Origin: Halopolyspora algeriensis | Lineage (GTDB): Bacteria; Actinomycetota; Actinomycetes; Mycobacteriales; Pseudonocardiaceae | Length of the DNA: 64,000 nt | Direction of reading: 5' to 3' | Assembly: GCF_003337235.1 (NCBI RefSeq) | Contig: NZ_QPJC01000002.1 | Coordinates: 558,001-622,000, forward strand | Shown here: positions 1 through 64,000 of the stretch, in pieces | How the letters are laid out: each line of letters begins with the position of its first letter | Position numbering within the stretch: position 1 is the first letter of the stretch | The notes under the pieces: model-generated | The model's input: only the letters and a program-made list of their open reading frames with translations | Told to the model about the DNA's origin: nothing | Database searches by the model: none | Program-made: the position numbers and the translations under genes

Positions 1-32
1 CCCTGCTGCCGCTCCCGTCGGCACCCGGCTGA
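1..32 (+). other. possible 3' end of an upstream rightward gene
   Basis: One forward frame is open from the window edge and ends at a TGA at 30-32, with the residues LLPLPSAPG before it. Another forward frame stays open to a TGA at 88-90. Either could be the tail of a gene lying mostly outside the window, and too little is present to choose between them or name a product. Confidence 0.15.
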
Positions 33-63
33 TTTCCGAACGAAGCAGCAGAAGCAGAAGACA

Positions 64-133
64 CAAAAAAAGAGCCCGGCCTGCCGCTGATCCTCACAAC
101 CGCGTACACACGGATCAGCGGCAGGCCGGGCTC
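64..133 (-). terminator. intrinsic terminator of the wbl gene, perfect 22-bp stem
   Basis: The arms 72-93 and 112-133 are perfect reverse complements of 22 bp, separated by an 18-nt loop. Read on the minus strand, the stem is followed directly by a run of seven T (A-tract at 65-71). This is a classical rho-independent terminator placed just after the leftward WhiB-family gene. The right side has no T-run, so it is orientated for leftward transcription. Confidence 0.9.
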
Positions 134-191
134 GTGGAATTCGGTGAGCAAGGGCGATTCGATCGGGCACGACCGGGCACAGCCGGCCACG

Positions 192-494
192 TCAGGCCGA
201 CATGCTCAATTCCGCGACATTGCCGCTCTCGAGCAATTTACGCCGTTCGTCCTCGCCAAGCCCGCCCCAGACACCATAGGGCTCTCCAACGCTCAATGCG
301 TGATTCAGGCACGCCTGCTGCACCGGGCACCGTGCGCACACCTGCTTGGCCTGCGACTCGCGAGCGTGGCGAGCCCCACCGCGCTCGTTTTCCGGATGGA
401 AGAAGATCTCGCTGCCCAGCTTCCGGCAGGCAGCATCCCGCTGCCAGTCGTAATTGTCCACATGCGGAACCGGAAGACGAGTCGTCGCTGTCAC
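192..494 (-). CDS. WhiB-family iron-sulfur transcriptional regulator
   Basis: This small actinobacterial Wbl protein (100 aa from the chosen start) has four conserved cysteines for a redox-sensitive [4Fe-4S] cluster: one in DAAC, then the C-x2-C-x5-C pattern of VCARCPVQQAC. The GVWGG turn and a basic stretch (DERRKLL) follow, as is typical of DNA- or sigma-interacting Wbl proteins. The GTG at 494 is preferred because AGGAGA lies just upstream (498-503); an ATG at 527 would add 11 residues without a good ribosome binding site. The gene ends before the 22-bp terminator. The region upstream has a perfect 12-nt palindrome at 523-534. The Wbl subclass and targets cannot be assigned from sequence alone. 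Confidence 0.93.
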   Translation of the reverse strand: MTATTRLPVPHVDNYDWQRDAACRKLGSEIFFHPENERGGARHARESQAKQVCARCPVQQACLNHALSVGEPYGVWGGLGEDERRKLLESGNVAELSMSA

Positions 495-810
495 CGCTCT
501 CCTCACTCCCCCGCGCCCATGCCACACCGGTGTGCAAACACCGGCCGTTCCGGCATACGGGGCATTCTCGACTGTCGGTACGTGGTGGGTTCCTGTCGAA
601 ACCTCTTCTCACCTTCCCGCCGCGGGCAGTGTTCTAAACATGCCGCTGTGTCACGGTCGAAGACGGCAACCGCACGGCGCCGGCCGCGACGGTGGTTCGG
701 CGACCACGCCCGCACGTCTTCGGCATCCCTGCGCCGTGTGCCCGTCTTTGAGTCCGGCTCTTTCGCTGCCGTGATCAGTCCGGGCAGGTGGCACGGATCC
801 TGGGCAGGAT
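495..810. promoter_or_regulatory. intergenic region between nuoN stop and wbl start
   Basis: These 316 bp carry no convincing gene. They should hold the end of the nuo transcript and the wbl promoter, since both genes run leftward. Close to the wbl start there is a perfect palindrome CACACCGGTGTG (523-534), overlapping an 18-nt hairpin (527-544, 7-bp stem). It could be an operator or a leader hairpin. No clear T-tailed terminator for the nuo operon was found. Confidence 0.4.
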
Positions 811-2238
811 CTATGGCAGCAGCGGACCCATTCCGAGCGGCAGGACCACTCCTCCTACGACGCCCAGGGCCAGGGAGGCGGCTCCGGCGGTGTAGGCGGC
901 CAGCGCTGACCAGCGCCCGGCTGGGGCAAGCACGTCCGTGTCCGTCTCCTGTTCCGGTGCGGGTCGCAGGAAGGCGGGGGCGATCCAGCGCAGGTAGTAG
1001 AACAGGCTGGCGACGGTGTTGACGACCGCGACCACGGCCAGCCAGGTGGCGCCGCCGTCGATGGCGGCGCTGAAGATCTCGAGCTTGCCGAGGAACACCG
1101 CTGTGGGCGGTGTGCCGACGAGTCCGAGCAGGCACACGACGAGCACCGCGGCCAGGCCGGGGTGGCGGCGGGCGAGACCGCGGTAATCGGCCAGGCGGGA
1201 GGCGCCGGGCAGTTCGGCCACGACGGCGAAGGCGCCGAGGTTGGTCACGGCGTAGGCGGCCAGATAGAACAGCAGGCTCGGCAGCGCGATCTCGCTGCGG
1301 GTGGCCACCACGGCGGCGATGAGCAGGTAGCCGACCTGGCTGATCGTGGAGTAGGCCAGCAGCCGGCGGACGGTGTCCTGGAAGAACGCCGCGAGATTGC
1401 CCAGGGTCATCGACGCAGCGGCCAGGATGGCCGGCAGCAGCGGCCAGTTCACGGCCACACCGGGCAGCGCCTCGGCCACCAGCCGGTAGACCGCGATGAG
1501 CCCGCCGATTTTGGGCACGGTGGTGACGAACGCGGCCACGGGGATGCTCGCGCCTTCGGTGACATCGGGGACCCAGAAGTGGGCGGGTACCGCGCCGATT
1601 TTGAACAGCAGTCCGGCGAGCACGACCACCAGTCCGACGGCGACCGCTGCACGTGGGGCGGCGGGCAGGTTCTGGGCCAGCGTGGCGTAACCGGTGGAGC
1701 GACCGACTCCGTAGAGGATGGTCACACCGGCGAGCATGGTGACGCCGAGCAGAGCACCCATGAGGTAGTACTTCAACGAGGCCTCGGTGCCCGGCGCGTC
1801 CTTGAAGAATCCGGCCAGGGCATACAGCGGGATCGAGGCCAGCAGGTAGCCGGCGACCAGCAGCAGCAGATCCGAGGCACCGGTGAGCACGATCGTGCCG
1901 AGCGCGGCGAGCAGCATCAGCACGTGGAACTCGGTCTCGCGGTGATGGGAGTCGACGGTCTCGATCGACAGACACAGCGTCAGCAGCGTGGCGGCGAGCA
2001 CGATGATCCGGCCGGCATTGGTAGCGGTGTCGACGGCGTAGCTGCCGCCGAAGACCATCCGGGCGGGGGATCCCATCGCGGCTGCGGTGGCGGCCAGGCC
2101 CACCAGGCAGGCCAGCGCGGCGAGCAGACGCACCGGCCACTGGTGGTGCCGTGGCAGCCAGGAGCCCAGCAGCAAACCGAGCACCGCGCCCGCGACGAGT
2201 GCCAGTTCCGGGATCAGGGCGGCGGGGTGCATGTTCAT
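811..2238 (-). CDS. nuoN: NADH-quinone oxidoreductase-like subunit N (antiporter-type membrane subunit)
   Basis: This 475-aa polytopic membrane protein belongs to the Mrp antiporter-like family of complex I (NuoN). The core helix segment VPAHFWVPDVTEG, with the following lysine-containing VPKIGG, is present, as expected of a proton-translocating half channel. It is the last gene of the eight-gene leftward nuo operon. Its ATG (2238) overlaps the nuoM stop by 4 nt (ATGA), so translation is coupled. Length and features are normal for NuoN, so the pump module looks intact although the operon lacks the catalytic arm. Confidence 0.95.
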   Translation of the reverse strand: MNMHPAALIPELALVAGAVLGLLLGSWLPRHHQWPVRLLAALACLVGLAATAAAMGSPARMVFGGSYAVDTATNAGRIIVLAATLLTLCLSIETVDSHHRETEFHVLMLLAALGTIVLTGASDLLLLVAGYLLASIPLYALAGFFKDAPGTEASLKYYLMGALLGVTMLAGVTILYGVGRSTGYATLAQNLPAAPRAAVAVGLVVVLAGLLFKIGAVPAHFWVPDVTEGASIPVAAFVTTVPKIGGLIAVYRLVAEALPGVAVNWPLLPAILAAASMTLGNLAAFFQDTVRRLLAYSTISQVGYLLIAAVVATRSEIALPSLLFYLAAYAVTNLGAFAVVAELPGASRLADYRGLARRHPGLAAVLVVCLLGLVGTPPTAVFLGKLEIFSAAIDGGATWLAVVAVVNTVASLFYYLRWIAPAFLRPAPEQETDTDVLAPAGRWSALAAYTAGAASLALGVVGGVVLPLGMGPLLP

Positions 2239-3740
2239 CGACCGACCATCCCGATCAGGGCCGTGGCAGCCGGTTCGATCACGTCGAGCAGGAATCGCGG
2301 GAGCACGCCGATGGCGATCGCCATTGCCAGCAGCGGCAGGATCGAGGCCGCCTCGCTCGGCCGCAGGTCGGTGAAATCGCGAGCGGCGCCGGGTGCGTCG
2401 GGGATCCGCAGTGACCCGAGGAAGACCCGGTGCAGCGCCCGTAGCAGCAGCCCGGCGGTGATCAGGATGCCCAGCAGGGCCAGCGCGGTGGCCACGGTGG
2501 CCGAGGCCAGACTGCCGGTGAAGATCTGGAACTCTGCGATGAACCCGGAGAATCCGGGCAGCCCGAGGGAGGCGAACGCGACGAGTCCGGTCACGCCGGC
2601 GAAAACCGGTGCCGGTCCGGCCAGCCCGGAGTAGGCACTCATGTCATAGCTGTCCCTGCGGTCGTAGAGGATCCCGGCGAGCAGGAACAGCGCACCGGTG
2701 AGCAGCCCGTGGCTGACCATCTGAGTCACCGCGCCGGTCACGGCCAGCGAGCGGGCCTGCTCGTCGCTGCCCGCGAGGATGCCCGCCGCACCGACCGCCA
2801 GAATGATGTAGCCCATGTGGTTGACCGAGGTGTAGGCGATCATGCGTTTGAAGTCCTCCTGGGCCAGCGCCACCAACGCGCCGTAGAGGACCGAGAGCAC
2901 GCCGACGACGACCACGACCGACGCGTACTGCCGCCAGGTCTCCGGCAGCAGTGGCATCGCGATGCGCACGAAGCCGTAGGTGCCCATTTTCAGCAGCACT
3001 CCGGCCAGGATCGCCGAGCCGGCGGCGGGGGCGTCGGTGTGCGCGGGCGGCAGCCAGGTGTGAAACGGCACGGTCGGTGTCTTGATCGCCAGTCCGATTC
3101 CGATGGCCAGCAGCACCAGCGCTCCGTAGGCGCCGCTGCCTGCCAGCGGGGCGGCCCGGGCCAGGGCGACGATGTCGAAGGTGTGCGGCTGTGCGGCCAG
3201 GGACAGCCCGATGAATCCCAGCAGCAACGCCAACGACCCGATGAAGGTGTAGAGGAAGAATGTCAGCGCCGAGCGTTTCGCGCTGCCGTGGCCCCAGCGG
3301 GCGATGACGAAGTACATGCCCACGATGGACAGGTCGAAGTAGACGAAGAACAGGATCAGGTCCAGCGCGGTGAACAATCCCTGGCTCACCGTCTGCAGAC
3401 CCAGGAACAGCAGCACGAAGCTTTTCACCCGGTGGGTTTGCCGCAGCGAGTAGATCGCGCATGCCAGGAACAGCCCCGCCGTCACCGCCACCAGCGGCAG
3501 CGACAGCCCGTCGATACCGACGTGATAGCTCACGCCGGCGGTGGGGATCCAGGGCAACTGCTGTTCATAGGCCATTCCGCCGCTGGGGTCGTAGCCGATC
3601 CAGGCGGCCACGACCAGAGCGAGATCGGCCGCCGCGACCACCACCCAACTCACCGCGAACACTCGCCTGCCGACGGAGGCGGGTACGGCGGCCAGCACCG
3701 CGGCGGCCACCAGTGGCAGGAACACGATCAACGACAGCAC
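2235..3740 (-). CDS. nuoM: NADH-quinone oxidoreductase-like subunit M
   Basis: This 501-aa protein has about 14 membrane segments and belongs to the antiporter-like complex I subunits. The diagnostic VPFHTWLPPAHTDAP segment (residues about 210-225) and the following LLKMGTYG lysine motif are well conserved. This argues for a functional proton channel with the usual lysine/glutamate relay. It starts with GTG at 3740, 3 nt after the nuoL stop, and its stop overlaps nuoN. It is co-transcribed with the other membrane-arm genes; no regulatory element is visible within the operon. Confidence 0.96.
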   Translation of the reverse strand: MLSLIVFLPLVAAAVLAAVPASVGRRVFAVSWVVVAAADLALVVAAWIGYDPSGGMAYEQQLPWIPTAGVSYHVGIDGLSLPLVAVTAGLFLACAIYSLRQTHRVKSFVLLFLGLQTVSQGLFTALDLILFFVYFDLSIVGMYFVIARWGHGSAKRSALTFFLYTFIGSLALLLGFIGLSLAAQPHTFDIVALARAAPLAGSGAYGALVLLAIGIGLAIKTPTVPFHTWLPPAHTDAPAAGSAILAGVLLKMGTYGFVRIAMPLLPETWRQYASVVVVVGVLSVLYGALVALAQEDFKRMIAYTSVNHMGYIILAVGAAGILAGSDEQARSLAVTGAVTQMVSHGLLTGALFLLAGILYDRRDSYDMSAYSGLAGPAPVFAGVTGLVAFASLGLPGFSGFIAEFQIFTGSLASATVATALALLGILITAGLLLRALHRVFLGSLRIPDAPGAARDFTDLRPSEAASILPLLAMAIAIGVLPRFLLDVIEPAATALIGMVGR

Positions 3741-3743
3741 GGG

Positions 3744-5609
3744 CTACCTCACGAACACGAGGAACAGGGCCAGCACGGCCAAGGCCACCGCAGCCTGGGC
3801 GTAGTACTGGTGCAGCTGGCCGGTCTGCGGACGGCGCGCGAGCGAACCGAGTCCCCTGGCGGTCTGGGCGGCAAGGCGCACCAATCCGTCGACCGGGCTC
3901 TCGGCGCCACGGTTGATCAACCGTGCCAACCACAGTCCGGCGGCGGGCACGGCCAGCACGATCCGATGCAGCGCCCGATCGTCGAAGGCCGCCAGCCCGC
4001 GAGCCAGCACCATTACCGGCCGCACGGCGAGGACGTCGGCGGCATGTTCGAACCGCAGCCACTGCCCCGCCCAGCGGCGAGCAGCCGCCGGAACCGGAAT
4101 CGGCCGGTCGCCCCACCACCAGGTGACGGATGCGGCGGCGAGCGCCAGCAGCGCGGACAGCGTGAGCTCCCACACCGCGGGTGACGAGGCATTCCCCGGG
4201 GCGTTCGACCAGACCTGCATCACCGGGGGGAGGGCCAGGATGCCGAGCACGGCAGCGGAGCCGGCCAGAAACACCAGTGCCGGCGGAGCCGAGACCACGA
4301 CCCGCCGAGTACCGGCGTGCTCGGTGTCCCATCCGGCTTCGGCATCGGCTGGCTCCGGCTGCCAGAGCACCCACGCCGCTTTGGTGCTGTAGACCGCAGC
4401 CATCACCGCGGCAGCCAGGCCCACCGCATACAGCCAGGGACTTCGCTGCAGCGCCGCGGCGAGCACCGCGTCCTTGGTCACCCACAACGACAGCGGTGGT
4501 AGTCCGGCCAGCGCCGCGGCGGCGACCGTGAACGTCACCCCGACCAGCCGGTACCGCCGTGCGGCACCGCGCAGCGCGGGCAGCGCCTTGGTGCCCAGCG
4601 CGGTCAACCACGCCCCCGCGGCCAGGAACAGCGCCGACTTGGTGGCCGCGTGCGCCACGAGGTGCATCGTGCCCGCGGCCACGCCACCCGCACCGGCGGC
4701 CAGCACGATGAATCCGATTTGGGCGGAGGTCGAGGCGGCCAGCAGCTGCTTGAGGTCGGTCTGGGCGACGGCGACGAGACCGAGCACCAGCGCGGTCGCC
4801 GCACCCGTCCAGGCGACCACCGGCTCTCCCCAGCCGGAGGCGGCCAGCAGCGGCTGCAGCCGCAGCAGCAGATACGCCCCGGCGGCGACCATGGTCGCCG
4901 AGTGCAGCAGCGCCGACACCGAGCTGGGGCCCTCCATGGCGCGCGAGAGCCAGAAGTGCAACGGCAGCTGGGCCGACTTGCCCAGTGCGGCGGCCACGAT
5001 TCCCGCGGTGAGCACCGTCAACCATGGCCGGCTCACATCGGGCAGTGCGGGCAGCGCGAGTGTGCTCACCCCGCCGGCGAGTGCGGCCCCGGCCGCCAGG
5101 TACAGACCGAGGTCGGCGGCACGGGTGGTCACGAAGGCGACGTTGGCGGCTCGGACACGATGCGGCTGGTGCCACCAGTATCCGATCAGCGCCCAGCTCG
5201 TCGCCCCCATGACCTCCCAGCCCATGAGCAGCACCGCCAGACCGGTAGCGGTGACGGTGACCAGCATCGCCCCGGCAAACAGCAGCATCAGACCCGTGAA
5301 TCGCGCCCGCGCCCGGCCGGGACCGAGCTCCACGGTGGCGAAGACCAGCACCGCCAGGGTGATCGTCGCGACCGTGACCACGAGGATCGCCGAGAGCCCG
5401 TCGACGGCCAACCCCGCGTCGATCCCGGCGAACAGCGGCACCGACACAGCCGGGCGCAATACGGCGGCGGTGGCAGCCAACACCAGCGTCACCGACGCCG
5501 CCACGATCCCCACCGCGGGAGCGAGCCGGTCGCCGCGGCGACCGGTGCAGGCCAGCACCGCCCCGGTGCCCAGCGGCACCGCGATCAGCAGCCACACCAG
5601 CGCCCCCAT
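3744..5609 (-). CDS. nuoL: NADH-quinone oxidoreductase-like subunit L
   Basis: This 621-aa antiporter-like subunit would sit at the distal end of the membrane arm. Canonical NuoL signatures are easy to see: LLMGWEVMGATSWALIGYWW carrying the TM5 glutamate, then QLPLHFWLSRAMEGPSSVSA and the following HSATMVAAG. The C-terminal part contains the extra helices of the long lateral-helix region. Length matches normal NuoL. The ATG at 5609 follows the nuoK stop by 3 nt. The good conservation contrasts with the degenerate NuoB/D-like protein and the altered NuoA and NuoH in the same operon. Confidence 0.96.
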   Translation of the reverse strand: MGALVWLLIAVPLGTGAVLACTGRRGDRLAPAVGIVAASVTLVLAATAAVLRPAVSVPLFAGIDAGLAVDGLSAILVVTVATITLAVLVFATVELGPGRARARFTGLMLLFAGAMLVTVTATGLAVLLMGWEVMGATSWALIGYWWHQPHRVRAANVAFVTTRAADLGLYLAAGAALAGGVSTLALPALPDVSRPWLTVLTAGIVAAALGKSAQLPLHFWLSRAMEGPSSVSALLHSATMVAAGAYLLLRLQPLLAASGWGEPVVAWTGAATALVLGLVAVAQTDLKQLLAASTSAQIGFIVLAAGAGGVAAGTMHLVAHAATKSALFLAAGAWLTALGTKALPALRGAARRYRLVGVTFTVAAAALAGLPPLSLWVTKDAVLAAALQRSPWLYAVGLAAAVMAAVYSTKAAWVLWQPEPADAEAGWDTEHAGTRRVVVSAPPALVFLAGSAAVLGILALPPVMQVWSNAPGNASSPAVWELTLSALLALAAASVTWWWGDRPIPVPAAARRWAGQWLRFEHAADVLAVRPVMVLARGLAAFDDRALHRIVLAVPAAGLWLARLINRGAESPVDGLVRLAAQTARGLGSLARRPQTGQLHQYYAQAAVALAVLALFLVFVR

Positions 5610-5612
5610 CGG

Positions 5613-5918
5613 CTACTCCTTGAGATCGGCGGCCATGTCGGTCATGTCCACATCGCGAGCCCGGAAGATCGCCGTGACCACGGCGAACCCCATCGCCATC
5701 TCCACCGCCATCGCCGTGATCACCACGACGATCAGCACCTGACCGTCGGCGGTGGCCGGGGCGAGGAAGTGCCAGAAGGCGGCCGCAGCGACGATGACGC
5801 CGTTGAGCATCAGTTCCAGGCCCATCATCAGCATCACGACCGACTGCTGAGTCAAGGCGCCGAACAGGCCGATGGCCAGCAATCCGGCACCGAGAACGAG
5901 GAACAGTTCGAGACTCAT
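5613..5918 (-). CDS. nuoK: NADH-quinone oxidoreductase-like subunit K
   Basis: This 101-aa protein with three membrane helices is the MrpC/NuoK-type subunit. The helix-2 segment QSVVMLMMGLELMLNGV retains the key glutamate of NuoK (normally LMCIELMLN). The start is set at ATG 5918 because it overlaps the nuoJ stop by 4 nt (ATGA) and gives the usual about 100-aa length; an upstream start would add 15 arginine-rich residues. It is translated together with nuoJ. Confidence 0.94.
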   Translation of the reverse strand: MSLELFLVLGAGLLAIGLFGALTQQSVVMLMMGLELMLNGVIVAAAAFWHFLAPATADGQVLIVVVITAMAVEMAMGFAVVTAIFRARDVDMTDMAADLKE

Positions 5919-6478
5919 CGGCCCACCCCACCGGGAATCGGATCGTCGGGGCGGTCCGCGCACAAGTCGTCGCCGAACCGCTCGTAGCGGCCCCGGTGGG
6001 TGGACAGCACCACCGTGGCCACGATGGTGGCGAACAGCGCGAGGCCGAGCGTCATCATCGTCAGCATCTGTGGGCCCATGAGTGCCTCACCCAGCGCCCG
6101 GGTCGGCTCGGCCGGTGGCCGTCCGGCCCGCTGCGGCCAGTCGACGAGGAAGATCCCGGTGGTCAGCGCGACGAAGAGGCCTCCGGCGATCGCCGCCGCG
6201 CCGCGGGTGTTGTGCAACATCGCCATCGGCATCAGCCCGGCCGGGTTCATCATGTACATGACCATGAACACGGCCATGATCACCATCTCCATGGTCATCA
6301 TGAGCACGATGACCACGCCGAGGTAGCTCAGGCCCAGCAGCAGCACCTCGCCGGCGACGAACAGGAACGAGGCCAGCAACGCGAACGTCACCCGCGCCAT
6401 CGAGTCCAACCGGAACACCAGCGCGCCCGAGACCAGGGCGAATACCCCGAGGATCCAGAACAGCACCGTGATCACCAT
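5915..6478 (-). CDS. nuoJ: NADH-quinone oxidoreductase-like subunit J
   Basis: This 187-aa protein has five predicted membrane helices and corresponds to NuoJ/ND6 of complex I. The third helix region LGLSYLGVVIVLMMTMEMVI matches the conserved NuoJ core (normally A-x-x-Q-x-x-V-Y-x-G-A-x-x-V-L), but the usual tyrosine/glycine pattern is modified and the segment is unusually methionine-rich. A good ribosome binding site (GGGGAGGAAGG) precedes ATG 6478. It is followed by nuoK with a 4-nt overlap. NuoJ forms the flexible link between the quinone site and the pumps, so the altered core fits the modified quinone-site parts of this operon. Confidence 0.92.
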   Translation of the reverse strand: MVITVLFWILGVFALVSGALVFRLDSMARVTFALLASFLFVAGEVLLLGLSYLGVVIVLMMTMEMVIMAVFMVMYMMNPAGLMPMAMLHNTRGAAAIAGGLFVALTTGIFLVDWPQRAGRPPAEPTRALGEALMGPQMLTMMTLGLALFATIVATVVLSTHRGRYERFGDDLCADRPDDPIPGGVGR

Positions 6479-6497
6479 CGAGCCTTCCTCCCCGTCA

Positions 6498-7421
6498 TCA
6501 GAGCACCACCAGCGCCACGATCAGGGCCTGCAGGATGGTCAACGGGATCAGCACCACCCAGGCGAACTCGGCGAACCGCTCCATCCGCACCGTGGGGAAC
6601 CGACGGGCCAGCCACACGATCGCTGCCAACACGGCCACCGTCTTGACCAGCGTCCACAACCACGGCGGCAACAGCGGGCCGTTCCCCCCACCGAGGAACA
6701 GTGGTACTGCCATCGCGGCCGCGACCACGAGCAGCAGCCGGCGCCCGCCGAGGAACGCCAGTCGGTCCACTCCGGACAACTCCGCGGCAGCACCCCCGGC
6801 GAGATCGCCCCCGACCGGAGCGTCGAACGGACCCCAGAACGCCATGGCCGCAGCGCTGAGCAGGTACACGACGAAGGCCACCGGCATCCAGGTGACGAAC
6901 CACAGCCCGGACTGGGCCTCGACGATGCCGCCCACGCGCAAGGTGCCCGCCGCCGTCGCGGCGGTGATCAGCGCGAACATGTGCGGCAGTTCGTAGGCCA
7001 GCCCCTGGGCGACGAACCGGTAACCACCGGTGAGGGAGAACGCGGAGTTCGGCCCCCACCCGGCCATCCACACCGCCGCCCAGGTCAGGATCTCCATCGC
7101 GTTGAACCACACGACACCGACGGCGAGATCGGCCACAGCAACCCCACCCAGCGGCAGGACCACCGCTGCCAGCAACGCCGCGATCGGAACGGTCAGCACG
7201 CCGGTCCGCCACAAAACACCGTCGGCGGCCACGGTCGTACGACGCTGGGCCACGAGCAACCGTGCCACCTCGCGCAGTGGAACCATGGCCGTCTGCGATG
7301 GTGAACCCGTCGCACCGGTGGCGCGTGCCGCGAGCACCGCATCGAACGCGATCGTGCCTGCGGTGATCACCGCCAGTACGGCGGGCAGCACGAGCACCGA
7401 CCACAGGGGAACCTCAGTCAC
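6498..7421 (-). CDS. nuoH: NADH-quinone oxidoreductase-like subunit H (degenerate quinone-site loop)
   Basis: This 307-aa polytopic protein is homologous to NuoH/ND1, the membrane subunit that forms the floor of the quinone cavity. Recognisable parts are the segments around GYRFVAQGLAYELPHM and the loop WGPFDAPVGGD. In canonical NuoH this loop reads RAPFDLPEAE; here the glutamates that contact quinone and NuoB/D are lost. The protein is also somewhat short (canonical about 325-430 aa). The GTG at 7421 overlaps the end of the NuoB/D-like gene by 8 nt. The residue changes suggest altered or absent quinone chemistry, which is an inference from the sequence. Confidence 0.9.
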   Translation of the reverse strand: MTEVPLWSVLVLPAVLAVITAGTIAFDAVLAARATGATGSPSQTAMVPLREVARLLVAQRRTTVAADGVLWRTGVLTVPIAALLAAVVLPLGGVAVADLAVGVVWFNAMEILTWAAVWMAGWGPNSAFSLTGGYRFVAQGLAYELPHMFALITAATAAGTLRVGGIVEAQSGLWFVTWMPVAFVVYLLSAAAMAFWGPFDAPVGGDLAGGAAAELSGVDRLAFLGGRRLLLVVAAAMAVPLFLGGGNGPLLPPWLWTLVKTVAVLAAIVWLARRFPTVRMERFAEFAWVVLIPLTILQALIVALVVL

Positions 7422-8784
7422 CGGCCACCCCCGTGACTTGCCGGCTGTCCAGAGTGGTGATGTTCGGATGGAGACTGGCCACGATCAGCCGCACGGCGGC
7501 CAGTTCGGCCCCTTCCAGCAGTTCGGGAAGCACGGCCAATGCGGGCATCGATGCCGGATCCTCTTCGGAAAGCCCCTGCGCCTGCCCCTCTCGCGCGGGA
7601 AGCACAGCGGGGTCGTCGACCTCCGGGAGCGTCCGCTCGATCTCGGCCAGCCAGGCCTGCCAGCGCGCCGTGACATCACCACCGGATCGGCTCGCGTTCA
7701 GCGCCGGTCCCCGGATCCCGGCGGCCTCGGCGCGGTCGAAGGGCAGCACACCGAGCCCGTCGGTGAGCCACCGCAGCGTCCGCGCCCGGCGCAGTTGCCG
7801 GACCAACCGCCGCAGCCGGGTCGTCACCTGGTCAGCGCGTGCTCCGGCGAGTACCTCGTCGCGCAGCCTTCCGGCACCGACCGCGGGGTCGAGCCATCCG
7901 GCCACCCGTAGAAGCCTGGCGAGGCCATCCAGGTATGCGGCGACACAACGCCGAGCCCTCTCGCCACGACTCACCTCCTGCCCGGCCGCAGCACGACGCC
8001 AGGGTTCGTTCCAGAAGTCCCCGTCAGCGCCGTCCTCGTGGAGAACGTCCACCCGGGCCTGCTGGACGACATCGCCCTGCAGGGTCGTGTGCACCACCAG
8101 CCCGACAGGCCAGTCCGGCAGCAGCGGGCCTAGGGGAACGTGCAGCTGATCAAGCTGGAGACCGTCGCGGTCAGGGCCACGATCGGCCATTCCCAGCCCT
8201 CCGGGCATCTCCATGCCATCACCGTGGTCATGCCCGCCGCCATGGTCGTGACCGCCATCGTGACCGTCCTCGGCACCGTGGTCATCGCCACCGCTCTGCT
8301 CGCTCTCGGCACCGTGGCCGTTCCCGTGGCCGCCACCGTCTGTGTTCTCGTCGTTCTCGTCGTCGTGGTTTCCGCCGCACCGGTCGGCATCACTGCCGTG
8401 CTCGTCGTCGTGGTGCTCCTCCTCGGACTCGCCGCTGTTTTGCTCCTCGCCGTCGAGAACCTCGCTCGCCTCTCCTCCGGTCGCCAGCCTGCGACGACCC
8501 TCGTCGAGCAATTGCGGAACATCCGAAGGACTGTCCACATGAACGAAAACCCGGGGCTTGGGCATCTGCCGCCACACACGGCCCACCAGGGGCATCAGCC
8601 ACGCACCGATGTGTCCGGTCAGGACCAGAATGTCGGCCTCGGCGGGACTCGCCGCAGCCGGCCAGCACCGATGACGCAGCTCGGCTTCGACGGCGAACCG
8701 CTCCGCGGTGCCGCCGGGGACCTCCAGCAGCAGGATGTGCGGCCGTCCCGCGGCGAACCGCAGCAGAGCACCGGTCACGCCCAT
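7414..8784 (-). CDS. degenerate NuoB/NuoD-like fusion with His/Asp-rich linker
   Basis: This 456-aa protein is the only soluble product of the nuo operon. Residues about 40-85 resemble the NuoB fold: ADILVLTGHIG then MPLVGRVWRQMPKPRVFV corresponds to the NuoB segment ADVLVVSGT..MAP..R..YDQMPEP. The four cysteines that bind cluster N2 are all absent. Residues about 110-182 form a highly acidic, histidine-rich linker (many HD, GGH and HDHG units) that could bind divalent metal. Residues about 195-238 (LDQLHVPLGPLLP) resemble the N-terminal beta region of NuoD. The remainder is helical and arginine-rich with no catalytic NuoD residues recognised. ATG 8784 overlaps the nuoA stop. It probably caps the membrane arm in place of the peripheral arm; its function is unknown. 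Confidence 0.75.
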   Translation of the reverse strand: MGVTGALLRFAAGRPHILLLEVPGGTAERFAVEAELRHRCWPAAASPAEADILVLTGHIGAWLMPLVGRVWRQMPKPRVFVHVDSPSDVPQLLDEGRRRLATGGEASEVLDGEEQNSGESEEEHHDDEHGSDADRCGGNHDDENDENTDGGGHGNGHGAESEQSGGDDHGAEDGHDGGHDHGGGHDHGDGMEMPGGLGMADRGPDRDGLQLDQLHVPLGPLLPDWPVGLVVHTTLQGDVVQQARVDVLHEDGADGDFWNEPWRRAAAGQEVSRGERARRCVAAYLDGLARLLRVAGWLDPAVGAGRLRDEVLAGARADQVTTRLRRLVRQLRRARTLRWLTDGLGVLPFDRAEAAGIRGPALNASRSGGDVTARWQAWLAEIERTLPEVDDPAVLPAREGQAQGLSEEDPASMPALAVLPELLEGAELAAVRLIVASLHPNITTLDSRQVTGVAGD

Positions 8785-9125
8785 CGCAGCGCTCCCTCCC
8801 GCCACGCGTAGGTGACACCGGCGAGCAGGATTCCGAGAAAGACGAACATCTCGATCACCGCGCCTGCCCCGGCCGAGGAGACGACGAGTGTCCACGGGTA
8901 CATGAACAGCATTTCCATCTCGAAGGCCAGATAGATCATCGTCAGCGTGTACCAGCGCACATGGAACCGGGAAACAGCGTGCTCGACCGGCTCGTGACCA
9001 CTCAGGAACGGGCCGAGGTCGGTAGCCGGCGGAGCCACCGTCACCAGCCGCGCGAGCCCGTAGGTTCCCGCGGCGATCACCACGGCCAGACCGAACAGCG
9101 CCGCCACCGCGGAGAAACCGCTCAC
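8775..9125 (-). CDS. nuoA: NADH-quinone oxidoreductase-like subunit A
   Basis: This 116-aa protein has three membrane helices and is NuoA/ND3-like. The C-terminal core RWYTLTMIYLAFEMEMLFMY then PW matches the conserved FDxExxFLYPW motif of NuoA. The normal YECG motif in the loop near the quinone channel is replaced by sequence without cysteine (GHEPVEHAVSRFHV). GTG 9125 is chosen as start: it gives the family length and has GGGGAG 8 nt upstream, while earlier starts add 34 non-membrane residues. It is the first gene of the nuo operon, 185 bp after the upstream monooxygenase gene, where the promoter should lie. Confidence 0.88.
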   Translation of the reverse strand: MSGFSAVAALFGLAVVIAAGTYGLARLVTVAPPATDLGPFLSGHEPVEHAVSRFHVRWYTLTMIYLAFEMEMLFMYPWTLVVSSAGAGAVIEMFVFLGILLAGVTYAWREGALRWA

Positions 9126-9310
9126 CGTGAGGCTCCCCGCACCCGAACCGACTGGCGAGGTGGGACATGCCCGGGGCCACGGTGTCCCCGATGGACGTGC
9201 ACAGTCGGCCTCCCTCCACGACGACACGGCGTCTCACATCCTGACGCACTATCCGCAGTGGCGCCTGCTCAAACCCGGGCGCGAGAAGCGGCGTTGCCGG
9301 AGCCGGTGTC

Positions 9311-11071
9311 TCAGGAGTGCAGTACCGTGTCCAGGGCCCGATGCAGTTGCTGCTGTGCCTGTTCGGGAGTGTCCGGACCCGAGGTGTGGCGCCAGGCGAT
9401 GTAGCCGTCGGGGCGCACCAGCAGGCAGCCGGACTCGTCGATCTCGCAGACGCGGCGCCAGTCGCCGTAGGCGTCGCGTGCCTGCGGGGTGCCGATCCGC
9501 ACCAGCCGCAGCGGCAGGCCGAGCTGCTCTCGGCAGTACTCCACCGCCGAGGACCACGCGGTGCCGGACAGGCCCGTCACGAGGCTGAACTGTCCGCGCC
9601 CGACCAGATCCAGTGTGGAGACTCGCCGGCCGTGCTCGTCGACCAGCCACACGTGCGGCAATTTGGCGCCGGGCCGTGTCGTGGACTGGTGATGCAGCTC
9701 GGGGTCCCGCTGCCAGGCTTCCTCGCTGTCCTCGGCGAGCACGGCCGAGGAGCGGTAGCGTTGGTTGAGCTCGACCCCGTGGGCGTTGAACTCGTAGTTC
9801 TTCAACTCGATGGCCTCGGTCAGGGCGAGGCGGCGCTTCTCGCCGTCGGCGTTTTCCTCCCGGCAGGCGGCCAGCCCTCGGGTGATGCCCTCGTCGTCGC
9901 TGCCTCCGGCGATGCCCAGCGCCTCGAAGATCGGCCCGAACTGGTCCCGGCTGAGGTTGGCGCGCTCCACGATCTGCCGCCCCACCGGCGCCCGCTCACT
10001 GCTGTAGGTCTCCAGCAGCTCCGGGCCCGCTTCGCCGCGAATGACCATCGCCAGCTTCCAGGCCAGGTTGAACGAGTCCTGCACGGAGGTGTTCGAGCCC
10101 AGCCCGTTCGACGGGGGATGGCGGTGCACGGCGTCACCGGCACAGAACACCCGACCCGAGTGGTACTCGGTGGCGTAGTTGTGGTTGACCGTCCACAGTG
10201 ACCGCGAGGTGATGGTCACCGGCACGTCCGCGTCACCGATGAGGTCGTGCACGATCTCGCGCGCCTGGGACTCGGTCAGCTCGTCGGGCGGGTCGTCGAT
10301 GTCGTAACCCCAGGTCAGCAGCCACTTGTGCCAGGGACGCACCATGCGCACCAACCCCATGCCGATACCGCCCATGTGCGCGCCCGGCCGCATCACCCAG
10401 TACAGGACACTCGGCCGATGTGCGACGTAGTGGGACAGGTCGGCATCGAAGACGATGTTCATGCTGCCTGCCTTGCCCTCCTGCCCGGCGATCGGCAGCC
10501 CGATCTGCTCGGCGACCCGGCTGCGGGCACCGTCGGCGCCGATGAGGTAGCGGGCCCGCACGGTGAACTCGTCGCCGCGCAGTCGGTCCCGCAGCCGCGC
10601 GGTGACCCCGTCGGCATCCTGCTCCAGGTCGAGGAACTCGGTATCCATGCGTACCGTGGCCCCGCGCGAGGCGGCTCGGGTGACCAGGATCGGTTCGAGG
10701 TAGATCTGCGGCAGGTCCAGCATCGTGCACGGGCTGGCCGCGTTGTACTCGGTGGCCGAGTCCTCCCCGGTGCCCCAGCTGCGGATCCGGCCGATCTCCT
10801 CGCCGGCCAGGGAGGTGCACAGCACGGTGTCGCCCATCAGCTCCGGCGGGGTGCCCTGCGCCAGCGCCTCGTCCTCCACGCCGAGATCGCGCAGCACCTC
10901 CATGGTGCGCTGGTTGGTGATGTGCGCACGGGGCGTGTTGGCCACCCAGCCGTACTTGTTGACCAGCAGCGTGCGCACACCGTAGGTCGCCAGCAGCAGT
11001 GCGGCCGCCCCACCGGCCGGGCCCGTGCCCACAACGAGCACATCGGTGTCGTGGTTCTGCTCGGTGCTCAC
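9311..11071 (-). CDS. FAD-dependent aromatic monooxygenase (TfdB/PheA family)
   Basis: This 586-aa class A flavoprotein hydroxylase probably hydroxylates a resorcinol- or phenol-type substrate to hydroxyquinol. Visible signatures are the N-terminal Rossmann motif VVGTGPAGGAAALLLATYG, the YLIGADGARSRVAEQIGL DG motif near residue 180, and GDAVHRHPPSNGLGSNTSVQ near residue 300, which is typical of phenol and 2,4-dichlorophenol hydroxylases. A thioredoxin-like C-terminal domain fits the length. GTG 11071 overlaps the stop of the upstream fused dioxygenase/reductase gene (GTGA), so the two are co-translated. This pairing points to supply of 1,2,4-trihydroxybenzene; the true substrate is not determined. 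Confidence 0.9.
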   Translation of the reverse strand: MSTEQNHDTDVLVVGTGPAGGAAALLLATYGVRTLLVNKYGWVANTPRAHITNQRTMEVLRDLGVEDEALAQGTPPELMGDTVLCTSLAGEEIGRIRSWGTGEDSATEYNAASPCTMLDLPQIYLEPILVTRAASRGATVRMDTEFLDLEQDADGVTARLRDRLRGDEFTVRARYLIGADGARSRVAEQIGLPIAGQEGKAGSMNIVFDADLSHYVAHRPSVLYWVMRPGAHMGGIGMGLVRMVRPWHKWLLTWGYDIDDPPDELTESQAREIVHDLIGDADVPVTITSRSLWTVNHNYATEYHSGRVFCAGDAVHRHPPSNGLGSNTSVQDSFNLAWKLAMVIRGEAGPELLETYSSERAPVGRQIVERANLSRDQFGPIFEALGIAGGSDDEGITRGLAACREENADGEKRRLALTEAIELKNYEFNAHGVELNQRYRSSAVLAEDSEEAWQRDPELHHQSTTRPGAKLPHVWLVDEHGRRVSTLDLVGRGQFSLVTGLSGTAWSSAVEYCREQLGLPLRLVRIGTPQARDAYGDWRRVCEIDESGCLLVRPDGYIAWRHTSGPDTPEQAQQQLHRALDTVLHS

Positions 11072-13017
11072 GTGTCTTCTCCGTGGTCCTGCTCAATCTC
11101 GGCGGCGATGTGGAAGGTGAACTCCAGCAGACGCCAGCTTCCGTCCATGTCGCGCCCGTCCGGTGTGGCGCCGTGCTGCCGTGGCATGTCGACGATGAGC
11201 TCGTCCTTGACGCCGAACACCGCATCGGAATCCAGGTAGGCACCGCCGGCCACGAACAGTTGCGTGATCAGACGCGGCCGCCCCGGCGCCATGATCATGA
11301 AATGCACGTGCGGAGCCCGGTAGGGGTGCCGCCCGACCGCGTCGAGCATGCTGCCGACGGGACCGTCGTCGGGGATCGGGTACTCCGAGGGGGCGATGGA
11401 TCGGAATGTGAACCGGCCCTTCTCGTCGGTGCGGAACCGGGCACGCAGCACCGGGCCGTCCAGGTCCGGCAGTTGCACGTCGTAGTAGCCGTCCTCGTTG
11501 GACTGCCAGACGTCGACGACCGCGTCCCGGACGGGAACCCCCTCGGTGTCGACGATCGTGATGTCGCCCCACAACGGCTCACCGGGCAACCCCTGGGAGA
11601 TGTCGGTTCCGTGTTCGGCCGTCGGGGGTCCTTCGACGTAGAACGGGCCGAGCACCGCCGAGGGGGTCGTGCCGGGGGTGCGCGAATTCGTCAGCAGGTC
11701 CACCGCGCTGGAGACACCGAGGGTGTCCGACAGCAGCACGAATTCCTGCCGGGTGTCGCTGCACATCCGGCCGGTGCGGGTGAGGAAGTCGACGGCGTAC
11801 TGCCACTCGCCTTCGGTGACGTCGTTGTCGGCCACGAAGCGGTGCAGGTGGCGCACCAGGTCCGTCAACAATTGCCGCACGCGCGGGTCTTCGGCCTGGT
11901 CGAAGCCGGCGACGACCTGCTCGGTCAGCCGGTGCAGCGCCGCCATCGGACGTCCGCCGGAAGCCGGGCGGTTGCCCGCCCAGGCTTCGCGCAGCAGAGC
12001 CGCGACGCCTTCGGTGGTCACTTCCCGAGGGTTGGGGTAGGACTTCGCGGTGGCCGACTCGGCGGCGGTACCCAGGTCCTGCTCGGCCATCCCCAGCTGG
12101 TGCAGCGAGGTGGGCCCACCCAGCGAGGAGATCAGGTCGTGCACCCCGGCGGGCGCGTCGTCGGTGCCCAGGGCCTCGGCGATGCGCCGCATCACCTCGG
12201 GTGCGGCCGGGGCGTTGTAGGCCATGGCATACGGCAGCACGACGGTGTGGGTATCGGCGTGCGGCAGGTCGAAGGAGCCGCCCAGGGTGTGGCACAGCTT
12301 GTGGTGCAGTCCCATGCCGACCAGGCCCAGGCAGGTCCCGGCCAGCCACGCCGCGTGCAGCGCCTCGGCGCGGGCGTCGACATCGGCCGGATCGGCCGCG
12401 ATGGCGGGCAGAGCCCTGCCCATCAGCCTGATGGATTCCAGCGCCCAGCCGTCGACGACCGGGTTGGTCTGCTGCGAGTACAGCGCCTCCACCGCGTGGG
12501 CCATCGCATTGATGCCGCTGGTCACCGACATCGCCACGGGCAAATCGAGGGTGAACTCGACGTCGTAGACCACGGTTTCGGGCAGGATCGCCGCATCCGA
12601 GCGGGTCATCTTGGTGCCCTGCGCCGTCTCACCCAGCACCGGGGTGACCTCGGAGCCCGCGTAGGTCGTGGGCAGGATGATCTGGTCGATACCGGTGCGC
12701 CACGCGAGGGCCTTGGCCAGTCCGGTCGTGGAGCCGCCCCCGACGGCCACCACGCAGTCCACGGAGTGCTCACCGACCAGTTCCATGGCCTGCTCGGTGA
12801 CCTCGACGGGCGTGTGCATGGCCGCTCCGTCGAAGCGGGCCACGGCCAGCGACTCCAGCGCCTCGTGCACCCGGTCGCCAAGCGCTGCCAGTGGGGGGCT
12901 GCCCAGCACCAGAGCCCGCGCGCGTCCGAGCCGCTCCACCTCCTGGCGCACCTGCGCGCTGGTGCCGTACCCGAACACCACCCGGTTCGGGTTCGTGGCG
13001 TGGACGAAACTTCTCAT
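11068..13017 (-). CDS. fused maleylacetate reductase - hydroxyquinol 1,2-dioxygenase
   Basis: This 649-aa bifunctional protein joins two consecutive steps of the hydroxyquinol pathway. Residues 1 to about 355 are an iron-type alcohol dehydrogenase fold acting as maleylacetate reductase (GGGS nucleotide motif at about 93-96, PTTYAGSE, and a His-rich metal site HHKLCHTLGG). Residues about 365-649 are an intradiol dioxygenase. Its non-heme iron ligands are visible as Tyr in DGYYDV (about 511-512), Tyr in RHPYRAPHVHF (about 566), and His 570 and 572. Ring cleavage by the C-terminal half yields maleylacetate, which the N-terminal half reduces to 3-oxoadipate. A purine-rich site (GGGAGAAG) precedes ATG 13017. 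Such fusions occur in actinobacteria, but most bacteria use two genes. Confidence 0.93.
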   Translation of the reverse strand: MRSFVHATNPNRVVFGYGTSAQVRQEVERLGRARALVLGSPPLAALGDRVHEALESLAVARFDGAAMHTPVEVTEQAMELVGEHSVDCVVAVGGGSTTGLAKALAWRTGIDQIILPTTYAGSEVTPVLGETAQGTKMTRSDAAILPETVVYDVEFTLDLPVAMSVTSGINAMAHAVEALYSQQTNPVVDGWALESIRLMGRALPAIAADPADVDARAEALHAAWLAGTCLGLVGMGLHHKLCHTLGGSFDLPHADTHTVVLPYAMAYNAPAAPEVMRRIAEALGTDDAPAGVHDLISSLGGPTSLHQLGMAEQDLGTAAESATAKSYPNPREVTTEGVAALLREAWAGNRPASGGRPMAALHRLTEQVVAGFDQAEDPRVRQLLTDLVRHLHRFVADNDVTEGEWQYAVDFLTRTGRMCSDTRQEFVLLSDTLGVSSAVDLLTNSRTPGTTPSAVLGPFYVEGPPTAEHGTDISQGLPGEPLWGDITIVDTEGVPVRDAVVDVWQSNEDGYYDVQLPDLDGPVLRARFRTDEKGRFTFRSIAPSEYPIPDDGPVGSMLDAVGRHPYRAPHVHFMIMAPGRPRLITQLFVAGGAYLDSDAVFGVKDELIVDMPRQHGATPDGRDMDGSWRLLEFTFHIAAEIEQDHGEDT

Positions 13018-13188
13018 CTGGCTGCTTCTCCCGCATTGGTGAAGTGTTGTTCAGCTCACGGTGTGTCGAGTATGGGGAAGGCATGCCCGGTTCTCCTGCA
13101 GGTTCCTGCTGCGCTGGCTGCACGAAATCGGCATCACCACGCCCGTGCGGCAGGAGCCTGCCCGGCCCGCGCGGCGGGACGAGACCAC

Positions 13189-14061
13189 TCAGCCCGCGCG
13201 GCGCAGCGCGGCCGGCGTGACTCCGAGGTGTTCGCGCATCGTCCGGGTGAGGTGTTCCTGGTGGGAGAAACCGCACCGGACGGCGATCTCGGCGATCGAC
13301 AGCGTGCCGGTGCGCAACAAGCGGCTCGCCTGTTCCAGGCGCAGCCGCAGCAGGAACCGGTGCGGGGGTGATCCGGTTCTCGCCTTGAACTTGCGGGAGA
13401 ACTGGCTGACGCTCAGGCCGACCAGCCCGGCCATGCTCGCCAACGGGATCGGCTCGTCCAGCCGGTCGCACATCCACTCGCGGACCGTGTCGAACTGCCG
13501 ATCGGTCAGGGCCGTGCGTTCGGCTTTCGCCGGTTCGACGAGCCGGCCGCGGCTGTGGTTACGCGCCAGCCGGGCCGCCAGCAGGTTGCCGATGTGGTCG
13601 ACGTAGGTGCGTGCCGAGGTGTCTCGTTCCCGCAGCACCTCGTCGAGGGAGAGCACGAGCTGCTCCAGCAACGGGTCGTGGCTGCCGAGCACCTCGTCGA
13701 GCTCGACGGCGTGCCCGCAGGCCTGCCGGATCGCCGCCTGGTCCAGGTAGACGTGGACGGTGTCGAGCTCACCACCGAGTTCGACCGTGAGGTCTTTGCC
13801 CGCGGGATGCAGGAAGTAGCCACCCGTGGGTATCCGCCGGGAGCTGGTCAGTCGGTTGCGGCCGCGCCGCACGGTCACCGGTCCGCTGCGGTGCAGGATC
13901 AACTGGTGGCAGCCTGCCGCATCGAAATCCGCCCGGTAGGGCTGTTCCCGCTGGGTCGACACGTACAGCCCGTCCCAGCCGAGCCCCGCACTCGTCCGCT
14001 CGGGCCGGATCCAGGGCAGGCAGAGGATGCCGTTCGTATCGCGCAACCCCAACTCCGCCAT
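13189..14061 (-). CDS. AraC-family transcriptional regulator of the hydroxyquinol genes
   Basis: This 290-aa regulator has an N-terminal sensor part, with AraC-binding-like strands around residues 30-120. It has a C-terminal pair of helix-turn-helix motifs typical of AraC/XylS (LASMAGLVGLSVSQFSRKFK, then IAEIAVRCGFSHQEHLTR). It is encoded just upstream of, and in the same direction as, the ring-cleavage operon, so it is the likely activator of that operon in response to an aromatic inducer. ATG 14061 is preferred because GGAG is 8 nt upstream; a GTG at 14070 overlaps that site. The 275-bp divergent gap to the GntR gene should contain both promoters. Confidence 0.92.
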   Translation of the reverse strand: MAELGLRDTNGILCLPWIRPERTSAGLGWDGLYVSTQREQPYRADFDAAGCHQLILHRSGPVTVRRGRNRLTSSRRIPTGGYFLHPAGKDLTVELGGELDTVHVYLDQAAIRQACGHAVELDEVLGSHDPLLEQLVLSLDEVLRERDTSARTYVDHIGNLLAARLARNHSRGRLVEPAKAERTALTDRQFDTVREWMCDRLDEPIPLASMAGLVGLSVSQFSRKFKARTGSPPHRFLLRLRLEQASRLLRTGTLSIAEIAVRCGFSHQEHLTRTMREHLGVTPAALRRAG

Positions 14062-14336
14062 CACGGCCACTCCGTTCCCCGATCAGGCACTGCACGAGGA
14101 CGCATCCCGCGGAGGGCGCGCGCAGGATGCCGAGAGCCCTTTCCGGGCAAGGTGGCGATGCGACGTGCGAAGCCTCGGCGGGTCGGGCGAACCACGCGAC
14201 GAAGCCGGCCCTGCCGACGTTCTGCTCTCCCCTGCGGAGTGAGTCGCATACCCGAGGTGGCTGCCTTTCGCTCGCCTGGAAGACTGCTGTCCCGGTCGAT
14301 CTCCTACGCTGGAGCATACCGACCCGAGGAGGATTC

Positions 14337-14996
14337 GTGTCCACCGCTGAACAGCCGCACACGGACTCGAGCGTTCCGCTGCGGGACCAGGTTCGGAAGG
14401 CGCTGCACACACGCATCGCGCAGGGCCTGCTCCGTCCCGGGGATCGCCTCTTCGAGCAGGACCTCGCCACGGAATTCGGTACCTCGCGGGTTCCCGTCCG
14501 GGAAGCGATCCGCATGCTGCAGAGCGAGGGTTTCGTGGAGGTCCGCCCGCGGCGACGTGGGGTGTTCGTCCGCACTCTCGACCGGCGCGAGACGGAAGAG
14601 CTCTTCGATGTGCGGGAGGCACTGGAGGTGCTGGCCGCCCGCCTGGCGGCCCAGCGCAGCCACTCCGACGAGGTGATCCGCATGGGCGAACTGGCCACCC
14701 GGGCCCGGCAAGCCCTCGAAGGCGGTGACATCGAGAGCATGTCCGACGCCAATTCGACCTTCCACCACGAACTCGTCGCACTGTCCGGGAATGCACTGCT
14801 GGCCTCCATGCTCGAGCCGTTGCACGGCCGGCTGGCTTGGCTGTTCCGGCTGAACATGGAGCCGCAGCGGGTGTGCGACGAGCACGAGCAGTTGCACGCC
14901 GCGATCGCCGACGGCGATGCCGCTCGGGCCGAAGAGGTGGCGCGCAGGCACGTCCGCTCCAGCAGGCGCATGGTTCTCGAACGCGCCGTGCAGTAA
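14337..14996 (+). CDS. GntR-family (FadR subfamily, FCD domain) regulator
   Basis: This 219-aa repressor-type protein has an N-terminal winged helix (IAQGLLRPGDRLFEQDLATE through SRVPVREAIRMLQSEG, residues about 15-75) and an all-helical FCD ligand domain (about 85-205). The GTG at 14337 is chosen because GAGGAGG lies 6 nt upstream; an open frame extends further left but has no ribosome binding site. It is divergent from the AraC gene and next to the hydroxyquinol operon, so it may add a second control there or act on genes elsewhere. FCD regulators usually sense organic acids, which fits aromatic-catabolite control, but no ligand can be named. Confidence 0.9.
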   Translation: MSTAEQPHTDSSVPLRDQVRKALHTRIAQGLLRPGDRLFEQDLATEFGTSRVPVREAIRMLQSEGFVEVRPRRRGVFVRTLDRRETEELFDVREALEVLAARLAAQRSHSDEVIRMGELATRARQALEGGDIESMSDANSTFHHELVALSGNALLASMLEPLHGRLAWLFRLNMEPQRVCDEHEQLHAAIADGDAARAEEVARRHVRSSRRMVLERAVQ

Positions 14997-15028
14997 CGAT
15001 TCGGTGTGGCGGCGAGCCGACGACCCTT

Positions 15029-15265
15029 TCAGAAGCGGTGTTGGGCCGCTCCCTTCGTGGGAACGGAGACCATGACGTGCAACCCCTGGCAGCCGCAGTG
15101 GCACCGGCAGTACTGCCGGATCACCGTGACGGCGTCGACGTTCTCGGACGAGGGCGTCGACCAGGGATGTTCATCGGCGTGGCATCGGCAGGCATCCCGG
15201 CTGCTCGGCAACCGGTCGACGACAGCGGCGGAATCCTGCGAGATGGTGCCGGACAGCGTGCTCAC
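15029..15265 (-). CDS. small Cys/His-rich protein of unknown function
   Basis: A 78-aa open frame starts at GTG 15265 with a strong ribosome binding site (GAGAGGAG) 7 nt upstream. The product carries two clusters of metal-ligand residues, DACRCHADEH and YCRCHCGCQGLH, giving six cysteines and several histidines in a short span. This pattern suggests metal or cluster binding (metallothionein- or small zinc-protein-like). No family is recognised. It is divergent from the IclR gene. The strong ribosome binding site and the repeated CRCH motif favour a real gene, but the composition of GC-rich DNA can produce chance Cys codons, so support is moderate. Confidence 0.45.
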   Translation of the reverse strand: MSTLSGTISQDSAAVVDRLPSSRDACRCHADEHPWSTPSSENVDAVTVIRQYCRCHCGCQGLHVMVSVPTKGAAQHRF

Positions 15266-15531
15266 GTCGGGTCTCCTCTCGGCAACAGTGGGCGCGGAGC
15301 CCGGCCGGTGTTTCGACGATGACGTTGTGGCTGCGGGACGTTGTGCTGTTGGCTCGATACGGGCATTCTGCGGCGCTGCCCCGGCACCCGCATCACGGTT
15401 CCGATAATCGGACACAAGCGTGCGCACGACCTCGCGGGCGCGTCTCGCGCACACCGAAGCTCCGAGACCGGTCGACGGGAGGCAGGCACCGGTACTGTCC
15501 GGCGGGGCAGGCAGAACGGAGAGTGACACGC

Positions 15532-16371
15532 ATGTCCACGGGCCCCCGGCAGAACCGGGCGCGAGGCACGAGCAGCAAGATGCCCGCGGTGCGGCACGCG
15601 ATCGGGGTGCTGCGCCGTCTGGCAGCCAGTCCCGACCCGCTGCCCGCTGCCGCGCTGGCCCGTTCTCTGGAGGTACCGCGCAGCACCATGTACCACCTGC
15701 TGTCGGTACTGGTGGAGGAAGGACTGGTGGTGCACCTGCCCGAGCAGCACCGCTACGGACTCGGGCTGGGCGTATTCGAACTGGGTTCGGCCTACTTGCG
15801 CCACGATCCGCTGGAGCACCTGGCCCGCCCGTTGCTCGCCCGGCTCGTCGGAGACGTGGGCGATACCGCTCACCTGGGCATCCTGCACGGCGCCGAGTTG
15901 CTGTACCTGCTCAAGGTGCAGCCCGAACATCCCACCACCCTCGTCACCGACGTCGGGGTCCGGATGCCCGCCCACCTGGCCGCCTCCGGGCGGGCTCTGC
16001 TGGCGCACCTGCCTGCCGAGCAGGTGCGCGCCCTGTTCCCCTCTCCGGCGAGCTTCGTGACCCGTACCGGCTCGGGGCCGCGCAACCTGCCCGAGTTGCG
16101 CTCGATGCTGACCACCGAGCGGCGGCAGGGATGGTCGGTGGAGGACGGGCTGATCACTCCCGAGGTGGCCTCCGTCGCAGCGGCCTCCTTCGACCACAAT
16201 GGGCACCCCGTGGCCTCCGTGGCCGTGCCGTTCCGCCGCACGGCGCGGCCTCCGGAGTCCTGGCCGCAGCTGGCGCGGCACGTGCTGCGGGGCGCCGATG
16301 CGCTGACCCACCGACTGGGCGGGACTCCGCCGCAGCGCCCGACCGGCCCTGTCGACGACACCGGGCGGTGA
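15532..16371 (+). CDS. IclR-family transcriptional regulator
   Basis: This 279-aa protein has the IclR layout. The N-terminal winged helix-turn-helix (AVRHAIGVLRRLAASP.., LARSLEVPRSTMYHLLSVLV) spans about residues 15-80. A GAF-like effector domain follows (HLAASGRALLAHLP, then LITPEVASVAAASFDHNG). IclR proteins commonly control aromatic, acetate or histidine/amino-acid catabolism. ATG 15532 has GGAGAG upstream; the open frame extends further 5' but no better start is visible. It is followed by the 207-bp repeat and the convergent formimidoylglutamate deiminase gene, which is a possible but unproven target. Confidence 0.9.
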   Translation: MSTGPRQNRARGTSSKMPAVRHAIGVLRRLAASPDPLPAAALARSLEVPRSTMYHLLSVLVEEGLVVHLPEQHRYGLGLGVFELGSAYLRHDPLEHLARPLLARLVGDVGDTAHLGILHGAELLYLLKVQPEHPTTLVTDVGVRMPAHLAASGRALLAHLPAEQVRALFPSPASFVTRTGSGPRNLPELRSMLTTERRQGWSVEDGLITPEVASVAAASFDHNGHPVASVAVPFRRTARPPESWPQLARHVLRGADALTHRLGGTPPQRPTGPVDDTGR

Positions 16372-16412
16372 CCCGTCCTCGGGGCGGGTCGGAGCACGCG
16401 CGGGAATCCTCA

Positions 16413-16619
16413 GAGCCCGCCTTGGAATTTGGTCAGGTGGTTTCTGAACCGCCGTCTCAGGCGGCGCCTTGCGGCGTTGCAGGCCACATCGAGTAGCCAC
16501 TTCTCCGCCACGTGGCCTACTGCTTGCTGATGCCCGCCTGCGGGCATTCCGATCGAATACGCCGGAGCGGGTCACCCTGCTCAGGCTGATCACCCGAGCG
16601 AAAGAGCCAAATCAAAGAC
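16413..16619 (+). repeat. 207-bp dispersed repeat, copy 1 (inverted relative to copy 2)
   Basis: This segment matches the reverse complement of 42254-42460 over 207 bp without indels, with about 10 mismatches. Positions 16453-16575 (123 bp) are identical. It contains short internal palindromes (ATGCCCGC with GCGGGCAT around 16530-16547; GGCCAC with GTGGCC flanking 16482-16517), so it could fold as RNA or DNA. It sits between convergent genes, immediately beyond the stop of the leftward hutF-like gene. No transposase frame is recognised, so it is best called a repeat or non-autonomous element. Confidence 0.85.
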
Positions 16620-16625
16620 AGACAC

Positions 16626-17948
16626 TCAGTCCCCCTCACGGACGGCGGCAAGTGCCGCCGCCAGCAGGGGACCGACCTCGCCCAGCCGCTCGTGCACCCC
16701 GTCGCGAGCCACCACTCGGCCGTTGACCACCGTGGTGTGCACATCGGCGGCGGTGGCCGCCATCGGCACCTGTTCCGGCAGGCACCCCGCGGTGGTGGCG
16801 GTGTCGGTACGCACCGCGACCAGATCGGCCGGGGCCCCGACCTCGATCCGGCCGGCCCCCGGCCAGCCGAGGGAGGCGTGGCCGTGCTCGCCGAGCGATG
16901 CCACGAGCTCGGCCGGGCGGAACCGCCCGCGCTGCCCGGTACGCAATCGTTCCCCGGCCTCCAGGCCGCGCGCTTCCAGCAATGGATCGACCACCGCGTG
17001 CTGATCGCTGCCCAGGCAGATCGGCGAGCCGGCATCGGCCAGCTCCCGGGCGGGCCCGATCCCGTCGGCCAGATCGGCCTCGGTGGTCGGGCAGAAGCAG
17101 GACGCCGTCCGCGACGAGCCCAGCAGCGCGATATCCCCGTCCTGCAGGTGGGTGGCGTGCACCGCGGTGGTTCGCGGCCCGAGGACTCCGGCGTCGTGCA
17201 GCACCTCGGTCGGGCTCGCCCCGTATGTCCGGGCACAGGCCTCGTTCTCGGCGGGCTGTTCGGACAGGTGCACGTGCAGCGGGCGGTCCGTCCCGGCTCC
17301 GGCCACCACATCGGCCAACCGCTCCCGCGGCACCGCGCGCACCGAGTGCACCGCGGCGCCGATCCGGGTGTCGGCGTCGGCGTCCATGTCGTGCAGGCGC
17401 CGGGCCCACTCTTCGACGCCGCCGTCTCCGAAACGCCGTTGCGGTCCACTCAGCGGCTGTCCGATATCGCCGGTCAGGTAGCACGTATCCAGCAGAGTCA
17501 GCCGGATACCGGCCTGCCGGGCGGCCTCCTGCAGGGCCTGCCCCATGATGTTGGGCTCGGCGTAGCAGCGACCGTCCCGGTCGTGGTGCACGTAGTGGAA
17601 CTCGCCGACACACGAGATCCCGGCCACCGCCATCTCGGCGTAGACCGCACGAGCCAGGGCCAAGTAATTGTCCGGGTCCAGCCGCTCGGCCAGGTCGTAC
17701 ATCTCGCTGCGCCACGTCCAGAACGTGCCACCTGCGTCGTGCGTGCGGCCCCGCAACCCGCGGTGGAACGCATGCGAATGGGCGTTGGCGAATCCGGGCA
17801 GCACCAGACCAGCCAGCCGCTCGGCTTCCGCCGGGGCTCGCACTCCCGGCCGCAGCTCGGCGATACGTCCGTCGGGCGCCACACCGACCAGCACCGACTC
17901 GGCCGTTCCGGCGGGCAGCCAGGCCCGCTCACACCAGAACCACTCCAT
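16626..17948 (-). CDS. hutF: formimidoylglutamate deiminase (HutF-type amidohydrolase)
   Basis: This 440-aa metal-dependent amidohydrolase of the ATZ/TRZ group converts N-formimidoyl-glutamate to N-formyl-glutamate plus ammonia in one form of histidine degradation. The metal and active-site motifs are visible: NAHSHAFHRGLRG near the N-terminus, HVHLSEQ, HATHL and GSDQHAVVD. The HutF-specific segments CVGEFHYVHH and LTLLDTCYL are also there. The start is ATG 17948 with GGAGGCGAG just upstream; an earlier start adds 11 basic residues. No hutU, hutH or hutI is present here, so it acts with genes elsewhere. It ends 7 nt from repeat copy 1. Confidence 0.9.
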   Translation of the reverse strand: MEWFWCERAWLPAGTAESVLVGVAPDGRIAELRPGVRAPAEAERLAGLVLPGFANAHSHAFHRGLRGRTHDAGGTFWTWRSEMYDLAERLDPDNYLALARAVYAEMAVAGISCVGEFHYVHHDRDGRCYAEPNIMGQALQEAARQAGIRLTLLDTCYLTGDIGQPLSGPQRRFGDGGVEEWARRLHDMDADADTRIGAAVHSVRAVPRERLADVVAGAGTDRPLHVHLSEQPAENEACARTYGASPTEVLHDAGVLGPRTTAVHATHLQDGDIALLGSSRTASCFCPTTEADLADGIGPARELADAGSPICLGSDQHAVVDPLLEARGLEAGERLRTGQRGRFRPAELVASLGEHGHASLGWPGAGRIEVGAPADLVAVRTDTATTAGCLPEQVPMAATAADVHTTVVNGRVVARDGVHERLGEVGPLLAAALAAVREGD

Positions 17949-18106
17949 TCTCGCTCGCCTCCGGCTCCGTCCTGCAGTCACCGCCGTCCAGCAAACCCCG
18001 TTCGGCGGCCTCGGCGCTGCCCGGAGCGGTCACGGAGTGTCTGAAATGGCAGAGAACCGGCAGCGGCTCGTGCACCATCGCGCGCGGAAAGACGGCCGGG
18101 TCGGCC

Positions 18107-19654
18107 TCAGGCCGTGCCTGCGGTGGTCCGGTAGCGCTCCTTGAGCGGCCCCTTGACCAGTTTCCCGGTCGGTGTCCTCGGCAGCTCGTCGACGAAGTCG
18201 ACGCTGCGCGGCGCCTTGTAGTGGGCAATGCGTTCCCGCACGTACTCCAGCAGCGTGCGTTCCAGATCCGGGCCCGGCTGCTCTCCGGGAGCGGCCTGCA
18301 CGACGGCTTTGACCGACTCGCCCATCTCCGCGTCCGGCACCCCGATCACGGCGACGTCCACAATGGCCGGGTGCAGGGCGAGCGCGTCCTCGACCTCTTG
18401 GGGGTAGATGTTCACACCCCCCGAGATGATCATGAAAGCCTTGCGGTCGGTGAGGAAGAGGTCGCCCTCGGCGTCGACGTAGCCGATATCGCCCACGGTG
18501 GCGCAGTGCGGCCGGTGCGGGTGCATCGCTTCCCGCGTCTTCTCCGGGGCATCCAGGTACTCGAACTCCAGGTCCTCGCGTTCGAAGTAGACCGTGCCGA
18601 CCTCACCGGCAGGCAGTTCCTCCCCGTTCTCGTCGCAGATCCGCAGCGTTCCCAGTACGGCCTTGCCCACCGAACCGGGCTTGGCCAGCCACTGGTGCGA
18701 GTCGATGAGCGTCATGCCCGCGCCTTCGGTGGAGGCGTAGTACTCGTACAGGATGGGACCCCACCAGTCGATCATCGCGCGCTTGACGTCCATCGGGCAG
18801 GGCGCGGCGGCATGCACGGCGAGCCGGTGGCTGGACAGGTCGTAGCGGGAACGCGTCTCCGCAGGCAGTTTGAGCATCCGCACGAACATCGTCGGCACCC
18901 ACTGGCTGTGCGTGACGCCGTAGCGTTCGATGGCCCGCAGGGCCCCTTCCGGATCGAAGCGCTCCATCATCACGACCGTGCCGCCCAGTGCCTGCGTCGA
19001 GGCGGCGTAGCGCAGCGGTGCCGCGTGATACACCGGCGCGGGGGAGAGATACACCGTGTCCGGACCGAATCCGTACACCTTCTCGAGCAACTCGACGAGC
19101 ACGTCACCGGGTTCGTCGACCCGGCGCTCCGGGAGTGCGGGCTTGATGCCCTTGGGGCGCCCCGTGGTGCCGGAGGAGTACAGCAGGTCGATTCCGCGGG
19201 GCTGGTCGGCGGGTGGTTCGGTCGCAGCGTCCGCGAGAGCCGACTCGTAGTCGTCGAATCCCTCCACCCGCCCGCCATAGGCCAGTCGCGTGTGCACACC
19301 GGGGATCTCCGCGCGCAACTCCCGGGCCACATCGGACAGCGTCGCCGAGGTCACCAGCGCGGCGGCTCCGGAGTCATTGAGAATGTAGGAGATCTCGGGG
19401 GCCGTGAGGTGATTGTTGACGGCCGTGAGGTACATGCCCGAACGCACCGCCGCCCAGTACACCTCGTAGGCGTACATCGAGTTGTCGGTCAGCAGTGCGA
19501 CCACGTCGCCCCGGCCCAGCCCGGCCTCGCGGAACACGTGGGCCAGCCGGATGGAGCGTTCCTCGAGCTCGCCGTAGGTCAGACGTTGCCCGGACTCCGC
19601 CATGATCACAGCCGGGCGTTGGGGGTCCGTCGCGGCGTGGGCACCTGGATACAT
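18107..19654 (-). CDS. acyl-CoA synthetase (AMP-forming, FadD-like)
   Basis: This 515-aa adenylate-forming enzyme activates a carboxylic acid through an acyl-AMP to the CoA thioester. The P-loop-like motif LLYSSGTTGRPKGIK, the A5 motif YEYYASTEGAG, the hinge/A8 region (TDRKAFMIISGGVNIYPQEV) and the C-terminal catalytic lysine segment (RTPTGKLVKG) are all visible. The acyl substrate cannot be deduced. GAGGAGG lies upstream of ATG 19654. It is divergent from the TetR gene at 19778 across 123 bp, so that regulator probably controls it. With the second ligase at 20545 it forms a fatty- or aromatic-acid activation locus. Confidence 0.92.
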   Translation of the reverse strand: MYPGAHAATDPQRPAVIMAESGQRLTYGELEERSIRLAHVFREAGLGRGDVVALLTDNSMYAYEVYWAAVRSGMYLTAVNNHLTAPEISYILNDSGAAALVTSATLSDVARELRAEIPGVHTRLAYGGRVEGFDDYESALADAATEPPADQPRGIDLLYSSGTTGRPKGIKPALPERRVDEPGDVLVELLEKVYGFGPDTVYLSPAPVYHAAPLRYAASTQALGGTVVMMERFDPEGALRAIERYGVTHSQWVPTMFVRMLKLPAETRSRYDLSSHRLAVHAAAPCPMDVKRAMIDWWGPILYEYYASTEGAGMTLIDSHQWLAKPGSVGKAVLGTLRICDENGEELPAGEVGTVYFEREDLEFEYLDAPEKTREAMHPHRPHCATVGDIGYVDAEGDLFLTDRKAFMIISGGVNIYPQEVEDALALHPAIVDVAVIGVPDAEMGESVKAVVQAAPGEQPGPDLERTLLEYVRERIAHYKAPRSVDFVDELPRTPTGKLVKGPLKERYRTTAGTA

Positions 19655-19777
19655 GCGACTCCTCCTCGAACCTGCGCGAGAGAAACCGAGCCTCGCACCA
19701 CGGAATCAAAACGGTCAATGCCGACTGTTCGATTTCGCCGGTACGGACGTCGACATCCTCGGAGGTACGCTGATCCG

Positions 19778-20407
19778 GTGGCCATGCCCGAACCGACTCC
19801 GTCCCGCAGCCGCCAGGAACGCACCGCGGACAGTCGTGCCCTCATCCTCGACGCGGCCGTGGACTGCCTGATCGAGTACGGCTACGCCGGGGCTTCCACC
19901 GTGGCCATCCAGGACAAGGCCGGGATCTCCCGCGGGCGGCTGCTGCACCACTTCCCCTCCCGGGACGAGCTGCTGGTCGCCGCGGCACAGCACCTGGCCA
20001 GCACTCGGCTCGCCCAGCTCGAGGAGCGCGCGGCACGGCTGCTGACCCACGAGCCCGAGGGGCGCCAGCGGGTCGATCGCTGCGTCGAACTGCTCTGGGC
20101 CACGTTCCAGGAACCCCACTTCTGGGCGGCCATGGAGCTGTGGAACGCCGCACGGACCAACCCCGCGCTGAGTGCCGTGCTGCGCCCGGAGGAGCGCAAT
20201 CTGCGCACCGCCATCCGCGCGGTCACCGACCGCATCTGGGGTCCGGCGGTGACCGCCCACCCCCGTTACGGCGAACTGCGCGAGCTGCTGTTCACCAGCA
20301 TGCGCGGGGCGGCCATGCCCTACGCGTTCGAAGACCGCCCCGCCGCCACCGACCCTCATCTGGACCTCTGGAAAACCACTGCCCACCGGCTGCTGTTCGA
20401 CGAGTGA
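19778..20407 (+). CDS. TetR-family transcriptional regulator
   Basis: This 209-aa protein has an N-terminal TetR helix-turn-helix (residues about 20-65: LILDAAVDCLIEYGYAGAS, then GISRGRLLHHFPSRDELL) and an all-helical ligand domain. It lies between two acyl-CoA ligase genes, divergent from the first and upstream of the second, which fits control of acyl-chain catabolism by an acyl-CoA or acid ligand. GTG 19778 (or ATG 19784) is used as start; GGAGG is about 12 nt upstream, a loose spacing. The N-terminal residues before the HTH are not conserved enough to settle the start. Confidence 0.9.
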   Translation: MAMPEPTPSRSRQERTADSRALILDAAVDCLIEYGYAGASTVAIQDKAGISRGRLLHHFPSRDELLVAAAQHLASTRLAQLEERAARLLTHEPEGRQRVDRCVELLWATFQEPHFWAAMELWNAARTNPALSAVLRPEERNLRTAIRAVTDRIWGPAVTAHPRYGELRELLFTSMRGAAMPYAFEDRPAATDPHLDLWKTTAHRLLFDE

Positions 20408-20460
20408 CCGCGAGCGCGGAATTCCTCTCCGGCAGGCGCGACTCCCGACAGCGGTCAGAC

Positions 20461-20489
20461 TTGACCAGAAGCCCCGCTGGAATCAGTAT
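20461..20489 (+). promoter_or_regulatory. candidate housekeeping-sigma promoter of the second acyl-CoA ligase
   Basis: TTGACC (20461-20466) and CAGTAT (20484-20489) are separated by exactly 17 nt, close to the HrdB/SigA consensus TTGACA-N17-TATAAT. They lie about 55 bp upstream of the ATG at 20545, in the gap after the TetR gene. This would give the ligase its own promoter. Confidence 0.5.
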
Positions 20490-20544
20490 GACCTGAGTCA
20501 CTTTCATCTGTCTGCGCGCTGTGCCGTTGAAGCGAGGGAAGCCG

Positions 20545-22137
20545 ATGCACGCCACCGAGCACGCCATGTCCGGATGCGGTATGACCATCAGCGATCAGCT
20601 CGCCAGGCACGCGCGCACGATCCCGGACGAGGTGGCTCTGCGTTTCCAGCACATCAGCCGCACCTATCGGGACCTGGACGAGCGGGTGACCCGGCTGGCC
20701 AACGCGCTGCGCCTGCGCGGTGTCGAGCCCGGGCAGCGCATCGCCGTCATGGGGTTCAACGGCCTGGAGGTCGTGGAGTCCTACCTGGCCTCCGCGCGGC
20801 TCGGGGCGATCTGCGTGCCGGTCAACTTCCGGTTCGTCGCCGATGAGGTCGCCTACGCGCTCGACGACAGCGGTGCGGTCGCCGCGGTGGTCGACAGCGC
20901 GATGGCCGAGACCATGGCCAAGGCACGCGCGCAGGTTTCGGCCGTGGAGACCTGCCTGGTCCTCGGGGAGGATCCGCGTGCGGCCGGTCCCGGTGCGGAA
21001 AGTTACGAGCGGGTACTGCGCGATGCCTCCACCGAGCACGTCGAGATCGCCGTCGACGAGCGCGGCCCGGCATTCATCATGTACACCTCCGGCACCACCG
21101 GTCGCCCCAAGGGAGCGGTACTCACCCACCACAACCTGCTGATGCACGCGTTCAGCTCGATGGCCCATCTGGGCACGGCCGCCGACGACCGGGTCTGGAT
21201 GGCGGCCGCTCCCCTGTTCCACATCGCCGGGCTGTCGGGCATGCTGCCCACTCTGCTGCTCGGTGGCCGTACGGTCGTCATGCCCTCCGGCCGGTTCGAT
21301 CCCGCCGAGACCGTCGACCTGCTCGAACGCGAGCGAGTCTCCTCGGTGTTCTTCGTCCCGGCCCAGTGGCAGGCGATCTGCAGCGTGCCGGACATCGCCG
21401 AGCGCGACCTGTCGGCGCTGCGCCGGATCTCCTGGGGAGCCGCACCCGCCTCGACCACGTTGCTGCGCACCATGATCGACACCTTTCCCCAGGCCGAGGT
21501 GATCACCTCGTTCGGACAGACCGAGTGCAGCCCGGTCACGACCACGCTGCGCGGTGAGGACGCGATCCGCAAGATCGGCTCCATCGGCACCCCCATGCTC
21601 AACGTCGAGGTGCGCGTCGTCGACGACGACATGAACGACGTGTCTCGCGGCGAGGTCGGCGAGATCGTCTACCGCGGCCCCACCGTCATGAAGGAGTACT
21701 GGAACAAGCCCGCCGAGACCGCCGAGGTGTTCGCCGGCGGCTGGTTCCACTCCGGTGATCTGGTGCGCCAGGATTCCGACGGCTACTTCTACGTCGTCGA
21801 CCGCAAGAAGGACATGATCATCTCCGGCGGCGAGAACATCTACTGCGCCGAGGTGGAGGATGTCCTCGCCGGGCACCCCAAGGTCGGTGACGTGGCCCTG
21901 ATCGGTGTGCCGAGCGAGCGCTGGGGAGAGACCCCACTGGCGGTCATCGCTGCGCACGACCCCTCCGACCCGCCCGGCGCCGGCGAGATCGACGCCTGGT
22001 GCCGGCAGCACCTGGCCGGGTACAAGCGTCCACGGCAGGTGGCGCTCGTCCCGGAACTGCCCCGCAACCCCAGCGGCAAAGTCCTCAAGACCGAGCTGCG
22101 CTCCGAGCACGCTGCGGGGAACCTACCCGTGGAGTAG
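20545..22137 (+). CDS. acyl-CoA synthetase (AMP-forming, long-chain FadD-like)
   Basis: This 530-aa adenylate-forming ligase is of the fatty acid or aromatic acid type. The nucleotide motif FIMYTSGTTGRPKGAVLTHH, the A5 motif ITSFGQTECSP, the GWFHSGDLVRQDSDGYFYVV region and the hinge VDRKKDMIISGGENIYCAEV are canonical. The catalytic lysine is in NPSGKVLK near the C-terminus. ATG 20545 has GAGGGA 7 nt upstream; GTG 20521 is an alternative. A clear promoter lies at 20461-20489. It is convergent with the permease gene that follows. The sequence resembles FadD3/FadD5-like enzymes but the substrate is not determined. Confidence 0.92.
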   Translation: MHATEHAMSGCGMTISDQLARHARTIPDEVALRFQHISRTYRDLDERVTRLANALRLRGVEPGQRIAVMGFNGLEVVESYLASARLGAICVPVNFRFVADEVAYALDDSGAVAAVVDSAMAETMAKARAQVSAVETCLVLGEDPRAAGPGAESYERVLRDASTEHVEIAVDERGPAFIMYTSGTTGRPKGAVLTHHNLLMHAFSSMAHLGTAADDRVWMAAAPLFHIAGLSGMLPTLLLGGRTVVMPSGRFDPAETVDLLERERVSSVFFVPAQWQAICSVPDIAERDLSALRRISWGAAPASTTLLRTMIDTFPQAEVITSFGQTECSPVTTTLRGEDAIRKIGSIGTPMLNVEVRVVDDDMNDVSRGEVGEIVYRGPTVMKEYWNKPAETAEVFAGGWFHSGDLVRQDSDGYFYVVDRKKDMIISGGENIYCAEVEDVLAGHPKVGDVALIGVPSERWGETPLAVIAAHDPSDPPGAGEIDAWCRQHLAGYKRPRQVALVPELPRNPSGKVLKTELRSEHAAGNLPVE

Positions 22138-22240
22138 ACGATGTCCCGCGTCACGTTTGTGGCTCGGTTCGAGATCGGGAGAAACCGTGGGAGTCGGGCC
22201 GGCCGACGTAGCCGGTCAGGCCCACGGTGATCGAGCATGG

Positions 22241-23530
22241 TCACTCGTCGCGGGGCGTGTGCGGCTGGTGACGATGCCGCAGCGACGTGGTCAGAGCACG
22301 CCCGCCCAAGCCGACCAGCAGAACTGCGGTGCCGGCGAGCACGCCGGCCAGGGGCAGGGTCGCGGCCAACAGCAGGCAGCCGGCAAGGCCGAGCACGGTC
22401 AGCGGGCGCAGCCACCGGCGCCGACGGCCGGGCAGCGTGAACGCCGAGGCATTGGCCAGAGCGTAGTAGATCAGCACGGCGAAGCTGGAGAATCCGATCG
22501 CACCGCGCACGTCGGCGATCAGCACGATGACCAGCACCAAGGCACCGAGTGCGAGTTCGGCACGGTGGGGCACTCGGTGGCGCGGATGGATGGCGGCCAG
22601 CCAGCCGGGAAGTTCGCGGTCACGGGCCATGGCCAGGCTGGTGCGCCCGATGCCGGCCATCAATGACAGCAACACCCCGGCCGAGGCCACCGCCCCGCCG
22701 ATACGCACGAGCACCGCGAGCCCGTCGAGGCTGCCTGCGCGGACGGCAGCGGCCAGCGGCGCGGTGGCCTCGGCCAGTGTCCGGGGCCCGACGGCCAGCA
22801 GCGCGGCCAGCCCCACGAGCGCGTAGACCGCCACGACCACGAACAGGGCCAGCGGGATCGCCCGGGGGATGGTGCGTTCCGGGTCGCGGACTTCCTCGCC
22901 GAGAGTGGCGATGCGGGCGTAGCCGGCGAAGGCGAAGAACAGCAATCCGGCCGCCTGGGTGATGCCCAGGATGCCATTCGGGACCCAACCGGTGAGGTTG
23001 GCCGGGCTGGCTTGCCCGCCGCCGAGGCCGGCGGCGACCACTCCGGCCAGGGTCAACAGCGTCAGCGCGACCAGCACGCGGGTGACCCGCGCGGTCTTGC
23101 CCACCCCCAGGTAGTTCACCCCGGTCAGCACCACGACCGCCGCGACGGCGATCGGCACGGGATGGGCAGGCCAAGCGTAGGCGCCGAGTGTGAGGGCCAT
23201 GGCCGCGCAGCTGGCGGTCTTGCCGACGACGAACCCCCATCCGGCCAGGAACCCCCACACCGGCCCGAGCCGGCGCCCGGCATAAACGTAGGTGCCGCCG
23301 GACTCGGGGTAACGTGCGGCCAGCTGGGCCGAGGCCGTGGCGTTGCAGTAGGCCACCACCGCCGCCAGGCCCAGCGCGATCAGCAGCCCGGATCCGGCCG
23401 CGGCCGCGGCGGGGCCGAACGCGGCGAACACCCCGGCGCCGAGCATCGACCCCAGCCCGAGTACCACGGCATCGAACACCCTCAACCGGCGCGCCAGCTG
23501 CGGGGACGACTCAACAGGTGTGGAGGGCAC
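22241..23530 (-). CDS. APC-family amino-acid permease
   Basis: This 429-aa membrane protein has about 12 predicted helices. The amino acid-polyamine-organocation signature is at the N-terminus (LGLGSMLGAGVFAAFGPA) and the helix-6-type segment AGLLFFAFAGYARIATLGEE follows further on, with RDPERTIPRAIPLAL after it. These residues form the substrate site in APC transporters. The length is slightly short for the family. GTG 23530 has a purine-rich GGAAGGA about 12 nt upstream. It lies at the end of a leftward run after the thioesterase and a small Cys-rich frame. The substrate is unknown. Confidence 0.9.
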   Translation of the reverse strand: MPSTPVESSPQLARRLRVFDAVVLGLGSMLGAGVFAAFGPAAAAAGSGLLIALGLAAVVAYCNATASAQLAARYPESGGTYVYAGRRLGPVWGFLAGWGFVVGKTASCAAMALTLGAYAWPAHPVPIAVAAVVVLTGVNYLGVGKTARVTRVLVALTLLTLAGVVAAGLGGGQASPANLTGWVPNGILGITQAAGLLFFAFAGYARIATLGEEVRDPERTIPRAIPLALFVVVAVYALVGLAALLAVGPRTLAEATAPLAAAVRAGSLDGLAVLVRIGGAVASAGVLLSLMAGIGRTSLAMARDRELPGWLAAIHPRHRVPHRAELALGALVLVIVLIADVRGAIGFSSFAVLIYYALANASAFTLPGRRRRWLRPLTVLGLAGCLLLAATLPLAGVLAGTAVLLVGLGGRALTTSLRHRHQPHTPRDE

Positions 23531-23596
23531 GATGGTGCTTGCTTCCTTCCCGCACGAACGGAATGGGCGGAAACCGCCGGAGAGGCCTCGGCGAGG

Positions 23597-23758
23597 TCAG
23601 GAGCAGAGGATATCGGGCTGCATGCCCGGGTACGGCGGGGTGGCCAGGCGTCGGCAGCCGCCACAGGCAGAAGACGCAGGGCCGACGCGGTACTGCCCCG
23701 CAGCCGGTGCGCCGGCCACGAGGTCTCCGGCCTCGCAGCAGCGGCAGTGACGACACAC
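23597..23758 (-). CDS. possible small Cys-rich protein (53 aa)
   Basis: A 53-aa frame starts at GTG 23758, 11 nt after the thioesterase stop. The product has cysteines in CRHCRCC at its start, CGGC in the middle and one near the C-terminus (PDILCS), a spacing reminiscent of zinc-ribbon proteins. There is no clear ribosome binding site, so it would depend on translational coupling. No family is recognised. It may be a chance open frame; the pairing of CxxC motifs is the main support. Confidence 0.3.
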   Translation of the reverse strand: MCRHCRCCEAGDLVAGAPAAGQYRVGPASSACGGCRRLATPPYPGMQPDILCS

Positions 23759-23769
23759 GTTCGGAACGA

Positions 23770-24477
23770 CTATTCGGCCGCCGTCCGTGGCGCCGACGGT
23801 TCCGCCGGGGAGTACTGCGCCTGCCCGAACAGGCGCCGGACCTGCTCTTCGGACGGCACGAGAAACGCTCCCTCGGCTTCGACCAGGACGGTGTCCGGTT
23901 CCTCGGCCGTGGTGATCGTGGCGGTCGGGGTGGACCTGCGGGTATCGGCATCGTCCTGCCCGCGCCATCCGGCGACGCGCAGCGGTGTCTGCAGGGGTAC
24001 CGGATTCCGGTACCGCACCGACAGGGTCACCGTCATTCCCGGCCGCCCCCCACTCGCGTGGGCGTGCCCGAGGATCTGGTCGAGCAGCAGCGCGCTGACC
24101 CCTCCGTGCGCGTAGCTGTGCGGTCCCTCGTGGATCAATCCCAGCGTGCAGCTGCCGATCGCACCGCCGTCGACCATCTCCACGTTCATCGGCGGGGCGA
24201 ACGGGTTTCCCCAGCCGATGGCCGGGTTGTACATGCGCCACCCCGCGCGCAGGTCGTCCACCGAGGGAACCGTCTGCCGGGATCTGCTCGCTTTCTCCAG
24301 CGGTGGCACCATGTCGCGGGCTTGCCGGGCGACCTGCAGCATGGTCTCCGCATCGACCTCGGTGGACACTGCGGCCTCGGTCAGCTCGCGCAGTGCCGTA
24401 CCCAACTCGCGCGCGGCTCGCCGACGCTCGTCGAGCCCGGTTCCGGGTTCGGACGATCCCGGCACGCTGTCACTCAC
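23770..24477 (-). CDS. PaaI-type hotdog-fold thioesterase
   Basis: This 235-aa protein has a hotdog thioesterase core in its second half. The segment GPHSYAHGGVSALLLDQILG is the HGG motif with the catalytic acidic residue of PaaI/YbgC-type enzymes, and the following strand TVTLSVRYRNPVPLQTPL fits the family. The N-terminal 80 residues are a helical extension. GTG 24477 is chosen because GGAGGGA lies 7 nt upstream; an upstream start would add 45 unlikely residues. It would hydrolyse acyl-CoA thioesters, fitting the neighbouring acyl-CoA ligases and the dehydrogenase at 24681. The chain specificity is unknown. Confidence 0.87.
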   Translation of the reverse strand: MSDSVPGSSEPGTGLDERRRAARELGTALRELTEAAVSTEVDAETMLQVARQARDMVPPLEKASRSRQTVPSVDDLRAGWRMYNPAIGWGNPFAPPMNVEMVDGGAIGSCTLGLIHEGPHSYAHGGVSALLLDQILGHAHASGGRPGMTVTLSVRYRNPVPLQTPLRVAGWRGQDDADTRRSTPTATITTAEEPDTVLVEAEGAFLVPSEEQVRRLFGQAQYSPAEPSAPRTAAE

Positions 24478-24680
24478 GCGATGTTCCCTCCGCCGCTGTC
24501 CCTGCGACCCGAAAACGGGACGCCTCAGTTTCGCCCGTCCCTCGGGAGCAGTCAAGACGGACTGTTCCCGAGGGCGTGAGGCCTTCGCCACGGACGGAGC
24601 CGTCCGGTGCACGAGCCCCGGAGTGCCGGTTCCGCCTGCCGGGATCGGTGACAGTCGATCCCGGCACGGTTACCCGGTGC

Positions 24681-25442
24681 TCACCGGGGGGCCATGCGGA
24701 TGGCGCCGTCGAGACGGATGGTTTCGCCGTTGAGCATGGGGTTTTCGACGATGTGGGCGGCCAGGTCGGCGTATTCCTCGGGTTTGCCCAGCCGCTGCGG
24801 GTGCGGCACCTGCTCGCCCAGCGACCGGGTGGCCTCCTCGCCGAGCCCTTCGAACAGCGGAGTGTGGAACAGCCCCGGGGCGATGGTGTTGACCCGCACC
24901 TGCTTGCTCGACAGGTCCCGGGCGATCGGCAGGGTCATGCCCACGATGCCGCCCTTGGACGCCGAGTAGGCCGCCTGGCCGATCTGGCCGTCGTAGGCGG
25001 CCACCGAGGCGGTGTTGACGATGACCCCGCGTTCCTCGCCGACCGGGTCCTGGGCACAGATACGCTCGGCGGCCAACCGGATCACGTTGAACGTGCCCAC
25101 CAGATTGATCTGGATGACCTTGGTGAACTCCGCCAGCGGAAACGCCCCGGACTTGCCGACCGTTTTGATCGCGTTGCCGATACCGGCACAGTTGACCGCC
25201 ACCCGCAGCGTGCCCAGCCGCTCGGCCTCGTCGAGCGCGGCGGCCACCTGCTGCTCGTCGGTGACATCGGCACCGACGAAGACCGCCTTCTCCCCCAGGC
25301 TCTCGGCCACCGCCTTGCCGTCCGAGGACGGCAGATCGACGATGACCACCCTGCCCCCGGCCGAGACCAGCCGCTTGACCGTGGCCAACCCCAACCCCGA
25401 GGCGCCCCCGGTCACCACCGCAACACTGCCCTCGATCCGCAT
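24681..25442 (-). CDS. SDR oxidoreductase (3-hydroxyacyl-CoA dehydrogenase type)
   Basis: This 253-aa classical short-chain dehydrogenase has the cofactor motif [13 protein letters not shown] near the N-terminus, a NAGIG-equivalent NCAGIG, the catalytic serine in [11 protein letters not shown] and the YSASK motif with Tyr/Lys. The long insertion and the segment [13 protein letters not shown] closely resemble type II 3-hydroxyacyl-CoA dehydrogenases (HSD17B10-like). Start ATG 25442 has AAGGAG upstream. It follows the P450 gene on the same strand, an order similar to the mycobacterial cyp136 locus (SDR, TetR, P450), so a lipid or sterol-related alcohol is a plausible substrate. Confidence 0.92.
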
Positions 25443-25586
25443 GCATGCTCCTTCCCACGTGCCGGTGGGCACGGCCGCGCCCACCGGAAGTACCCGGTTG
25501 ATACAGCGTCACTCATCGCTCGACAAGTGCGCTTGACGCTAAGGTTCCGGACCGGTGCCGTCAACGCATCTGCGCCTCCGCCGCCG

Positions 25587-26957
25587 TCAGCGAGCGGGCA
25601 CCGCTGTCCGGGGACGCAGATCGATCGGCTGCCCGTCCTTCGGATACGGCAGGGACGTGAAGTCCAGCGGTGCCCGGTAGCCCGGATCGACCGACCACTC
25701 GTAGCGCTGCAGCATGTGGTGCATGATCGTCTTGATCTCGGCTCCGGAGAAGTACATGCCGAGACATTTGTGAACACCGCCGCCGAACGGCTGCCACGCG
25801 TAGCGGTGCACCTTGTCCTCGCGGCGGTCCTCGGCGAACCGGCCGGGATCGAACCGTTCGGGATCCGGCCAGTACTCGTGCATGTGGTGGGTGAAGTGCG
25901 GCGTGATGGCGACCATGGTCCGTGCCGGGATGAAATGTCCCAGCACCTCCGTATCGGCCACGGTCATGCGCATCATCGACGGCACCGGGGAGACCAGCCG
26001 CATCGACTCCTTCATGACCAGGTCCAGCGACACCAGCCGATCGAGCTGATCGAAGCTCACCGAGGAGGTCCCCAACGCCGCGGACTCCTCGCGGCAGCGT
26101 TGCTGCCACTCCGGGTGCTGGCCGAGATACTGCATCATCGTGGAAATCGTGATGGTCGAGGTGTCATGGGCGGCCATGAGCAGGAAGACCATGTGGTTGA
26201 TGACGTCGTCGTCACTGAACCGCTGCCCGTCCTCCGACTCGACGTGGCACAGCGCGGAGAAGAGGTCCTCGCCGTCACCGGCACGACGGGCGGGCAGGTA
26301 GCTGCGCAGGAACTGCTCCAGCACCTTCCGGCCGACCAGCCCACGACGCCACCGCCCGCCCGGCACGGGAACGCGCACGATGGCGGTCGCCGCCTGCACA
26401 CAATCCATGAAGGACCGGTTGATCCGGTCCATGCGGGCGCTGCTGGTGCCCTCGGCTCCGCCCATGAAGATGCTGGTGGCCAGATCCAGTGTCAGTTTCT
26501 TGACCGCGGGATAGATCCGGAAGTCCTGCTGCGGTTTCCACTCGTCCAGGCCTGCCTCCACGGCGGGATTGAGCGCCTCGGTGTAGCGGGCCAGGCGCTG
26601 GTTGGTGAAGGCCTGCTGCATGATTCGTCGATGTTCGAGGTGCTCGTCGAAATCGAGCAGCATCAGACCGCGGTCGAAGAACGGCCCGATCAGACGGCGC
26701 CATCCCGGCCCGTTGGCGAACGCCTTGTCCTTGTTGACCAACGCGACACCGCAGGCATCCGGTCCCAGCAACGAGACCGTCCTGCCGCCGATGGCACCGA
26801 ACCAGGACACCGGCCCGTACTGCTCGTAGCGGCGGCGCCACAGCGTGACCGGATCACGCATGTACTCCCGGACATAGCCCACCAACGGTGGTCCGGAATC
26901 TCCTTCGACCGCGTGCAGATCGCTGCCCTGCGGTGCGGGCATCAGGACCTTGCTCAC
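25587..26957 (-). CDS. cytochrome P450 (CYP136-like)
   Basis: This 456-aa heme monooxygenase has the I-helix oxygen-activation motif AAHDTST, the ExxR motif ESMR, and the heme-ligand loop FGGGVHKCLGMYFSGAEIK with the axial cysteine. The meander HEYWPDPERFDPGRF is typical. Electron partners (ferredoxin, reductase) are not encoded nearby. GTG 26957 has GAGGAGG 7 nt upstream. A divergent TetR gene and a downstream SDR make the same neighbourhood as mycobacterial cyp136, which supports assignment to that family; the substrate is unknown. The short divergent gap carries an operator-like inverted repeat. Confidence 0.93.
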   Translation of the reverse strand: MSKVLMPAPQGSDLHAVEGDSGPPLVGYVREYMRDPVTLWRRRYEQYGPVSWFGAIGGRTVSLLGPDACGVALVNKDKAFANGPGWRRLIGPFFDRGLMLLDFDEHLEHRRIMQQAFTNQRLARYTEALNPAVEAGLDEWKPQQDFRIYPAVKKLTLDLATSIFMGGAEGTSSARMDRINRSFMDCVQAATAIVRVPVPGGRWRRGLVGRKVLEQFLRSYLPARRAGDGEDLFSALCHVESEDGQRFSDDDVINHMVFLLMAAHDTSTITISTMMQYLGQHPEWQQRCREESAALGTSSVSFDQLDRLVSLDLVMKESMRLVSPVPSMMRMTVADTEVLGHFIPARTMVAITPHFTHHMHEYWPDPERFDPGRFAEDRREDKVHRYAWQPFGGGVHKCLGMYFSGAEIKTIMHHMLQRYEWSVDPGYRAPLDFTSLPYPKDGQPIDLRPRTAVPAR

Positions 26958-26989
26958 CCGAGCCTCCTCGATCAGGTGGAAAACCACAA

Positions 26990-27009
26990 GTGACATGAGT
27001 CGCTGTCAC
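26990..27009. promoter_or_regulatory. candidate operator between P450 and TetR genes
   Basis: GTGACA (26990-26995) and TGTCAC (27004-27009) form a perfect 6-bp inverted repeat with an 8-nt spacer, centred in the 98-bp gap between the divergent P450 and TetR genes. Position and symmetry fit an autoregulatory TetR binding site. Confidence 0.5.
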
Positions 27010-27055
27010 ATATGGCAGCCTCGATCAATGAGGGTGTGCGCGTCAAGATGTGGGT

Positions 27056-27673
27056 ATGCCATCCACCACCCGCCCCTATCGGGGGCTCAGCGCCGAGCAG
27101 CGCAAGGCCCAACGCCGCGCACGTCTCCTCGAAGCGGGCCTGGATCTGCTGGGCACGGCCGGTTGCGAGCGGGCCACGATGACCGCGATATGCAGCCGAG
27201 CCAAGCTCACCGAGCGCTACTTCTACGAGAGCTTCCGCAGTCGTGAGCAGCTCCTGCTGGCCGTGGTGGACCAGGTCGCCGACGAGGTGCGCTCCACGGT
27301 GCTGGCCGCTGTCGAGACCGCCCCCGACGAGCCGCACGCCAGGGCCAGGGTGGCGATCTCGGCTTTCGTCGACCTGCTGACCGCTGATCCCCGCAAAGGG
27401 CGAGCAGCGATCGTCGAATCGGCGGCCGCCGAAACACTGCGCCCCCGCAGGCACGAGTTGCTGCGCGAGTTCGCCGACCTCATCGTCACCCAGGCGCGCT
27501 CCCTGTACGGAACGGCCGCACACGCTCCCCCACGGGACGAGATCAACGCACTGCTGTTCGTCGGCGGGCTGGCCGAGCTGCTCACCGCCTGGCTCGGCAA
27601 CGAGATCGTGGCCACTCCTGCCGACATCATCGAGGCGGGCACCGAACAGCTCGCCGCGGCGCTACACCGCTGA
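27056..27673 (+). CDS. TetR-family transcriptional regulator (cyp136-locus type)
   Basis: This 205-aa regulator has an N-terminal TetR DNA-binding domain (RLLEAGLDLLGTAGCERATM, then KLTERYFYESFRSREQLLL, residues about 20-65) and a helical ligand domain ending in GGLAELLTAWL. It is divergent from the P450 gene, with a symmetric operator-like repeat (26990-27009) between them, so it probably represses the P450 and itself. ATG 27056 or GTG 27050 could be the start; neither has a strong ribosome binding site. The arrangement resembles the TetR next to mycobacterial cyp136. Confidence 0.9.
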   Translation: MPSTTRPYRGLSAEQRKAQRRARLLEAGLDLLGTAGCERATMTAICSRAKLTERYFYESFRSREQLLLAVVDQVADEVRSTVLAAVETAPDEPHARARVAISAFVDLLTADPRKGRAAIVESAAAETLRPRRHELLREFADLIVTQARSLYGTAAHAPPRDEINALLFVGGLAELLTAWLGNEIVATPADIIEAGTEQLAAALHR

Positions 27674-27783
27674 CCGCCTGTCGCGTGTACAACGCCTCGC
27701 AGGCGGGTACTTCGCGGCGTGTGCGCCGGCGATGCGCCGGTGCGGGGACTCTGCAGCCGGAGCCGACCAGGAGGAACAGGCGA

Positions 27784-29808
27784 ATGCGGACCGTCACGTC
27801 CTTCCCGTACCCGGTCACGGAAGAGGAGCACCGCTGGATACCGCTTCCGGACGGCACTCGCCTGGCCGCACGTATCTGGCGACCGGTGTCCTCGGACGAC
27901 GACCCGGTTCCGGGCGTTCTGGAATTCATCCCGTACCGCAAGCGCGACCTCACCGCCCGGCGCGACTCCATCCACCACCCGTACATGGCCGGGCACGGCT
28001 ACGCGTGTGTACGCGTGGATCTGCGCGGCACCGGCGATTCGGAAGGCGTACTCACCGACGAGTACCGGGAACAGGAGTTCGTCGATGCCGAAAACGTCCT
28101 GGCCTGGATCTCCGAACAACCCTGGTGCACCGGGCGCATGGGCATGATGGGGATTTCCTGGGGCGGCTTCAACGCGCTCCAGGTCGCCGCACGGCGCCCG
28201 CCCGGGCTCGACGCGATCGTCACGGCATCCTCCAGCGACGACCGCTACGGCGACGATGTCCACTACATGGGCGGCTGCCTGCTCAGCGACAACCTCTCCT
28301 GGGCCTCCACGATGTTCGCGTACAACTCCTCCCCACCGGATCCCGCGCTGGTCGGCGAACGGTGGCGGGAGATGTGGCATCAGCGCCTGGAGCACAGCGG
28401 GCTGTGGATCGACGAGTGGCTGCGTCACCAGCGGCGGGACGACTACTGGCGGCACGGCTCGATCTGCGAGGACTTCTCCGACGTCGAATGCGCCGTCATG
28501 GCGGTCAGTGGCTGGGCGGACGGGTATTCGAACTCGGTGTTTCGTCTCATGGCGAACCTGCAGTCCCCCCGCAAGGGACTCATCGGTCCCTGGTCGCACA
28601 AGTATCCGCATCTCGGCCAGCCCGGTCCGGCCATCGGTTTCCTCCAGGAGATGGTGCGCTGGTGGGATCACTGGCTCAAGGACATCGACAACGGCGCCAC
28701 GGACGGGCCGATGCTCTACACCTGGATGCAGGAGAGCATGCCGCCCTCCACCGCCTACCACGAGCGGCCCGGACGGTGGGTCGGAGAACCGAGTTGGCCC
28801 TCACCCCACGTGCAGCGCATCGACCATCCGCTGGCTCCCCACCGCATCCAGAAACCCGATGAGGACACGCAGACCGAGGAGATCCGTCTCGAGTCCCCCC
28901 TGTCGGTCGGTCAGTTCGCAGGCAAGTGGTGCTCGTACAACGCGCCGCCGGACCTGCCCTACGACCAGCGGGAGGAGGACGGCGGGTCGATGGTCTTCGA
29001 CAGCGATGTCCTCACCGAGCGGTGCGAAATCCTCGGCGGCCCCGTGCTGAACCTGGAGTTCACGGTGAGCCGGCCGGTGGCGATGGTCGCGGTACGGCTC
29101 TCCGACGTCAATCCCGACGGCCGCACCACGCGTGTCACCTACGGCCTGCTCAACCTGACCCACCTGCAGGGGCACGACAAGCCGGAAACGCTCACGCCCG
29201 GCGAGCGCTACCGCGCGCACGTGCAGCTCAACGGAGTGGCTCAGGTGTTCCCACCCGGCCACCGCATCCGGGTGGCACTGTCCACCTCGTACTGGCCCCT
29301 GGCGTGGCCGCCACCGGAACCGGTGGAGCTGACCGTGTTCACCGGGGCGAGCTCGCTGCAACTGCCGATCCGTCCGACCGAAGAGGCCGACGAGTTGCCC
29401 ACCCCGACGTTCGGCGAAGCCGAGGGTGCAGAGCCGCTGCACACCGTCCAGGTACGTCCCGGGGAACAGCGCTGGACCGTCTCCCGCGACCTCGTCGAGT
29501 ACGAATCGGCGCTGGAGGTCGTCAAGGACCTCGGAGTGGTGCATTTCCCCGATATCGACCTCGAGGTCACCCGGCGTGCCTATGAGCGGTATCGCTGGGT
29601 CGGCAACGACTTCCGCTCGGTGCGCGGCGAAATCGAATGGGAAATGGGCTTCGCCCGCGGCGACTGGCGGGCCGAGACGATCACGCGCACGGTGCTGGAT
29701 TCGACCACGACCGAATTCCGGCTGCACGCCCAGCTCGACGCGTTCGAAAACGGGCGACGGGTCTCCTCGCAGAACTGGCTCCGGGAAATCCCGCGGGACC
29801 ACGTCTGA
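27784..29808 (+). CDS. CocE/NonD-family alpha/beta hydrolase
   Basis: This 674-aa protein belongs to the X-Pro dipeptidyl-peptidase/cocaine esterase family. The nucleophile elbow MGISWGGFN places Ser at residue about 125. Candidate catalytic Asp and His are in GWADGYSN and GPWSHKYP. The C-terminal third is the jelly-roll domain of the family (VTYGLLNLTH, then HRIRVALSTSYWPLAWPP). It would hydrolyse an ester, lactone or amide; the substrate is unknown. GGAGG lies about 10 nt before ATG 27784. The length is near 670 aa, normal for the longer CocE/NonD members. It is followed after 196 bp by an ATP-grasp gene on the same strand, possibly a functional pair. Confidence 0.9.
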   Translation: MRTVTSFPYPVTEEEHRWIPLPDGTRLAARIWRPVSSDDDPVPGVLEFIPYRKRDLTARRDSIHHPYMAGHGYACVRVDLRGTGDSEGVLTDEYREQEFVDAENVLAWISEQPWCTGRMGMMGISWGGFNALQVAARRPPGLDAIVTASSSDDRYGDDVHYMGGCLLSDNLSWASTMFAYNSSPPDPALVGERWREMWHQRLEHSGLWIDEWLRHQRRDDYWRHGSICEDFSDVECAVMAVSGWADGYSNSVFRLMANLQSPRKGLIGPWSHKYPHLGQPGPAIGFLQEMVRWWDHWLKDIDNGATDGPMLYTWMQESMPPSTAYHERPGRWVGEPSWPSPHVQRIDHPLAPHRIQKPDEDTQTEEIRLESPLSVGQFAGKWCSYNAPPDLPYDQREEDGGSMVFDSDVLTERCEILGGPVLNLEFTVSRPVAMVAVRLSDVNPDGRTTRVTYGLLNLTHLQGHDKPETLTPGERYRAHVQLNGVAQVFPPGHRIRVALSTSYWPLAWPPPEPVELTVFTGASSLQLPIRPTEEADELPTPTFGEAEGAEPLHTVQVRPGEQRWTVSRDLVEYESALEVVKDLGVVHFPDIDLEVTRRAYERYRWVGNDFRSVRGEIEWEMGFARGDWRAETITRTVLDSTTTEFRLHAQLDAFENGRRVSSQNWLREIPRDHV

Positions 29809-30004
29809 CCGAGCGAAAGATCCCCGCCGGCCGCGGTTTGCGCACACCGGCGCCCGGGTAAATCGACGAGGCAGCAGCGGCCCGTCCGCAGATCGTCCCT
29901 CGGCCACCGGCCCTGAGACGTCCGGCGACAGCGGTGCCTTCGCCGATCGCCGGGGACGCGGAATCGCCGCCTATTACCACGGCAACGGGTGGAGGAGCAG
30001 GAAC

Positions 30005-31270
30005 ATGCCCACGAACATCTTCGTTTTGGGACTTGACGACGAGAACCGCAGGACACTGGAATCCCTGCCCCATGCCGAGCAATTTCGCTTCCACCCCCTG
30101 CTCAGCGTCGACGAACTGATCCGCGGAGAGATCCATCTGGCCGAGATGCTCGACAAGGCCGAGCAGGAACTGGATTCCTTCGACGGCACCGTGGATGCCA
30201 TTGTCGGATACTGGGATTTCCCGGTGAGCACGATGGTGCCCATCCTGTGTCACAACCGGGGCCTGCCGAGTGCGAGCCTGGAGGCCGTGCTGAAGTGCGA
30301 GCACAAGTACTGGAGCCGGCTGGAACAGCAGCGATCGATCGAGGAGTATCCGCCGTTCGCACTGGTGGGACTCGACGACGAGACCGCGCCGGACAGTCTC
30401 CGCTACCCGATGTGGGTCAAGCCGGTGAAGGCGTTCTCCTCGGAACTGGCGTTCCTGGTCGAGGACGATCAACAGCTCCGGGAGGCCCTCGGTGAGATTC
30501 GCGCGGGTATCGGCCGGGTGGGGTCACCGTTCGACTTCGCGCTCTCGCATCTCGAGTTGCCCCCGGAAATCGCCGAGGTCGGCGGCCAGGCCTGTCTGGC
30601 CGAGGAATCCGTGTCCGGGCAGCAGGTGACCATCGAGGGGTACAACGACGGCGAGACCATTCATGTCTACGGGGTGATCGACTCCTACAACTACGAGGGC
30701 GCCCCCTCGTTCCAGCGTTACCAGTACCCGTCGAAGCTGCCGGAGCAGGTCATCGAGCGCCTCGTCGATGTGTCGAAACGCATCATCGGCCGGATCGGGC
30801 TGAGGTCGGTGTTCAACATCGAGTATTTCTGGGACCCGTCCGACGGTGCCATCAACCTTCTCGAGATCAACCCGCGGCACTCCCAGTCCCATGCGATGCT
30901 GTTCGAGCAGGTCGACGGCGCACCGAACCATCACTGCATGGTGCAACTCGCTTTGGGGCGCACCCCGCAGCTGCCTCACAGGCAGGGTGCGTACGCGGTC
31001 GGTGCCAAGTGGTTCTATCGCCGCTTCTCCGAGGACGCGCTGGTGCGCCGCAGTCCCACCTCCGAGGAAGTGGCGGCCGTCGAACGCGACATCCCCGGCG
31101 TGCACGTGGAAATCGAGGCACAGCAGGGGACCCGCTTGTCGGAACTGACCGGTCAGGACAGTTACAGCTACAACCTCGCCGTCATCCACGTCGGTGCAGG
31201 CGACGAGGAGGAACTGCAGGACAAGTACGAGCGCTGCGTCCGGGCGCTGGCTTTCGAGTTCGAGGAGTGA
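30005..31270 (+). CDS. ATP-grasp domain protein, likely carboxylate-amine ligase
   Basis: This 421-aa protein has an ATP-grasp core. The ATP-binding lysine strand is YPMWVKPVKAFSSELAF, the loop LAEESVSGQQVTIEGY provides further nucleotide contacts, and the Mg-binding end is NIEYFWDP..INLLEINPRHSQS (Glu and Asn). Its N-terminal region is a Rossmann-like pre-ATP domain that starts TNIFVLGLDDENRRTLE. ATP-grasp ligases join a carboxylate to an amine or thiol, so it may make a peptide or amide conjugate; the partner is unknown. GGAGGAG precedes ATG 30005. A strong hairpin follows the stop. The adjacent CocE hydrolase may act on the same compound, which is an inference. Confidence 0.85.
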   Translation: MPTNIFVLGLDDENRRTLESLPHAEQFRFHPLLSVDELIRGEIHLAEMLDKAEQELDSFDGTVDAIVGYWDFPVSTMVPILCHNRGLPSASLEAVLKCEHKYWSRLEQQRSIEEYPPFALVGLDDETAPDSLRYPMWVKPVKAFSSELAFLVEDDQQLREALGEIRAGIGRVGSPFDFALSHLELPPEIAEVGGQACLAEESVSGQQVTIEGYNDGETIHVYGVIDSYNYEGAPSFQRYQYPSKLPEQVIERLVDVSKRIIGRIGLRSVFNIEYFWDPSDGAINLLEINPRHSQSHAMLFEQVDGAPNHHCMVQLALGRTPQLPHRQGAYAVGAKWFYRRFSEDALVRRSPTSEEVAAVERDIPGVHVEIEAQQGTRLSELTGQDSYSYNLAVIHVGAGDEEELQDKYERCVRALAFEFEE

Positions 31271-31287
31271 CGGTAGCTGGCCCTGTC

Positions 31288-31336
31288 GGCGGGGCCCCTT
31301 GGCAGGGCCCTGTCAAGGGGCCCTGTTGGCCCCGCC
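31288..31336. terminator. strong bidirectional hairpin between convergent genes
   Basis: The arms 31288-31296 and 31328-31336 pair perfectly (9 bp). Inside them, 31295-31301 pairs with 31314-31320 around the self-complementary CAGGGCCCTG. The structure begins 17 nt after the ATP-grasp stop and runs over the stop of the convergent DUF2267 gene. It has no T-run, but the stem is very stable and could end transcription from both sides. Confidence 0.65.
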
Positions 31337-32053
31337 GGAGCCCACCTCACTGATGGCTGCGTCGATCCGTCGGGCCAGCTGCAGGTCGAGTTCCGTGACA
31401 GCCCCCAGGGAACGGGTGTGCAGCGAGAACACCACCACGCCGTCGGAGCGCTCCTCGACCGCCGCATGGTGGCTGAGTTCCTGCTGGGCGGCCTCCACTT
31501 GCCGGTATATCGGTGTCCACCGTTCCGGCGGAAGGGTCACCTCGCGGCTGATGCGTTCGGTGTCGCCGGACCACCCCACGAGCTGATTCAAGGCCCGCTG
31601 CAGCTCGTCGGCGTCCAGGGGCCGTGGCCGGTCGTCGGCACTGGCCGCGCCCCAGTCGGGCGGCGGCCCGCCGCCGGGTGCGGTGAACAGCGCGGAGAAC
31701 CCGTCCGGCAAGCGGTGTTGCAGCGTGTCCGCCAGGGCGCGATCCTGCTCGGTCAGCGCGGACAGGACGCCTTGGACGAGGTAGCGGGACCGTTCCGGCG
31801 TGCTGTCGGTCCGCTGAGCGACCTCCTGGAGGAACTCCTCGAGACTGTGGGCCGACGCATTCTCGATGTCCCAGCGCACCGAACTGCGTAATCCCTGCGG
31901 AATCCCCGTTGCCAGTTGCTGCCGGTCCACACCGTCCAGGTGCCGGGCCATGGCTTCGATGACGTGCACCGTGGCCTGTCGTGCCTGTTCGGTCTCCGAC
32001 AGTCCGGCATGGGTTCGTACACCGTCGAGGAATTGTTGGTACTGGGCGACCAT
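31313..32053 (-). CDS. DUF2267 protein fused to a pterin-4a-carbinolamine dehydratase-like domain
   Basis: This 246-aa protein has two parts. Residues 1 to about 125 are a helical DUF2267 domain (YQQFLDGVRTHAGLSETEQA near the start, VLSALTEQDRALAD later). Residues about 146-236 resemble pterin carbinolamine dehydratase: the signature HH (195-196) is followed by Ala rather than the usual Pro, and a further His (212) sits in LHTRSLGAVTELD before LARRID. ATG 32053 has AGGAGCA upstream. It is first in order on the minus strand after two small acidic genes, all apparently part of a stress-type cluster. DUF2267 has no known function; catalytic activity of the second domain is uncertain. Confidence 0.8.
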   Translation of the reverse strand: MVAQYQQFLDGVRTHAGLSETEQARQATVHVIEAMARHLDGVDRQQLATGIPQGLRSSVRWDIENASAHSLEEFLQEVAQRTDSTPERSRYLVQGVLSALTEQDRALADTLQHRLPDGFSALFTAPGGGPPPDWGAASADDRPRPLDADELQRALNQLVGWSGDTERISREVTLPPERWTPIYRQVEAAQQELSHHAAVEERSDGVVVFSLHTRSLGAVTELDLQLARRIDAAISEVGSGGANRAP

Positions 32054-32154
32054 GACTGCTCCTGAGGGCACGGAGACGATGTCGCAACGCGAATGTCCGG
32101 TGCCCCGGCAGGGGGCCGGTCGCGACGCGGCGAGACCGGCCCTGCCGGGGGCGC

Positions 32155-32436
32155 TCACCCGGTCATTCGTGCTCGCATTTCCGGAAGGAATTCCAGGTCC
32201 TCGCTTTGGATTCCCTCCAGGTCGATGTCGTGCGGCAGCGCTGTGACCGGGGTCCGCTGAAGCAGGTACTTCATGGACTCGGCGACGAAGCGCTGTTCGT
32301 CCGGCTCCGGCATCTCCAGCGCATCGAGCAGGTCCTGGGTGAACATCACCCGGTGTTCGGTGGTCTGGTTGCTTTCGTGGACTTCCGCCGCGTATTCCCG
32401 CTCTCCGAGTTGAAGAACCTTCACGTCTTCGGCCAT
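32155..32436 (-). CDS. small acidic protein of unknown function (93 aa)
   Basis: This 93-aa acidic protein begins with MAEDVKVLQLGEREYAAEVH. A strand-rich first half is followed by a helical part (FTQDLLDALEMPEPDEQRFV, then SMKYLLQRTP). ATG 32436 has a strong AGAGGAGGAG site immediately upstream, which supports expression. No family is recognised. It lies between the DUF2267 gene and a 53-aa acidic gene on the same strand, with short gaps, so the three are probably one transcript. The context (hemerythrin, RsbW-like ATPase) suggests a stress role, which is inference. Confidence 0.75.
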   Translation of the reverse strand: MAEDVKVLQLGEREYAAEVHESNQTTEHRVMFTQDLLDALEMPEPDEQRFVAESMKYLLQRTPVTALPHDIDLEGIQSEDLEFLPEMRARMTG

Positions 32437-32535
32437 CGTTCTCCTCCTCTCGGGGTCTTACGGTTTGCCCGCCCGGTTGCACCCGCAAACACGGGCGCCG
32501 CCCGCCGCCGGCTCTTGCCGCAGCGGCGGCCTCCT

Positions 32536-32551
32536 GCCTGCTGGAGCAGGC
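32536..32551 (-). terminator. short hairpin after the 53-aa acidic gene
   Basis: The arms GCCTGCT (32536-32542) and AGCAGGC (32545-32551) pair perfectly across a 2-nt loop, directly after the stop of the leftward 53-aa gene. There is no T-run, so it may only slow polymerase or mark the mRNA end. Confidence 0.4.
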
Positions 32552-32552
32552 A

Positions 32553-32714
32553 CTACCGGGTGTCCTCGTCCTGCTCGGCAGGTTCGGTGGGTTCGTCACC
32601 GTCGAGATCGATCGTTTCCAGTTCCGGACTCTGGCCCAATCCGTCGTCCGGCAGCCGGCGTGGGTCCTCAGGGGTGTCCGCGCTGGGATCCTCGGACTCG
32701 GGTGGTTCACTCAT
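32553..32714 (-). CDS. very acidic 53-aa protein of unknown function
   Basis: A 53-aa frame starts at ATG 32714 with GGGGGAG 5 nt upstream. The product (MSEPPESEDPSADTPEDPRR at the start) is rich in Asp, Glu and Pro and has almost no hydrophobic core, so it is probably intrinsically disordered. It heads the leftward set with the 93-aa and DUF2267 genes and is divergent from the transporter gene. It was not matched to a family. The good ribosome binding site and consistent direction favour a real gene. Confidence 0.55.
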   Translation of the reverse strand: MSEPPESEDPSADTPEDPRRLPDDGLGQSPELETIDLDGDEPTEPAEQDEDTR

Positions 32715-32941
32715 CGTCTCCCCCGCGAATGCAGGCTGGTTTCTGCGCGCTTGCGTTGTCGCTTCTCCAGAAGGGATTGACACGATGACGTGGTCGTTAA
32801 TCCTGCCGGGGACGGGCAACTCACCCGGTGTGTTCGGTGTCGGCGGCGGGATTGTGGCGAGGGTCGGGGTTTGCCCGGACCGCGCTCGCCGTACTGCGGG
32901 TTTGGCTGCCCCGAAAGCGGGTACGCCAGGCACGGATCCGA

Positions 32942-33074
32942 GTCACAGGACGTTACCGGCGCCGGTGGTGAACCACCAGCTGTGACGAAAGGGGTGAGCA
33001 CGTGCCGAACTCGTACACCTCGGCAACCACAACCCCGAAGTTCGACCGGTGAGAACCGGTCTCCCCACACGGAG
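32942..33074 (+). ncRNA. structured 5' leader (riboswitch-like) before the acetate-type transporter gene
   Basis: Several perfect stems follow each other just before the transporter start. GTCACAG (32942-32948) pairs with CTGTGAC (32980-32986) and encloses a GGTGG/CCACC hairpin (32964-32977). GGGGT (32991-32995) pairs with ACCCC (33032-33036) and encloses TGCCGA/TCGGCA (33003-33008 and 33020-33025). GACCGGT and ACCGGTC (33044-33061) close a GAGA tetraloop. CTCC/GGAG (33061-33074) could mask the ribosome binding site. The layered layout looks like a regulatory RNA; no known riboswitch class is recognised. The strand is inferred from position. Confidence 0.4.
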
Positions 33075-33092
33075 AGAAAGAGGGGCTTCGTC

Positions 33093-33842
33093 ATGACCAA
33101 TGCCGCCAGCGCGCGATCCCAGAGTGGTGACTCCTCCGATTTCGCCTTCTGGAAGGACCATTCACAGATCTCGTTGTCGCCGGTGGCCGCGCCTTCCGTC
33201 CTCGGGTTGTACGGTTTCGCGGCCGCGACCTTCATGGTCTCCGCGAATCTGGCGGGATGGTACGGCAATCCGGTGGCCACACCGTTGATCCTGTTCCCCT
33301 TCGCGATGGCCATCGGTGGTATCGCCCAGTTCCTCGCCGGAATGTGGTCCTACCGTGCCCGCGACGCGGTCGCGACCGCAGCACACGGCAGCTGGGGCGC
33401 GTTCTGGATCGCATACGGGGTCTACCACATCTTCATCGCGGTGGGATTGCTGCCGGGGCCCTCGACCAGCACGACGGCAGCCGTGGCGTTCGGGTACTGG
33501 TTCATCGTCCTGGCCGCCATCACCTGGGCGACGGCGTTCGCCGCGATGGCCGAGAACCTCGCCGTGTCCGCGGTACTTCTCACCCTGGCGGCCGGTGCGA
33601 CGGTGCTCGCGATCGGCTTGATCACGCAGGCGGGAGCCGTGGAGACCGCAGGTGCCGTCATCCTGATCGCCTCGGCCTGCCTGGCGTGGTACACCGCCAC
33701 CGCCATGATGCTGCAGGCCACCTACGGCCGGGTGATCCTGCCGATGGGCAAGCCCGACAAGCAGAGCAACGTTCCGGGTGAGATCCCGCAGCAGCGCATC
33801 CAGTACGAGTCCGGCGAACCGGGCGTGAAGGTCGGCCAGTAA
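33093..33842 (+). CDS. GPR1/FUN34/YaaH-family (acetate/succinate) transporter
   Basis: This 249-aa membrane protein has six predicted helices. The first helix contains SVLGLYGFAAATFMVSANLAGW, the family's NPAPLGL-type entry motif in a degenerate form, and GGIAQFLAGMWSYRARDAVA with GSWGAFWIAYG are typical of YaaH/SatP. Members carry acetate or succinate with protons or act as ammonium-linked carriers. The C-terminal 40 residues are hydrophilic. ATG 33093 has a GAGAGAAAGAGGGG region upstream. The leader RNA at 32942-33074 lies directly in front of it. A 10-bp stem terminator follows. Confidence 0.9.
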   Translation: MTNAASARSQSGDSSDFAFWKDHSQISLSPVAAPSVLGLYGFAAATFMVSANLAGWYGNPVATPLILFPFAMAIGGIAQFLAGMWSYRARDAVATAAHGSWGAFWIAYGVYHIFIAVGLLPGPSTSTTAAVAFGYWFIVLAAITWATAFAAMAENLAVSAVLLTLAAGATVLAIGLITQAGAVETAGAVILIASACLAWYTATAMMLQATYGRVILPMGKPDKQSNVPGEIPQQRIQYESGEPGVKVGQ

Positions 33843-33862
33843 CCGCCGATCCCTCTCGTGGA

Positions 33863-33895
33863 GGCGGTCCGGGACCAGCGAGGCTCCGGACCGCC
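33863..33895 (+). terminator. hairpin terminator after the YaaH-family gene
   Basis: GGCGGTCCGG (33863-33872) and CCGGACCGCC (33886-33895) form a perfect 10-bp stem, 20 nt after the transporter stop and before the hemerythrin gene. No T-run follows, which is common in GC-rich actinomycetes. Confidence 0.6.
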
Positions 33896-33928
33896 GACGC
33901 GTGATTCCAGCGAGGACAAGGAGCAGCA

Positions 33929-34507
33929 ATGGCCACACCCGAAGGACCGAGTACCCAGCGCCAGAGTCTGGTCGACGTCATCATCGCCGATCACCGGGCC
34001 GTGGACGAGGTGTTCGGCCAGCTGGAGACAGGAAGCGGCTCGGACGAGCACCGCAGGCAGCTCGTGGAGCACGTGATCACCGAGCTGGTGCGGCACTCCG
34101 TGGCCGAAGAGCAGTACCTCTACCCCGCCGCGCGGGAGAAGCTCTCCGATGGAGACCACGTCGCCGACCGCGAGGTCGAGGAGCACGCCGAGGCCGAGCA
34201 ACTGATGAAACAGCTCGAAGCCACCGAGGAGGATGATCCGGAGTTCGACCGCATGACCGGTAAGTTGATCACCGATATCCGGCACCACATCGAGGAGGAG
34301 GAACGGGACCTGCTGCCACGGCTGTCCGAGGCGTGCACAGCCGACGAGCTCGACGACCTGGGCAAGAAGGTCATGATGGCCAAGAGCTCGGCGCCGACAC
34401 GTCCTCACCCCACGGCACCGGACACACCACCCGCCAACATGATCCTCGATCCCGGCGCCGGCATGATCGACCGTCTCCGGGACGCGCTCTCCGGCCGCAA
34501 CCGATGA
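33929..34507 (+). CDS. hemerythrin HHE-domain protein
   Basis: This 192-aa protein has a four-helix HHE domain in residues about 12-135. The diiron ligands are suggested by ADHRAVDE, VRHSVAEEQYLYP, EEHAEAEQ and the DIRHHIEEEERDLLP segment with several His and Glu. The C-terminal tail is proline-rich and disordered. Bacterial hemerythrins bind oxygen, nitric oxide or iron and often respond to oxidative or nitrosative stress. An AGGACAAGGAGC region precedes ATG 33929. It sits between the acetate-type transporter and an RsbW-like gene, supporting a stress locus. Confidence 0.9.
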   Translation: MATPEGPSTQRQSLVDVIIADHRAVDEVFGQLETGSGSDEHRRQLVEHVITELVRHSVAEEQYLYPAAREKLSDGDHVADREVEEHAEAEQLMKQLEATEEDDPEFDRMTGKLITDIRHHIEEEERDLLPRLSEACTADELDDLGKKVMMAKSSAPTRPHPTAPDTPPANMILDPGAGMIDRLRDALSGRNR

Positions 34508-34512
34508 CCCGC

Positions 34513-34547
34513 CCGCACCGGCGGACCCCTGTGGCCCGCCGGTGCGG
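34513..34547 (+). terminator. 12-bp stem terminator after the hemerythrin gene
   Basis: CCGCACCGGCGG (34513-34524) and CCGCCGGTGCGG (34536-34547) are perfect complements around an 11-nt loop, 5 nt after the hemerythrin stop. No T-run follows. The rest of the 285-bp gap up to 34792 shows no gene and no clear promoter. Confidence 0.7.
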
Positions 34548-34792
34548 ACCTCGGGCGACGGGCGAGCCGGCACCGAGTGCGCTCCCCCCGCCCGCACGAT
34601 GCCCCGGCGCCACCTGCCGGTGACCGGTCACCACATCGGCCGGTTCCACCTGTCGGCACGGCAGGCAATCGGACGCAGCGCGCATGCCACTGTCCAACCC
34701 CGACAGAATCGGCCCTCACCCGGATTTGGCAAGATACGGCCCTCGGGTTGATGATCATCGCTCGCCCGGCCGTATACGAAGGAGGGATCCTG

Positions 34793-35308
34793 GTGAACGC
34801 CGAGACCGCCCAGTTCGACGAACTCCGCCTCGTGGCGCTGCCCAGTGCTTTGAATTGCACCGAACTCTTCGCGCGCTTCACACTCACCGAGTGGTCCCTG
34901 CGCTCGCTGGCCGAGGATGCCGCGCACGCGGCCAGGCAGTTGATCGAGGCGGTGCTCGGCAGCGCCGATCCGCAGTCACCGGGCTTTCTCTCGGTGCGGC
35001 TACGGCTGCACGGCGGCTCCCTGATGATCGAGATCGAAAGCGACCGGCTGGAGCGAGCTCCTGCCGTGCCCACGCTGGAATACGGCCGCACCGACCTCAT
35101 CACCCTGGAGAACCAGGGCACGCTCATGTGGTGCGAACTACCGCTTCCCGCGGGCACCACCGCCTCGGAGGTGCCACTGCCCCGGCGCGAGCCGAGGAGG
35201 TCGGAAGCCGCCGCGCGGATGACCGACGACACCGCCGAAGTGGACCCGCGGGTCATCCAGCGACTGCTGAGCGGGCTGAGTCAGCTCTCCCCCGACGGGC
35301 CGTCGTAG
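34793..35308 (+). CDS. RsbW-like ATP-binding protein (anti-sigma kinase type)
   Basis: This 171-aa protein looks like a GHKL/HATPase_c-type regulator of the RsbW/SpoIIAB group: LVALPSALNCTELFARFTLT and an adjacent helix with W/R, then AARQLIEAVLGSADPQSPG (in place of the usual N-box helix), and a strand with LRLHGGSLMIEIES (the G1-like region). The G2 box is not obvious, so it may be a degenerate or non-catalytic form. GTG 34793 has an excellent AAGGAGGG 6 nt upstream. Anti-sigma or anti-anti-sigma partners are not nearby, but the surrounding hemerythrin and small acidic genes point to general stress control. Confidence 0.75.
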   Translation: MNAETAQFDELRLVALPSALNCTELFARFTLTEWSLRSLAEDAAHAARQLIEAVLGSADPQSPGFLSVRLRLHGGSLMIEIESDRLERAPAVPTLEYGRTDLITLENQGTLMWCELPLPAGTTASEVPLPRREPRRSEAAARMTDDTAEVDPRVIQRLLSGLSQLSPDGPS

Positions 35309-35346
35309 TCACGGCCCGTTCCGGGGTCAGGACCGCGGCAGCACGG

Positions 35347-36702
35347 TCAGCATTCGATGAGGTTGACGGCCAGGCCGCCGCGGGCGGTTTCCTTGTACTT
35401 GACCTTCATGTCCTTGCCGGTGGCGCGCATGGTGGCGATGACCTTGTCCAGCGACACGTAGTGGTTGCCGTCGCCGCGCAGTGCCATCCGTGCCGCGGTG
35501 ATCGCCTGGACCGCGGCCACCGCGTTGCGCTCGATGCACGGGATCTGCACCAGCCCGCCGATCGGGTCGCAGGTCAACCCGAGATTGTGTTCCATGGCGA
35601 TCTCGGCGGCGTTTTCCACCTGCTGCGGCGTGCCGCCGAGCACCTCGGCCAGGCCGGCCGCGGCCATCGAACACGCCGAACCGACCTCGCCCTGGCACCC
35701 GACCTCGGCCCCGGAGATCGAGGCGTTCTCCTTGAACAGCGCTCCCACCGCACCGGCGGCCAGCAAGAACCGCACCACACCGTCGGCATCGGCACCGGGC
35801 ACGAAATGCCAGTAGTAGTGCAGCACCGCCGGGATGATGCCGGCCGCCCCGTTGGTCGGTGCCGTGACCACCCGGCCACCGGCGGCGTTTTCCTCGTTGA
35901 CCGCCATCGCGTACAGCGTGACCCATTCCATCGGGTCATCGGCCTCGGTCAACTTGTTGCGCAGCACGGCCGCCCGGCGGGCCACATTCAGCCCGCCCGG
36001 CAACTCCCCGATGTTGGTGCACCCGGCCTCGACGCACTCGCGCATCACCTGCCAGATGCGGATCAGTTCGCCACGCACCGAGTCCTCGTCACGCCACGAG
36101 CACTCGTTGGCCAGCATCACCCCGCTGACCGGCAGGCCGGACTCGGCCACCCGCTCCATCAACCGGGCACTCGTGGCGAACGGGTAGGCCACCTCGGTGG
36201 CATCGGGCTTGATCCGGTCGGTGCCGGAGGCCTCCTCGTCGACGACGAACCCCCCGCCCACCGAGTAGTACACCGCCGCGAGCAGCTCGCCACCGGCACC
36301 GTCGGTGGCCGAAAACCGCATCCCGTTGGGATGCACCGGCAGCGATCGACGCCGATGCATCACCAGGTCACGGTCGGCCGAGAAATCGATCTCGTGCGTG
36401 CCGTCCAGCCGGATCCGGTTCGTGGCTCGGATCTCGTCGAGACGGTCGGCCACCGCCGCCGGATCGACCGATTCCGGGCGGTGCCCTTCCAGACCCAGCA
36501 GCACCGCCTTCGGACTGCCGTGTCCGTGCCCGGTCGCGCCCAGTGACCCGAACAGTTCCGCCTTGACGCAGACGACCTCGGGCAACAGGCCTGCGTCGCG
36601 CACCTTTCCGGTGAACAGCATCGCCGCCCGCATCGGGCCGACCGTGTGCGAACTCGACGGGCCGATGCCGATCGAGAAGAGATCGAAGACACTGACGGTC
36701 AT
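35347..36702 (-). CDS. sdaA: L-serine ammonia-lyase (iron-sulfur type)
   Basis: This 451-aa single-chain [4Fe-4S] L-serine dehydratase converts L-serine to pyruvate plus ammonia. Motifs include [11 protein letters not shown] at the N-terminus, [17 protein letters not shown], and [19 protein letters not shown], which carries cluster cysteines. ATG 36702 overlaps the soxG stop (ATGA), so it is the last gene of the sarcosine operon. Glycine and the one-carbon unit formed by sarcosine oxidase can be combined to serine and drained by this enzyme to pyruvate. No glyA is in the operon, so serine hydroxymethyltransferase would come from elsewhere. Confidence 0.96.
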
Positions 36703-37295
36703 CCGCTACCACTCCCGTACTCAACCGCGGCGTCGGCCAGCCAGTCCGCAACATACCTGGCGAAGGAGGAACGCACGATCACCCAGTAGCTCGGTAGCTG
36801 CGTGTCGCGGCACACCAGGATAACCCCGGCACGGGCCAGCATGGTCTGCGCGCACCGGTCGACGGCGAAGCTGCGGGGATGCAGATCGAGCGCACACCCC
36901 TTGTTCAACAGTTCGCGGGTCTTCGGTCCCGTGATGCTGAGGATCGTGCGGTTCGCCGAGACGTCCACCACTGCCGCGTGGTCCCCGTCCAGCGCGGCGT
37001 TCACCGTGTCCTGGATGGTCTCCTGGCTGCCCTCGGGCCCCAGGATCAGCCACTCGTCCGGACCCAGCCACAGCACGGACAGCTCACCGGCGACCGCGAC
37101 CTCGCCGGGCTGGTTGGGCAGCATCGCCCCGAGCGCGGTGCCGATGCGCTCCGCGGCCGGGCTCTTGGGATCCACCCGCACATCGACCTGTGCGACGAAC
37201 GGCCTCTCGGCGATGTCGATGCGTCCCGGTACCGAGTGCCGGGACAGCACCTCGGTGTAGGTGGCCAGCGGGGATTCGGCGTAGGGCTCAGCCAT
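36699..37295 (-). CDS. soxG: sarcosine oxidase gamma subunit
   Basis: This 198-aa subunit belongs to the heterotetrameric sarcosine oxidase (SoxBDAG). Its fold is related to the GcvT-type proteins; the segment [20 protein letters not shown], then [14 protein letters not shown], is characteristic of SoxG. The exact catalytic role is structural. ATG 37295 overlaps the soxA stop by 8 nt and its own stop overlaps sdaA, so the four-gene order is translationally coupled. The normal length is about 190-200 aa. Confidence 0.93.
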
Positions 37296-40131
37296 CGCGG
37301 CGGGCTCCTTCCTTGTCGTAGAAGACGGGCTCGGTGATGGTGACCGCGGCGAGCCGGTCGCCGACGGGGCTGTAGATCGTCTCGCCGATGCGGTCGCGGC
37401 CGGCCTTGACCACGGCCAGTGCGAAGCCCCGATCCAGGGCGGCGCTGCGGTAGCTGGAGGTGACGTGGCCGAGCATCGGCACCGGGGGTTCCGGCAGCTC
37501 GGCGGTGTCCACCAGCTGCGAGCCCTCTGGAAGCACCAGGTTCTCGTCGGCGGGCAGCAGTCCGACGAGCTGCTTGCGGTCGGTGCGGGCGGTATCGGCC
37601 CTGCTGAAGGAGCGTTTCCCGAGGAAGTCGGTCTTCTTCTTCGACACCGCCCAGCTCATGCCGAGGTCATCGGGGGTGATGGTGCCGTCGGTGTCCTGGC
37701 CGACGATGGGAAAGCCCTTCTCCGCGCGCAGCACGTGCATGGTCTCGGTGCCGTACGGGGTGATGCCGAACGGCTGCCCGGCCTCGTGGAGGGCTTCCCA
37801 GACCTCGCGGCCGTACCACCAGGGCACGTTGATCTCGAAGGCCAGCTCCCCGGAGAAGCTGATCCGGCACACCCGCGCCCGCCGCCCGGCCACGAGCCCG
37901 TCGCGGAAGGACATGAACGGGAAGCTGTCGTTGCCCACCTCGATCCCGCTTGCCACGCGGGACAACACCTGCCGTGAATCCGGCCCGACCAAGGCGATGG
38001 TGGCCCACTGCTCGGTCACCGAGGTCAGATACACCCGCAGGTGCGGCCACTCGGTCTGCAGCCAGTCCTCCAGGTGCGCCAGCACACCGGCGGCGTTGCC
38101 GGAGGTGGTGCTGATCAGGTAGCGCTGCTCGTCGGTGCGCGTGACGGTGCCGTCGTCGAAGACCATCCCGTCGGCGGTGCACATCACCCCGTAGCGGATC
38201 CGGCCGACCTTGAGCGTGCTCATCATGTTCGTGTAGACCAGATCCAGGAACTCGGCCGCGTCCGGCCCCTGCACGTCGATCTTGCCGAGGGTGGAGACGT
38301 CCTGGATGCCCACGCTCTCCCGGGCCGCGCGGCATTCGCGCAGCACCGCGGTCTCCATGTCCTCACCGGGACGGGGGTAGTACCACGGGCGCTTCCACTG
38401 GCCGACGTTCTCGAACGGTGCGCCGTGTTCCACGTGCCAGTCGTGCATGGCCGTCACCCGCACCGGGTCGTACAGGTCCCCGCGGTCGCGGCCGGCCAGC
38501 GCGGCGAAGGTCACCGGCGTGTACGGCGCGCGGAACGTCGTCGTGCCGAGTTCGGCGACATCCCGTCCCAGCATCTCGGCGATGACTCCGGTGGACAGCG
38601 TCCCCGAGGTCTTGCCCTGGTCATGGGCGGTGCCGAGCGTGGTGTAGCGCTTGACGTGCTCCACCGAGTCCATCCCCGCCCGGGTGGCCTTGCGGATGTC
38701 GGCGACCGTGACATCCCGCGCGAGATCGACGAACCGGGTGGAGCCATCGGAGTCCGCAGGGCTCGGCAACAGCCACACGCTCCTGCTCGCCAGGACAGGA
38801 GCCTTCTCCGCGCGGGGCAACCGCCCCGGTTCGGCGTCGAAACCGGCAGCACGGGCCGCATCCCTGCCCGCCTCGGCACCGCTGCGCAGGGACTCCGACG
38901 TGGCGAACAGTCCCGCAGCGGCCCCGGCCGACCGCACCGACCGAACATCCTGTTCGGGCACGAACGCGCCGATGTCCTCGGAAAACCGCAGCGAACCCCG
39001 AGCCTGGCTATGCAGGTGCACGGCCGGGTTCCACCCACCCGAGACGAGCAACAGATCGCAGCCGACCACCTGCCGCACGCTCGGGGTGCGGCTGCCGTCG
39101 GATCGCAGGCTGCACAGGTGCGCGCTGGAGACCCGATCGGTACCGGAGGTGCTGACCACAGCGGTGTCGGCATGGATGGTGATGCCGCGCTCGATGCACA
39201 GCGAGGCCCAGTGGGTCGAGACGACCTCGCGGGCATCGACGATGGCGGCGATCTCCACACCCGCGTCCGCGAGGTCGATCGCCGCGGCGTAGGCACTGTC
39301 GTTGGTGGTGAACACGACCGCCCGGTTGCCGGGCCGAACCGCGTAGCGGTTGAGGTAGGTCCGGGCGGATCCGGCCAGCATCGTGCCGGGGCGGTCGTTG
39401 CCTGCGAACACCAGCGGGCGCTCGTGCGAGCCGGTGGCCAGCACGACCTCGCGGGCCCGCATCCGCCAGACCCGCTGACGGCTGTGCGCCTGCTCGCCTC
39501 GATGTTCGAGTGCGACGAGGTAGTTGTCGTCGTAGTGGCCGAACACGGTGGTGCGCGGCAGCAGGCGCACCTCGGGGCAGGCAGCGAGCTCTGCGGTCGC
39601 ACGCCGTACCCACTCGGTCCCCGGGGCCCGGTCGAGGGTTTCACCACTGCCCAGCAGGCTGCCACCGAACTCGGTGTCGGCCTCGGCGACGATCACCCGT
39701 GCCCCGCTGCGGGCCGCGCTCAGCGCGGCGGCCAGCCCGGCCGGCCCGGCTCCGACCACCAGCACGTCGCAGTGCGCGTGCATGGTGTCGTAGCGCGCGG
39801 GATCGTCCCCGGTGGACAGCTGCCCCCGTCCGGGAAGTCCGCTGGCCTGCAGGCCCTCGCGCAACTCGACCGTGGTCGCGGTCAGCATCGGCTCCGGAAA
39901 CGGCCGCTCGATCTGCACCAGCGCGTTGGGTTCTTCCGCGCCTGCGGCCATGATGCCGCGCGGGCGGCCGTGTTTGATGCTGGTGGCGACCTGGTGGATG
40001 CCGTTGGCCAGCAGCGCCGAGGCGAGGGTGTCGCCCTGGTAGCCCTCGTAGTCGCCACCGTCGAAGCGGAACCGAATCGGGCGGTCGCGGTCGATCCGGC
40101 CGCGGTCGGCAAGCCTGAACTCGTTACTCAC
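37288..40131 (-). CDS. soxA: sarcosine oxidase alpha subunit
   Basis: This 947-aa subunit has an N-terminal ferredoxin-like region (FDGGDYEGYQGDTLASALLANG), a pyridine-nucleotide domain with the dinucleotide motif VLVVGAGPAGLAAALSAARSG at residues about 120-150, and a C-terminal aminomethyltransferase (GcvT-like) tetrahydrofolate domain from about residue 560 (GKIDVQGPDAAEFLD, then VGPDSRQVLSRV). With SoxB, D and G it oxidises sarcosine to glycine and transfers the methyl carbon to tetrahydrofolate. GTG 40131 is used because it overlaps the soxD stop (GTGA) and gives the normal N-terminus; an earlier start would add 36 arginine-rich residues. Confidence 0.95.
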   Translation of the reverse strand: MSNEFRLADRGRIDRDRPIRFRFDGGDYEGYQGDTLASALLANGIHQVATSIKHGRPRGIMAAGAEEPNALVQIERPFPEPMLTATTVELREGLQASGLPGRGQLSTGDDPARYDTMHAHCDVLVVGAGPAGLAAALSAARSGARVIVAEADTEFGGSLLGSGETLDRAPGTEWVRRATAELAACPEVRLLPRTTVFGHYDDNYLVALEHRGEQAHSRQRVWRMRAREVVLATGSHERPLVFAGNDRPGTMLAGSARTYLNRYAVRPGNRAVVFTTNDSAYAAAIDLADAGVEIAAIVDAREVVSTHWASLCIERGITIHADTAVVSTSGTDRVSSAHLCSLRSDGSRTPSVRQVVGCDLLLVSGGWNPAVHLHSQARGSLRFSEDIGAFVPEQDVRSVRSAGAAAGLFATSESLRSGAEAGRDAARAAGFDAEPGRLPRAEKAPVLASRSVWLLPSPADSDGSTRFVDLARDVTVADIRKATRAGMDSVEHVKRYTTLGTAHDQGKTSGTLSTGVIAEMLGRDVAELGTTTFRAPYTPVTFAALAGRDRGDLYDPVRVTAMHDWHVEHGAPFENVGQWKRPWYYPRPGEDMETAVLRECRAARESVGIQDVSTLGKIDVQGPDAAEFLDLVYTNMMSTLKVGRIRYGVMCTADGMVFDDGTVTRTDEQRYLISTTSGNAAGVLAHLEDWLQTEWPHLRVYLTSVTEQWATIALVGPDSRQVLSRVASGIEVGNDSFPFMSFRDGLVAGRRARVCRISFSGELAFEINVPWWYGREVWEALHEAGQPFGITPYGTETMHVLRAEKGFPIVGQDTDGTITPDDLGMSWAVSKKKTDFLGKRSFSRADTARTDRKQLVGLLPADENLVLPEGSQLVDTAELPEPPVPMLGHVTSSYRSAALDRGFALAVVKAGRDRIGETIYSPVGDRLAAVTITEPVFYDKEGARRDG

Positions 40132-40406
40132 CTCGTCACCGTCCTTGCTGCGCTCGCACTGTCGTCGGGGTGAATCTCGTTGGTGACGGTGTCCCGGTGC
40201 ACGGTGAACCAGCGCCGGCACCCGGCCGCATGCGACCACCGCTCGGTGAACACGCCTTTGGGGTTGTCCCGGAAGAACAGGAAGTGCGCCCAGTCCTCAT
40301 CGGAGGTCGACCGGGGGTCGGACGGGTAGTGCACGTCGGCCTGGCCGCCGTAGTGGAACTCGATCTCGTTGCGCGGCCCGCACCACGGGCAGGGAATGAG
40401 CATCAT
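40128..40406 (-). CDS. soxD: sarcosine oxidase delta subunit
   Basis: This 92-aa zinc-binding subunit of sarcosine oxidase carries CPWCG near the start and a downstream His/Cys segment (HAAGCRRWFTVHRDT), which bind Zn. ATG 40406 has GAGGAG upstream and the 17-nt gap to soxB is typical of the operon; earlier starts would add 46 basic residues. Its stop overlaps soxA. The family length is about 90-100 aa, so it is complete. Confidence 0.95.
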   Translation of the reverse strand: MMLIPCPWCGPRNEIEFHYGGQADVHYPSDPRSTSDEDWAHFLFFRDNPKGVFTERWSHAAGCRRWFTVHRDTVTNEIHPDDSASAARTVTR

Positions 40407-40423
40407 GGCGCGATCTCCTCGTA

Positions 40424-41656
40424 TCAGTGAGCGACCCCGGCGGCGCCGTGCTCGTCGACCAGCGCGCCGGTGGTGAAACGTTCCAGGGAGAAGGGAGCGT
40501 TGAGCGGATGTGGCTCGTCGCAGGCGATGGTGTGCGCGTAGCACCAGCCCACACCCGGGGTGGACTTGAACCCGCCGGTGCCCCAGCCACAGTTGACGTA
40601 CAGTCCCTCGAAGGGCGTGAGCCCCATGATCGCCGAGGCGTCCGGGGTCACGTCGACGACACCACCCCAGGTGCGCAGCACATGGGCGCGGGCGAACATC
40701 GGGAACAGCTCCACCGCCGCGGTCATCTCCCGCTCGATCGTGTGAAACGCTCCGCGTTGGCTGTAGGAGTTGTGGGCATCGATGCCCGCGCCGAGCACCA
40801 GCTCGCCCTTGTGGGCCTGGCTGACGTAGACGTGCACCGAATTCGACATCACCACGGTCGGGTGCACCGGCTCCAACAGCTCGGAGACCAGCGCCTGCAG
40901 CGGGTGGCTCTGGATCGGCAACCGCAGGCCGAGCGTGTCGGCCAGCACCGAGGTGTGCCCGGCCGCAGCCAGCGCCACCTTGCCCGCCCGGATCGGACCC
41001 CGGCTGGTGTTCACCCCCACCACGCGGTCACCGACCCGTTCGAATCCGGTGACCTCGCAGCCCTGGATGAGATCGACACCCATCCGGTCCAACGCGCGAG
41101 CGAAGGCCCAGGCGACGTGGTCGTGTTTGGCGATGCCCGCCCGCGGCTGCCAGGTTGCGCCCAGCACGGGATAGCGCAGGTCTGGCGAGGTGTTCAGGAT
41201 CGGGCAGATCTCGGCGACTTGGTGCGGGTCGAGCCATTCGGCGTCGATGCCGTTGAGCCTGTTGGCGTTGACCCGGCGCACCCCGTCGCGCACTTCCTGC
41301 AGGGAATGGGCCAGGTTCAGCACCCCGCGCTGGCTGAACAGCAGCGGGTAGTCGAGTTCGTCCTCCAGTCCTTCCCACAGCTTCAGCGCGTGCTCGTACA
41401 GCCCCGCGCTTTCGTCCCACAGGTAGTTCGAGCGGATGATCGTGGTGTTCCTGGCCATGTTGCCGCCGGCCAGCCAGCCACGTTCCAGCACGGCCACGTT
41501 GGTGATCCCGTGGTTGACCGCAAGGTAGTACGCGGTGGCCAGACCGTGTCCGCCACCACCGACGATCACCACGTCATACGACGGCTTCGGATCCGGCGAA
41601 TGCCACAGCCAATCCGGATGCTCCGGCAAGTCGGCGCCGGGAGTGCGCGGTGCCAT
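40424..41656 (-). CDS. soxB: sarcosine oxidase beta subunit
   Basis: This 410-aa flavoprotein is the catalytic subunit, with covalent FMN and FAD in the family. The N-terminal dinucleotide motif is [18 protein letters not shown]; the segment [14 protein letters not shown] includes a covalent-flavin-type region, and [14 protein letters not shown] is near the C-terminus. It oxidises sarcosine to glycine and formaldehyde-equivalent with oxygen. It is the first gene of soxBDAG-sdaA. The long upstream region (41657-42253) has two similar palindromes and should contain the promoter. Confidence 0.95.
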
Positions 41657-41735
41657 CGCAACCTCCGTTCATCGAGGAGGAAACATCGAGCGTTTTCAGG
41701 TGTGAGCCACAGCATGCCCCAGCGTTTCACTCAAA

Positions 41736-41748
41736 GCAACACTGTTGC
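41736..41748. promoter_or_regulatory. operator-like palindrome, soxB-proximal
   Basis: GCAACACTGTTGC is a perfect palindrome with a central C, 80 bp upstream of the soxB start. A close relative sits at 41940-41952 with the same GCAAC-N3-GTTGC plan. Two sites of one pattern in one upstream region suggest binding by a dimeric repressor or activator. Confidence 0.55.
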
Positions 41749-41939
41749 GGTTAATTTTTCGAGTCGGAAGTGTCGACCTCTCACAACAGGGGGCGGGAGC
41801 CCCGCATCGCAGCTCACACACGGGCACATACCACAGGGGAACCCCCTTTCTTCCCCCGGTTCTGACCACGCCCCGATGCGACGCGGGGACACGGGCCATC
41901 TTGTGCCCTGATACCGCGATCGGACCAGTTTCATGTGAA

Positions 41940-41952
41940 GCAACAGAGTTGC
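41940..41952. promoter_or_regulatory. operator-like palindrome, soxB-distal
   Basis: GCAACAGAGTTGC (arms GCAAC/GTTGC, 3-nt centre) repeats the pattern of the 41736-41748 site, with a centre-to-centre distance of 204 bp. The spacing would allow looping or dual occupancy. Confidence 0.5.
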
Positions 41953-42102
41953 AAAACAAAATTCCCCGGGATACGCTGCGACGTGCCGCCGCCGCAGGTG
42001 GCAATGGCCGGGACTCTGCGCGCTGACGACGCCGGCTCCTTCGCACGGTTTTCCGCCGGTCGAACAGCGCAGCGCTCCGGTACGGCATCGCCGCAACAAA
42101 CT

Positions 42103-42139
42103 CCGGTGCGCGCGGGGCCCCACCCCCCGTGCGCACCGG
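42103..42139 (-). terminator. GC-rich hairpin (first of two)
   Basis: CCGGTGCGC (42103-42111) pairs perfectly with GCGCACCGG (42131-42139). It lies downstream, in the leftward sense, of the deacetylase gene and of repeat copy 2. No T-run is present, so the terminator call rests on stem strength and position. Confidence 0.4.
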
Positions 42140-42153
42140 TCACCACACGAGTA

Positions 42154-42190
42154 CGGCCCGCACCACGACTCGGCGTCGTGGTGCGGGCCG
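42154..42190 (-). terminator. perfect 15-bp stem-loop (second of two)
   Basis: The arms 42154-42168 and 42176-42190 are perfect reverse complements (15 bp) with a 7-nt loop. It could end the leftward transcript from the deacetylase gene after repeat copy 2. It resembles the other T-less stem terminators of this window. Confidence 0.55.
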
Positions 42191-42253
42191 TGAATCGAAC
42201 GCTCGACTCACCGGCGGGTGGCACACACCGCGGGCGAGCCGAGCGCTTTCTCA

Positions 42254-42460
42254 GTCTTTGATCTGGTTCTTTCGCTCGAATGATCAGCCTGAGCAGAGTG
42301 ACCCGCTCCGGCGTATTCGATCGGAATGCCCGCAGGCGGGCATCAGCAAGCAGTAGGCCACGTGGCGGAGAAGTGGCTACTCGATGTGGCCTGCAACGCC
42401 GCAAGGCGCCGCCTGAGACGACGGTTCAGCAACCACCTGACCAAGTCCCAAGACGGGCTC
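42254..42460 (-). repeat. 207-bp dispersed repeat, copy 2
   Basis: This is the reverse complement of 16413-16619 with about 10 substitutions and no gaps; the inner 123 bp are identical. It starts directly at the stop of the leftward deacetylase gene (42461). In copy 1 the gene stop lies at the other end of the element, so the element is not simply part of a conserved gene 3' end. No coding signal was established. High identity across two unlinked loci points to recent duplication, mobility or gene conversion. Confidence 0.85.
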
Positions 42461-43336
42461 TCAGGCAGGCACCTCGGAGATCCGCTCAGGCACCCGTGCC
42501 GATCCGCACACGCTCTCGGCGTGGGCAGCGATCTCCTGCAGTGTCGTCACCCACATGCCTTCCAGGTCCTTGGTCTGCTCGATCAACTGTTCCAAGGCAT
42601 GGGCCTTGGCGGGCCTGCCGGACAGGAACGGGTGATTGGTCAGCACGAAACAGCCGCCCTCGGCGTGGCGGGCCCGGGCTTCGAGGCCCCACATCCGCAG
42701 AGCCTTCTGCGGGTCCTCGATCACGCCGCTACCGGTCCAGCCCGGGTAGAAGGCGTACTGCTCCCAGTCGTCCAGCGCCCAGTCCACCGGGATCTCGATG
42801 AGCGAGGCCGAGCCGGGCCCCGAGCTCGCGAGACGATACGGCACATCGTCGTCGAGGAGGCTGGAGTCGTAGCGGAAACCGCGGTCGGCCAGCAGCCGTG
42901 GCGTGTGCCAGTTCATCTCCCACCACGGTGCTCGGTAGCCTACGGGGGACGCCCCCACGCGCGCCAGCGCTTCGAGTCCGCGATCCAGGTAGCCGGCCTC
43001 CGTGCTCTCGTCGACACCCTGCATCGGCTCGTGCAGGTAACCGTGGTGGGCGATCTCGTGCCCACCGTCGACAATGGCACGGACGATGTCGGGATAGCAC
43101 TCGGCCGTATACCCGGGAACGAAGAACGTCGCCCGGATGTCCTGGCGCTCCAGCAGCCGCAGCAGTCGCGGAGTGCCGACGCGGGGCCCGTAGGCCTGGT
43201 GCCCCATCAGCGACATGCGACTGCTCGCACCGGGGTCGTTGACCAGCACGCACGACTCGGCGTCGACATCGAAGGTGAACGAGGCAGCCGCCCGGTAGCC
43301 GTCCGGCCACGGGAAGGAGCCGTCGGGAAGTATCAC
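42461..43336 (-). CDS. polysaccharide deacetylase-fold amidohydrolase (PuuE / cyclic-imide hydrolase type)
   Basis: This 291-aa protein has the NodB-type deacetylase fold. The catalytic/metal Asp pair is in FDVDAES, the metal histidines are in HEIAHHGYLHEP (H-x3-H type), and RAPWWEMNWH is the conserved motif 3. The sequence resembles PuuE-type allantoinases and cyclic-imide hydrolases more than chitin deacetylases. Its neighbours are an NCS1 permease and a PucR regulator, which also suggests hydrolysis of a cyclic amide such as allantoin, a hydantoin or an imide. GTG 43336 is chosen, with GGAGA 6 nt upstream. No signal peptide is present, so it acts in the cytoplasm. Confidence 0.85.
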   Translation of the reverse strand: MILPDGSFPWPDGYRAAASFTFDVDAESCVLVNDPGASSRMSLMGHQAYGPRVGTPRLLRLLERQDIRATFFVPGYTAECYPDIVRAIVDGGHEIAHHGYLHEPMQGVDESTEAGYLDRGLEALARVGASPVGYRAPWWEMNWHTPRLLADRGFRYDSSLLDDDVPYRLASSGPGSASLIEIPVDWALDDWEQYAFYPGWTGSGVIEDPQKALRMWGLEARARHAEGGCFVLTNHPFLSGRPAKAHALEQLIEQTKDLEGMWVTTLQEIAAHAESVCGSARVPERISEVPA

Positions 43337-43392
43337 GGTCACTCTCCACAATGCGTCATCGAAATCGGGATCCGGCGGGTGCCGGACTTCGT

Positions 43393-44904
43393 TCAGGAGC
43401 CGTCGGTGACCGTTGCGGGCGAATCGATCCGGTCGTGCTCCTGCGCGGCGGTCGCAGGCGGCGTCACGTCCCGCGCGAGGTAGCGCCGGTGCACGGCGGG
43501 CCCCAGCAGGGCGTACAGGGTCGCCGACACGATGCCGCCTGCCAGCCAGGACAGATCGAGCCCGCCCATGGCCGTGGCGATGGGGCCCTGAAAGATGTCC
43601 AGGGCGCCGTACATGAACAGCCAGGTGGAGATCACCCCGGCGCCGAAGGCGACCATGGCGGCCCAGTTGACGTTCGGGAGCCGGTCGGTGCCGACGGGCT
43701 CGAACAGCCGGGTCGTATGGCGGGCATCACGCTCGAGCCAGTAGAAGTGCACGAGCATGACACCACCCCAGGAGGCGATCCAGGCCACCAGCGAGACGAG
43801 CCAGGAATCGAGCACGGTGGCGAACTCGCCCTGGAAGATGAAAAACACCACGCACAGCATCGAGAAGGCGCCCACGAGCACGCTCAACGCCCGGCGGGAG
43901 ATCTTCAGGTCCATGGCCTGTGCGGCCACGCCGAAGGTGTAGATGTTGAGGATGTTCGTCGCGATCGGCCCGTGGACGACGAGGAACAGCACCGGGACGG
44001 CCAGGGAGCCGTAGTTGTCGACGATCAGCCGACCGGGATCGACCTGGCCGTTCTTGGTCGCCAGGGAGGCACCGAGCACACCCAGCCACACCACGGGCAG
44101 GAACTGACCCAGCGTACTGGCGAGGTAGAGCCTGCGGCGCGGCACCGCGGTGCTGACGAACCGCGAGTAGTCCGCTGCGTAGGTGAACCAGGTGATGCCC
44201 CAGCCGATGCCGATCGCGGTCATGACGGCGGTCATCGCGGCGATGCGTTCCGTGCCGGTGAGCACCTCTCCCGGCGGTCCCGCGTAGCTCCAGTCGATGT
44301 CCAGCTGCGTCCACGCCACCAGCGACATCGCGATCAGCACCACGATCGTCGGCGGCACCGTCCACCGCTCGAAGCCGGAGATGGCCCGGTATCCGATCCA
44401 GGAGATCACCACCTGGATGCCCATGATCACCGCGGCCGTCGCGATCTTGGCGGCGTAGTTCGACGCCTCGGGGTCCACCATCCCGAGCTCGCCGAACAGC
44501 GCCATGACCAGGTCCAGGATGATCCAGGTATTGACGGCGCACCAGCCGATCGCCAGCACCGCCTGGATGGCTGCGGGCACGTAGCCGCCCCGCCGGCCGA
44601 AAGCCGCGCGCGCCAGCACCATCCCCGTGGCTCCGGTTCGCTGGCCGAGCAGCACGAACAGGCCGAACAGGGCCATCCCGACGAGGTTGCCCGCGATCAG
44701 CACGATCAGCGTGTCGGTCAGCCCCAGACCCAGGTGGATCCCCAGCGCACCGAGCACCCAGTTGATCGGCGCGATGTTGGCCCCTGCCCAGATCCAGAAC
44801 TGTCCCGACACGCGGGATGTTCGCGCTCGTTCGGGAATCGGTTGCAGGACCTGCTCCAGGTTCTCCTGCTCGCTGTCAGCGCTGTGTACAGCGTTGGTTT
44901 CCAT
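43393..44904 (-). CDS. NCS1-family nucleobase/allantoin:cation symporter
   Basis: This 503-aa membrane protein has about 12 helices and belongs to the purine-cytosine permease group (NCS1). Early motifs include FWIWAGANIAPINWVLGALG and LGQRTGATGMVLARAAFGRR, with WGITWFTYAADYSRF later, all typical of the family. Substrates of NCS1 carriers are cytosine, allantoin, hydantoin or vitamins. ATG 44904 is preferred because GGAGG is 7 nt upstream; ATG 44940 would add 12 residues. It is divergent from the pucR-like gene and is followed by the deacetylase gene, giving an uptake-and-hydrolysis unit. Confidence 0.93.
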   Translation of the reverse strand: METNAVHSADSEQENLEQVLQPIPERARTSRVSGQFWIWAGANIAPINWVLGALGIHLGLGLTDTLIVLIAGNLVGMALFGLFVLLGQRTGATGMVLARAAFGRRGGYVPAAIQAVLAIGWCAVNTWIILDLVMALFGELGMVDPEASNYAAKIATAAVIMGIQVVISWIGYRAISGFERWTVPPTIVVLIAMSLVAWTQLDIDWSYAGPPGEVLTGTERIAAMTAVMTAIGIGWGITWFTYAADYSRFVSTAVPRRRLYLASTLGQFLPVVWLGVLGASLATKNGQVDPGRLIVDNYGSLAVPVLFLVVHGPIATNILNIYTFGVAAQAMDLKISRRALSVLVGAFSMLCVVFFIFQGEFATVLDSWLVSLVAWIASWGGVMLVHFYWLERDARHTTRLFEPVGTDRLPNVNWAAMVAFGAGVISTWLFMYGALDIFQGPIATAMGGLDLSWLAGGIVSATLYALLGPAVHRRYLARDVTPPATAAQEHDRIDSPATVTDGS

Positions 44905-44962
44905 GTGTTGCCTCCGCACGGCATCAGTTGATTCCGCCATGCTTCTGGTCCAAAGGAGTCAG

Positions 44963-44980
44963 GACAAGGTACGTTTTGTC
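44963..44980. promoter_or_regulatory. candidate operator between NCS1 permease and PucR genes
   Basis: GACAA (44963-44967) and TTGTC (44976-44980) are the arms of an inverted repeat in the 109-bp gap between the two divergent genes. It is well placed for PucR control of the permease operon. Confidence 0.45.
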
Positions 44981-45013
44981 ACTCAGAATCTTCGACGGAA
45001 TGGACACAACGTC

Positions 45014-46516
45014 ATGCCGATACCGTTGAGCGGGGTGCTGAGCCATCCCAGCTTGTCGCCCGCCGAACCGGTGTTGCTGACCGGCCGGGAACACACGGCG
45101 CGCTCGGTGCGCTGGGTGCACTCCAGCGAGATCCTGGATATCGCCCCACTCCTGCGGGGCGGAGAACTGCTGCTCACGGGGGGTTTCGTCCTGTCCGAAG
45201 CATCCCCCGAACGGCAACGTCGCTACATCCGCGAGCTGGCCTCACGCGGGGTCACGGGCGTGGCGGTGGAGACCTCCGAACAGGGCACCGGACTCCCCGA
45301 GGCCTTGATCGACGAAGCCGAGCAGCAGGGGTTCGCGTTGATCCAGCTCGGTCGCACCGTGCCGTTCGTGGAAGTCACCGAGAGCATCAACGCCGTGCTG
45401 ATCAACGACTCGGTGCACCGGCTGCGGATCGCCGACTCGTTGTCCGACCAACTCTCGACCCAGCTGACTTCCGGCAGTGATCTCCAGGGGCTCGCCGAGA
45501 CTCTCGCGGCGAGCACCGACACGCACATCACGGTGTACGACGAGTCCGGGGAGCCGCTCGCAGCCACCCACACCGCACCACAGGACCCGGAGGAATCCGC
45601 CGAACCACTCGAGGCGCCGATCACCGTCCACGGCGTGGTCACGGCACGGCTCGTTCTTCATCCCGGCCCCGAACCCGACCCCGCCGTGCTCGACGCGGCC
45701 CTCGACCGTGCCCCGCAGGCGTTCGGGCTCGCCCTGCTCCGCACTCGATCTCCCGCACCGAGCAGCCAGGCCACCCGAGCTCTCTTTCACGCGCTGCAGC
45801 ACCCCGATCACTCCGAGACCGAGTTCCTGCCGCTGGTCGAAGCCTCGGAACTGTCCTCGGCCGGCACTTTCGTGGCCGTCACCGCAGCACACGTCAGCAA
45901 GGGACATCTGGGAGCGCTCGAACACGCCATGCGGCGGCACGGCAGGCAAGTCCTCAGCCATCTCGCGGAGGGGGAACTACTGGCCATCGTCGCCCTGCCG
46001 TCCCACATCCCCGAGCAAGCCAGGCAGACACTCGTCGACGACCTGCGTCAGGCCCACGACACCGATACCCGGTTCCACACCCTCGCCGTGGGGCCGCTGG
46101 CCCGCAGCACCGAACACCTCCCCCACACCACCGCCGAAGCACGTCGTTGCCTCGAGGCGGACCTGCCGACCACAGCCGTACGCGGGGTGGTCGACGCGGC
46201 CGACTGCTCCCTTCGCAGGCTCGCACACCGGTTGGATGCCGATACGGCCCTGCACGATTTCGTCGCCGAGCAACTCGGCGGGATCCTGCAGCAGCCCGCG
46301 CAGGTCCGGGACAGGCTTCTGGGCACGCTCGAGACCTTCTTCGACTGCGCGGCCAGCAAAACCGAGACCGCACAGCGGCTGCATCTTCGGCGGCAGACGC
46401 TGTACCAGCGACTCGGCAAGCTCTCCCGGTGCCTCGGGTACGACATCACCGGGCCGGATTCGCCTGCGGCCCTGCACGTCGCGGTACGCCTGCGGCAGGT
46501 ACTGGATCGGAGTTGA
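45014..46516 (+). CDS. PucR-family purine catabolism regulator
   Basis: This 500-aa protein has an N-terminal PucR domain (LTGREHTARSVRWVHSSEIL and LLTGGFVLSE, residues about 20-130), a middle GGDEF-like region, and a C-terminal CdaR-type helix-turn-helix with LETFFDCAASKTETAQRLHL, then RRQTLYQRLGKL (residues about 435-475). This architecture is typical of regulators of purine, cytosine or related nitrogen-source genes. It lies divergent from the NCS1 permease, which it probably controls. ATG 45014 is chosen, but the ribosome binding site is weak. It is convergent with the small helical gene that follows. Confidence 0.92.
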   Translation: MPIPLSGVLSHPSLSPAEPVLLTGREHTARSVRWVHSSEILDIAPLLRGGELLLTGGFVLSEASPERQRRYIRELASRGVTGVAVETSEQGTGLPEALIDEAEQQGFALIQLGRTVPFVEVTESINAVLINDSVHRLRIADSLSDQLSTQLTSGSDLQGLAETLAASTDTHITVYDESGEPLAATHTAPQDPEESAEPLEAPITVHGVVTARLVLHPGPEPDPAVLDAALDRAPQAFGLALLRTRSPAPSSQATRALFHALQHPDHSETEFLPLVEASELSSAGTFVAVTAAHVSKGHLGALEHAMRRHGRQVLSHLAEGELLAIVALPSHIPEQARQTLVDDLRQAHDTDTRFHTLAVGPLARSTEHLPHTTAEARRCLEADLPTTAVRGVVDAADCSLRRLAHRLDADTALHDFVAEQLGGILQQPAQVRDRLLGTLETFFDCAASKTETAQRLHLRRQTLYQRLGKLSRCLGYDITGPDSPAALHVAVRLRQVLDRS

Positions 46517-46532
46517 GCAGAGACCGGCGTCT

Positions 46533-46910
46533 TCAGTCCCGGTCCTCGGGCGGCGATTCGGTGTCGGCCCAGAAGTGCTCGACGGTCGACCAGTAGTTCT
46601 CGGCGTCGGCCACGGCCATGTTCAACACCCGGCGCAGATTGTTCAGGTGCTCGATGGCGTGCTCGACCGCCTCGTGCGGATGGTCCCGAAGAGCCTCCCG
46701 GCGAACACGCTCCCGATCGATCTGCTCGAGCTGGTCGGCCAGCACGCGGGTGAGCCCGCCGAGTGCGCTCAGGGTGCCCAGCAGCGCCGAGCCGTAGGCG
46801 GGCAGGTCCTGCCGCGCGGGATCGGCGTGGGCCTGGGCGGTGGTGGCCTGCTGCAGCGCGTCGCGGGCTCGGTGAACCGATTCGAGCGGATGCTGCGGTG
46901 AAGAGCCCAT
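46533..46910 (-). CDS. small helical protein of unknown function (125 aa)
   Basis: This 125-aa, mostly helical, acidic protein has no recognised domain. It contains repeated His/Arg/Glu segments (ALRDHPHEAVEHAIEHLNNL) and an aromatic C-terminus (AENYWSTVEHFWADTE). GAGGAAGG lies upstream of ATG 46910. It follows the formate dehydrogenase membrane gene after 50 bp on the same strand, so it may belong to that operon, possibly in maturation or stability. It is convergent with the PucR gene, only 16 bp away. Confidence 0.65.
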   Translation of the reverse strand: MGSSPQHPLESVHRARDALQQATTAQAHADPARQDLPAYGSALLGTLSALGGLTRVLADQLEQIDRERVRREALRDHPHEAVEHAIEHLNNLRRVLNMAVADAENYWSTVEHFWADTESPPEDRD

Positions 46911-46960
46911 TACATCCTTGCCTTCCTCCTCCGACAGAGGGCAGGGTCCCGCAACGGACT

Positions 46961-48001
46961 CTAGTGCGTCCGGTCCGGTGGCGCGGTGTGCGCATCACCG
47001 GAACGAGCTTGCTCACCGCGGCGCAGCCGCTCGCGCTGGGGAACGACGGTGTACTTGGGATCGTCGGCCGAGGCCGTGCCCGCGTGGAAGACGCCCCACC
47101 GGGTGGCGGCGGAAGCCGCGAGCAGAGTCGCGCCGGACAGGGCGTTGACGAGTCGATTGCCCCGCCCCAGCAGCGCACCGGCCAGCCCGACCACGGACAG
47201 CACCTTGCCCGCCCGCATGTACCGCCCCGAACGCCCGGACGAGTACGGTTCGGCGACCATGCCGAGGCGGTGCTCCATCCACTGCCCCGAGGTCAGCTCC
47301 GTGGCCACTCCGAACGTGGCCATGTTGCGGGCCGGGGCTGCCTGCGCGGCCGGAGCGGCGAGCAGGCCGAGGCCACCGGCGGCAGTGGCACCGGAACCGA
47401 CGAACACGAACGGCATCTCCCGGTAGCCGTCGTGCCAGGCCGGTACCGCGGTGTCGCTGACGAGCGCGGCGGTGTAGGCGGCCACGGCGGGGCCGAGCGC
47501 GGCCGCCCCGGCGGTGGCGGTCGCTCCCCAACGGGGCGCGCGGCCGGTCCATGCCGAGACCGTGGAAATACCCGCCAGGGGGGTGAATCCGGCCAGCAGC
47601 CAGGACCCGACGCTCATCGGCGAGGTCACTTTGAACACCCGCAGCATGTTGAGGAACCGGCCGGGTTTGCCGAGATCGTGCACCAGCGCGGCGACCGACA
47701 GTGCAGCCCCTCCGAACGCGCCGGCCTTGGCCACGCGCGCCAGCTCGGGTCGGCGGGTGAGGTCCGCGCCGGATGCCAGCAGGGACGCGGCACCGGCGAG
47801 GCCGCCGAGGAACAGGTACCCGGGGATGTCGGGGCTCTCCCAGACGGGGCTGTTGATGACGGGGCGGCCGTAGTACGAGGTGAACTCGGTGTCGCCGCCC
47901 GGGGGTTGCTCGCCGTCCCGCCCCGCGGCGACGCCGATCAGAGCTTCCCGGTCGGGCCTGGTTCCGCGCAGGCCCTGCCTGGTGACTTCCGAATCGCTCA
48001 T
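46961..48001 (-). CDS. NrfD/PsrC-like membrane subunit of formate dehydrogenase
   Basis: This 346-aa membrane protein of the NrfD/polysulfide reductase family, with about 8 predicted helices, serves as quinone-linked membrane anchor for the formate dehydrogenase. Characteristic segments are SPDIPGYLFLGGLAGAASLL and LVHDLGKPGRFLNMLRVFK. It takes electrons from the ferredoxin-like subunit and passes them to menaquinone, inferred from the family. ATG 48001 overlaps the fdhB stop (ATGA). The C-terminus is hydrophilic. Confidence 0.9.
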   Translation of the reverse strand: MSDSEVTRQGLRGTRPDREALIGVAAGRDGEQPPGGDTEFTSYYGRPVINSPVWESPDIPGYLFLGGLAGAASLLASGADLTRRPELARVAKAGAFGGAALSVAALVHDLGKPGRFLNMLRVFKVTSPMSVGSWLLAGFTPLAGISTVSAWTGRAPRWGATATAGAAALGPAVAAYTAALVSDTAVPAWHDGYREMPFVFVGSGATAAGGLGLLAAPAAQAAPARNMATFGVATELTSGQWMEHRLGMVAEPYSSGRSGRYMRAGKVLSVVGLAGALLGRGNRLVNALSGATLLAASAATRWGVFHAGTASADDPKYTVVPQRERLRRGEQARSGDAHTAPPDRTH

Positions 48002-48957
48002 GGCCGCCTCCCGAACATCGCACCGGCGAACGAGGCCGCCGCTGTGGCGGCGAGAGTGAGCGCGGCGGCGCCGACGCAGCGCCACATCGCGGGCAGGTCC
48101 CGGGTCGTGACCACCGGGTCGGGCGGGAACCCGTAGACCTCCGGTTCGTCCATCAGCAGGAAGAAGGCGCCGTCGCCGCCGACCCCGTCGTGGGGATCCT
48201 CGCCGTAGAGCCGGGCACCGGTTTCGCCTGCCTCGACCAGTTGGTCGACCCGGCCGCGGGCACGCTCGCGCAGCTCGTCCAGCGGTCCGAACTGGATGGA
48301 ATCGGTGGGGCACGCCTTGGCGCAGGCCGGTTCCATCCCACCGCTGAGCCGGTCGTAGCACAGCGTGCACTTCCAGGCCCGGCCATCTTCCTGACGCTGG
48401 TCGATGACCCCGTACGGGCAGGCGGGGATGCAGTAGCCGCAGCCGTTGCAGATGTCCTCCTGCACGACGACGGTGCCGAACTCGGTGCGAAACAGCGAGC
48501 CGGTGGGGCACACGTCCAGGCAGGCGGCGTGGGTGCAGTGCTTGCAGACGTCCGAGGCCATCAGCCAGCGCATCTGCCCGGGTTCGCCGGGAGTGGTCGG
48601 GGTGATCCGCGCCTGTTCGGGCGGGGTGCCCGACCCCTGGGAGGCCAGTGCCAGCACGTCGACGTCCTCGTGCTGCACGCCGGGGTCCTGCATCGCCAGC
48701 GGCTTGCGCTGCTCGATGAAGGCCACGTGCCGCCAGGTGTCGGCCCCGAGGCCCTCGCTGTTGTCGTAGGACATGCCGGTGAACACGAGGCCGTCCTCCG
48801 GGATGGCGTTCCACTCCTTGCACGCCACCTCGCAGGCCTTGCAGCCGATGCACACCGACGTGTCGGTGAAAAAGCCCATGCGTGGCGGGGGCTCGTCGTA
48901 GCCGCCCAGCGTGGCCGGATCGGCCTCTCCGTACAACGCGTGCGAGTTCGTGGCCAC
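47998..48957 (-). CDS. fdhB: formate dehydrogenase beta (4Fe-4S ferredoxin) subunit
   Basis: This 319-aa electron-transfer subunit has four cysteine clusters: CIGCKACEVACKEW, CKHCTHAACLDVC, CNGCGYCIPACPYG and CTLCYDRLSGGMEPACAKAC, giving four [4Fe-4S] centres. A hydrophobic C-terminal segment (VGAALTLAATAAASFAGA region) may anchor it in the membrane. It accepts electrons from the selenocysteine alpha subunit and passes them to the NrfD-like subunit. GTG 48957 starts 1 nt after the alpha stop, with GGAGG inside the alpha 3' end, so translation is coupled. Confidence 0.95.
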   Translation of the reverse strand: MATNSHALYGEADPATLGGYDEPPPRMGFFTDTSVCIGCKACEVACKEWNAIPEDGLVFTGMSYDNSEGLGADTWRHVAFIEQRKPLAMQDPGVQHEDVDVLALASQGSGTPPEQARITPTTPGEPGQMRWLMASDVCKHCTHAACLDVCPTGSLFRTEFGTVVVQEDICNGCGYCIPACPYGVIDQRQEDGRAWKCTLCYDRLSGGMEPACAKACPTDSIQFGPLDELRERARGRVDQLVEAGETGARLYGEDPHDGVGGDGAFFLLMDEPEVYGFPPDPVVTTRDLPAMWRCVGAAALTLAATAAASFAGAMFGRRP

Positions 48958-48958
48958 C

Positions 48959-51900
48959 TCACACCTCCGTTCCGGTCCGCTCGGTGATTCCGGCGCGCTG
49001 CTGGTACTCGTGCACCAGTCGGGCGCGGTCCGCCCCCACCGGGCGACGCCCGGGACGGATGTCGCAGGACAACGCCTTCACCTCCTGAATGTGGGAGTTG
49101 GGGTCCAGCGAGATCGAGGACAGATCGTTGAACGAGTCCCCGGTGCTGTAGCCGTTGGGACCCCAGTGGTAGGGGATTCCGACGTGGTGCGTGCGGCGGC
49201 CCTGGATGGTCATCGGCGTCATCCGCTCGGTGACCAGCAAGCGGGCCTCGATGGCGCCTCGTGCGGTGACCACGGTGGCCCACCCCAGGTGTTCCAGGTT
49301 CCGCTCGGCCGCCAGTTCCGGCGAGACCTCGCAGAAGAGTTCCGGCTGCAGCTCCGAGAGGTAGGGCAACCAGCGGGACATGCCGCCCGCGGTGTGGTGT
49401 TCGGTGAGCCGGTAGGAGGTCAGCACGTACGGATACACCTCCGTGCCCGGGTCTTCACCGCTGGGCTGGTAGCGGTTGTTGGGGTGCGGCTGGATCTGGC
49501 GGACCGGGTTGCGCTGCTGGGTGTAGAGCAGGTTGCTCACCGGCGAGTCCTGCGGCTCGTAGTGGGTCGGCAGCGGACCGTCGGTCAACCCGGCGGGCAC
49601 GAACAGCCAGGCCTTGCCGTCGGCCTGCATGATGAACGGGTCCAACCCGGACAGTGCCTCCGCGCCCTGCGCGCCGTCGGGTGGGCGGTAGTGCGGCGAC
49701 TTGGACTTGTCGTAGTCGGGGATGTCGTGCCCGCTCCACTGCGCTTTCTCCGCGTCCCACCAGATCAGGGCCTTGCGCTCGCTCCACGGGTTGCCTTCCG
49801 GATCGGCCGAGGCACGGTTGTAGAGGATGCGCCGGTTGGCCGGCCACGCCCAGCCCCACTCGGTGGCGACCCAGTTCTGCTGCACCTGCGGCTTGCGCCG
49901 GGCCGCCTGGTTGACGCCGTCGGTGTAGACGCCGCAGTAGATCCAGCAGCCGCACACCGTCGAGCCGTCGGCGTTGAGCTGCTCGTAGTTGGTCAACGGG
50001 TTCCCGTCGGCACCCCAGCCGTTGATCTCGGCGAGCACCGACTCGGCCTCGGGCTCGTCGATCTCGCCCTTGGTGGGATAGTCCCAGGTCAGATCGAGGA
50101 TCGGAAAGTCCCTCTCGTCGATGCTGCCTGCGAGCTTGTGCCGGATGCGCCGACCGAGGTGGTAGGTGAACCACAGATCGCTGCGCGCGTCGCCTGCGGG
50201 TTCGACGGCCTGGTGGTGCCACTGCAGCAACCGCTGCGTGTTGGTGAAGCTGCCGTCCTTCTCGGTGTGCGCGGCGGCGGGCAGGAAGAACACCTCGGTA
50301 CCGATGTCCTCGGTGTGCAACTCCCCGGTGGCGATCTCCGGGCCGTCCTTCCACCAGGTGGCGCTCTCGGTCAGCGAGAAGTCGCGGACCACCAGCCAGT
50401 CCAGGTTCGCCATTCCCAGCCGCTGCATCTTCGCGTTGGCCGATCCGACGGCGGGGTTCTCCCCCATCAGGAAGTAGCCCTTGCACTCCCCGTCCAGCTG
50501 GGACTGGACCGTCTCGTAGGTGCTGTGGCTGCCGGTCAGCCGGGGCAGGTAGTCGAAGCAGAAGTCGGTTTCCGGAGTCGCTGCCGAACCCCACCAGGCC
50601 TTGAGCAGGCTGACCATGTAGGCCCGCATCTCGGCCCAGTACCCCTTGCGGGTGGCCTCCGCGGTGATGAACGCGTCGAGGTCCTCGTTGGAGTGCGCGT
50701 GCGGCATCGGGATGTAGCCGGGCAGCAGGTTGAACAGCGTCGGGATGTCGGTCGAGCCCTGGATCGAGGCGTGTCCCCGCAGCGCGAGCACCCCACCGCC
50801 CGGGCGGCCGATGTTGCCCAGCAGGCTCTGCAGGATGGCGGCCGACCGGATGTACTGCACGCCCACCGTGTGCTGTGTCCAGCCGACCGAGTAGACGAAC
50901 GCGCTCGTCCGGTCCCGTCCGGAGTTGCTGGTGAGCAGTTCGCACACCCGGAGGAACGTCTCCTGCGGCACGCCGCAGATCTCCTCGATCACCTCCGGCG
51001 TGTAGCGGGCGTAGTGCCGCTTGAGCACCTGGAACACGCAACGCGGGTGCTCGAGTGTCTCGTCGTTGGTGATCTGGGCGGTGACCTCGGCCCCGCCCGA
51101 GCCGTGCGCCTCACCGCGACCCGCCTGGCGCACGCCGGAACTTCCCTGCACCCGGTCGGAGTACTCCTTGTCGCGCTTGCCGGAGGCGGCCTGCACCTCG
51201 GTGCCCTCGTACTGCCAGGTGTGGAAGTCGTAGATCCGCGACTCCGGATCCAGCCCCGAGAAGACACCGTCGAGGTCCTCGGTGTCGGCGTAGTCCTCGG
51301 TGAGCACCGTCGGAGCGTTGGTGTAGGTGACCAGGTACTCCCGGAAGTACTTCTCGTTCTGCAGGACATGGTTGATGATCCCGCCGATGAAGGCGATGTC
51401 GCTGCCCACGCGCAGCGGCACGTGGATATCGGCCAGCGCGCTGGTGCGGGTGAACCGCGGATCGACGTGGATCAGGGTCGCGCCGCGTGCCTTGGCCTCC
51501 ATGACCCACTGGAAGCCGACCGGATGGCACTCGGCCATGTTCGAACCCTCGATGACGATGCAGTCGGAGTTCTGCAGATCCTGCTGGAAGGTCGTGGCCC
51601 CACCGCGCCCGAACGAGGTTCCCAGACTGGGAACCGTGGAGGAGTGTCAAACACGCGCCTGGTTCTCGATCTGGACGGCTCCGAGCGCGGTGAACAGTTT
51701 CTTGATGAGGTAGTTCTCCTCGTTGTCCAATGTGGCCCCGCCGAGGCTGGCGATGCCCATCGTGCGGCGCGTGCGCACCCCGTTCTGCTCCCACTGCCAG
51801 CCCTGTCGCCGGGTGGCGATCACGCGATCGGCGATCATGTCCATCGCCGTGTCGAGATCGAGGGTTTCCCACTCGGTGCTGTTCGGGCGCCGGTGCAGCA

Positions 51901-52210
51901 CCTGGTGCATGCGGGCCGAGCCGGTGGTCAACTGCAGGCTCGCCGCGCCCTTCGGGCACAACCGACCCCGGCTGACCGGCGAGTCCGGGTCGCCCTCCAC
52001 CTGGGTGACCTTGTCGTCGGAGACGTAGACGTTCTGGCCGCAGCCCACCGCGCAGTAGGGGCAGACCGATTTGACGACCTTCTGCGCGGTTTGCGTGCGC
52101 GGGGTGAGGTGCTCGCTGGTCGAGCTCTTCGCCGCAGCGCCGCGCCCGTAGGGGTCTCCGGCGCCGAGCTGCCGGAAGAGCGGCCACCCGAGCCAGTCAC
52201 GCACACCCAT
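48959..52210 (-). CDS. fdhA: formate dehydrogenase alpha subunit, selenoprotein (in-frame TGA = Sec)
   Basis: This 1083-aa molybdopterin enzyme is coded across an in-frame TGA at 51647-51649, which reads as selenocysteine at residue 188. The reading frame is the same on both sides and the context IENQARV-U-HSSTVPSLG equals the E. coli FdnG site QARV-U-HGPTVASLA. The N-terminus has the [4Fe-4S] cysteines C50, C53, C57 and C85 (SVCPYCAVGCGQN, then RLCPKG). A SECIS hairpin starts 11 nt after the TGA. There is no twin-arginine signal at the N-terminus, so the enzyme appears cytoplasmic. It oxidises formate to carbon dioxide. ATG 52210 has GGGAGGC 8 nt upstream. Expression needs selA, selB and selC, which are not in the window. 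Confidence 0.93.
51617..51649 (-). promoter_or_regulatory. bacterial SECIS hairpin with Sec UGA codon
   Basis: On the minus strand, the TGA (51647-51649) is followed after 11 nt by a perfect hairpin: arms GGTTCCCA and TGGGAACC at 51617-51635 with a GTC loop. The E. coli fdhF SECIS has the same 11-nt spacing and a stem opening with GGUU and closing with ACC around a GU-containing loop. This is strong support for SelB-directed selenocysteine insertion. Confidence 0.9.
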
Positions 52211-52245
52211 CGGATGCCTCCCGAATCATGTCTGTCGATGCCGGC

Positions 52246-53040
52246 TCACCGGCTGCTGTCCTGGCTGCCTGCCCGGCGCAACGTCTCCCCCAGTTCCTCG
52301 AGCTCACCGGACGGCATCGCCCGGTGCAGCTCGAGGAACAGGTGGTCCTGGTAGGCCGCATGCTGGTGCGACTGCGAGATCAGCGTCCCCACCAGCTGGT
52401 CGAACTCCTCGCTGTCGGCGGGATGCTCACCGAGCGCGGCCAGCGTCTCCTGCCCCTGCTGCTGCCGTTGCGCAGCGCCGTCGGCCCAGCTGTCCCCATC
52501 GGGCAATACCCGGCGCACGATGGGCCAGAAGTGTTCGTTCTCGATCGTCTCGTGCCGGCTCATCGCGGTAGCGATCATCTCGACGAGCTGACCGCGCTGG
52601 GAGATCTGCTCCTGTGATCCACCGTCACTGTGGCCGGGCAGTGTCTTGAGTTCCTTGACCATCGCCGCGATCCGGTTGTGCTCGCGAGTGAGGACCGCGA
52701 GGCCGTTCCCGACGTCCGGCTCCCGGATCCGGCCCGGCACGGCATCACGCCGCGCGGTGGCCTCGCGCAACTGGGGGTCGGCCCGGACTCGGGACCGGAT
52801 CCACTCGCGCACCATCTCCTTGGACGTCGGGTTCTCCGTGGGCGGGTTGGCCAGGTGCTGGCTCGCCGGCTGCGCTCCACTGCGCCGCCGATCGTCGGCC
52901 GTGACCGTGTCGCCACCGTCGGCGGGCACGCCGGTGGCGATCAGATGGGCCTGCCCCGCCGGGATGCCCAGGCGCTCGCCGATGGTTCGATAGTCCAGGC
53001 CCTGGTCGAGAAGTTCTCGCACCTGCCGCCTGCTGACCAT
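52246..53040 (-). CDS. hemerythrin HHE-domain protein with N-terminal extension
   Basis: This 264-aa protein has its hemerythrin domain in the second half. Metal-ligand motifs are LTREHNRIAAMV (about 117-128), SRHETIENEHFWPIV and SHQHAAYQDHLF. The first 110 residues include a short HTH-like start (RELLDQGLDYRTIGERLGIP) and a charged linker. ATG 53040 has GGAGG 6 nt upstream. The gap to the FDH alpha gene is 35 bp on the same strand, so it is the first gene of the formate dehydrogenase operon and may protect or serve the oxygen-sensitive selenoenzyme, which is inference. It is the second hemerythrin in this window. Confidence 0.88.
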   Translation of the reverse strand: MVSRRQVRELLDQGLDYRTIGERLGIPAGQAHLIATGVPADGGDTVTADDRRRSGAQPASQHLANPPTENPTSKEMVREWIRSRVRADPQLREATARRDAVPGRIREPDVGNGLAVLTREHNRIAAMVKELKTLPGHSDGGSQEQISQRGQLVEMIATAMSRHETIENEHFWPIVRRVLPDGDSWADGAAQRQQQGQETLAALGEHPADSEEFDQLVGTLISQSHQHAAYQDHLFLELHRAMPSGELEELGETLRRAGSQDSSR

Positions 53041-53230
53041 CGGTCACCTCCGCTCGCCCTGCGCCGCCTGCCTTACCGTGCCTGCGAGCGGAGTGGTACG
53101 CCACTCGATTCCCCCAACGAGTGAGACAAGGAGACGGGACGGCTTCCCGTCCCGCGCTGCGTGGGGTGCAGCTGCCCGCAGTGCCACCGGCTTCCGCGTG
53201 GAACCGTCCCCGGCTGGGTACTTCGACGGC

Positions 53231-54202
53231 ATGCGGATCAAAGATCGAGTCGTGGTCGTCACCGGTGCCTCCAGCGGCATCGGGCGAGCGGCGGCGTTGG
53301 CGCTCGCCGGACACGATTGCGCGCTCGTGCTCACCGCGCGGCGCGAAGGCGCCCTGCAGCAGGTCGCCGAGGAGTGCACCGCTCGCGGTGGGCAGGCGAT
53401 CGTGGTGCCCGCCGATGTCACCGACGCCGATGCCGTGCAGCAGGTCGCCCGGCAGGCCCTGGACCGGTTCGGGCGCATCGACGTGTGGATCAACGCCGCC
53501 GCGGTGACCGTGTTCGGGCCTTTCCAGGACACTCCGCTGCAGGACTTCCGGCGCGTGGTCGACGTGAATCTGATGGGTTACGTGCACGGCTGCCGTGCCG
53601 CGCTGGCCGTGTTGCGCGAGCAGGGTCGGGGAGTTCTGATCAACGTCTCCTCGATCGTCGGCGTCATCGCCCAGCCCTACACCCCCGCCTACGGGACGAC
53701 GAAGTTCGCGATCAGGGCGCTGAGCACGAGCCTGCGCCAAGAGCTGTGGTTGGACGGTGCACGTGGGGTGAAGGTGTGCACGGTGCTGCCCGCCACGATC
53801 GACACGCCGCTGTTCCAGCAAGCGGCGAACTACACCGGGCGCGAGGTACGGGCGATGCCGCCGGTCTACACCCCGGAGCGGGTGGCTCATACGATCGTGA
53901 GCCTGGTCCGCCGCCCCCGGCGTGAGGTCGTCGTCGGCCCGATGGGGAGATCGCTGGTGCTGCAGTCGAAGTTCACGCCCGGTTTCGTGGAGAAACTGAT
54001 GGCGTTCCAGGTGCATCGCAGGCACCTGTCGCGCAAGCATCCCGCACCGGCCGGTTCCGGCAATCTCCACGAACCTGCGGCGGGAACCGGTTCAGCCCGC
54101 GGGGGCTGGCACGGTGGGCGGCGTACCGCGCTGCGCCGCACCGCCACGGCCGCGATGCTGCTCGGGGCTGCCGTGGCGTCGGCGAGCAGGCGGCAGCGTT
54201 GA
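53231..54202 (+). CDS. short-chain dehydrogenase/reductase with hydrophobic C-terminal tail
   Basis: This 323-aa SDR has the NAD(P) motif VVVTGASSGIGRAAALALAG, the catalytic serine in INVSSIVGVIAQ and YGTTK as the Tyr/Lys motif. Beyond the catalytic core, the last about 60 residues end in a hydrophobic stretch (TATAAMLLGAAVASASRR) that could anchor the protein in the membrane. It is the first gene of a coupled set: its stop overlaps a TTG start (TTGA) of the alpha/beta hydrolase. The ATG at 53231 has only a weak ribosome binding site. A second SDR with the same kind of tail is at 60498. Substrate unknown. Confidence 0.88.
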   Translation: MRIKDRVVVVTGASSGIGRAAALALAGHDCALVLTARREGALQQVAEECTARGGQAIVVPADVTDADAVQQVARQALDRFGRIDVWINAAAVTVFGPFQDTPLQDFRRVVDVNLMGYVHGCRAALAVLREQGRGVLINVSSIVGVIAQPYTPAYGTTKFAIRALSTSLRQELWLDGARGVKVCTVLPATIDTPLFQQAANYTGREVRAMPPVYTPERVAHTIVSLVRRPRREVVVGPMGRSLVLQSKFTPGFVEKLMAFQVHRRHLSRKHPAPAGSGNLHEPAAGTGSARGGWHGGRRTALRRTATAAMLLGAAVASASRRQR

Positions 54203-54963
54203 CCGGCTGGGGCCGGCCCGAATTCACCGCGTCCGCAGGTACCCGCGTCCACGCGGCCGTTCTCGGACCGGCGGACGCGCCCGACCTGGTGTGCGTGCAC
54301 GGGTGGGGATGCTCGCACCGCTACTTCGGCCCGCTGGCGCGGCGTCTGTCCGGCAGGTTCCGGGTGGTCGCCGTCGACCTTCCCGGTTTCGGGAGCACTC
54401 TCGGGCCTGCGGAGCCGTTGGACGTGCGGGGACTGTCCACCGCCCTCGGGGACTGGATGCGCGCGACCGGGCGGGGCGGTGCGGCGTTGGTGGGCAATTC
54501 CGCAGGCTGCCAGGTGATCGCCGACCTCGCGGTGCATTCCCCGGAACTGCTCGGCCCCGTCGTGCTCAGCGGCCCGTCCGTGGATCGCCGAGCCCGCTCG
54601 TACCCGCGCCAGTTCGGACGGATACTGGTCGACATGCGCTGGGAGAGGGTCGGGTTGACCCGCCTCCTCGTCCGCGATTACCTCAGGTGCGGCCCCCGCA
54701 GGCTCCGGGCGACCGCGCGGTTCCTGCTCGCCGACCCGGTGGAACGCAAACTGGGCCACATCCGCACCCCGGCGGTCGTGGTACGGGGAAGCAGGGACAC
54801 GATCGTCCCCCGTGCCTGGACGCGGGAATGCACCGCACTGCTGCCGCAGGGGTATTCGGCCGAGATTCCGGGAGCAGGACACATCCTCAACTACTCGGCA
54901 CCGGCCGAGCTCGCGCGGATCACCTGCTCGCTGCTGGACCGGACCGGAAGCGAGGACCGATGA
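54199..54963 (+). CDS. alpha/beta-fold hydrolase
   Basis: This 254-aa hydrolase has an oxyanion-loop motif CVHGWGCSHRYFG near residue 35, a nucleophile elbow VGNSAGCQV (Ser about residue 100), and a C-terminal Asp/His pair (RGSRDTIVPR and PGAGHILNYS). These make up a complete catalytic triad. The TTG start at 54199 overlaps the stop of the SDR gene by 3 nt, a rare but plausible start given the context; its stop overlaps the next gene's ATG. Substrate is unknown; the SDR and the following protein may act on the same compound. Confidence 0.85.
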   Translation: MTGWGRPEFTASAGTRVHAAVLGPADAPDLVCVHGWGCSHRYFGPLARRLSGRFRVVAVDLPGFGSTLGPAEPLDVRGLSTALGDWMRATGRGGAALVGNSAGCQVIADLAVHSPELLGPVVLSGPSVDRRARSYPRQFGRILVDMRWERVGLTRLLVRDYLRCGPRRLRATARFLLADPVERKLGHIRTPAVVVRGSRDTIVPRAWTRECTALLPQGYSAEIPGAGHILNYSAPAELARITCSLLDRTGSEDR

Positions 54964-56363
54964 GCGGCATGCGGCAGCACGCCCGGGCGGCACGACTGCT
55001 GACCGACTTCGACTCGTCGGTCAACATGGTTCGTGCGCTCGGCCGGTTCCTGCGCGGCAGGGATCACCGGGCCATGTCGGCGGGCCCCGCCTCCCCGCTG
55101 CTGGCCGGAGCCCTGGCCGCTCTTCCGCACACCGCGCGGCGGGATCTGTTCGAGGCCATGGGGTTCCTGCAGGCCGTACCGCTCGACCGGGTCTCCCGGT
55201 TGGACGGTGACGAGCTCGCGCACTGGGCCACCCGGCAGTACCGGGGTGAGCGGTACCCGGCGGTGGTGCTGGGAGCGGCGAGCGGGGCGGCGGTGCATCT
55301 CGCCGCAGCGCTGCGGGCCCCTTTCCTGCCCCAGACGCTGCTCGTCGGCGCGCGCGACACCGCCACGGATCCGGACGATCCCGTGGGGGCGATGCGGGCC
55401 GTCGCTCCGACGGCTCGGCGGATCGCGCAGCGCAATCCCGAGCTCGCGGTGTATCACATGCACGATCCGGCTCAGGACCGTCCGATGCTGCAGAACCTGG
55501 CCTACCTGCGGCTCAAGCGGCTGCGCCTGGGCAGGATCCACGAGCGCTTCCTGGAGCAGCGACTGGCGCCGGGTGCCCCGATCATCCTGCTCGACTGCAC
55601 CCGCACGTGGCGCACCCGCGAGGTCGGCGAGCGGGCGTATTTCCAGTTCGGATGCCTCGGCGGCCTTCCCGAGGAGGAGTATCACCACAGCGGCGAGCGG
55701 GTGGCCGAGTACCTGCGGCAGCAGGGCTCGCCGTGGCGGCACTGGGATCCACCGGAGCCCGATGCGCGCCGTCCCGAGGCGGAATGGGGGTTCGACCCGG
55801 CACTGGAGTCCGACGTGGCGTGGTTCGCCGAGCGGTTCGGCCACCCGGTGCACCGCATCACGGTGGCCGAGCCGCAGGACCTCAGCCCCGTCGTCGCCGA
55901 TCTGTACCGGTGGTGGTACCGCAGGCGCGGCCTGCCCGGCGATCGCCTGCTGGCCGAGAGCTACGTCCAGTTCGATCCGATGTGGGCGTTGCGGCTGGGG
56001 GCGGTGCCGTTCTGGCTGCGGTTCAACATGGAGCCCGCCTACGAGGCCCTGCGGGATTACCTGCACGCGACCGAGCGGTTCCGCGACATCCACGTGAATC
56101 TCTTCTCGCAGGGCCTGTGGTCGCCGGGCGTGGTGCCCGTCGACCGGTGGCGTGCGCTGGCGGCCGAGCAGGCCGCCGGCGCGGGCGAGGTGCTCGGGGT
56201 CGACGAGGATGCCTACCCGCTCGATGCGGGCAGCAGCCTGCGCTACACACCCGCGTTCCGGTCCCTGCCGCCGCGCCACTCCCTTCCCCCGCCGCTGTCC
56301 ATCGAGGACATCGACGAGTTCCGCGCGCAGACATCGACCATGCACGCGGTCGACTGGTCGTGA
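54960..56363 (+). CDS. conserved-type protein of unknown function (467 aa)
   Basis: A 467-aa protein with no recognised domain. Visible features are a segment with hydrolase-like turns ([20 protein letters not shown], residues about 100-120), a [17 protein letters not shown] stretch, and [20 protein letters not shown] before the C-terminal third. It is rich in Arg, Trp and Tyr. ATG 54960 overlaps the hydrolase stop (ATGA), so it is translated with it. The long region upstream in this frame is non-coding. Its role may relate to the two enzymes before it. RNase Z follows 55 bp later on the same strand. Confidence 0.8.
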
Positions 56364-56418
56364 ACCGTTCGCCGCAACGCATCCGTGTGCACCCGTCGGC
56401 GGCAGGTATCGTCATCGG

Positions 56419-57333
56419 GTGTCGGTTCGGGAACTGGTCGTGCTGGGTACCGCAAGCCAGGCACCCACGCGTCGGCGCAACCACAACGGGTATCTGCTGC
56501 GCTGGGACGGCGAGGGGCTGCTGTTCGACCCCGGAGAGGGCACGCAACGGCAGATGCTGCAGGCCGGGGTGTCCGCCAACGACATCACCCGCCTCTGCCT
56601 CACCCACTTCCACGGTGATCACTGCCTCGGGGTGCCGGGAGTCGTCCAGCGGCTCTCCCTGGACCGGGTGGCCCACCCGGTACGCGCGCACTATCCGGCG
56701 TCGGGGCGGCATTTCTTCGAGCGGCTGCGCCATGCCAGTGCCTTCCACGAGATCGCCGAGCTGTGCGAGGAACCGATCGAGCGCGAGGGGTGGATCGCCG
56801 CCGGGACGTTCGGGGAATTGCGGGCCCGGCGGCTCGATCACCGGGTCGAGACCTTCGGGTATCGGCTGGTCGAGCCGGACGGGCGGCGGATGGTGCCCGA
56901 ACTGCTGGACCGGTTCGGCATCAGCGGGCCGCGGGTCGGTCTGCTGCAGCGCAACGGCACCCTCGACGTCGACGGGCGCACCGTCGGCCTGGGCGAGGTC
57001 AGCGAGCCGCGCCGTGGCCAGCGCGCCGCTTTCATCATGGACACTCGCCTGTGCGATGCGGTCCACGAACTCGCCGACGGCGCCGATCTGCTGGTGATCG
57101 AGGCGACCTTCCTCGCCGAGGACGGCTCGCTGGCCGACGAGTACGCGCACCTCACCGCGGCCCAGGCGGGGCGGGTGGCCGCCGAGTGCGGCGTGCGCAA
57201 GCTTGTGCTCACCCACTTCTCGCAGCGGTATCCCCATCCGGAACGCTTCCGCGACGAGGCCGCCGAACAATTCGGCGGTGAGATCGTGCTCGCCGAGGAT
57301 CTCATGCGGGTGCCGGTGCCCACACGCCGCTGA
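56419..57333 (+). CDS. rnz: ribonuclease Z (tRNA 3' endonuclease)
   Basis: This 304-aa metallo-beta-lactamase-fold enzyme removes the 3' trailer of tRNA precursors. The Zn motif [10 protein letters not shown] is at about residue 60-70, and the later metal residues are in FIMDTRLCD and LTHFSQRY near the C-terminus. The [18 protein letters not shown]-terminus is typical of RNase Z. The GTG at 56419 has no strong ribosome binding site, which agrees with coupling to the upstream operon. It is a housekeeping gene placed among catabolic genes. Confidence 0.92.
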
Positions 57334-57490
57334 CTCCCCGTGTGGCCACGCCGAGCATGCGGCGCCTCGCCCGATCGGCGAGGCTGGAGCATCAGAAAGC
57401 GAGCCGGTGGTCACGAAGCCGAGCGTCACCGTGGCCGCTCGGTGGCGTTCTTCCGTATCGGAACATCGATCGAGACGATCAGGAGCCGAC

Positions 57491-58372
57491 GTGGCGGGAA
57501 CGCACCAGCACTACCCGAAGAAGTATGCCGACGTACTCGGGAACCGGATGGCCTATGTGGAGGTGGGCACCGGGGACCCGATCGTGTTCCTGCACGGCAA
57601 TCCGACCTCGTCGTACCTGTGGCGCAACGTCATTCCGCAGGTTGCCGAGCTCGGCCGGTGCATCGCGCCGGACCTGCTGGGGATGGGCGATTCGGAGGGG
57701 CTTGCCGATTCCGGCCCCGGCAGCTACCGCTTCGTCGACCACCGCCGCTGTCTGGATGCGTTGCTGGAAACGCTCGGCATCGACGACCGGGTGACCCTCG
57801 TCGTGCACGACTGGGGCTCGGCACTGGGGTTCGACTGGGCGCACCGGCATGCTGCGGCGATGCGGGCGCTGGTTTACATGGAAGCGATCGTCATGCCGGT
57901 GACCTGGCAGGACTGGCCCGAATCGGCACGGCGCATCTTTCAGGGGATGCGCTCGGACGCCGGGGAGGAGATGGTCCTGGAGCGCAACATGTTCGTGGAG
58001 ACGGTGCTGCCCGGCTCCGTCCTGCGGGATCTCTCCGACGAGGAGATGGCCGAATACCGCCGCCCCTACGCGAACCCGGGTGAGAGCCGGCGGCCGACGC
58101 TGACCTGGCCACGCGAGGTTCCCATCGAGGGTGAACCGGACGACGTCGTCGAGATCGTCCGCTCCTACGGCCAATGGTTGGCAGGCAGCGATCTGCCGAA
58201 GCTGTTCGTCAACGCCGAGCCCGGCGCGATTCTGACCGGCAGGCAGCGCGATTTCGCGCGTTCCTGGCCGAACCAGACCGAGGTGAGCGTCGCGGGCAGT
58301 CACTTCGTGCAGGAGGACTCGGGCGAGGACATCGGCACGGAGATCGCGGCGTTCCTGCGGTCCCTGCCCTAA
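57491..58372 (+). CDS. haloalkane dehalogenase (LinB/DhaA type)
   Basis: This 293-aa alpha/beta hydrolase of haloalkane dehalogenase subfamily II hydrolyses carbon-halogen bonds. The residues align with LinB with an offset of one: halide-stabilising Asn 37 in FLHGNPTSSYLWRN, nucleophile Asp 107 with Trp 108 in VVHDWGSALGFDWA, acid Glu 131 in MEAIVMPVTWQDW, and His about 271 in AGSHFVQEDSGED. GTG 57491 has AGGAG 6 nt upstream. The first enzyme step on a halogenated carbon source is implied. A hairpin after the stop (58393-58423) may terminate it. Natural substrate unknown; Renilla-luciferase-like relatives share the fold. Confidence 0.93.
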   Translation: MAGTHQHYPKKYADVLGNRMAYVEVGTGDPIVFLHGNPTSSYLWRNVIPQVAELGRCIAPDLLGMGDSEGLADSGPGSYRFVDHRRCLDALLETLGIDDRVTLVVHDWGSALGFDWAHRHAAAMRALVYMEAIVMPVTWQDWPESARRIFQGMRSDAGEEMVLERNMFVETVLPGSVLRDLSDEEMAEYRRPYANPGESRRPTLTWPREVPIEGEPDDVVEIVRSYGQWLAGSDLPKLFVNAEPGAILTGRQRDFARSWPNQTEVSVAGSHFVQEDSGEDIGTEIAAFLRSLP

Positions 58373-58392
58373 CTCGCCACTCACCGGGCCGG

Positions 58393-58423
58393 GAAGTCCG
58401 CCCGGGTGCGGTAGCCGGACTTC
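58393..58423 (+). terminator. hairpin after the haloalkane dehalogenase gene
   Basis: GAAGTCCG (58393-58400) and CGGACTTC (58416-58423) form a perfect 8-bp stem, 20 nt after the stop. No T-run. The rest of the 266-bp gap before the GH15 gene shows another small TCGCA/TGCGA hairpin near 58440 but no gene. Confidence 0.5.
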
Positions 58424-58638
58424 CGGTCCCCTCGCATCCGGCTGCGAGGGTCGCAGCGGCGCCATAGAGTGATGCCGGACCGTGCACGCTCCACGATCAC
58501 TCGGGAGGACGGGCGTGATCCTGCCGGAACACCACACCCGGTCATTCGTCGGTACTCGAGGCCCCGGCTGCCCGTCTTCGGGATCACTCGGTTCCTCGGA
58601 GAGCACGGGAGCGCAGACCAGGTCCGCCGGGCTCTGAC

Positions 58639-60396
58639 GTGGCCGACGTACCGGATTTCCGTCCCGAGGTCCTGCGCGAGTACGCGCTGCTGGCCGACGG
58701 GGAGCGCGGCGCGCTGATCGGCCCGCGCGGTGACATCACCTGGATGTGCGCCCCGCGCTGGGATTCCGACGCGGTGTTCTCCTCCCTGATCGGTGGAGCC
58801 GGTGCGTACGCGGTCAGTCCGAGCGATCCCTGGTATGTCTGGGGTGGCTATTACGAGCAGGGCACGCTGATCTGGCATTCCCGGTGGATGACCTCCTCCG
58901 GGGCGATCGAGTGCCGGGAGGCCCTGGCCTTTCCCGGCGATCCGCACACCGCTGTCGTTCTCCGCCGCGTGCAGGCCCTCGACGGGCCTGCCGAGGTGCG
59001 GGTTCTGCTCGACCCGCAGGGTGGCTTCGGGCGTCATTCGCTGCGCAAGCTCTCCGTCGACGACGGTGTCTGGACCGGCAGGGTCGGACCGCTGTACCTG
59101 CGGTGGTCGGGCGCGGAGGAGGCCCGGCAGGACGGTGATGCCCTCGCGTTCACGCTGACCGTCCCGCACGGATCGTTTCACGATCTGGTGCTGGAGCTTT
59201 CCGACCGGCCGCTGCCCTCCGGGCCCGCGGAGGCCGCCCCGACCTGGGAAGCCACCGAGAATCGCTGGCGGCGCAGCGTGCCCGACATGGGAGCGACGCT
59301 CGGCAAGCGGGACGCGCACCACGCCTACGCCGTGCTGCGCGGGCTGACCAGTGCAAGCGGCGGAATGGTCGGTGCCGTGACCACCTCGCTTCCCGAACGG
59401 GCCGAGGCCGGTCGCAACTACGACTACCGCTACACCTGGATCCGCGACCAGTGCTACGCCGCTCAGGCCGTGGCCGCCGACGGGCCGCATCCGCTGCTGG
59501 ACAACGCGGTGGGCTTCATCGCCGAGCGTCTGCTGGCCGACGGGCCGTCGCTGCACCCGGCCTACACAGTGGAGGGAGGACGGGTACCCGAGACGTACAC
59601 GCTGCCGCGCGTGCGCGGCTACCCGGGTGGCGGTAACCGGGCGGGCAACAAGGTCACCGACCAGTTCCAACTCGACGCGTTCGGGGAGGCACTGCTGCTG
59701 TTCGCCGCCGCGGCACGCCACGACCGCCTCGACACCGAGCACTGGCGCGCCGTGGAGGTCGCGGTGGCCGCGATCGAGCAGCGCCGAGGTGAACCCGACG
59801 CCGGAGTGTGGGAACTCGCTCCCGACCGCTGGGCGCACTCTCGACTGATCTGTGCCGCCGGGCTGCGTGCCGTCGCCAGGTCCGGTGCCGCCACCGCGCA
59901 GGCCGCGTCGTGGACCTCGCTGGCCGATGCCATCGTCGCCGAGACCACACGGGACTGCCTGCATCCCTCCGGGCGCTGGCAGCGCAGTCCGAACGATCCC
60001 GGAGTCGACGCCGCACTGCTGCTGTGCGCCGTCCGCGGGGCCATACCCGCCGACGATCCCCGCAGCCTGGCCACACTCGGCGCCGTGCGCGACGGACTGA
60101 CCCAGGACGGGTACGTCTACCGGTTCCGGCACGACCAGCGCCCGCTGTACGAGGCCGAGGGGGCTTTCCTGCTCTGCGGGTTCATCACCGCGCTGGCCAC
60201 CCACCAGCAGGGCTGGGAAACCGAGGCCCGGGCGTGGTTCGAACGCAACAGGGCGGCCTGCGGCCCCGCGGGGCTGTATTCCGAGGAGTACGACGTCAAC
60301 CAGCGTCAACTGCGCGGAAACATCCCGCAGGCGTTCGTGCACGCGCTCATGCTCGAAGCGGCCTCCCGGCTCGCTCGTCCTTGGGAACACCTCTGA
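58639..60396 (+). CDS. glycoside hydrolase family 15 protein (glucoamylase/trehalase type)
   Basis: This 585-aa protein has the GH15 layout, with an N-terminal beta-sandwich-like region followed by an alpha/alpha-barrel. Diagnostic segments are YRYTWIRDQCYAAQA (residues about 275-290) and DAGVWELAPDRWAHSR, the site of one catalytic glutamate; a second acid lies near the C-terminus (GLYSEEYD). Cytoplasmic members of this group act on trehalose or alpha-glucans. No signal peptide is seen. GTG 58639 is the most likely start, but the ribosome binding site is weak. It is followed by the SDR gene after 101 bp. Confidence 0.9.
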   Translation: MADVPDFRPEVLREYALLADGERGALIGPRGDITWMCAPRWDSDAVFSSLIGGAGAYAVSPSDPWYVWGGYYEQGTLIWHSRWMTSSGAIECREALAFPGDPHTAVVLRRVQALDGPAEVRVLLDPQGGFGRHSLRKLSVDDGVWTGRVGPLYLRWSGAEEARQDGDALAFTLTVPHGSFHDLVLELSDRPLPSGPAEAAPTWEATENRWRRSVPDMGATLGKRDAHHAYAVLRGLTSASGGMVGAVTTSLPERAEAGRNYDYRYTWIRDQCYAAQAVAADGPHPLLDNAVGFIAERLLADGPSLHPAYTVEGGRVPETYTLPRVRGYPGGGNRAGNKVTDQFQLDAFGEALLLFAAAARHDRLDTEHWRAVEVAVAAIEQRRGEPDAGVWELAPDRWAHSRLICAAGLRAVARSGAATAQAASWTSLADAIVAETTRDCLHPSGRWQRSPNDPGVDAALLLCAVRGAIPADDPRSLATLGAVRDGLTQDGYVYRFRHDQRPLYEAEGAFLLCGFITALATHQQGWETEARAWFERNRAACGPAGLYSEEYDVNQRQLRGNIPQAFVHALMLEAASRLARPWEHL

Positions 60397-60497
60397 CCGC
60401 AGGTGTCACACCTTCCCCTGCCGGGTAACGACCACGTTGTCGGGCATGTTCGACACGGCATGGCCGGACGAGACGACCAGGACGAGGAAGTGGTGAC

Positions 60498-61514
60498 ATG
60501 GCTTCGACAGCGAACCGCGAGGTGGCCGTGGTGACGGGCGGCACGGCCGGTGCCGGCCGAGCAATCGTCCGGGAACTTGCCGTTTCCGGCTACGATGTGG
60601 CGATCCTGGCTCGCGGCCGGGCCGGCCTGGACGGTGCGGCCGGAGACGTCGACAGCGCGGGCGGAAAGGCCCTGCCGATCACGGTCGACGTCGCCGACCA
60701 GGACGCGGTGCGGCAGGCGGCCACGCAGGTCGAGGACACGCTCGGCGAGATCGCCGTGTGGGTCAACACGGCTTTCGCCGGATCGCTGGCTTTCTCCTGG
60801 GACACCGACATGGCGGAATTCCGGCGGATCACCGAGGTGAGCTACTACGGCCAGGTGCACGGCACACTGGCCGCGCTGGAACGGATGCGCCCACGTGATC
60901 GGGGCGTCATCATCAACGTCGGCTCGGCCATGGCCTACCGCTCGATCCCGTTGCAGGCCGCCTACTGTGGAGCCAAGCACGCGGTGAAGGGGTTCACCGA
61001 GTCGGTGATGACCGAGCTGGTGCACGACAAGAGCAAGGTCGAGCTGTGCACGGTGCAGCTGCCGGGGCTGAACACCCCGCAGTTCAACTGGAACGCCTCG
61101 AAGATGCCGCGCCACCCGATGCCCGTGCCGCCGATCTTCCAACCCGAACTCGCGGGCAGGGCCGTCGCGTTCCTCGCCCGGCACCCGCGGCGCAACATGT
61201 GGGTGGGCATCGCCACCGCCTACACGATTCTCGGCGAGCGGATCGCCCCGAAGGTGCTCGATGTCTTCCTCGGCCGCACCGGGGTGAACTCGCAGCAGAC
61301 CGACGCCGATCTTCCCCGATGGGGAGCGAACCTGTTCGAACCGCAGGACGAGCAGGCCGATCGCGGTGCGCACGGGCCGTTCGACGACCAGGCCCATTCC
61401 CGGGATCCGGTGCTGTGGCTGTCGAGGCACCGGCGTGCCGTGCTGACCGGGATGGCCGGCCTCACGGCCACCTGCTCGGCGCTGGCCGCCCGATCCGGCC
61501 GCAAGCGCCGGTGA
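60498..61514 (+). CDS. short-chain dehydrogenase/reductase with hydrophobic C-terminal tail
   Basis: This 338-aa SDR has the cofactor motif VVTGGTAGAGRAIVRELA, a catalytic serine in INVGSAMAYRS, and YCGAKHAV for the Tyr/Lys pair. The core resembles membrane-associated SDRs with a long C-terminal extension ending in LTGMAGLTATCSALAARSGR. It looks like the 53231-54202 SDR in layout, with the same placement of catalytic motifs and tail. It lies between the GH15 gene and a membrane protein gene. ATG 60498 is preceded by GAGGAAG. Substrate unknown. Confidence 0.88.
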   Translation: MASTANREVAVVTGGTAGAGRAIVRELAVSGYDVAILARGRAGLDGAAGDVDSAGGKALPITVDVADQDAVRQAATQVEDTLGEIAVWVNTAFAGSLAFSWDTDMAEFRRITEVSYYGQVHGTLAALERMRPRDRGVIINVGSAMAYRSIPLQAAYCGAKHAVKGFTESVMTELVHDKSKVELCTVQLPGLNTPQFNWNASKMPRHPMPVPPIFQPELAGRAVAFLARHPRRNMWVGIATAYTILGERIAPKVLDVFLGRTGVNSQQTDADLPRWGANLFEPQDEQADRGAHGPFDDQAHSRDPVLWLSRHRRAVLTGMAGLTATCSALAARSGRKRR

Positions 61515-61615
61515 GTCGCACCGAACGGAAACAGGAAAGGAGGCGTGAGCGCGGCGATCGGCGAAAGCCACCGATCCGGTGGCACCGGACGATCCCGCGT
61601 GATGCGCTGCTCGAC

Positions 61616-62164
61616 ATGGCCGAGGACGACAACGAAGAACGCCGGGACGCGTCGAACCAGTCCGAGCAGCAGGAACAGTCCGAACAGGATGACCAGTCCG
61701 GACAGGAGGATCGTCCCGAGCAGCAGGGGCGGTGGGAGGTCTACGGCCGCGGGGTGCGCACGGCGCTGCGCAACAACGCCACGGCCTACGGCTTCTCCAT
61801 CTCGATCACGGCGGCCTACGGGCTGGTCACCGGGTCGAACGGCACGGCGACCGCCTGGGAGACGATGGCCTTCGCGCTCGGTGCGGCGGTTGCGTTCGTC
61901 CTGGTCGGCCTGGTTTTCATCGTGCGCTTCCGGGAAGGCAGCCTCGGCGAGGGCGGCCAGGTCGAGACGATGAGCGGCGCCATCGACCTGATGTCGGTCA
62001 TCGCCGCCGTGGCGGTGGCGTTCGGCCTGTCCCGGATCCCCGGGTTCTTCGGGTGGCCGCTGACCGCGCTGGGCACGGTGATCACGTACCTGATGGTCGG
62101 CGGTCTCGACGTGCTGCTGGCCCGCAGTGCCGCGAGCCGCACCTCCGTCGGGCGGGAGCAGTGA
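61616..62164 (+). CDS. membrane protein of unknown function with acidic Gln/Glu-rich N-terminus
   Basis: This 182-aa protein starts with a hydrophilic Glu/Gln/Asp-rich region of about 40 residues (DASNQSEQQEQSEQDDQSGQ). Four hydrophobic segments follow: around residues 57-75 (AYGFSISITAAYGLVTG), 85-105, 120-140 and 150-170. The membrane part may be a small DUF-type inner-membrane protein; no family was recognised. ATG 61616 is chosen, with no strong ribosome binding site, and an earlier start is possible. It follows the SDR gene by 101 bp on the same strand. Confidence 0.65.
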   Translation: MAEDDNEERRDASNQSEQQEQSEQDDQSGQEDRPEQQGRWEVYGRGVRTALRNNATAYGFSISITAAYGLVTGSNGTATAWETMAFALGAAVAFVLVGLVFIVRFREGSLGEGGQVETMSGAIDLMSVIAAVAVAFGLSRIPGFFGWPLTALGTVITYLMVGGLDVLLARSAASRTSVGREQ

Positions 62165-62199
62165 AGCCCGCCACGGCGGGAGGAGGCGGGCCGCCCCGA

Positions 62200-63318
62200 T
62201 CAGTGCACGCGGTAGGGCTCGAGGTCGGCGTGTTTGACTTCCAGCCCGAGGCCGGGGCGGGAGCGGTCCGGGCGCAGCAGCCCGCCGGGTTCGGGTTCCA
62301 GTGTCCCGTCGAAGGCGATCCGTTCGATGCGGACGTGGTCGTGGAAGTACTCCAGGTGCCGCAGGTGCCACACGGCGGTGCCCACCTGGGCGCTGACCTG
62401 CGGCGCGCAGTGCAGTGACAGATCCATGGTGCGCGCGTCGCACAGTGCGGCCACGCGCAGCAGCCCGGTGATCCCCAGGCAGCGGGTGACGTCGGCCTGC
62501 AGGCAGTCCACCGCCCCGGCATGGAGCATGTGGTGGAAGTAGGGCAGGTGGTAGCCGTACTCGCCTGCGGCGATGTCCATACCGGCCGGTCCCCGATCCC
62601 GCAGCAGCCGCAGACCTTCCAGGTCGTCGGAGCTGACCGGTTCCTCCAGCCAGGTCACCCCGAAGCCGGCGAAGATCTCCGCCCATTTCGCGGCGTCCTT
62701 GCGGGTGTAGGCGCCGTTGGCATCGACGAACAGCTGCGGCCCCTCGCCGATGGCGAGTCGGGCGGCGCGCAGCCTGCCCCGATCGGAGACCGGGTCCCGG
62801 CCGACCTTCATCTTCACCCGGTAGATCCCTGCTTCGACCCAGCCGCCCAGTTGCCTGCCGAGGGTGTCGTTGTCGTAGGAGGTGAATCCGCCGCTGCCGT
62901 AGATCGGTGTGGCCGCGTGCAGGGCACCGAGGGCGATCGCCAGCGGCAGGTCGAGCAGCCGGGCCTGCAGGTCCCACAGCGCGATGTCGACGGCCGAGAT
63001 CGCCTCGGCCACCACGCCGGGCTTGCCGAGGTTGCGCACGGCGTGCTGCATCGCCTGCCACGACTCCGCCGGGGTCAACGCGTCCCGGCCGGTCACCACC
63101 CCGGCGAGCTTGCCGTGCACCACGGTGGCCGCCGACGGGCCCGCATAGGTGTAACCGATCCCGGTTCGGCCGGCGGCGTGCGCCCGCACCAGCACCAGCG
63201 TGGTGGAGTCCCAGGTCAGTGTCCCGTCGGATTCGGGCGCGTCGGTGGGGATCTCGTAGGCCGCGACATCGAGGTCCTCGATCGGGACCGCATCCGTTGC
63301 TCTGCTCGTCACGACCAC
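62200..63318 (-). CDS. mandelate racemase/muconate lactonizing enzyme family protein
   Basis: This 372-aa enolase-superfamily protein abstracts an alpha proton next to a carboxylate. The catalytic lysine motif is YRVKMKVGRD and the metal ligands are in FVDANGAYT (Asp), WLEEPVSSDD (Glu) and DIAAGEYGYH (Glu). The substrate could be a sugar acid such as galactarate, a dipeptide, or a lactone; the barrel capping region does not allow a clear choice. Start GTG 63318 or 63312, no strong ribosome binding site. It is divergent from the ThDP-enzyme gene across 107 bp. Confidence 0.9.
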   Translation of the reverse strand: MVVTSRATDAVPIEDLDVAAYEIPTDAPESDGTLTWDSTTLVLVRAHAAGRTGIGYTYAGPSAATVVHGKLAGVVTGRDALTPAESWQAMQHAVRNLGKPGVVAEAISAVDIALWDLQARLLDLPLAIALGALHAATPIYGSGGFTSYDNDTLGRQLGGWVEAGIYRVKMKVGRDPVSDRGRLRAARLAIGEGPQLFVDANGAYTRKDAAKWAEIFAGFGVTWLEEPVSSDDLEGLRLLRDRGPAGMDIAAGEYGYHLPYFHHMLHAGAVDCLQADVTRCLGITGLLRVAALCDARTMDLSLHCAPQVSAQVGTAVWHLRHLEYFHDHVRIERIAFDGTLEPEPGGLLRPDRSRPGLGLEVKHADLEPYRVH

Positions 63319-63425
63319 GGGCGTACCACGCGGCCCGGACGTGTATTCCCGCCGCGCGTTTCAGCACTGCCCGCCGGGGGTAACGCGGAGCCGACATCCG
63401 GCAGCCGCGTGCGAAAGGCTCACTC

Positions 63426-64000
63426 ATGCCGCAGACCGCCGACTTCATTCTCGACCGGCTCCGCCAGTGGGGTATCCATCGGATCTTCGGGTACCCGGGC
63501 GACGGGATCAACTCCCTGCTGGGGGCCCTCGATCGCGCCGACGGTGACCCGGAGTTGATCCAGCCGCGCCACGAGGAGATGGGCGCGTTCATGGCCACCG
63601 CCCACGCCAAGTTCACCGGCGAGATCGGCTGCTGCATGGCCACATCCGGTGGCGGGACGATCCACCTGCTCAACGGGCTCTACGACGCCAAGCTGGACCA
63701 CCAGCCCGTCGTGGCCATCGTCGGCCAGCAGAAGCGGATCGCCCTGGGCAGCGGGTACCAGCAGGAGATCGACCCCAACACGCTGTACAAGGACGTCTCC
63801 GAATACGTGCAGACCTGCATGCATCCCGCGCAGGCCCGCCAACTGATCGACCGCGCGTGCAAGGTCGCGCTGGCCAACCGGACCGTGGCGACGGTCATCG
63901 TCCCGGAAGACGTCGCGATGGAGGAGGCCCAGCCCTCACCGCCGCGCGAGCACGGCGCCGTCTACACCACCGCGGGCTGGTCCGGCTCGCGCACCCTGCC
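63426..64000 (+). CDS. thiamine pyrophosphate-requiring enzyme, partial (pyruvate oxidase/acetolactate synthase family)
   Basis: Only the first 191 codons lie in the window and the frame is open to the end. The start MPQTADFILDRLRQWGIHRI and the motif FGYPGDGINSLLGAL fit the N-terminal ThDP-enzyme domain. The catalytic glutamate is in PRHEEMGAFMATAHAKF (cofactor activation) and ATSGGGTIHLLNGLYDA is the conserved loop. This agrees with PoxB-like or other thiamine enzymes that decarboxylate 2-oxo acids. ATG 63426 is chosen. It is divergent from the enolase-type gene. Confidence 0.9.
   Translation, partial: MPQTADFILDRLRQWGIHRIFGYPGDGINSLLGALDRADGDPELIQPRHEEMGAFMATAHAKFTGEIGCCMATSGGGTIHLLNGLYDAKLDHQPVVAIVGQQKRIALGSGYQQEIDPNTLYKDVSEYVQTCMHPAQARQLIDRACKVALANRTVATVIVPEDVAMEEAQPSPPREHGAVYTTAGWSGSRTL

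Follow-up and report, generated by a model that had tools for sequence, protein, structure and literature searches.

The eight-gene operon at positions 811-9125 (minus strand) of the window, i.e., the 64,000-nucleotide stretch of Halopolyspora algeriensis DNA that was analyzed, encodes a respiratory complex I relative stripped of its electron-carrying parts, which probably serves neither respiration nor salt tolerance, but acts as a non-redox, probably proton-coupled complex for Cu(I) transport or copper handling. This reading, drawn from sequence comparisons, is probable because copper-resistance genes surround the gene set in several bacterial classes and because its proteins contain series of invariant methionines. 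The identity of the second gene product (BD), the methionine signature and the copper link are new for a gene set that has been published as a salt adaptation.

The preliminary description claimed an eight-gene membrane-arm operon of complex I, and this is confirmed by intact reading frames and by Pfam and NCBIfam matches, in which all membrane subunits (A, H, J, K, L, M and N) were found. In the order A-BD-H-J-K-L-M-N, all on the minus strand, the operon comprises a nuoA-like gene of 116 aa (8775..9125; without stop codon 8778-9125; Pfam Oxidored_q4, 4.5e-25); BD, 456 aa, composed of a NuoB-like part, a linker and a NuoD-like part (7414..8784; without stop codon 7417-8784); a nuoH-like gene, 307 aa (6498..7421; without stop codon 6501-7421; NADHdh, 1.4e-44); a nuoJ-like gene, 187 aa (5915..6478; without stop codon 5918-6478; Oxidored_q3); a nuoK-like gene, 101 aa (5613..5918; without stop codon 5616-5918; Oxidored_q2); and three genes for antiporter-like subunits with Proton_antipo_M matches, namely nuoL-like (3744..5609; without stop codon 3747-5609; 3.6e-50), nuoM-like (2235..3740; without stop codon 2238-3740; also TIGR01972 above cut-off, 7e-141) and nuoN-like (811..2238; without stop codon 814-2238; also TIGR01770 above cut-off, 3.5e-101). 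Adjacent genes overlap or are separated by gaps of at most about 20 bases. NuoC, E, F, G and I were not found near the operon in the window, in agreement with the preliminary description, and a complete nuoA-N operon is present elsewhere in the genome, on another contig (G000:C1, approximately 200.3-217.1 kb). The claim that the peripheral arm is absent holds for the NADH module, but the arm is not entirely gone, because the NuoB and NuoD scaffolds persist as the single protein BD.

BD is a fusion of NuoB to NuoD that lacks both the NuoB cluster cysteines and the quinone-site histidines of NuoD. Its NuoB-like part spans residues ~1-105 and its NuoD-like part residues ~199-445, with a His/Asp/Gly-rich acidic linker (~108-196) in between. 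No Pfam family matched BD above cut-off, and a comparison to one NuoD sequence using hhalign gave no significant match; its homology rests instead on a PDB sequence search, a fold search and better-conserved homologues. BD matched NuoB chains in PDB (HMMER, 7e-6), with a weak NuoB match in NCBIfam (TIGR01957, 1.8e-4); a fold search with BD, for which an AlphaFold model was made (pLDDT 81.4, pTM 0.79), matched the NuoD/49-kDa chains of complex I (Foldseek E 7.6e-7, probability 1.00); and plasmid-borne homologues exceed the Pfam cut-off for Complex1_49kDa. The four cysteines that hold the N2 cluster in complex I NuoB are not conserved in BD of the window or of the plasmid homologues, and the NuoD motif GPxHPxxHG is replaced by GPLLPDWPVG in the window and by GPFFPGLPAG and similar sequences elsewhere, with the loss of its histidines. 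The linker (8197..8463, minus strand; residues 108-196) contains 12 His, 16 Asp and 14 Glu among 89 aa, and its residues 118-194 are modelled with low pLDDT. At the same place, BD proteins of the branch formed by the Rubrobacter and alphaproteobacterial copies contain heavy-metal-binding HMBD domains (PF19335, down to 3e-41), with none detected in the window, Halomonas or Roseivivax copies. At least five histidines occur in the linker of 74 of 99 actinomycete BD proteins; a His-rich linker was rejected as a universal trait, being missing from a quarter of them.

Residue tables indicate that the complex is uncoupled from quinone, and that the proton-path residues are retained in NuoL and for the most part in NuoM and NuoN. 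In NuoH, of the acids of the quinone site and E-channel, Glu216 and Glu218 (E. coli numbering in this paragraph) are lost, Glu241 is changed to Arg and Glu228 is retained; NuoJ has lost the coupling residue Tyr59; and NuoK retains Glu36 and Glu72, with Arg25 changed to Gln. The GPFDAPVGGD motif of NuoH and the missing YECG cysteine of NuoA were both quoted correctly in the preliminary description, whereas its statement that L, M and N keep canonical pump motifs applies fully to NuoL only, in which every proton-path residue tested is retained. In NuoM, the TM5 glutamate (Glu144) is Asp in all 108 actinomycete relatives, while the lysines, histidines and Glu407 are retained; in NuoN, the TM5 residue Glu133 is Leu in 106 of 109 actinomycete relatives, with the lysines retained. 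Since NuoN lacks the TM5 glutamate, possibly not all three proton paths work. Judging from these residues, the complex appears no longer able to carry electrons or to reduce quinone.

Seventeen methionines in NuoJ, NuoK and NuoA are invariant in all groups of the family and are nearly missing from canonical complex I. The invariant residues of NuoJ (M27, M60, M61, E64, M65, M68, M72, M76, M77, M85, M87, H89 and M138) lie mainly in TM3, for which a helix at 51-77 is predicted at modest confidence, and in the following loop. In NuoK, M29, M31, M70 and M74 flank the retained Glu36 and Glu72. The NuoA signature H55, E71, M72 and M75 (window numbering) corresponds to positions 65, 81, 82 and 85 of the E. 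coli protein, and its His/Met residues do not vary among 112 actinomycete copies, nor among the full-length copies from deep-branching lineages and plasmids. Among the type-specific invariant columns in alignments of 125-130 sequences, Met or His accounts for 19 of 33 in A/J/K, compared to 1 of 28 in L/M/N (Fisher p 5e-6). A helical stripe formed by all seven TM3 methionines was not significant (p 0.15), only a hand-picked subset being so. The window copy has the Met/Glu/His signature of NuoJ and the methionines of NuoK and NuoA, along with the BD fusion.

Using a single BD protein as a query of genome contigs, we obtained no matches; a 30-row alignment as a query recovered 386 related loci, which, as in all counts of loci given here, are not mutually independent. 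Hundreds of actinobacterial genomes carry the eight-gene set, as do plasmids of proteobacteria and of Rubrobacter; the proteobacterial relatives all come from a plasmid collection. Nearly all complete loci have the order A-BD-H-J-K-L-M-N, and C, E, F, G and I are absent from all related loci that were annotated. The family is monophyletic in the NuoM (100/99) and NuoH (100/100) trees, and every gene of the operon is under purifying selection (dN/dS ~0.02-0.5; BD 0.21-0.48). The maintenance of eight intact frames in more than 100 loci is far beyond chance.

When neighboring genes were clustered without bias, the top ranks, verified using Pfam, were CsoR, CopZ, DUF305 and CopA. Of the 105 non-redundant loci, 47 have a copper gene (CsoR, CopZ, CopA, multicopper oxidase or DUF305) at a distance of no more than 6 kb; more than half of the loci have no such gene within this distance, though many of them had short flanks. 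In total, 95 genes of these types were counted in 900 kb of flanking sequence, compared to 0 in 560 kb of control sequence from these genomes. Copper operons adjoin the eight-gene unit in deep-branching actinobacteria and on annotated plasmids of Pseudonocardia, Curtobacterium, Arthrobacter FB24, Halomonas, Roseivivax, Acuticoccus, Roseovarius and Rubrobacter. A CsoR type-2 operator, with a motif that agrees with the published CsoR consensus, precedes nuoA in 20 of 116 loci (mean of 0.14 in shuffled sequences) and precedes none of 575 nuo-internal genes; 8 of the 20 operator-bearing loci have none of the listed copper genes within 6 kb. In the window, no copper gene adjoins the operon and no CsoR operator was found in the promoter region at up to two mismatches; we infer that this copy nevertheless has the same role. 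In the relatives that have them, the copper neighborhood and the operator type are those of the CsoR-regulated cop operons of actinobacteria (csoR, copZ, copA), which are known to encode CsoR, CopZ, CopA and similar proteins; our literature search yielded no mention of a complex I-like protein in such operons or of a link between copper and nuo genes.

The gene set itself is not wholly undescribed, because it has been published from 2012 as the "partial NDH-1 operon" or "partial nuo-operon" of marine actinobacteria, the genera concerned being Salinispora, Streptomyces and Kocuria (Penn and Jensen 2012, PMC3314556; Ian 2014, PMC4018334; Sun 2018, PMC6002675; Almeida 2019, PMC6676996). As matched through the order described in PMC6676996, that operon consists, like the one in the window, of nuoA, a hypothetical gene, nuoH, J, K, L, M and N, alongside a complete nuo operon. 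In the accessible parts of the four papers, the second gene is left as hypothetical and the operon is taken to be a pump for protons or sodium that serves adaptation to salt; neither a fusion of NuoB to NuoD nor a methionine signature nor a copper context is reported there. Streptomyces albus J1074 is reported to lack the operon (PMC6676996). The 11-subunit forms of complex I that lack NuoEFG (loci L191, L193 and L194) differ in that B, C, D and I are still present and the methionine signature is missing.

Four other readings of these data have to be weighed. The loss of catalytic residues, and one genome (G274) in which BD was seen solely as a broken fragment, could be taken as signs of a decaying, non-functional copy of complex I; the probability of this is negligible, the reading being refuted by the intact frames, purifying selection, strict synteny across phyla and new invariant residues. 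A redox-driven proton pump whose electrons enter through an unlinked module, either one with genes at another site or that of the normal complex I, would account for the retention of A, H, J, K, L, M and N together with B/D-like scaffolds, but is very unlikely, given that the NuoB cysteines and NuoD histidines are missing from the window copy and from every homologue that was inspected, that coupling residues of NuoH and NuoJ are replaced throughout, and that C, E, F, G and I occur in none of the loci. The preliminary claim of a pump module not tied to NADH and quinone stands with respect to the lost links (NuoD HPxxH; NuoH Glu216, Glu218 and Glu241; NuoJ Tyr59), whereas the input need not be called unknown: the genome context, the CsoR operators, the metal-binding domains and the methionine signature point to copper, a connection that the preliminary description did not make.

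The published view, i.e., a marine adaptation in which an Mrp-like Na+(K+)/H+ antiporter confers tolerance of salt or pH, was considered first and was demoted because the enriched neighbors are copper genes and not salt genes. It is put forward in four papers, L, M and N are antiporter-like, and the window genome has two apparent Mrp clusters, as a halophile might, both on contigs other than that of the operon. Several hosts are halophilic or marine, consistent with this idea. Nevertheless, we consider it improbable: the CsoR operators and HMBD domains speak against it, methionines are poor ligands of Na+ and K+, and the operon lacks MrpE, F and G. Mrp, likewise a complex I relative with no redox function, has these three subunits but no NuoA, H or B/D, whereas in the family described here three antiporter subunits are combined with A, H and BD, and J, K and A are rich in methionine. 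Somewhat less improbable, though still unlikely, is a helper in copper stress that does not move copper, i.e., a pathway for protons or cations that is gated by Cu(I), a membrane sensor or store, or a device that helps to restore the ion balance once copper has poisoned Fe-S enzymes, the normal complex I among them. The copper context, the regulation and the Met/His signature fit this reading too; a complex free of Fe-S clusters would be copper-proof, and the proton paths are retained only in part. Conversely, a complex with no redox input would generate no proton motive force alone, and the methionines are located in the J/K/A core, at the place of the cation path in Mrp, a location that suggests passage and not sensing only.

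The preferred reading is the proposed copper complex, an eight-subunit membrane assembly that would derive from the complex I membrane arm plus the fused NuoB-NuoD scaffold. At the cytoplasmic face, the metal-binding linker of BD would capture copper, most probably as Cu(I). The metal would then be handed along a ladder of methionines in NuoJ, NuoK and NuoA, which would occupy the place of the quinone-coupled proton channel of canonical complex I. This movement may be driven or balanced by proton flow through NuoL, M and N, by analogy with H+/Na+ exchange in Mrp, where H+ passes through the antiporter-like subunits and the cation through small NuoJ/NuoK-like subunits (PMC7419157); export, i.e., resistance, is the likelier direction. 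The stronger proposal, in which we place about even confidence, is that of a categorically new class of copper transporter, derived from complex I and free of Fe-S clusters and quinone, in which proton flow through NuoL/M/N would drive Cu(I), fed by BD, along the methionines of NuoJ/K/A, and which would have spread partly on plasmids in actinobacteria and proteobacteria.

If this is true, metal handling would join the functions of the complex I/Mrp superfamily, whose members have until now been interpreted as redox pumps and Na+/K+ antiporters. Such a natural complex, with the quinone coupling erased and the ion-moving arm kept and rewired, would offer a clean test of how J/K/A/H are coupled to the antiporter subunits, which has long been debated for complex I. 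A cluster published as a marine salt adaptation would be reassigned to copper, with a signature that annotators can use. These results would also indicate that plasmids of marine, soil and clinical bacteria carry an unrecognized copper-linked module.

Using the gene BD, a fused NuoB/NuoD-like gene, as the marker of the operon at 811-9125 (minus strand), we detected homologues in 8 of 41 near relatives and, in a class sample of 395 genomes, matches in 37, of which 27 are strong by our own count, the remainder being weak NuoB-type. A GTDB-wide scan yielded 386 related loci; because loci are related, locus counts overstate independence, and gene calls throughout come from a simple GC-based caller. 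The best 80 of the 386 were kept and come from Streptomyces, Actinopolyspora, Nonomuraea, Micromonospora, Actinomadura, Nocardiopsis, Pseudonocardia and Amycolatopsis, among others. Nearly all complete loci show the order A-BD-H-J-K-L-M-N and variable outer neighbours, with NuoC, E, F, G and I missing. The same order occurs in related operons of other classes of the phylum, and further members are found in plasmid records of Rubrobacter, Halomonas and marine alphaproteobacteria, the proteobacterial ones having been seen on plasmids. In NuoM and NuoH trees, all these operons form one group that excludes canonical and 11-subunit complex I (support 100/99 and 100/100), and all operon genes, BD included, are subject to purifying selection. 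In a Pfam search, each membrane subunit matches its own family well over the cut-off; most score far under the NCBI equivalog cut-offs for true Nuo subunits, which marks the set as a divergent branch. In deep-branching actinobacteria (loci L191, L193, L194) there are complex I operons of 11 subunits (A, B, C, D, H-N) that lack NuoE, F and G, and one genome has two complete 14-gene nuo operons.

The preliminary description, which saw a complex I membrane arm without its peripheral arm, suggested searching the genome for a full nuoA-N operon, and such an operon is indeed present elsewhere. The genome also contains two Mrp-type antiporter clusters, on contigs C6 and C18; one is followed by an apparent BCCT-type betaine transporter, and the pair fits a halophilic host. 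Upstream of the operon lie a hydroxyquinol-pathway fusion gene (11071-13017, minus strand), whose iron-type alcohol dehydrogenase domain resembles maleylacetate reductase and is joined to an intradiol dioxygenase resembling hydroxyquinol 1,2-dioxygenase, and after it an aromatic ring hydroxylase gene (9314-11071); a WhiB-family regulator (195-461, minus strand) is directly downstream of nuoN. Neighbour clustering placed none of these three among the recurrent operon neighbours in relatives. Farther away, a formate dehydrogenase alpha subunit gene (48962-52210, minus strand) contains a single in-frame TGA (motif ARVUHSSTV) that reads as selenocysteine 188 and would make standard gene calling split the gene.

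BD residues 1-105 match PDB NuoB chains (best 7e-6), and the predicted model (mean pLDDT 81.4, pTM 0.79) matches the 49-kDa/NuoD subunit in many complex I structures (E 7.6e-7, probability 1.00); the Pfam cut-off for Complex1_49kDa is exceeded by the NuoD-like region of most plasmid homologues. The NuoB cluster cysteines show no conservation in aligned BD proteins, and the NuoD motif GPQHPSTHG is GPLLPDWPVG in the window, with both histidines missing in all aligned relatives. Further, NuoH has lost Glu216 and Glu218 (E. coli numbering here and below) and has Arg for Glu241 in nearly all members, and NuoJ Tyr59 is replaced by Met. These changes rule the predicted complex out as a quinone reductase of the known type. 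The earlier statement that NuoL, M and N keep canonical pump motifs holds for NuoL, in which every tested proton-path residue is retained, but only in part for the others: in NuoM the lysines, histidines and Glu407 are conserved, with Asp replacing Glu144 in the actinomycete clade, and in NuoN the lysines are, with Leu or Val for Glu133. NuoK retains Glu36 and Glu72.

We defined type-specific columns as those with at least 95% identity across 125-130 sequences of all groups whose residue is almost never seen in eight canonical sequences. Methionine accounts for 11 of 17 such columns in NuoJ, 4 of 10 in NuoK and 2 of 6 in NuoA, with one histidine each in NuoJ and NuoA, whereas the 28 columns of NuoL, M and N include one histidine and zero methionines (Fisher p 5e-6). 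The methionine content of NuoJ is ~9.5%, compared to ~3% in canonical NuoJ. Its invariant residues (M27, M60, M61, E64, M65, M68, M72, M76, M77, M85, M87, H89 and M138, window numbering) mostly lie in predicted helix 3 (51-77) and the loop that follows. The signature is absent from the 11-subunit operons L191, L193 and L194. At the corresponding position between the BD halves, the Rubrobacter and alphaproteobacterial branch has 1-3 HMBD heavy-metal-binding domains (PF19335, down to 3e-41), and the window BD has an acidic, His-rich linker; at least five histidines are found there in 74 of 99 actinomycete BD proteins.

The genomic context points to copper. Within 6 kb of the operon there are 95 genes for CsoR, CopZ, copper P-type ATPase (recognised by its CPC motif), multicopper oxidase or DUF305, in 47 of 105 non-redundant loci, versus none in control DNA of the same genomes (28 stretches of 20 kb each). 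Neighbour clustering without preselection ranks CsoR, CopZ, DUF305 and CopA at the top, and multicopper oxidase and a DUF326 Cys-rich protein recur too; in several deep-branching genomes, CopA-CsoR-CopZ precede the eight genes on the same strand. By annotation, the operon adjoins csoR-copZ-copA type genes on Pseudonocardia, Curtobacterium and Rubrobacter plasmids, multicopper oxidase on an Arthrobacter FB24 plasmid, cueR and a P-type ATPase on Roseivivax and Acuticoccus plasmids, and copA/copB-type genes on Halomonas and Roseovarius plasmids; no annotated copper gene is near it in Gordonia, Thioclava, Paracoccus and Pseudarthrobacter records. The same operon is on plasmids of Mycobacterium avium and M. 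intracellulare, and in M. avium pHP17a it has a copper-type P-type ATPase and an HMA protein ~3 kb upstream. The CsoR type-2 operator, searched as TRCCC-N5-GGGYA up to 300 bases upstream of nuoA (published Streptomyces consensus ATATACCCCTNAGGGGTATAT; PMC3902906), precedes nuoA in 20 of 116 loci, compared to 0.14 in shuffled sequence, and was found upstream of none of 575 genes inside the operon; among the 20 loci, 8 lack any listed copper gene within 6 kb. The window's operon has neither a CsoR operator upstream nor copper neighbours, and the two CsoR-family genes of its genome are on another contig.

The operon is also treated by Ian et al. 2014 (PMC4018334), Sun et al. 2018 (PMC6002675) and Almeida et al. 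2019 (PMC6676996); the last points out that a hypothetical gene separates nuoA from nuoH, and that a strain from copper-rich mine fluids has the operon. A search of an open-access library gave no paper that connects the operon with copper. In Mrp, the H+ route is through the NuoL/M-like subunits, and the Na+ route is a residue ladder in NuoJ-like, NuoK-like and other small subunits (PMC7419157). In the present family, the corresponding region has invariant methionine, glutamate and histidine; the first and last of these commonly coordinate Cu(I) in membrane transporters. The simplest reading is that the operon encodes a proton-coupled Cu(I) transporter; the genes present, the altered residues, the neighbourhood and the operators are observed, that its products assemble, that they transport, the direction and the metal are what we infer, and the metal-binding region of BD would feed Cu(I) to this transporter.

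Follow-up and report, generated by a model that had tools for sequence, protein, structure and literature searches.

The gene for a YaaH-family transporter in Halopolyspora algeriensis is preceded by a leader of about 160 nt, which we regard as probably a genus-specific structured 5′ UTR on a general-stress transcript that tunes translation or mRNA stability. The conservation of the promoter, two conserved hairpins and the restriction of the leader to the genus were shown by computation; the start site, the acting sigma factor and any influence on translation or stability are what we infer. The window, i.e., the whole stretch of 64,000 nt that was analysed, belongs to genome G000, and its leader was compared with that of the sister species G001, the other genome of the same genus examined. 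The features are as follows, all on the + strand.

32900-32924, +: SigB/SigF-type promoter (GTTT at 32900-32903, 15-nt spacer, GGGTAC at 32919-32924), recognised by pattern and conservation
about 32931-33092, +: predicted 5′ UTR (leader) of about 162 nt, alignable with G001 only
32942-32986, +: stem P1, GTCACAG/CTGTGAC (32942-32948/32980-32986), an exact repeat that encloses P2 as a closing stem
32964-32977, +: hairpin P2, GGTGG-TGAA-CCACC, nested in P1 and conserved in G001
32991-33036, +: stem P3, GGGGT/ACCCC, enclosing P4, not clearly conserved
33003-33025, +: stem P4, TGCCGA/TCGGCA, inside P3, not clearly conserved
33044-33061, +: hairpin P5, GACCGGT-GAGA-ACCGGTC, conserved, adjoining the ribosome-binding site
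33063-33066/33082-33085, +: possible Shine-Dalgarno lock, CCCC/GGGG, among the consensus pairs, where one C-G pair becomes U-A by a double change
33077-33085, +: Shine-Dalgarno sequence AAAGAGGGG, identified by sequence, in a block conserved with G001
33093-33842, +: YaaH-family (GPR1/FUN34/YaaH) transporter gene, 249 aa (PF01184, 82.6 bits, cut-off 25)
33929-34507, +: hemerythrin HHE protein gene downstream of yaaH (PF01814, 66.8 bits)

The YaaH-family gene and its neighbourhood

The preliminary description had placed the leader before a YaaH-type gene, and the profile searches confirmed this, with scores above the cut-offs of both PF01184 and the acetate uptake transporter profile NF038013 (55.2 bits, cut-off 50). 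The score against NF007941 was 57.9 bits, below the cut-off of 297. By sequence, the protein belongs to the same family as the SatP/YaaH acetate-succinate transporters (5ys3 and 5zug), to which it is distantly related. The ANPAPLGL segment of 5ys3 aligns with AAPSVLGL, and NPAPxGL, which we take to be the YaaH/SatP motif, is thus not present in the window protein. The same replacement characterises this YaaH clade and was also found in a far relative (L049), suggesting that the substrate of the clade may differ from acetate.

Relatives of the downstream hemerythrin gene were also located near yaaH in other genera (L031/L061, L032/L065 and L071). In mycobacteria, the SigF-dependent peroxide response is reported to be inhibited by a hemerythrin-like protein (PMC4295536), and a hemerythrin gene beside yaaH is in keeping with a stress context. 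In addition, a strong hairpin (GGCGGTCCGG...CCGGACCGCC) was found in 33789-33910, which covers the end of yaaH and the intergenic stretch before the hemerythrin gene. The two species share a conserved fold over this region (z −3.8), and the hairpin is possibly a terminator without a U-run or a processing site. At the Halosaccharopolyspora locus (L061), a co-oriented sigma-70-family gene (G006:C2:706762-707442; TIGR02980, 121.8 bits, below the cut-off) ends approximately 200 nt before the yaaH relative.

A SigB/SigF-type promoter upstream of the leader

The pattern GTTT-N13-16-GGGTA occurred three times in the 64-kb window, compared with 0.12 matches expected. The two other matches, both GTTT-N16-GGGTA on the + strand, are at 29836-29860, approximately 130 nt before the ORF of an ATP-grasp protein, and at 63358-63382. 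Across YaaH loci, whose start codons were set by a rule of this analysis, GNNT-N13-17-GGGTA was found at most 300 nt upstream in 25 of 46 cases (100 shuffles: mean 1.31, maximum 6), and in 24 of 42 distinct loci after four duplicates were dropped. Grouped by identity, these were 20 of the 29 loci with at least 57%, 2 of the 5 with 50-57% and 2 of the 8 with less than 50%; nine of the 29 close relatives therefore had no such pattern. None of the 14 distant YaaH genes checked in the same bacterial family was preceded by it.

The GTTT-N-GGGTA arrangement is the SigF consensus of M. smegmatis (PMC4694148), and the SigB homologues of S. coelicolor use a similar promoter type (PMC8346170). The candidate promoters share with both the GTTT/GNNT −35 element, the GGGTA(C/T) −10 element and matching spacing. 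In the main text of these two papers, yaaH is not named.

Genome-wide, the strict pattern was found at 15 sites in G000, compared with two for the reversed pattern, and at 17 sites in G001, compared with four. Five of those 17 are copies of one identical GTTT...GGGTAT 26-mer (L109, L115, L117, L121 and L129), apparently within a repeated element, so the G001 count is inflated. G000 encodes a SigB/F/G-type sigma factor (G000:C7:62675-63343; TIGR02980, 300.4 bits, cut-off 234.35). The pattern also precedes the anti-sigma and SigBFG genes of this genome: in G000 and G001 alike, an ORF that reads as an HATPase-type anti-sigma factor follows one strict site at a distance of 119 nt, and the sole SigBFG gene above the TIGR02980 cut-off follows the same site at approximately 0.75 kb. 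Several other strict sites in the two genomes were less convincing, being followed by weak ORFs only. Strict sites were also found 50 nt (L118, G000:C4:234461-234486) and 47 nt (L107, G001:C1:448259-448283) before closely similar genes that, on reading, resemble zinc-dependent alcohol/formaldehyde dehydrogenases.

The usual distance between a −10 element and the start of transcription would place the start at approximately 32930-32934 (about 32931), just 5′ of the first stem, and the leader structure thus probably lies within the transcript of the YaaH-family gene. A start downstream of the structure, which the preliminary description had held to count against a leader RNA, is not what this prediction gives. 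The end of GGGTA is 38-77 nt from the start codon in most relatives that have the pattern, compared with 169 nt in the window and 173 nt in G001; distances above 100 nt were also found at four other loci (L039, L058, L075 and L076). Because most relatives with the promoter have short 5′ UTRs, the long structured leader appears to have been added to a promoter and gene that are conserved together. Additionally, no sigma-70 promoter and no U-tailed terminator were found in 32700-33200, and classic attenuation is therefore not indicated.

Two conserved hairpins and the readings they allow

All the stems of the preliminary description were present as described, including the GNRA loop GAGA of P5 and a short TCTCC/GGAGA stem preceding the Shine-Dalgarno sequence, but by count on the window sequence they exceeded chance only marginally. 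For 32942-33074, seven stems of at least 5 bp were found, compared with 5.3 in 300 shuffles (28% of which reached seven), four of at least 6 bp, compared with 1.5 (reached by 5%), and two of at least 7 bp, compared with 0.44 (reached by 6%). The minimum free energy of −51.3 kcal/mol (z −1.79) was equalled or bettered by 10 of 200 shuffles, and 38% of 164 GC-matched 133-nt windows from both strands of the 64 kb folded as well or better. Taken alone, the stem content of the window sequence is thus only marginally unusual.

Comparison of the two species raised the structure above chance, for P2 and P5 alone. The leaders are identical in 110 of 166 columns (0.66), and the fourfold-degenerate sites of yaaH in the same pair are 0.70 identical. 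The linkers (7/14, 27/58 in the middle region and 6/13; 0.46-0.50) diverge at least as fast as these sites. Meanwhile, the P2 block (32963-32978) is identical in 16 of 17 columns, the P5 arms in all 14, and the block that spans the Shine-Dalgarno sequence and the start codon (33075-33095) in 19 of 21. The P5 loop matches in two of four positions and reads CCGA in G001, compared with the GNRA loop GAGA in the window. In G001, P1 persists with a bulge and with two one-sided changes that are compatible with G-U pairing. For P3, P4, the GNRA loop and the start-codon pairing, G001 has no clear counterpart. The preliminary idea of a structure thus stands in part, as some of it is shared with the sister species.

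The two-sequence consensus fold reached −37.45 kcal/mol, compared with a mean of −21.2 (sd 3.9) when columns were shuffled within their classes (z −4.15; none of 500 shuffles was as good). Dinucleotides are not preserved in this control, and conserved palindromes in the DNA would add to the signal as well. When the window sequence was kept and its partner was simulated under neutrality, 0.8% of 500 simulations reached this energy. Masking P5 or P2 alone brought z to approximately −2.7, and masking both brought it to −1.20, a value reached by 10% of 300 shuffles, which indicates that the fold signal is P2 plus P5. In the predicted ensemble, P5 had pair probabilities of 0.85-1.0 in both species. 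P1, once the coding start was included, had values of 0.03 (window) and 0.0 (G001), and P3 (0.95-0.99) and P4 (0.93-0.99), strongly predicted in the window, had aligned pairs at 0.0 in G001.

We favour a reading in which P2 and P5 act as parts of the mRNA. A SigF-like or SigB-type sigma factor active under stress would direct the polymerase to start just 5′ of the first stem, and the resulting mRNA would bear the P2 and P5 hairpins joined by fast-evolving linkers. P2 and P5 would be the parts under constraint, the latter directly upstream of the ribosome-binding site. Together, they would most likely set basal translation and mRNA half-life, through 5′ protection, by holding upstream structure away from the ribosome-binding site and perhaps through weak masking of the Shine-Dalgarno sequence. 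Counting against this reading are the nine of 29 close relatives that lack the promoter pattern, the lack of covariation above the control in a comparison of only two sequences, and the different placement of the Shine-Dalgarno sequence and the AUG in the two species in ensembles that include the coding start.

The same two elements could instead be DNA operator palindromes for a local regulator acting downstream of the promoter, with the RNA hairpins incidental. The arms of P2 and P5 are conserved in sequence and their pairing never varies, so they carry no RNA-specific evidence; moreover, the P5 sequence forms a near-perfect palindrome of 18 bp that has no second copy in either genome, as would suit a local regulator (GACCGGTN2-4AACCGGTC occurs once in G000 and once in G001 and is absent from G006). 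However, among 190 sliding windows over both strands of the two aligned loci, the leader was the most extreme on the mRNA strand (z −4.49), and the same stretch on the opposite strand gave only z −2.09. The pairing of P1 survives through G-U changes, P5 lies more than 110 bp downstream of the predicted start, and a second copy of P5 was found neither near the promoter nor elsewhere in G000 or G001. The operator reading of P2 and P5 is therefore disfavoured, and we consider it unlikely.

A genus-specific cis-regulatory switch is another candidate, in which P1 would leave the start codon free, a pairing between TGACGAA and the start codon would block it, and a ligand, a protein or temperature would shift the balance. 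In the window, TGACGAA (32983-32989) is a perfect 7-bp complement of the start-codon region (33087-33093), with which it pairs in the minimum-free-energy fold that includes the coding start. P1, also 7 bp and perfect, shares bases 32983-32986 with it, so the two are mutually exclusive, and P1 is preserved in G001 through its two G-U-compatible changes. The predicted ensemble of the window leaves the AUG 26% unpaired and gives the Shine-Dalgarno lock a probability of approximately 0.75. Against a switch, the complement is gone in G001, where the AUG is 82% unpaired and the lock has a probability of 0.0. Perfect complements of 7 bp at unlimited distance are to be expected by chance in GC-rich DNA (five such or longer in 333 bases), and no conserved unpaired core was seen between the two leaders. 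Between 20 and 55 °C, the predicted unpaired fraction of the core Shine-Dalgarno sequence moved only from 0.36 to 0.40 in the window and from 0.23 to 0.32 in G001; an RNA thermometer is accordingly not favoured. On balance, a switch of this kind seems quite unlikely.

Another proposal is that the leader is simply a GC-rich intergenic stretch in which function is limited to the promoter and the ribosome-binding site. The marginal single-sequence statistics agree with this, as does a whole-leader identity equal to neutral divergence. Covariation was no higher than in the control, with two double changes compared with a control mean of 3.4 and seven changed pairs in the consensus structure compared with 7.7; the preliminary description had named missing covariation as evidence against a structured RNA, and none was seen above the control, though two sequences give little power. 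Nevertheless, the arms of P2 and P5 are conserved far beyond the linkers and no other window among the 190 has so strong a consensus fold, which makes chance a very improbable explanation. A coding leader is the weakest proposal and was rejected as an upstream ORF and as an N-terminal extension of YaaH, since, although the yaaH frame is open upstream in both species and the window holds a 16-codon GTG ORF at 33002 with the Shine-Dalgarno-like AAAGGGGTGA ahead, the alignment needs frame-shifting single-base gaps, the two leaders differ in length by 4 nt, the ORF is not preserved in G001 and the conserved start and Shine-Dalgarno sequence are those at 33077-33095, so that we hold it to be highly improbable.

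Distribution of the leader and meaning for the YaaH clade

The preliminary description saw no known riboswitch class in the leader, and Rfam agreed: no match reached the gathering score in the 64-kb window, and at E values up to 10, only chance-level matches appeared over 32700-33130. No tRNA or tmRNA was found. In a DNA search of 100 relatives, G001 alone gave a convincing match to the leader (E 6e-16), and the next best was a set of short matches (2.3e-4). A covariance model (R1) was built from the window and G001 leaders, which it matches by construction, at E values of about 1e-50. Over 297 genomes of the family, R1 found nothing convincing beyond these two; 25 genomes had a match at E values up to 1, and the best additional match (9.6e-4 in G280) compares with approximately 0.3 such matches expected by chance over the 297 genomes. 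Among 46 sources, consisting of the window and its relatives, R1 matched only the window and L060, with the next E value at 1.2, and reading 180 bases at each of L135-L142 by eye disclosed no similar leader. The covariance search near YaaH genes that had been proposed thus returned the genus-level pair of leaders but none that was convincing in other genera. The leader, found in two genomes of the genus, looks genus-specific.

These results do not support a ligand riboswitch. No convincing riboswitch-like occurrence before homologous genes of other genera emerged from the R1 search of the 297 family genomes. The ligand-sensing RNA for acetate-type uptake suggested in the preliminary description finds no support in view of a leader found in two genomes only, fast-evolving linkers, no excess of covariation and a promoter that is kept in relatives without the leader. 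Ligand sensing by the hairpins is unlikely. Only a low probability attaches to the reading as a young cis-regulatory RNA, in which the two hairpins and the start-codon lock would form a second, post-transcriptional gate on the divergent YaaH of a SigF-type transcript of one genus.

Structured 5′ UTRs that bind no ligand and carry hairpins beside the ribosome-binding site form a known class. The window leader resembles them in its length of about 160 nt and in the hairpin directly upstream of the Shine-Dalgarno sequence, a likeness drawn from two sequences only. A candidate structured nucleic-acid motif beside a YaaH/SatP gene has also been described in Enterobacteriaceae, where the dnaK-satP motif occupies the interval from dnaK to satP, is backed by covariation and overlaps a possible promoter (PMC11109978). 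Nothing in the present results points to a relation of this motif to the window leader. At the level of titles and listings, the literature linked no YaaH gene to a SigB/SigF regulon and held no YaaH leader RNA besides the dnaK-satP motif (PMC11109978).

The guess at a riboswitch is thus replaced by a simpler statement, namely, that an actinobacterial clade of YaaH genes has a recurrent general-stress promoter. The presence of this promoter in the clade and its absence from distant YaaH genes of the same family suggest a role of the subgroup in stress physiology, either in place of growth on acetate or alongside it. What the leader adds to the stress transcript is small and of genus level, and the recurrent stress promoter of the YaaH clade is a more useful result than the RNA.
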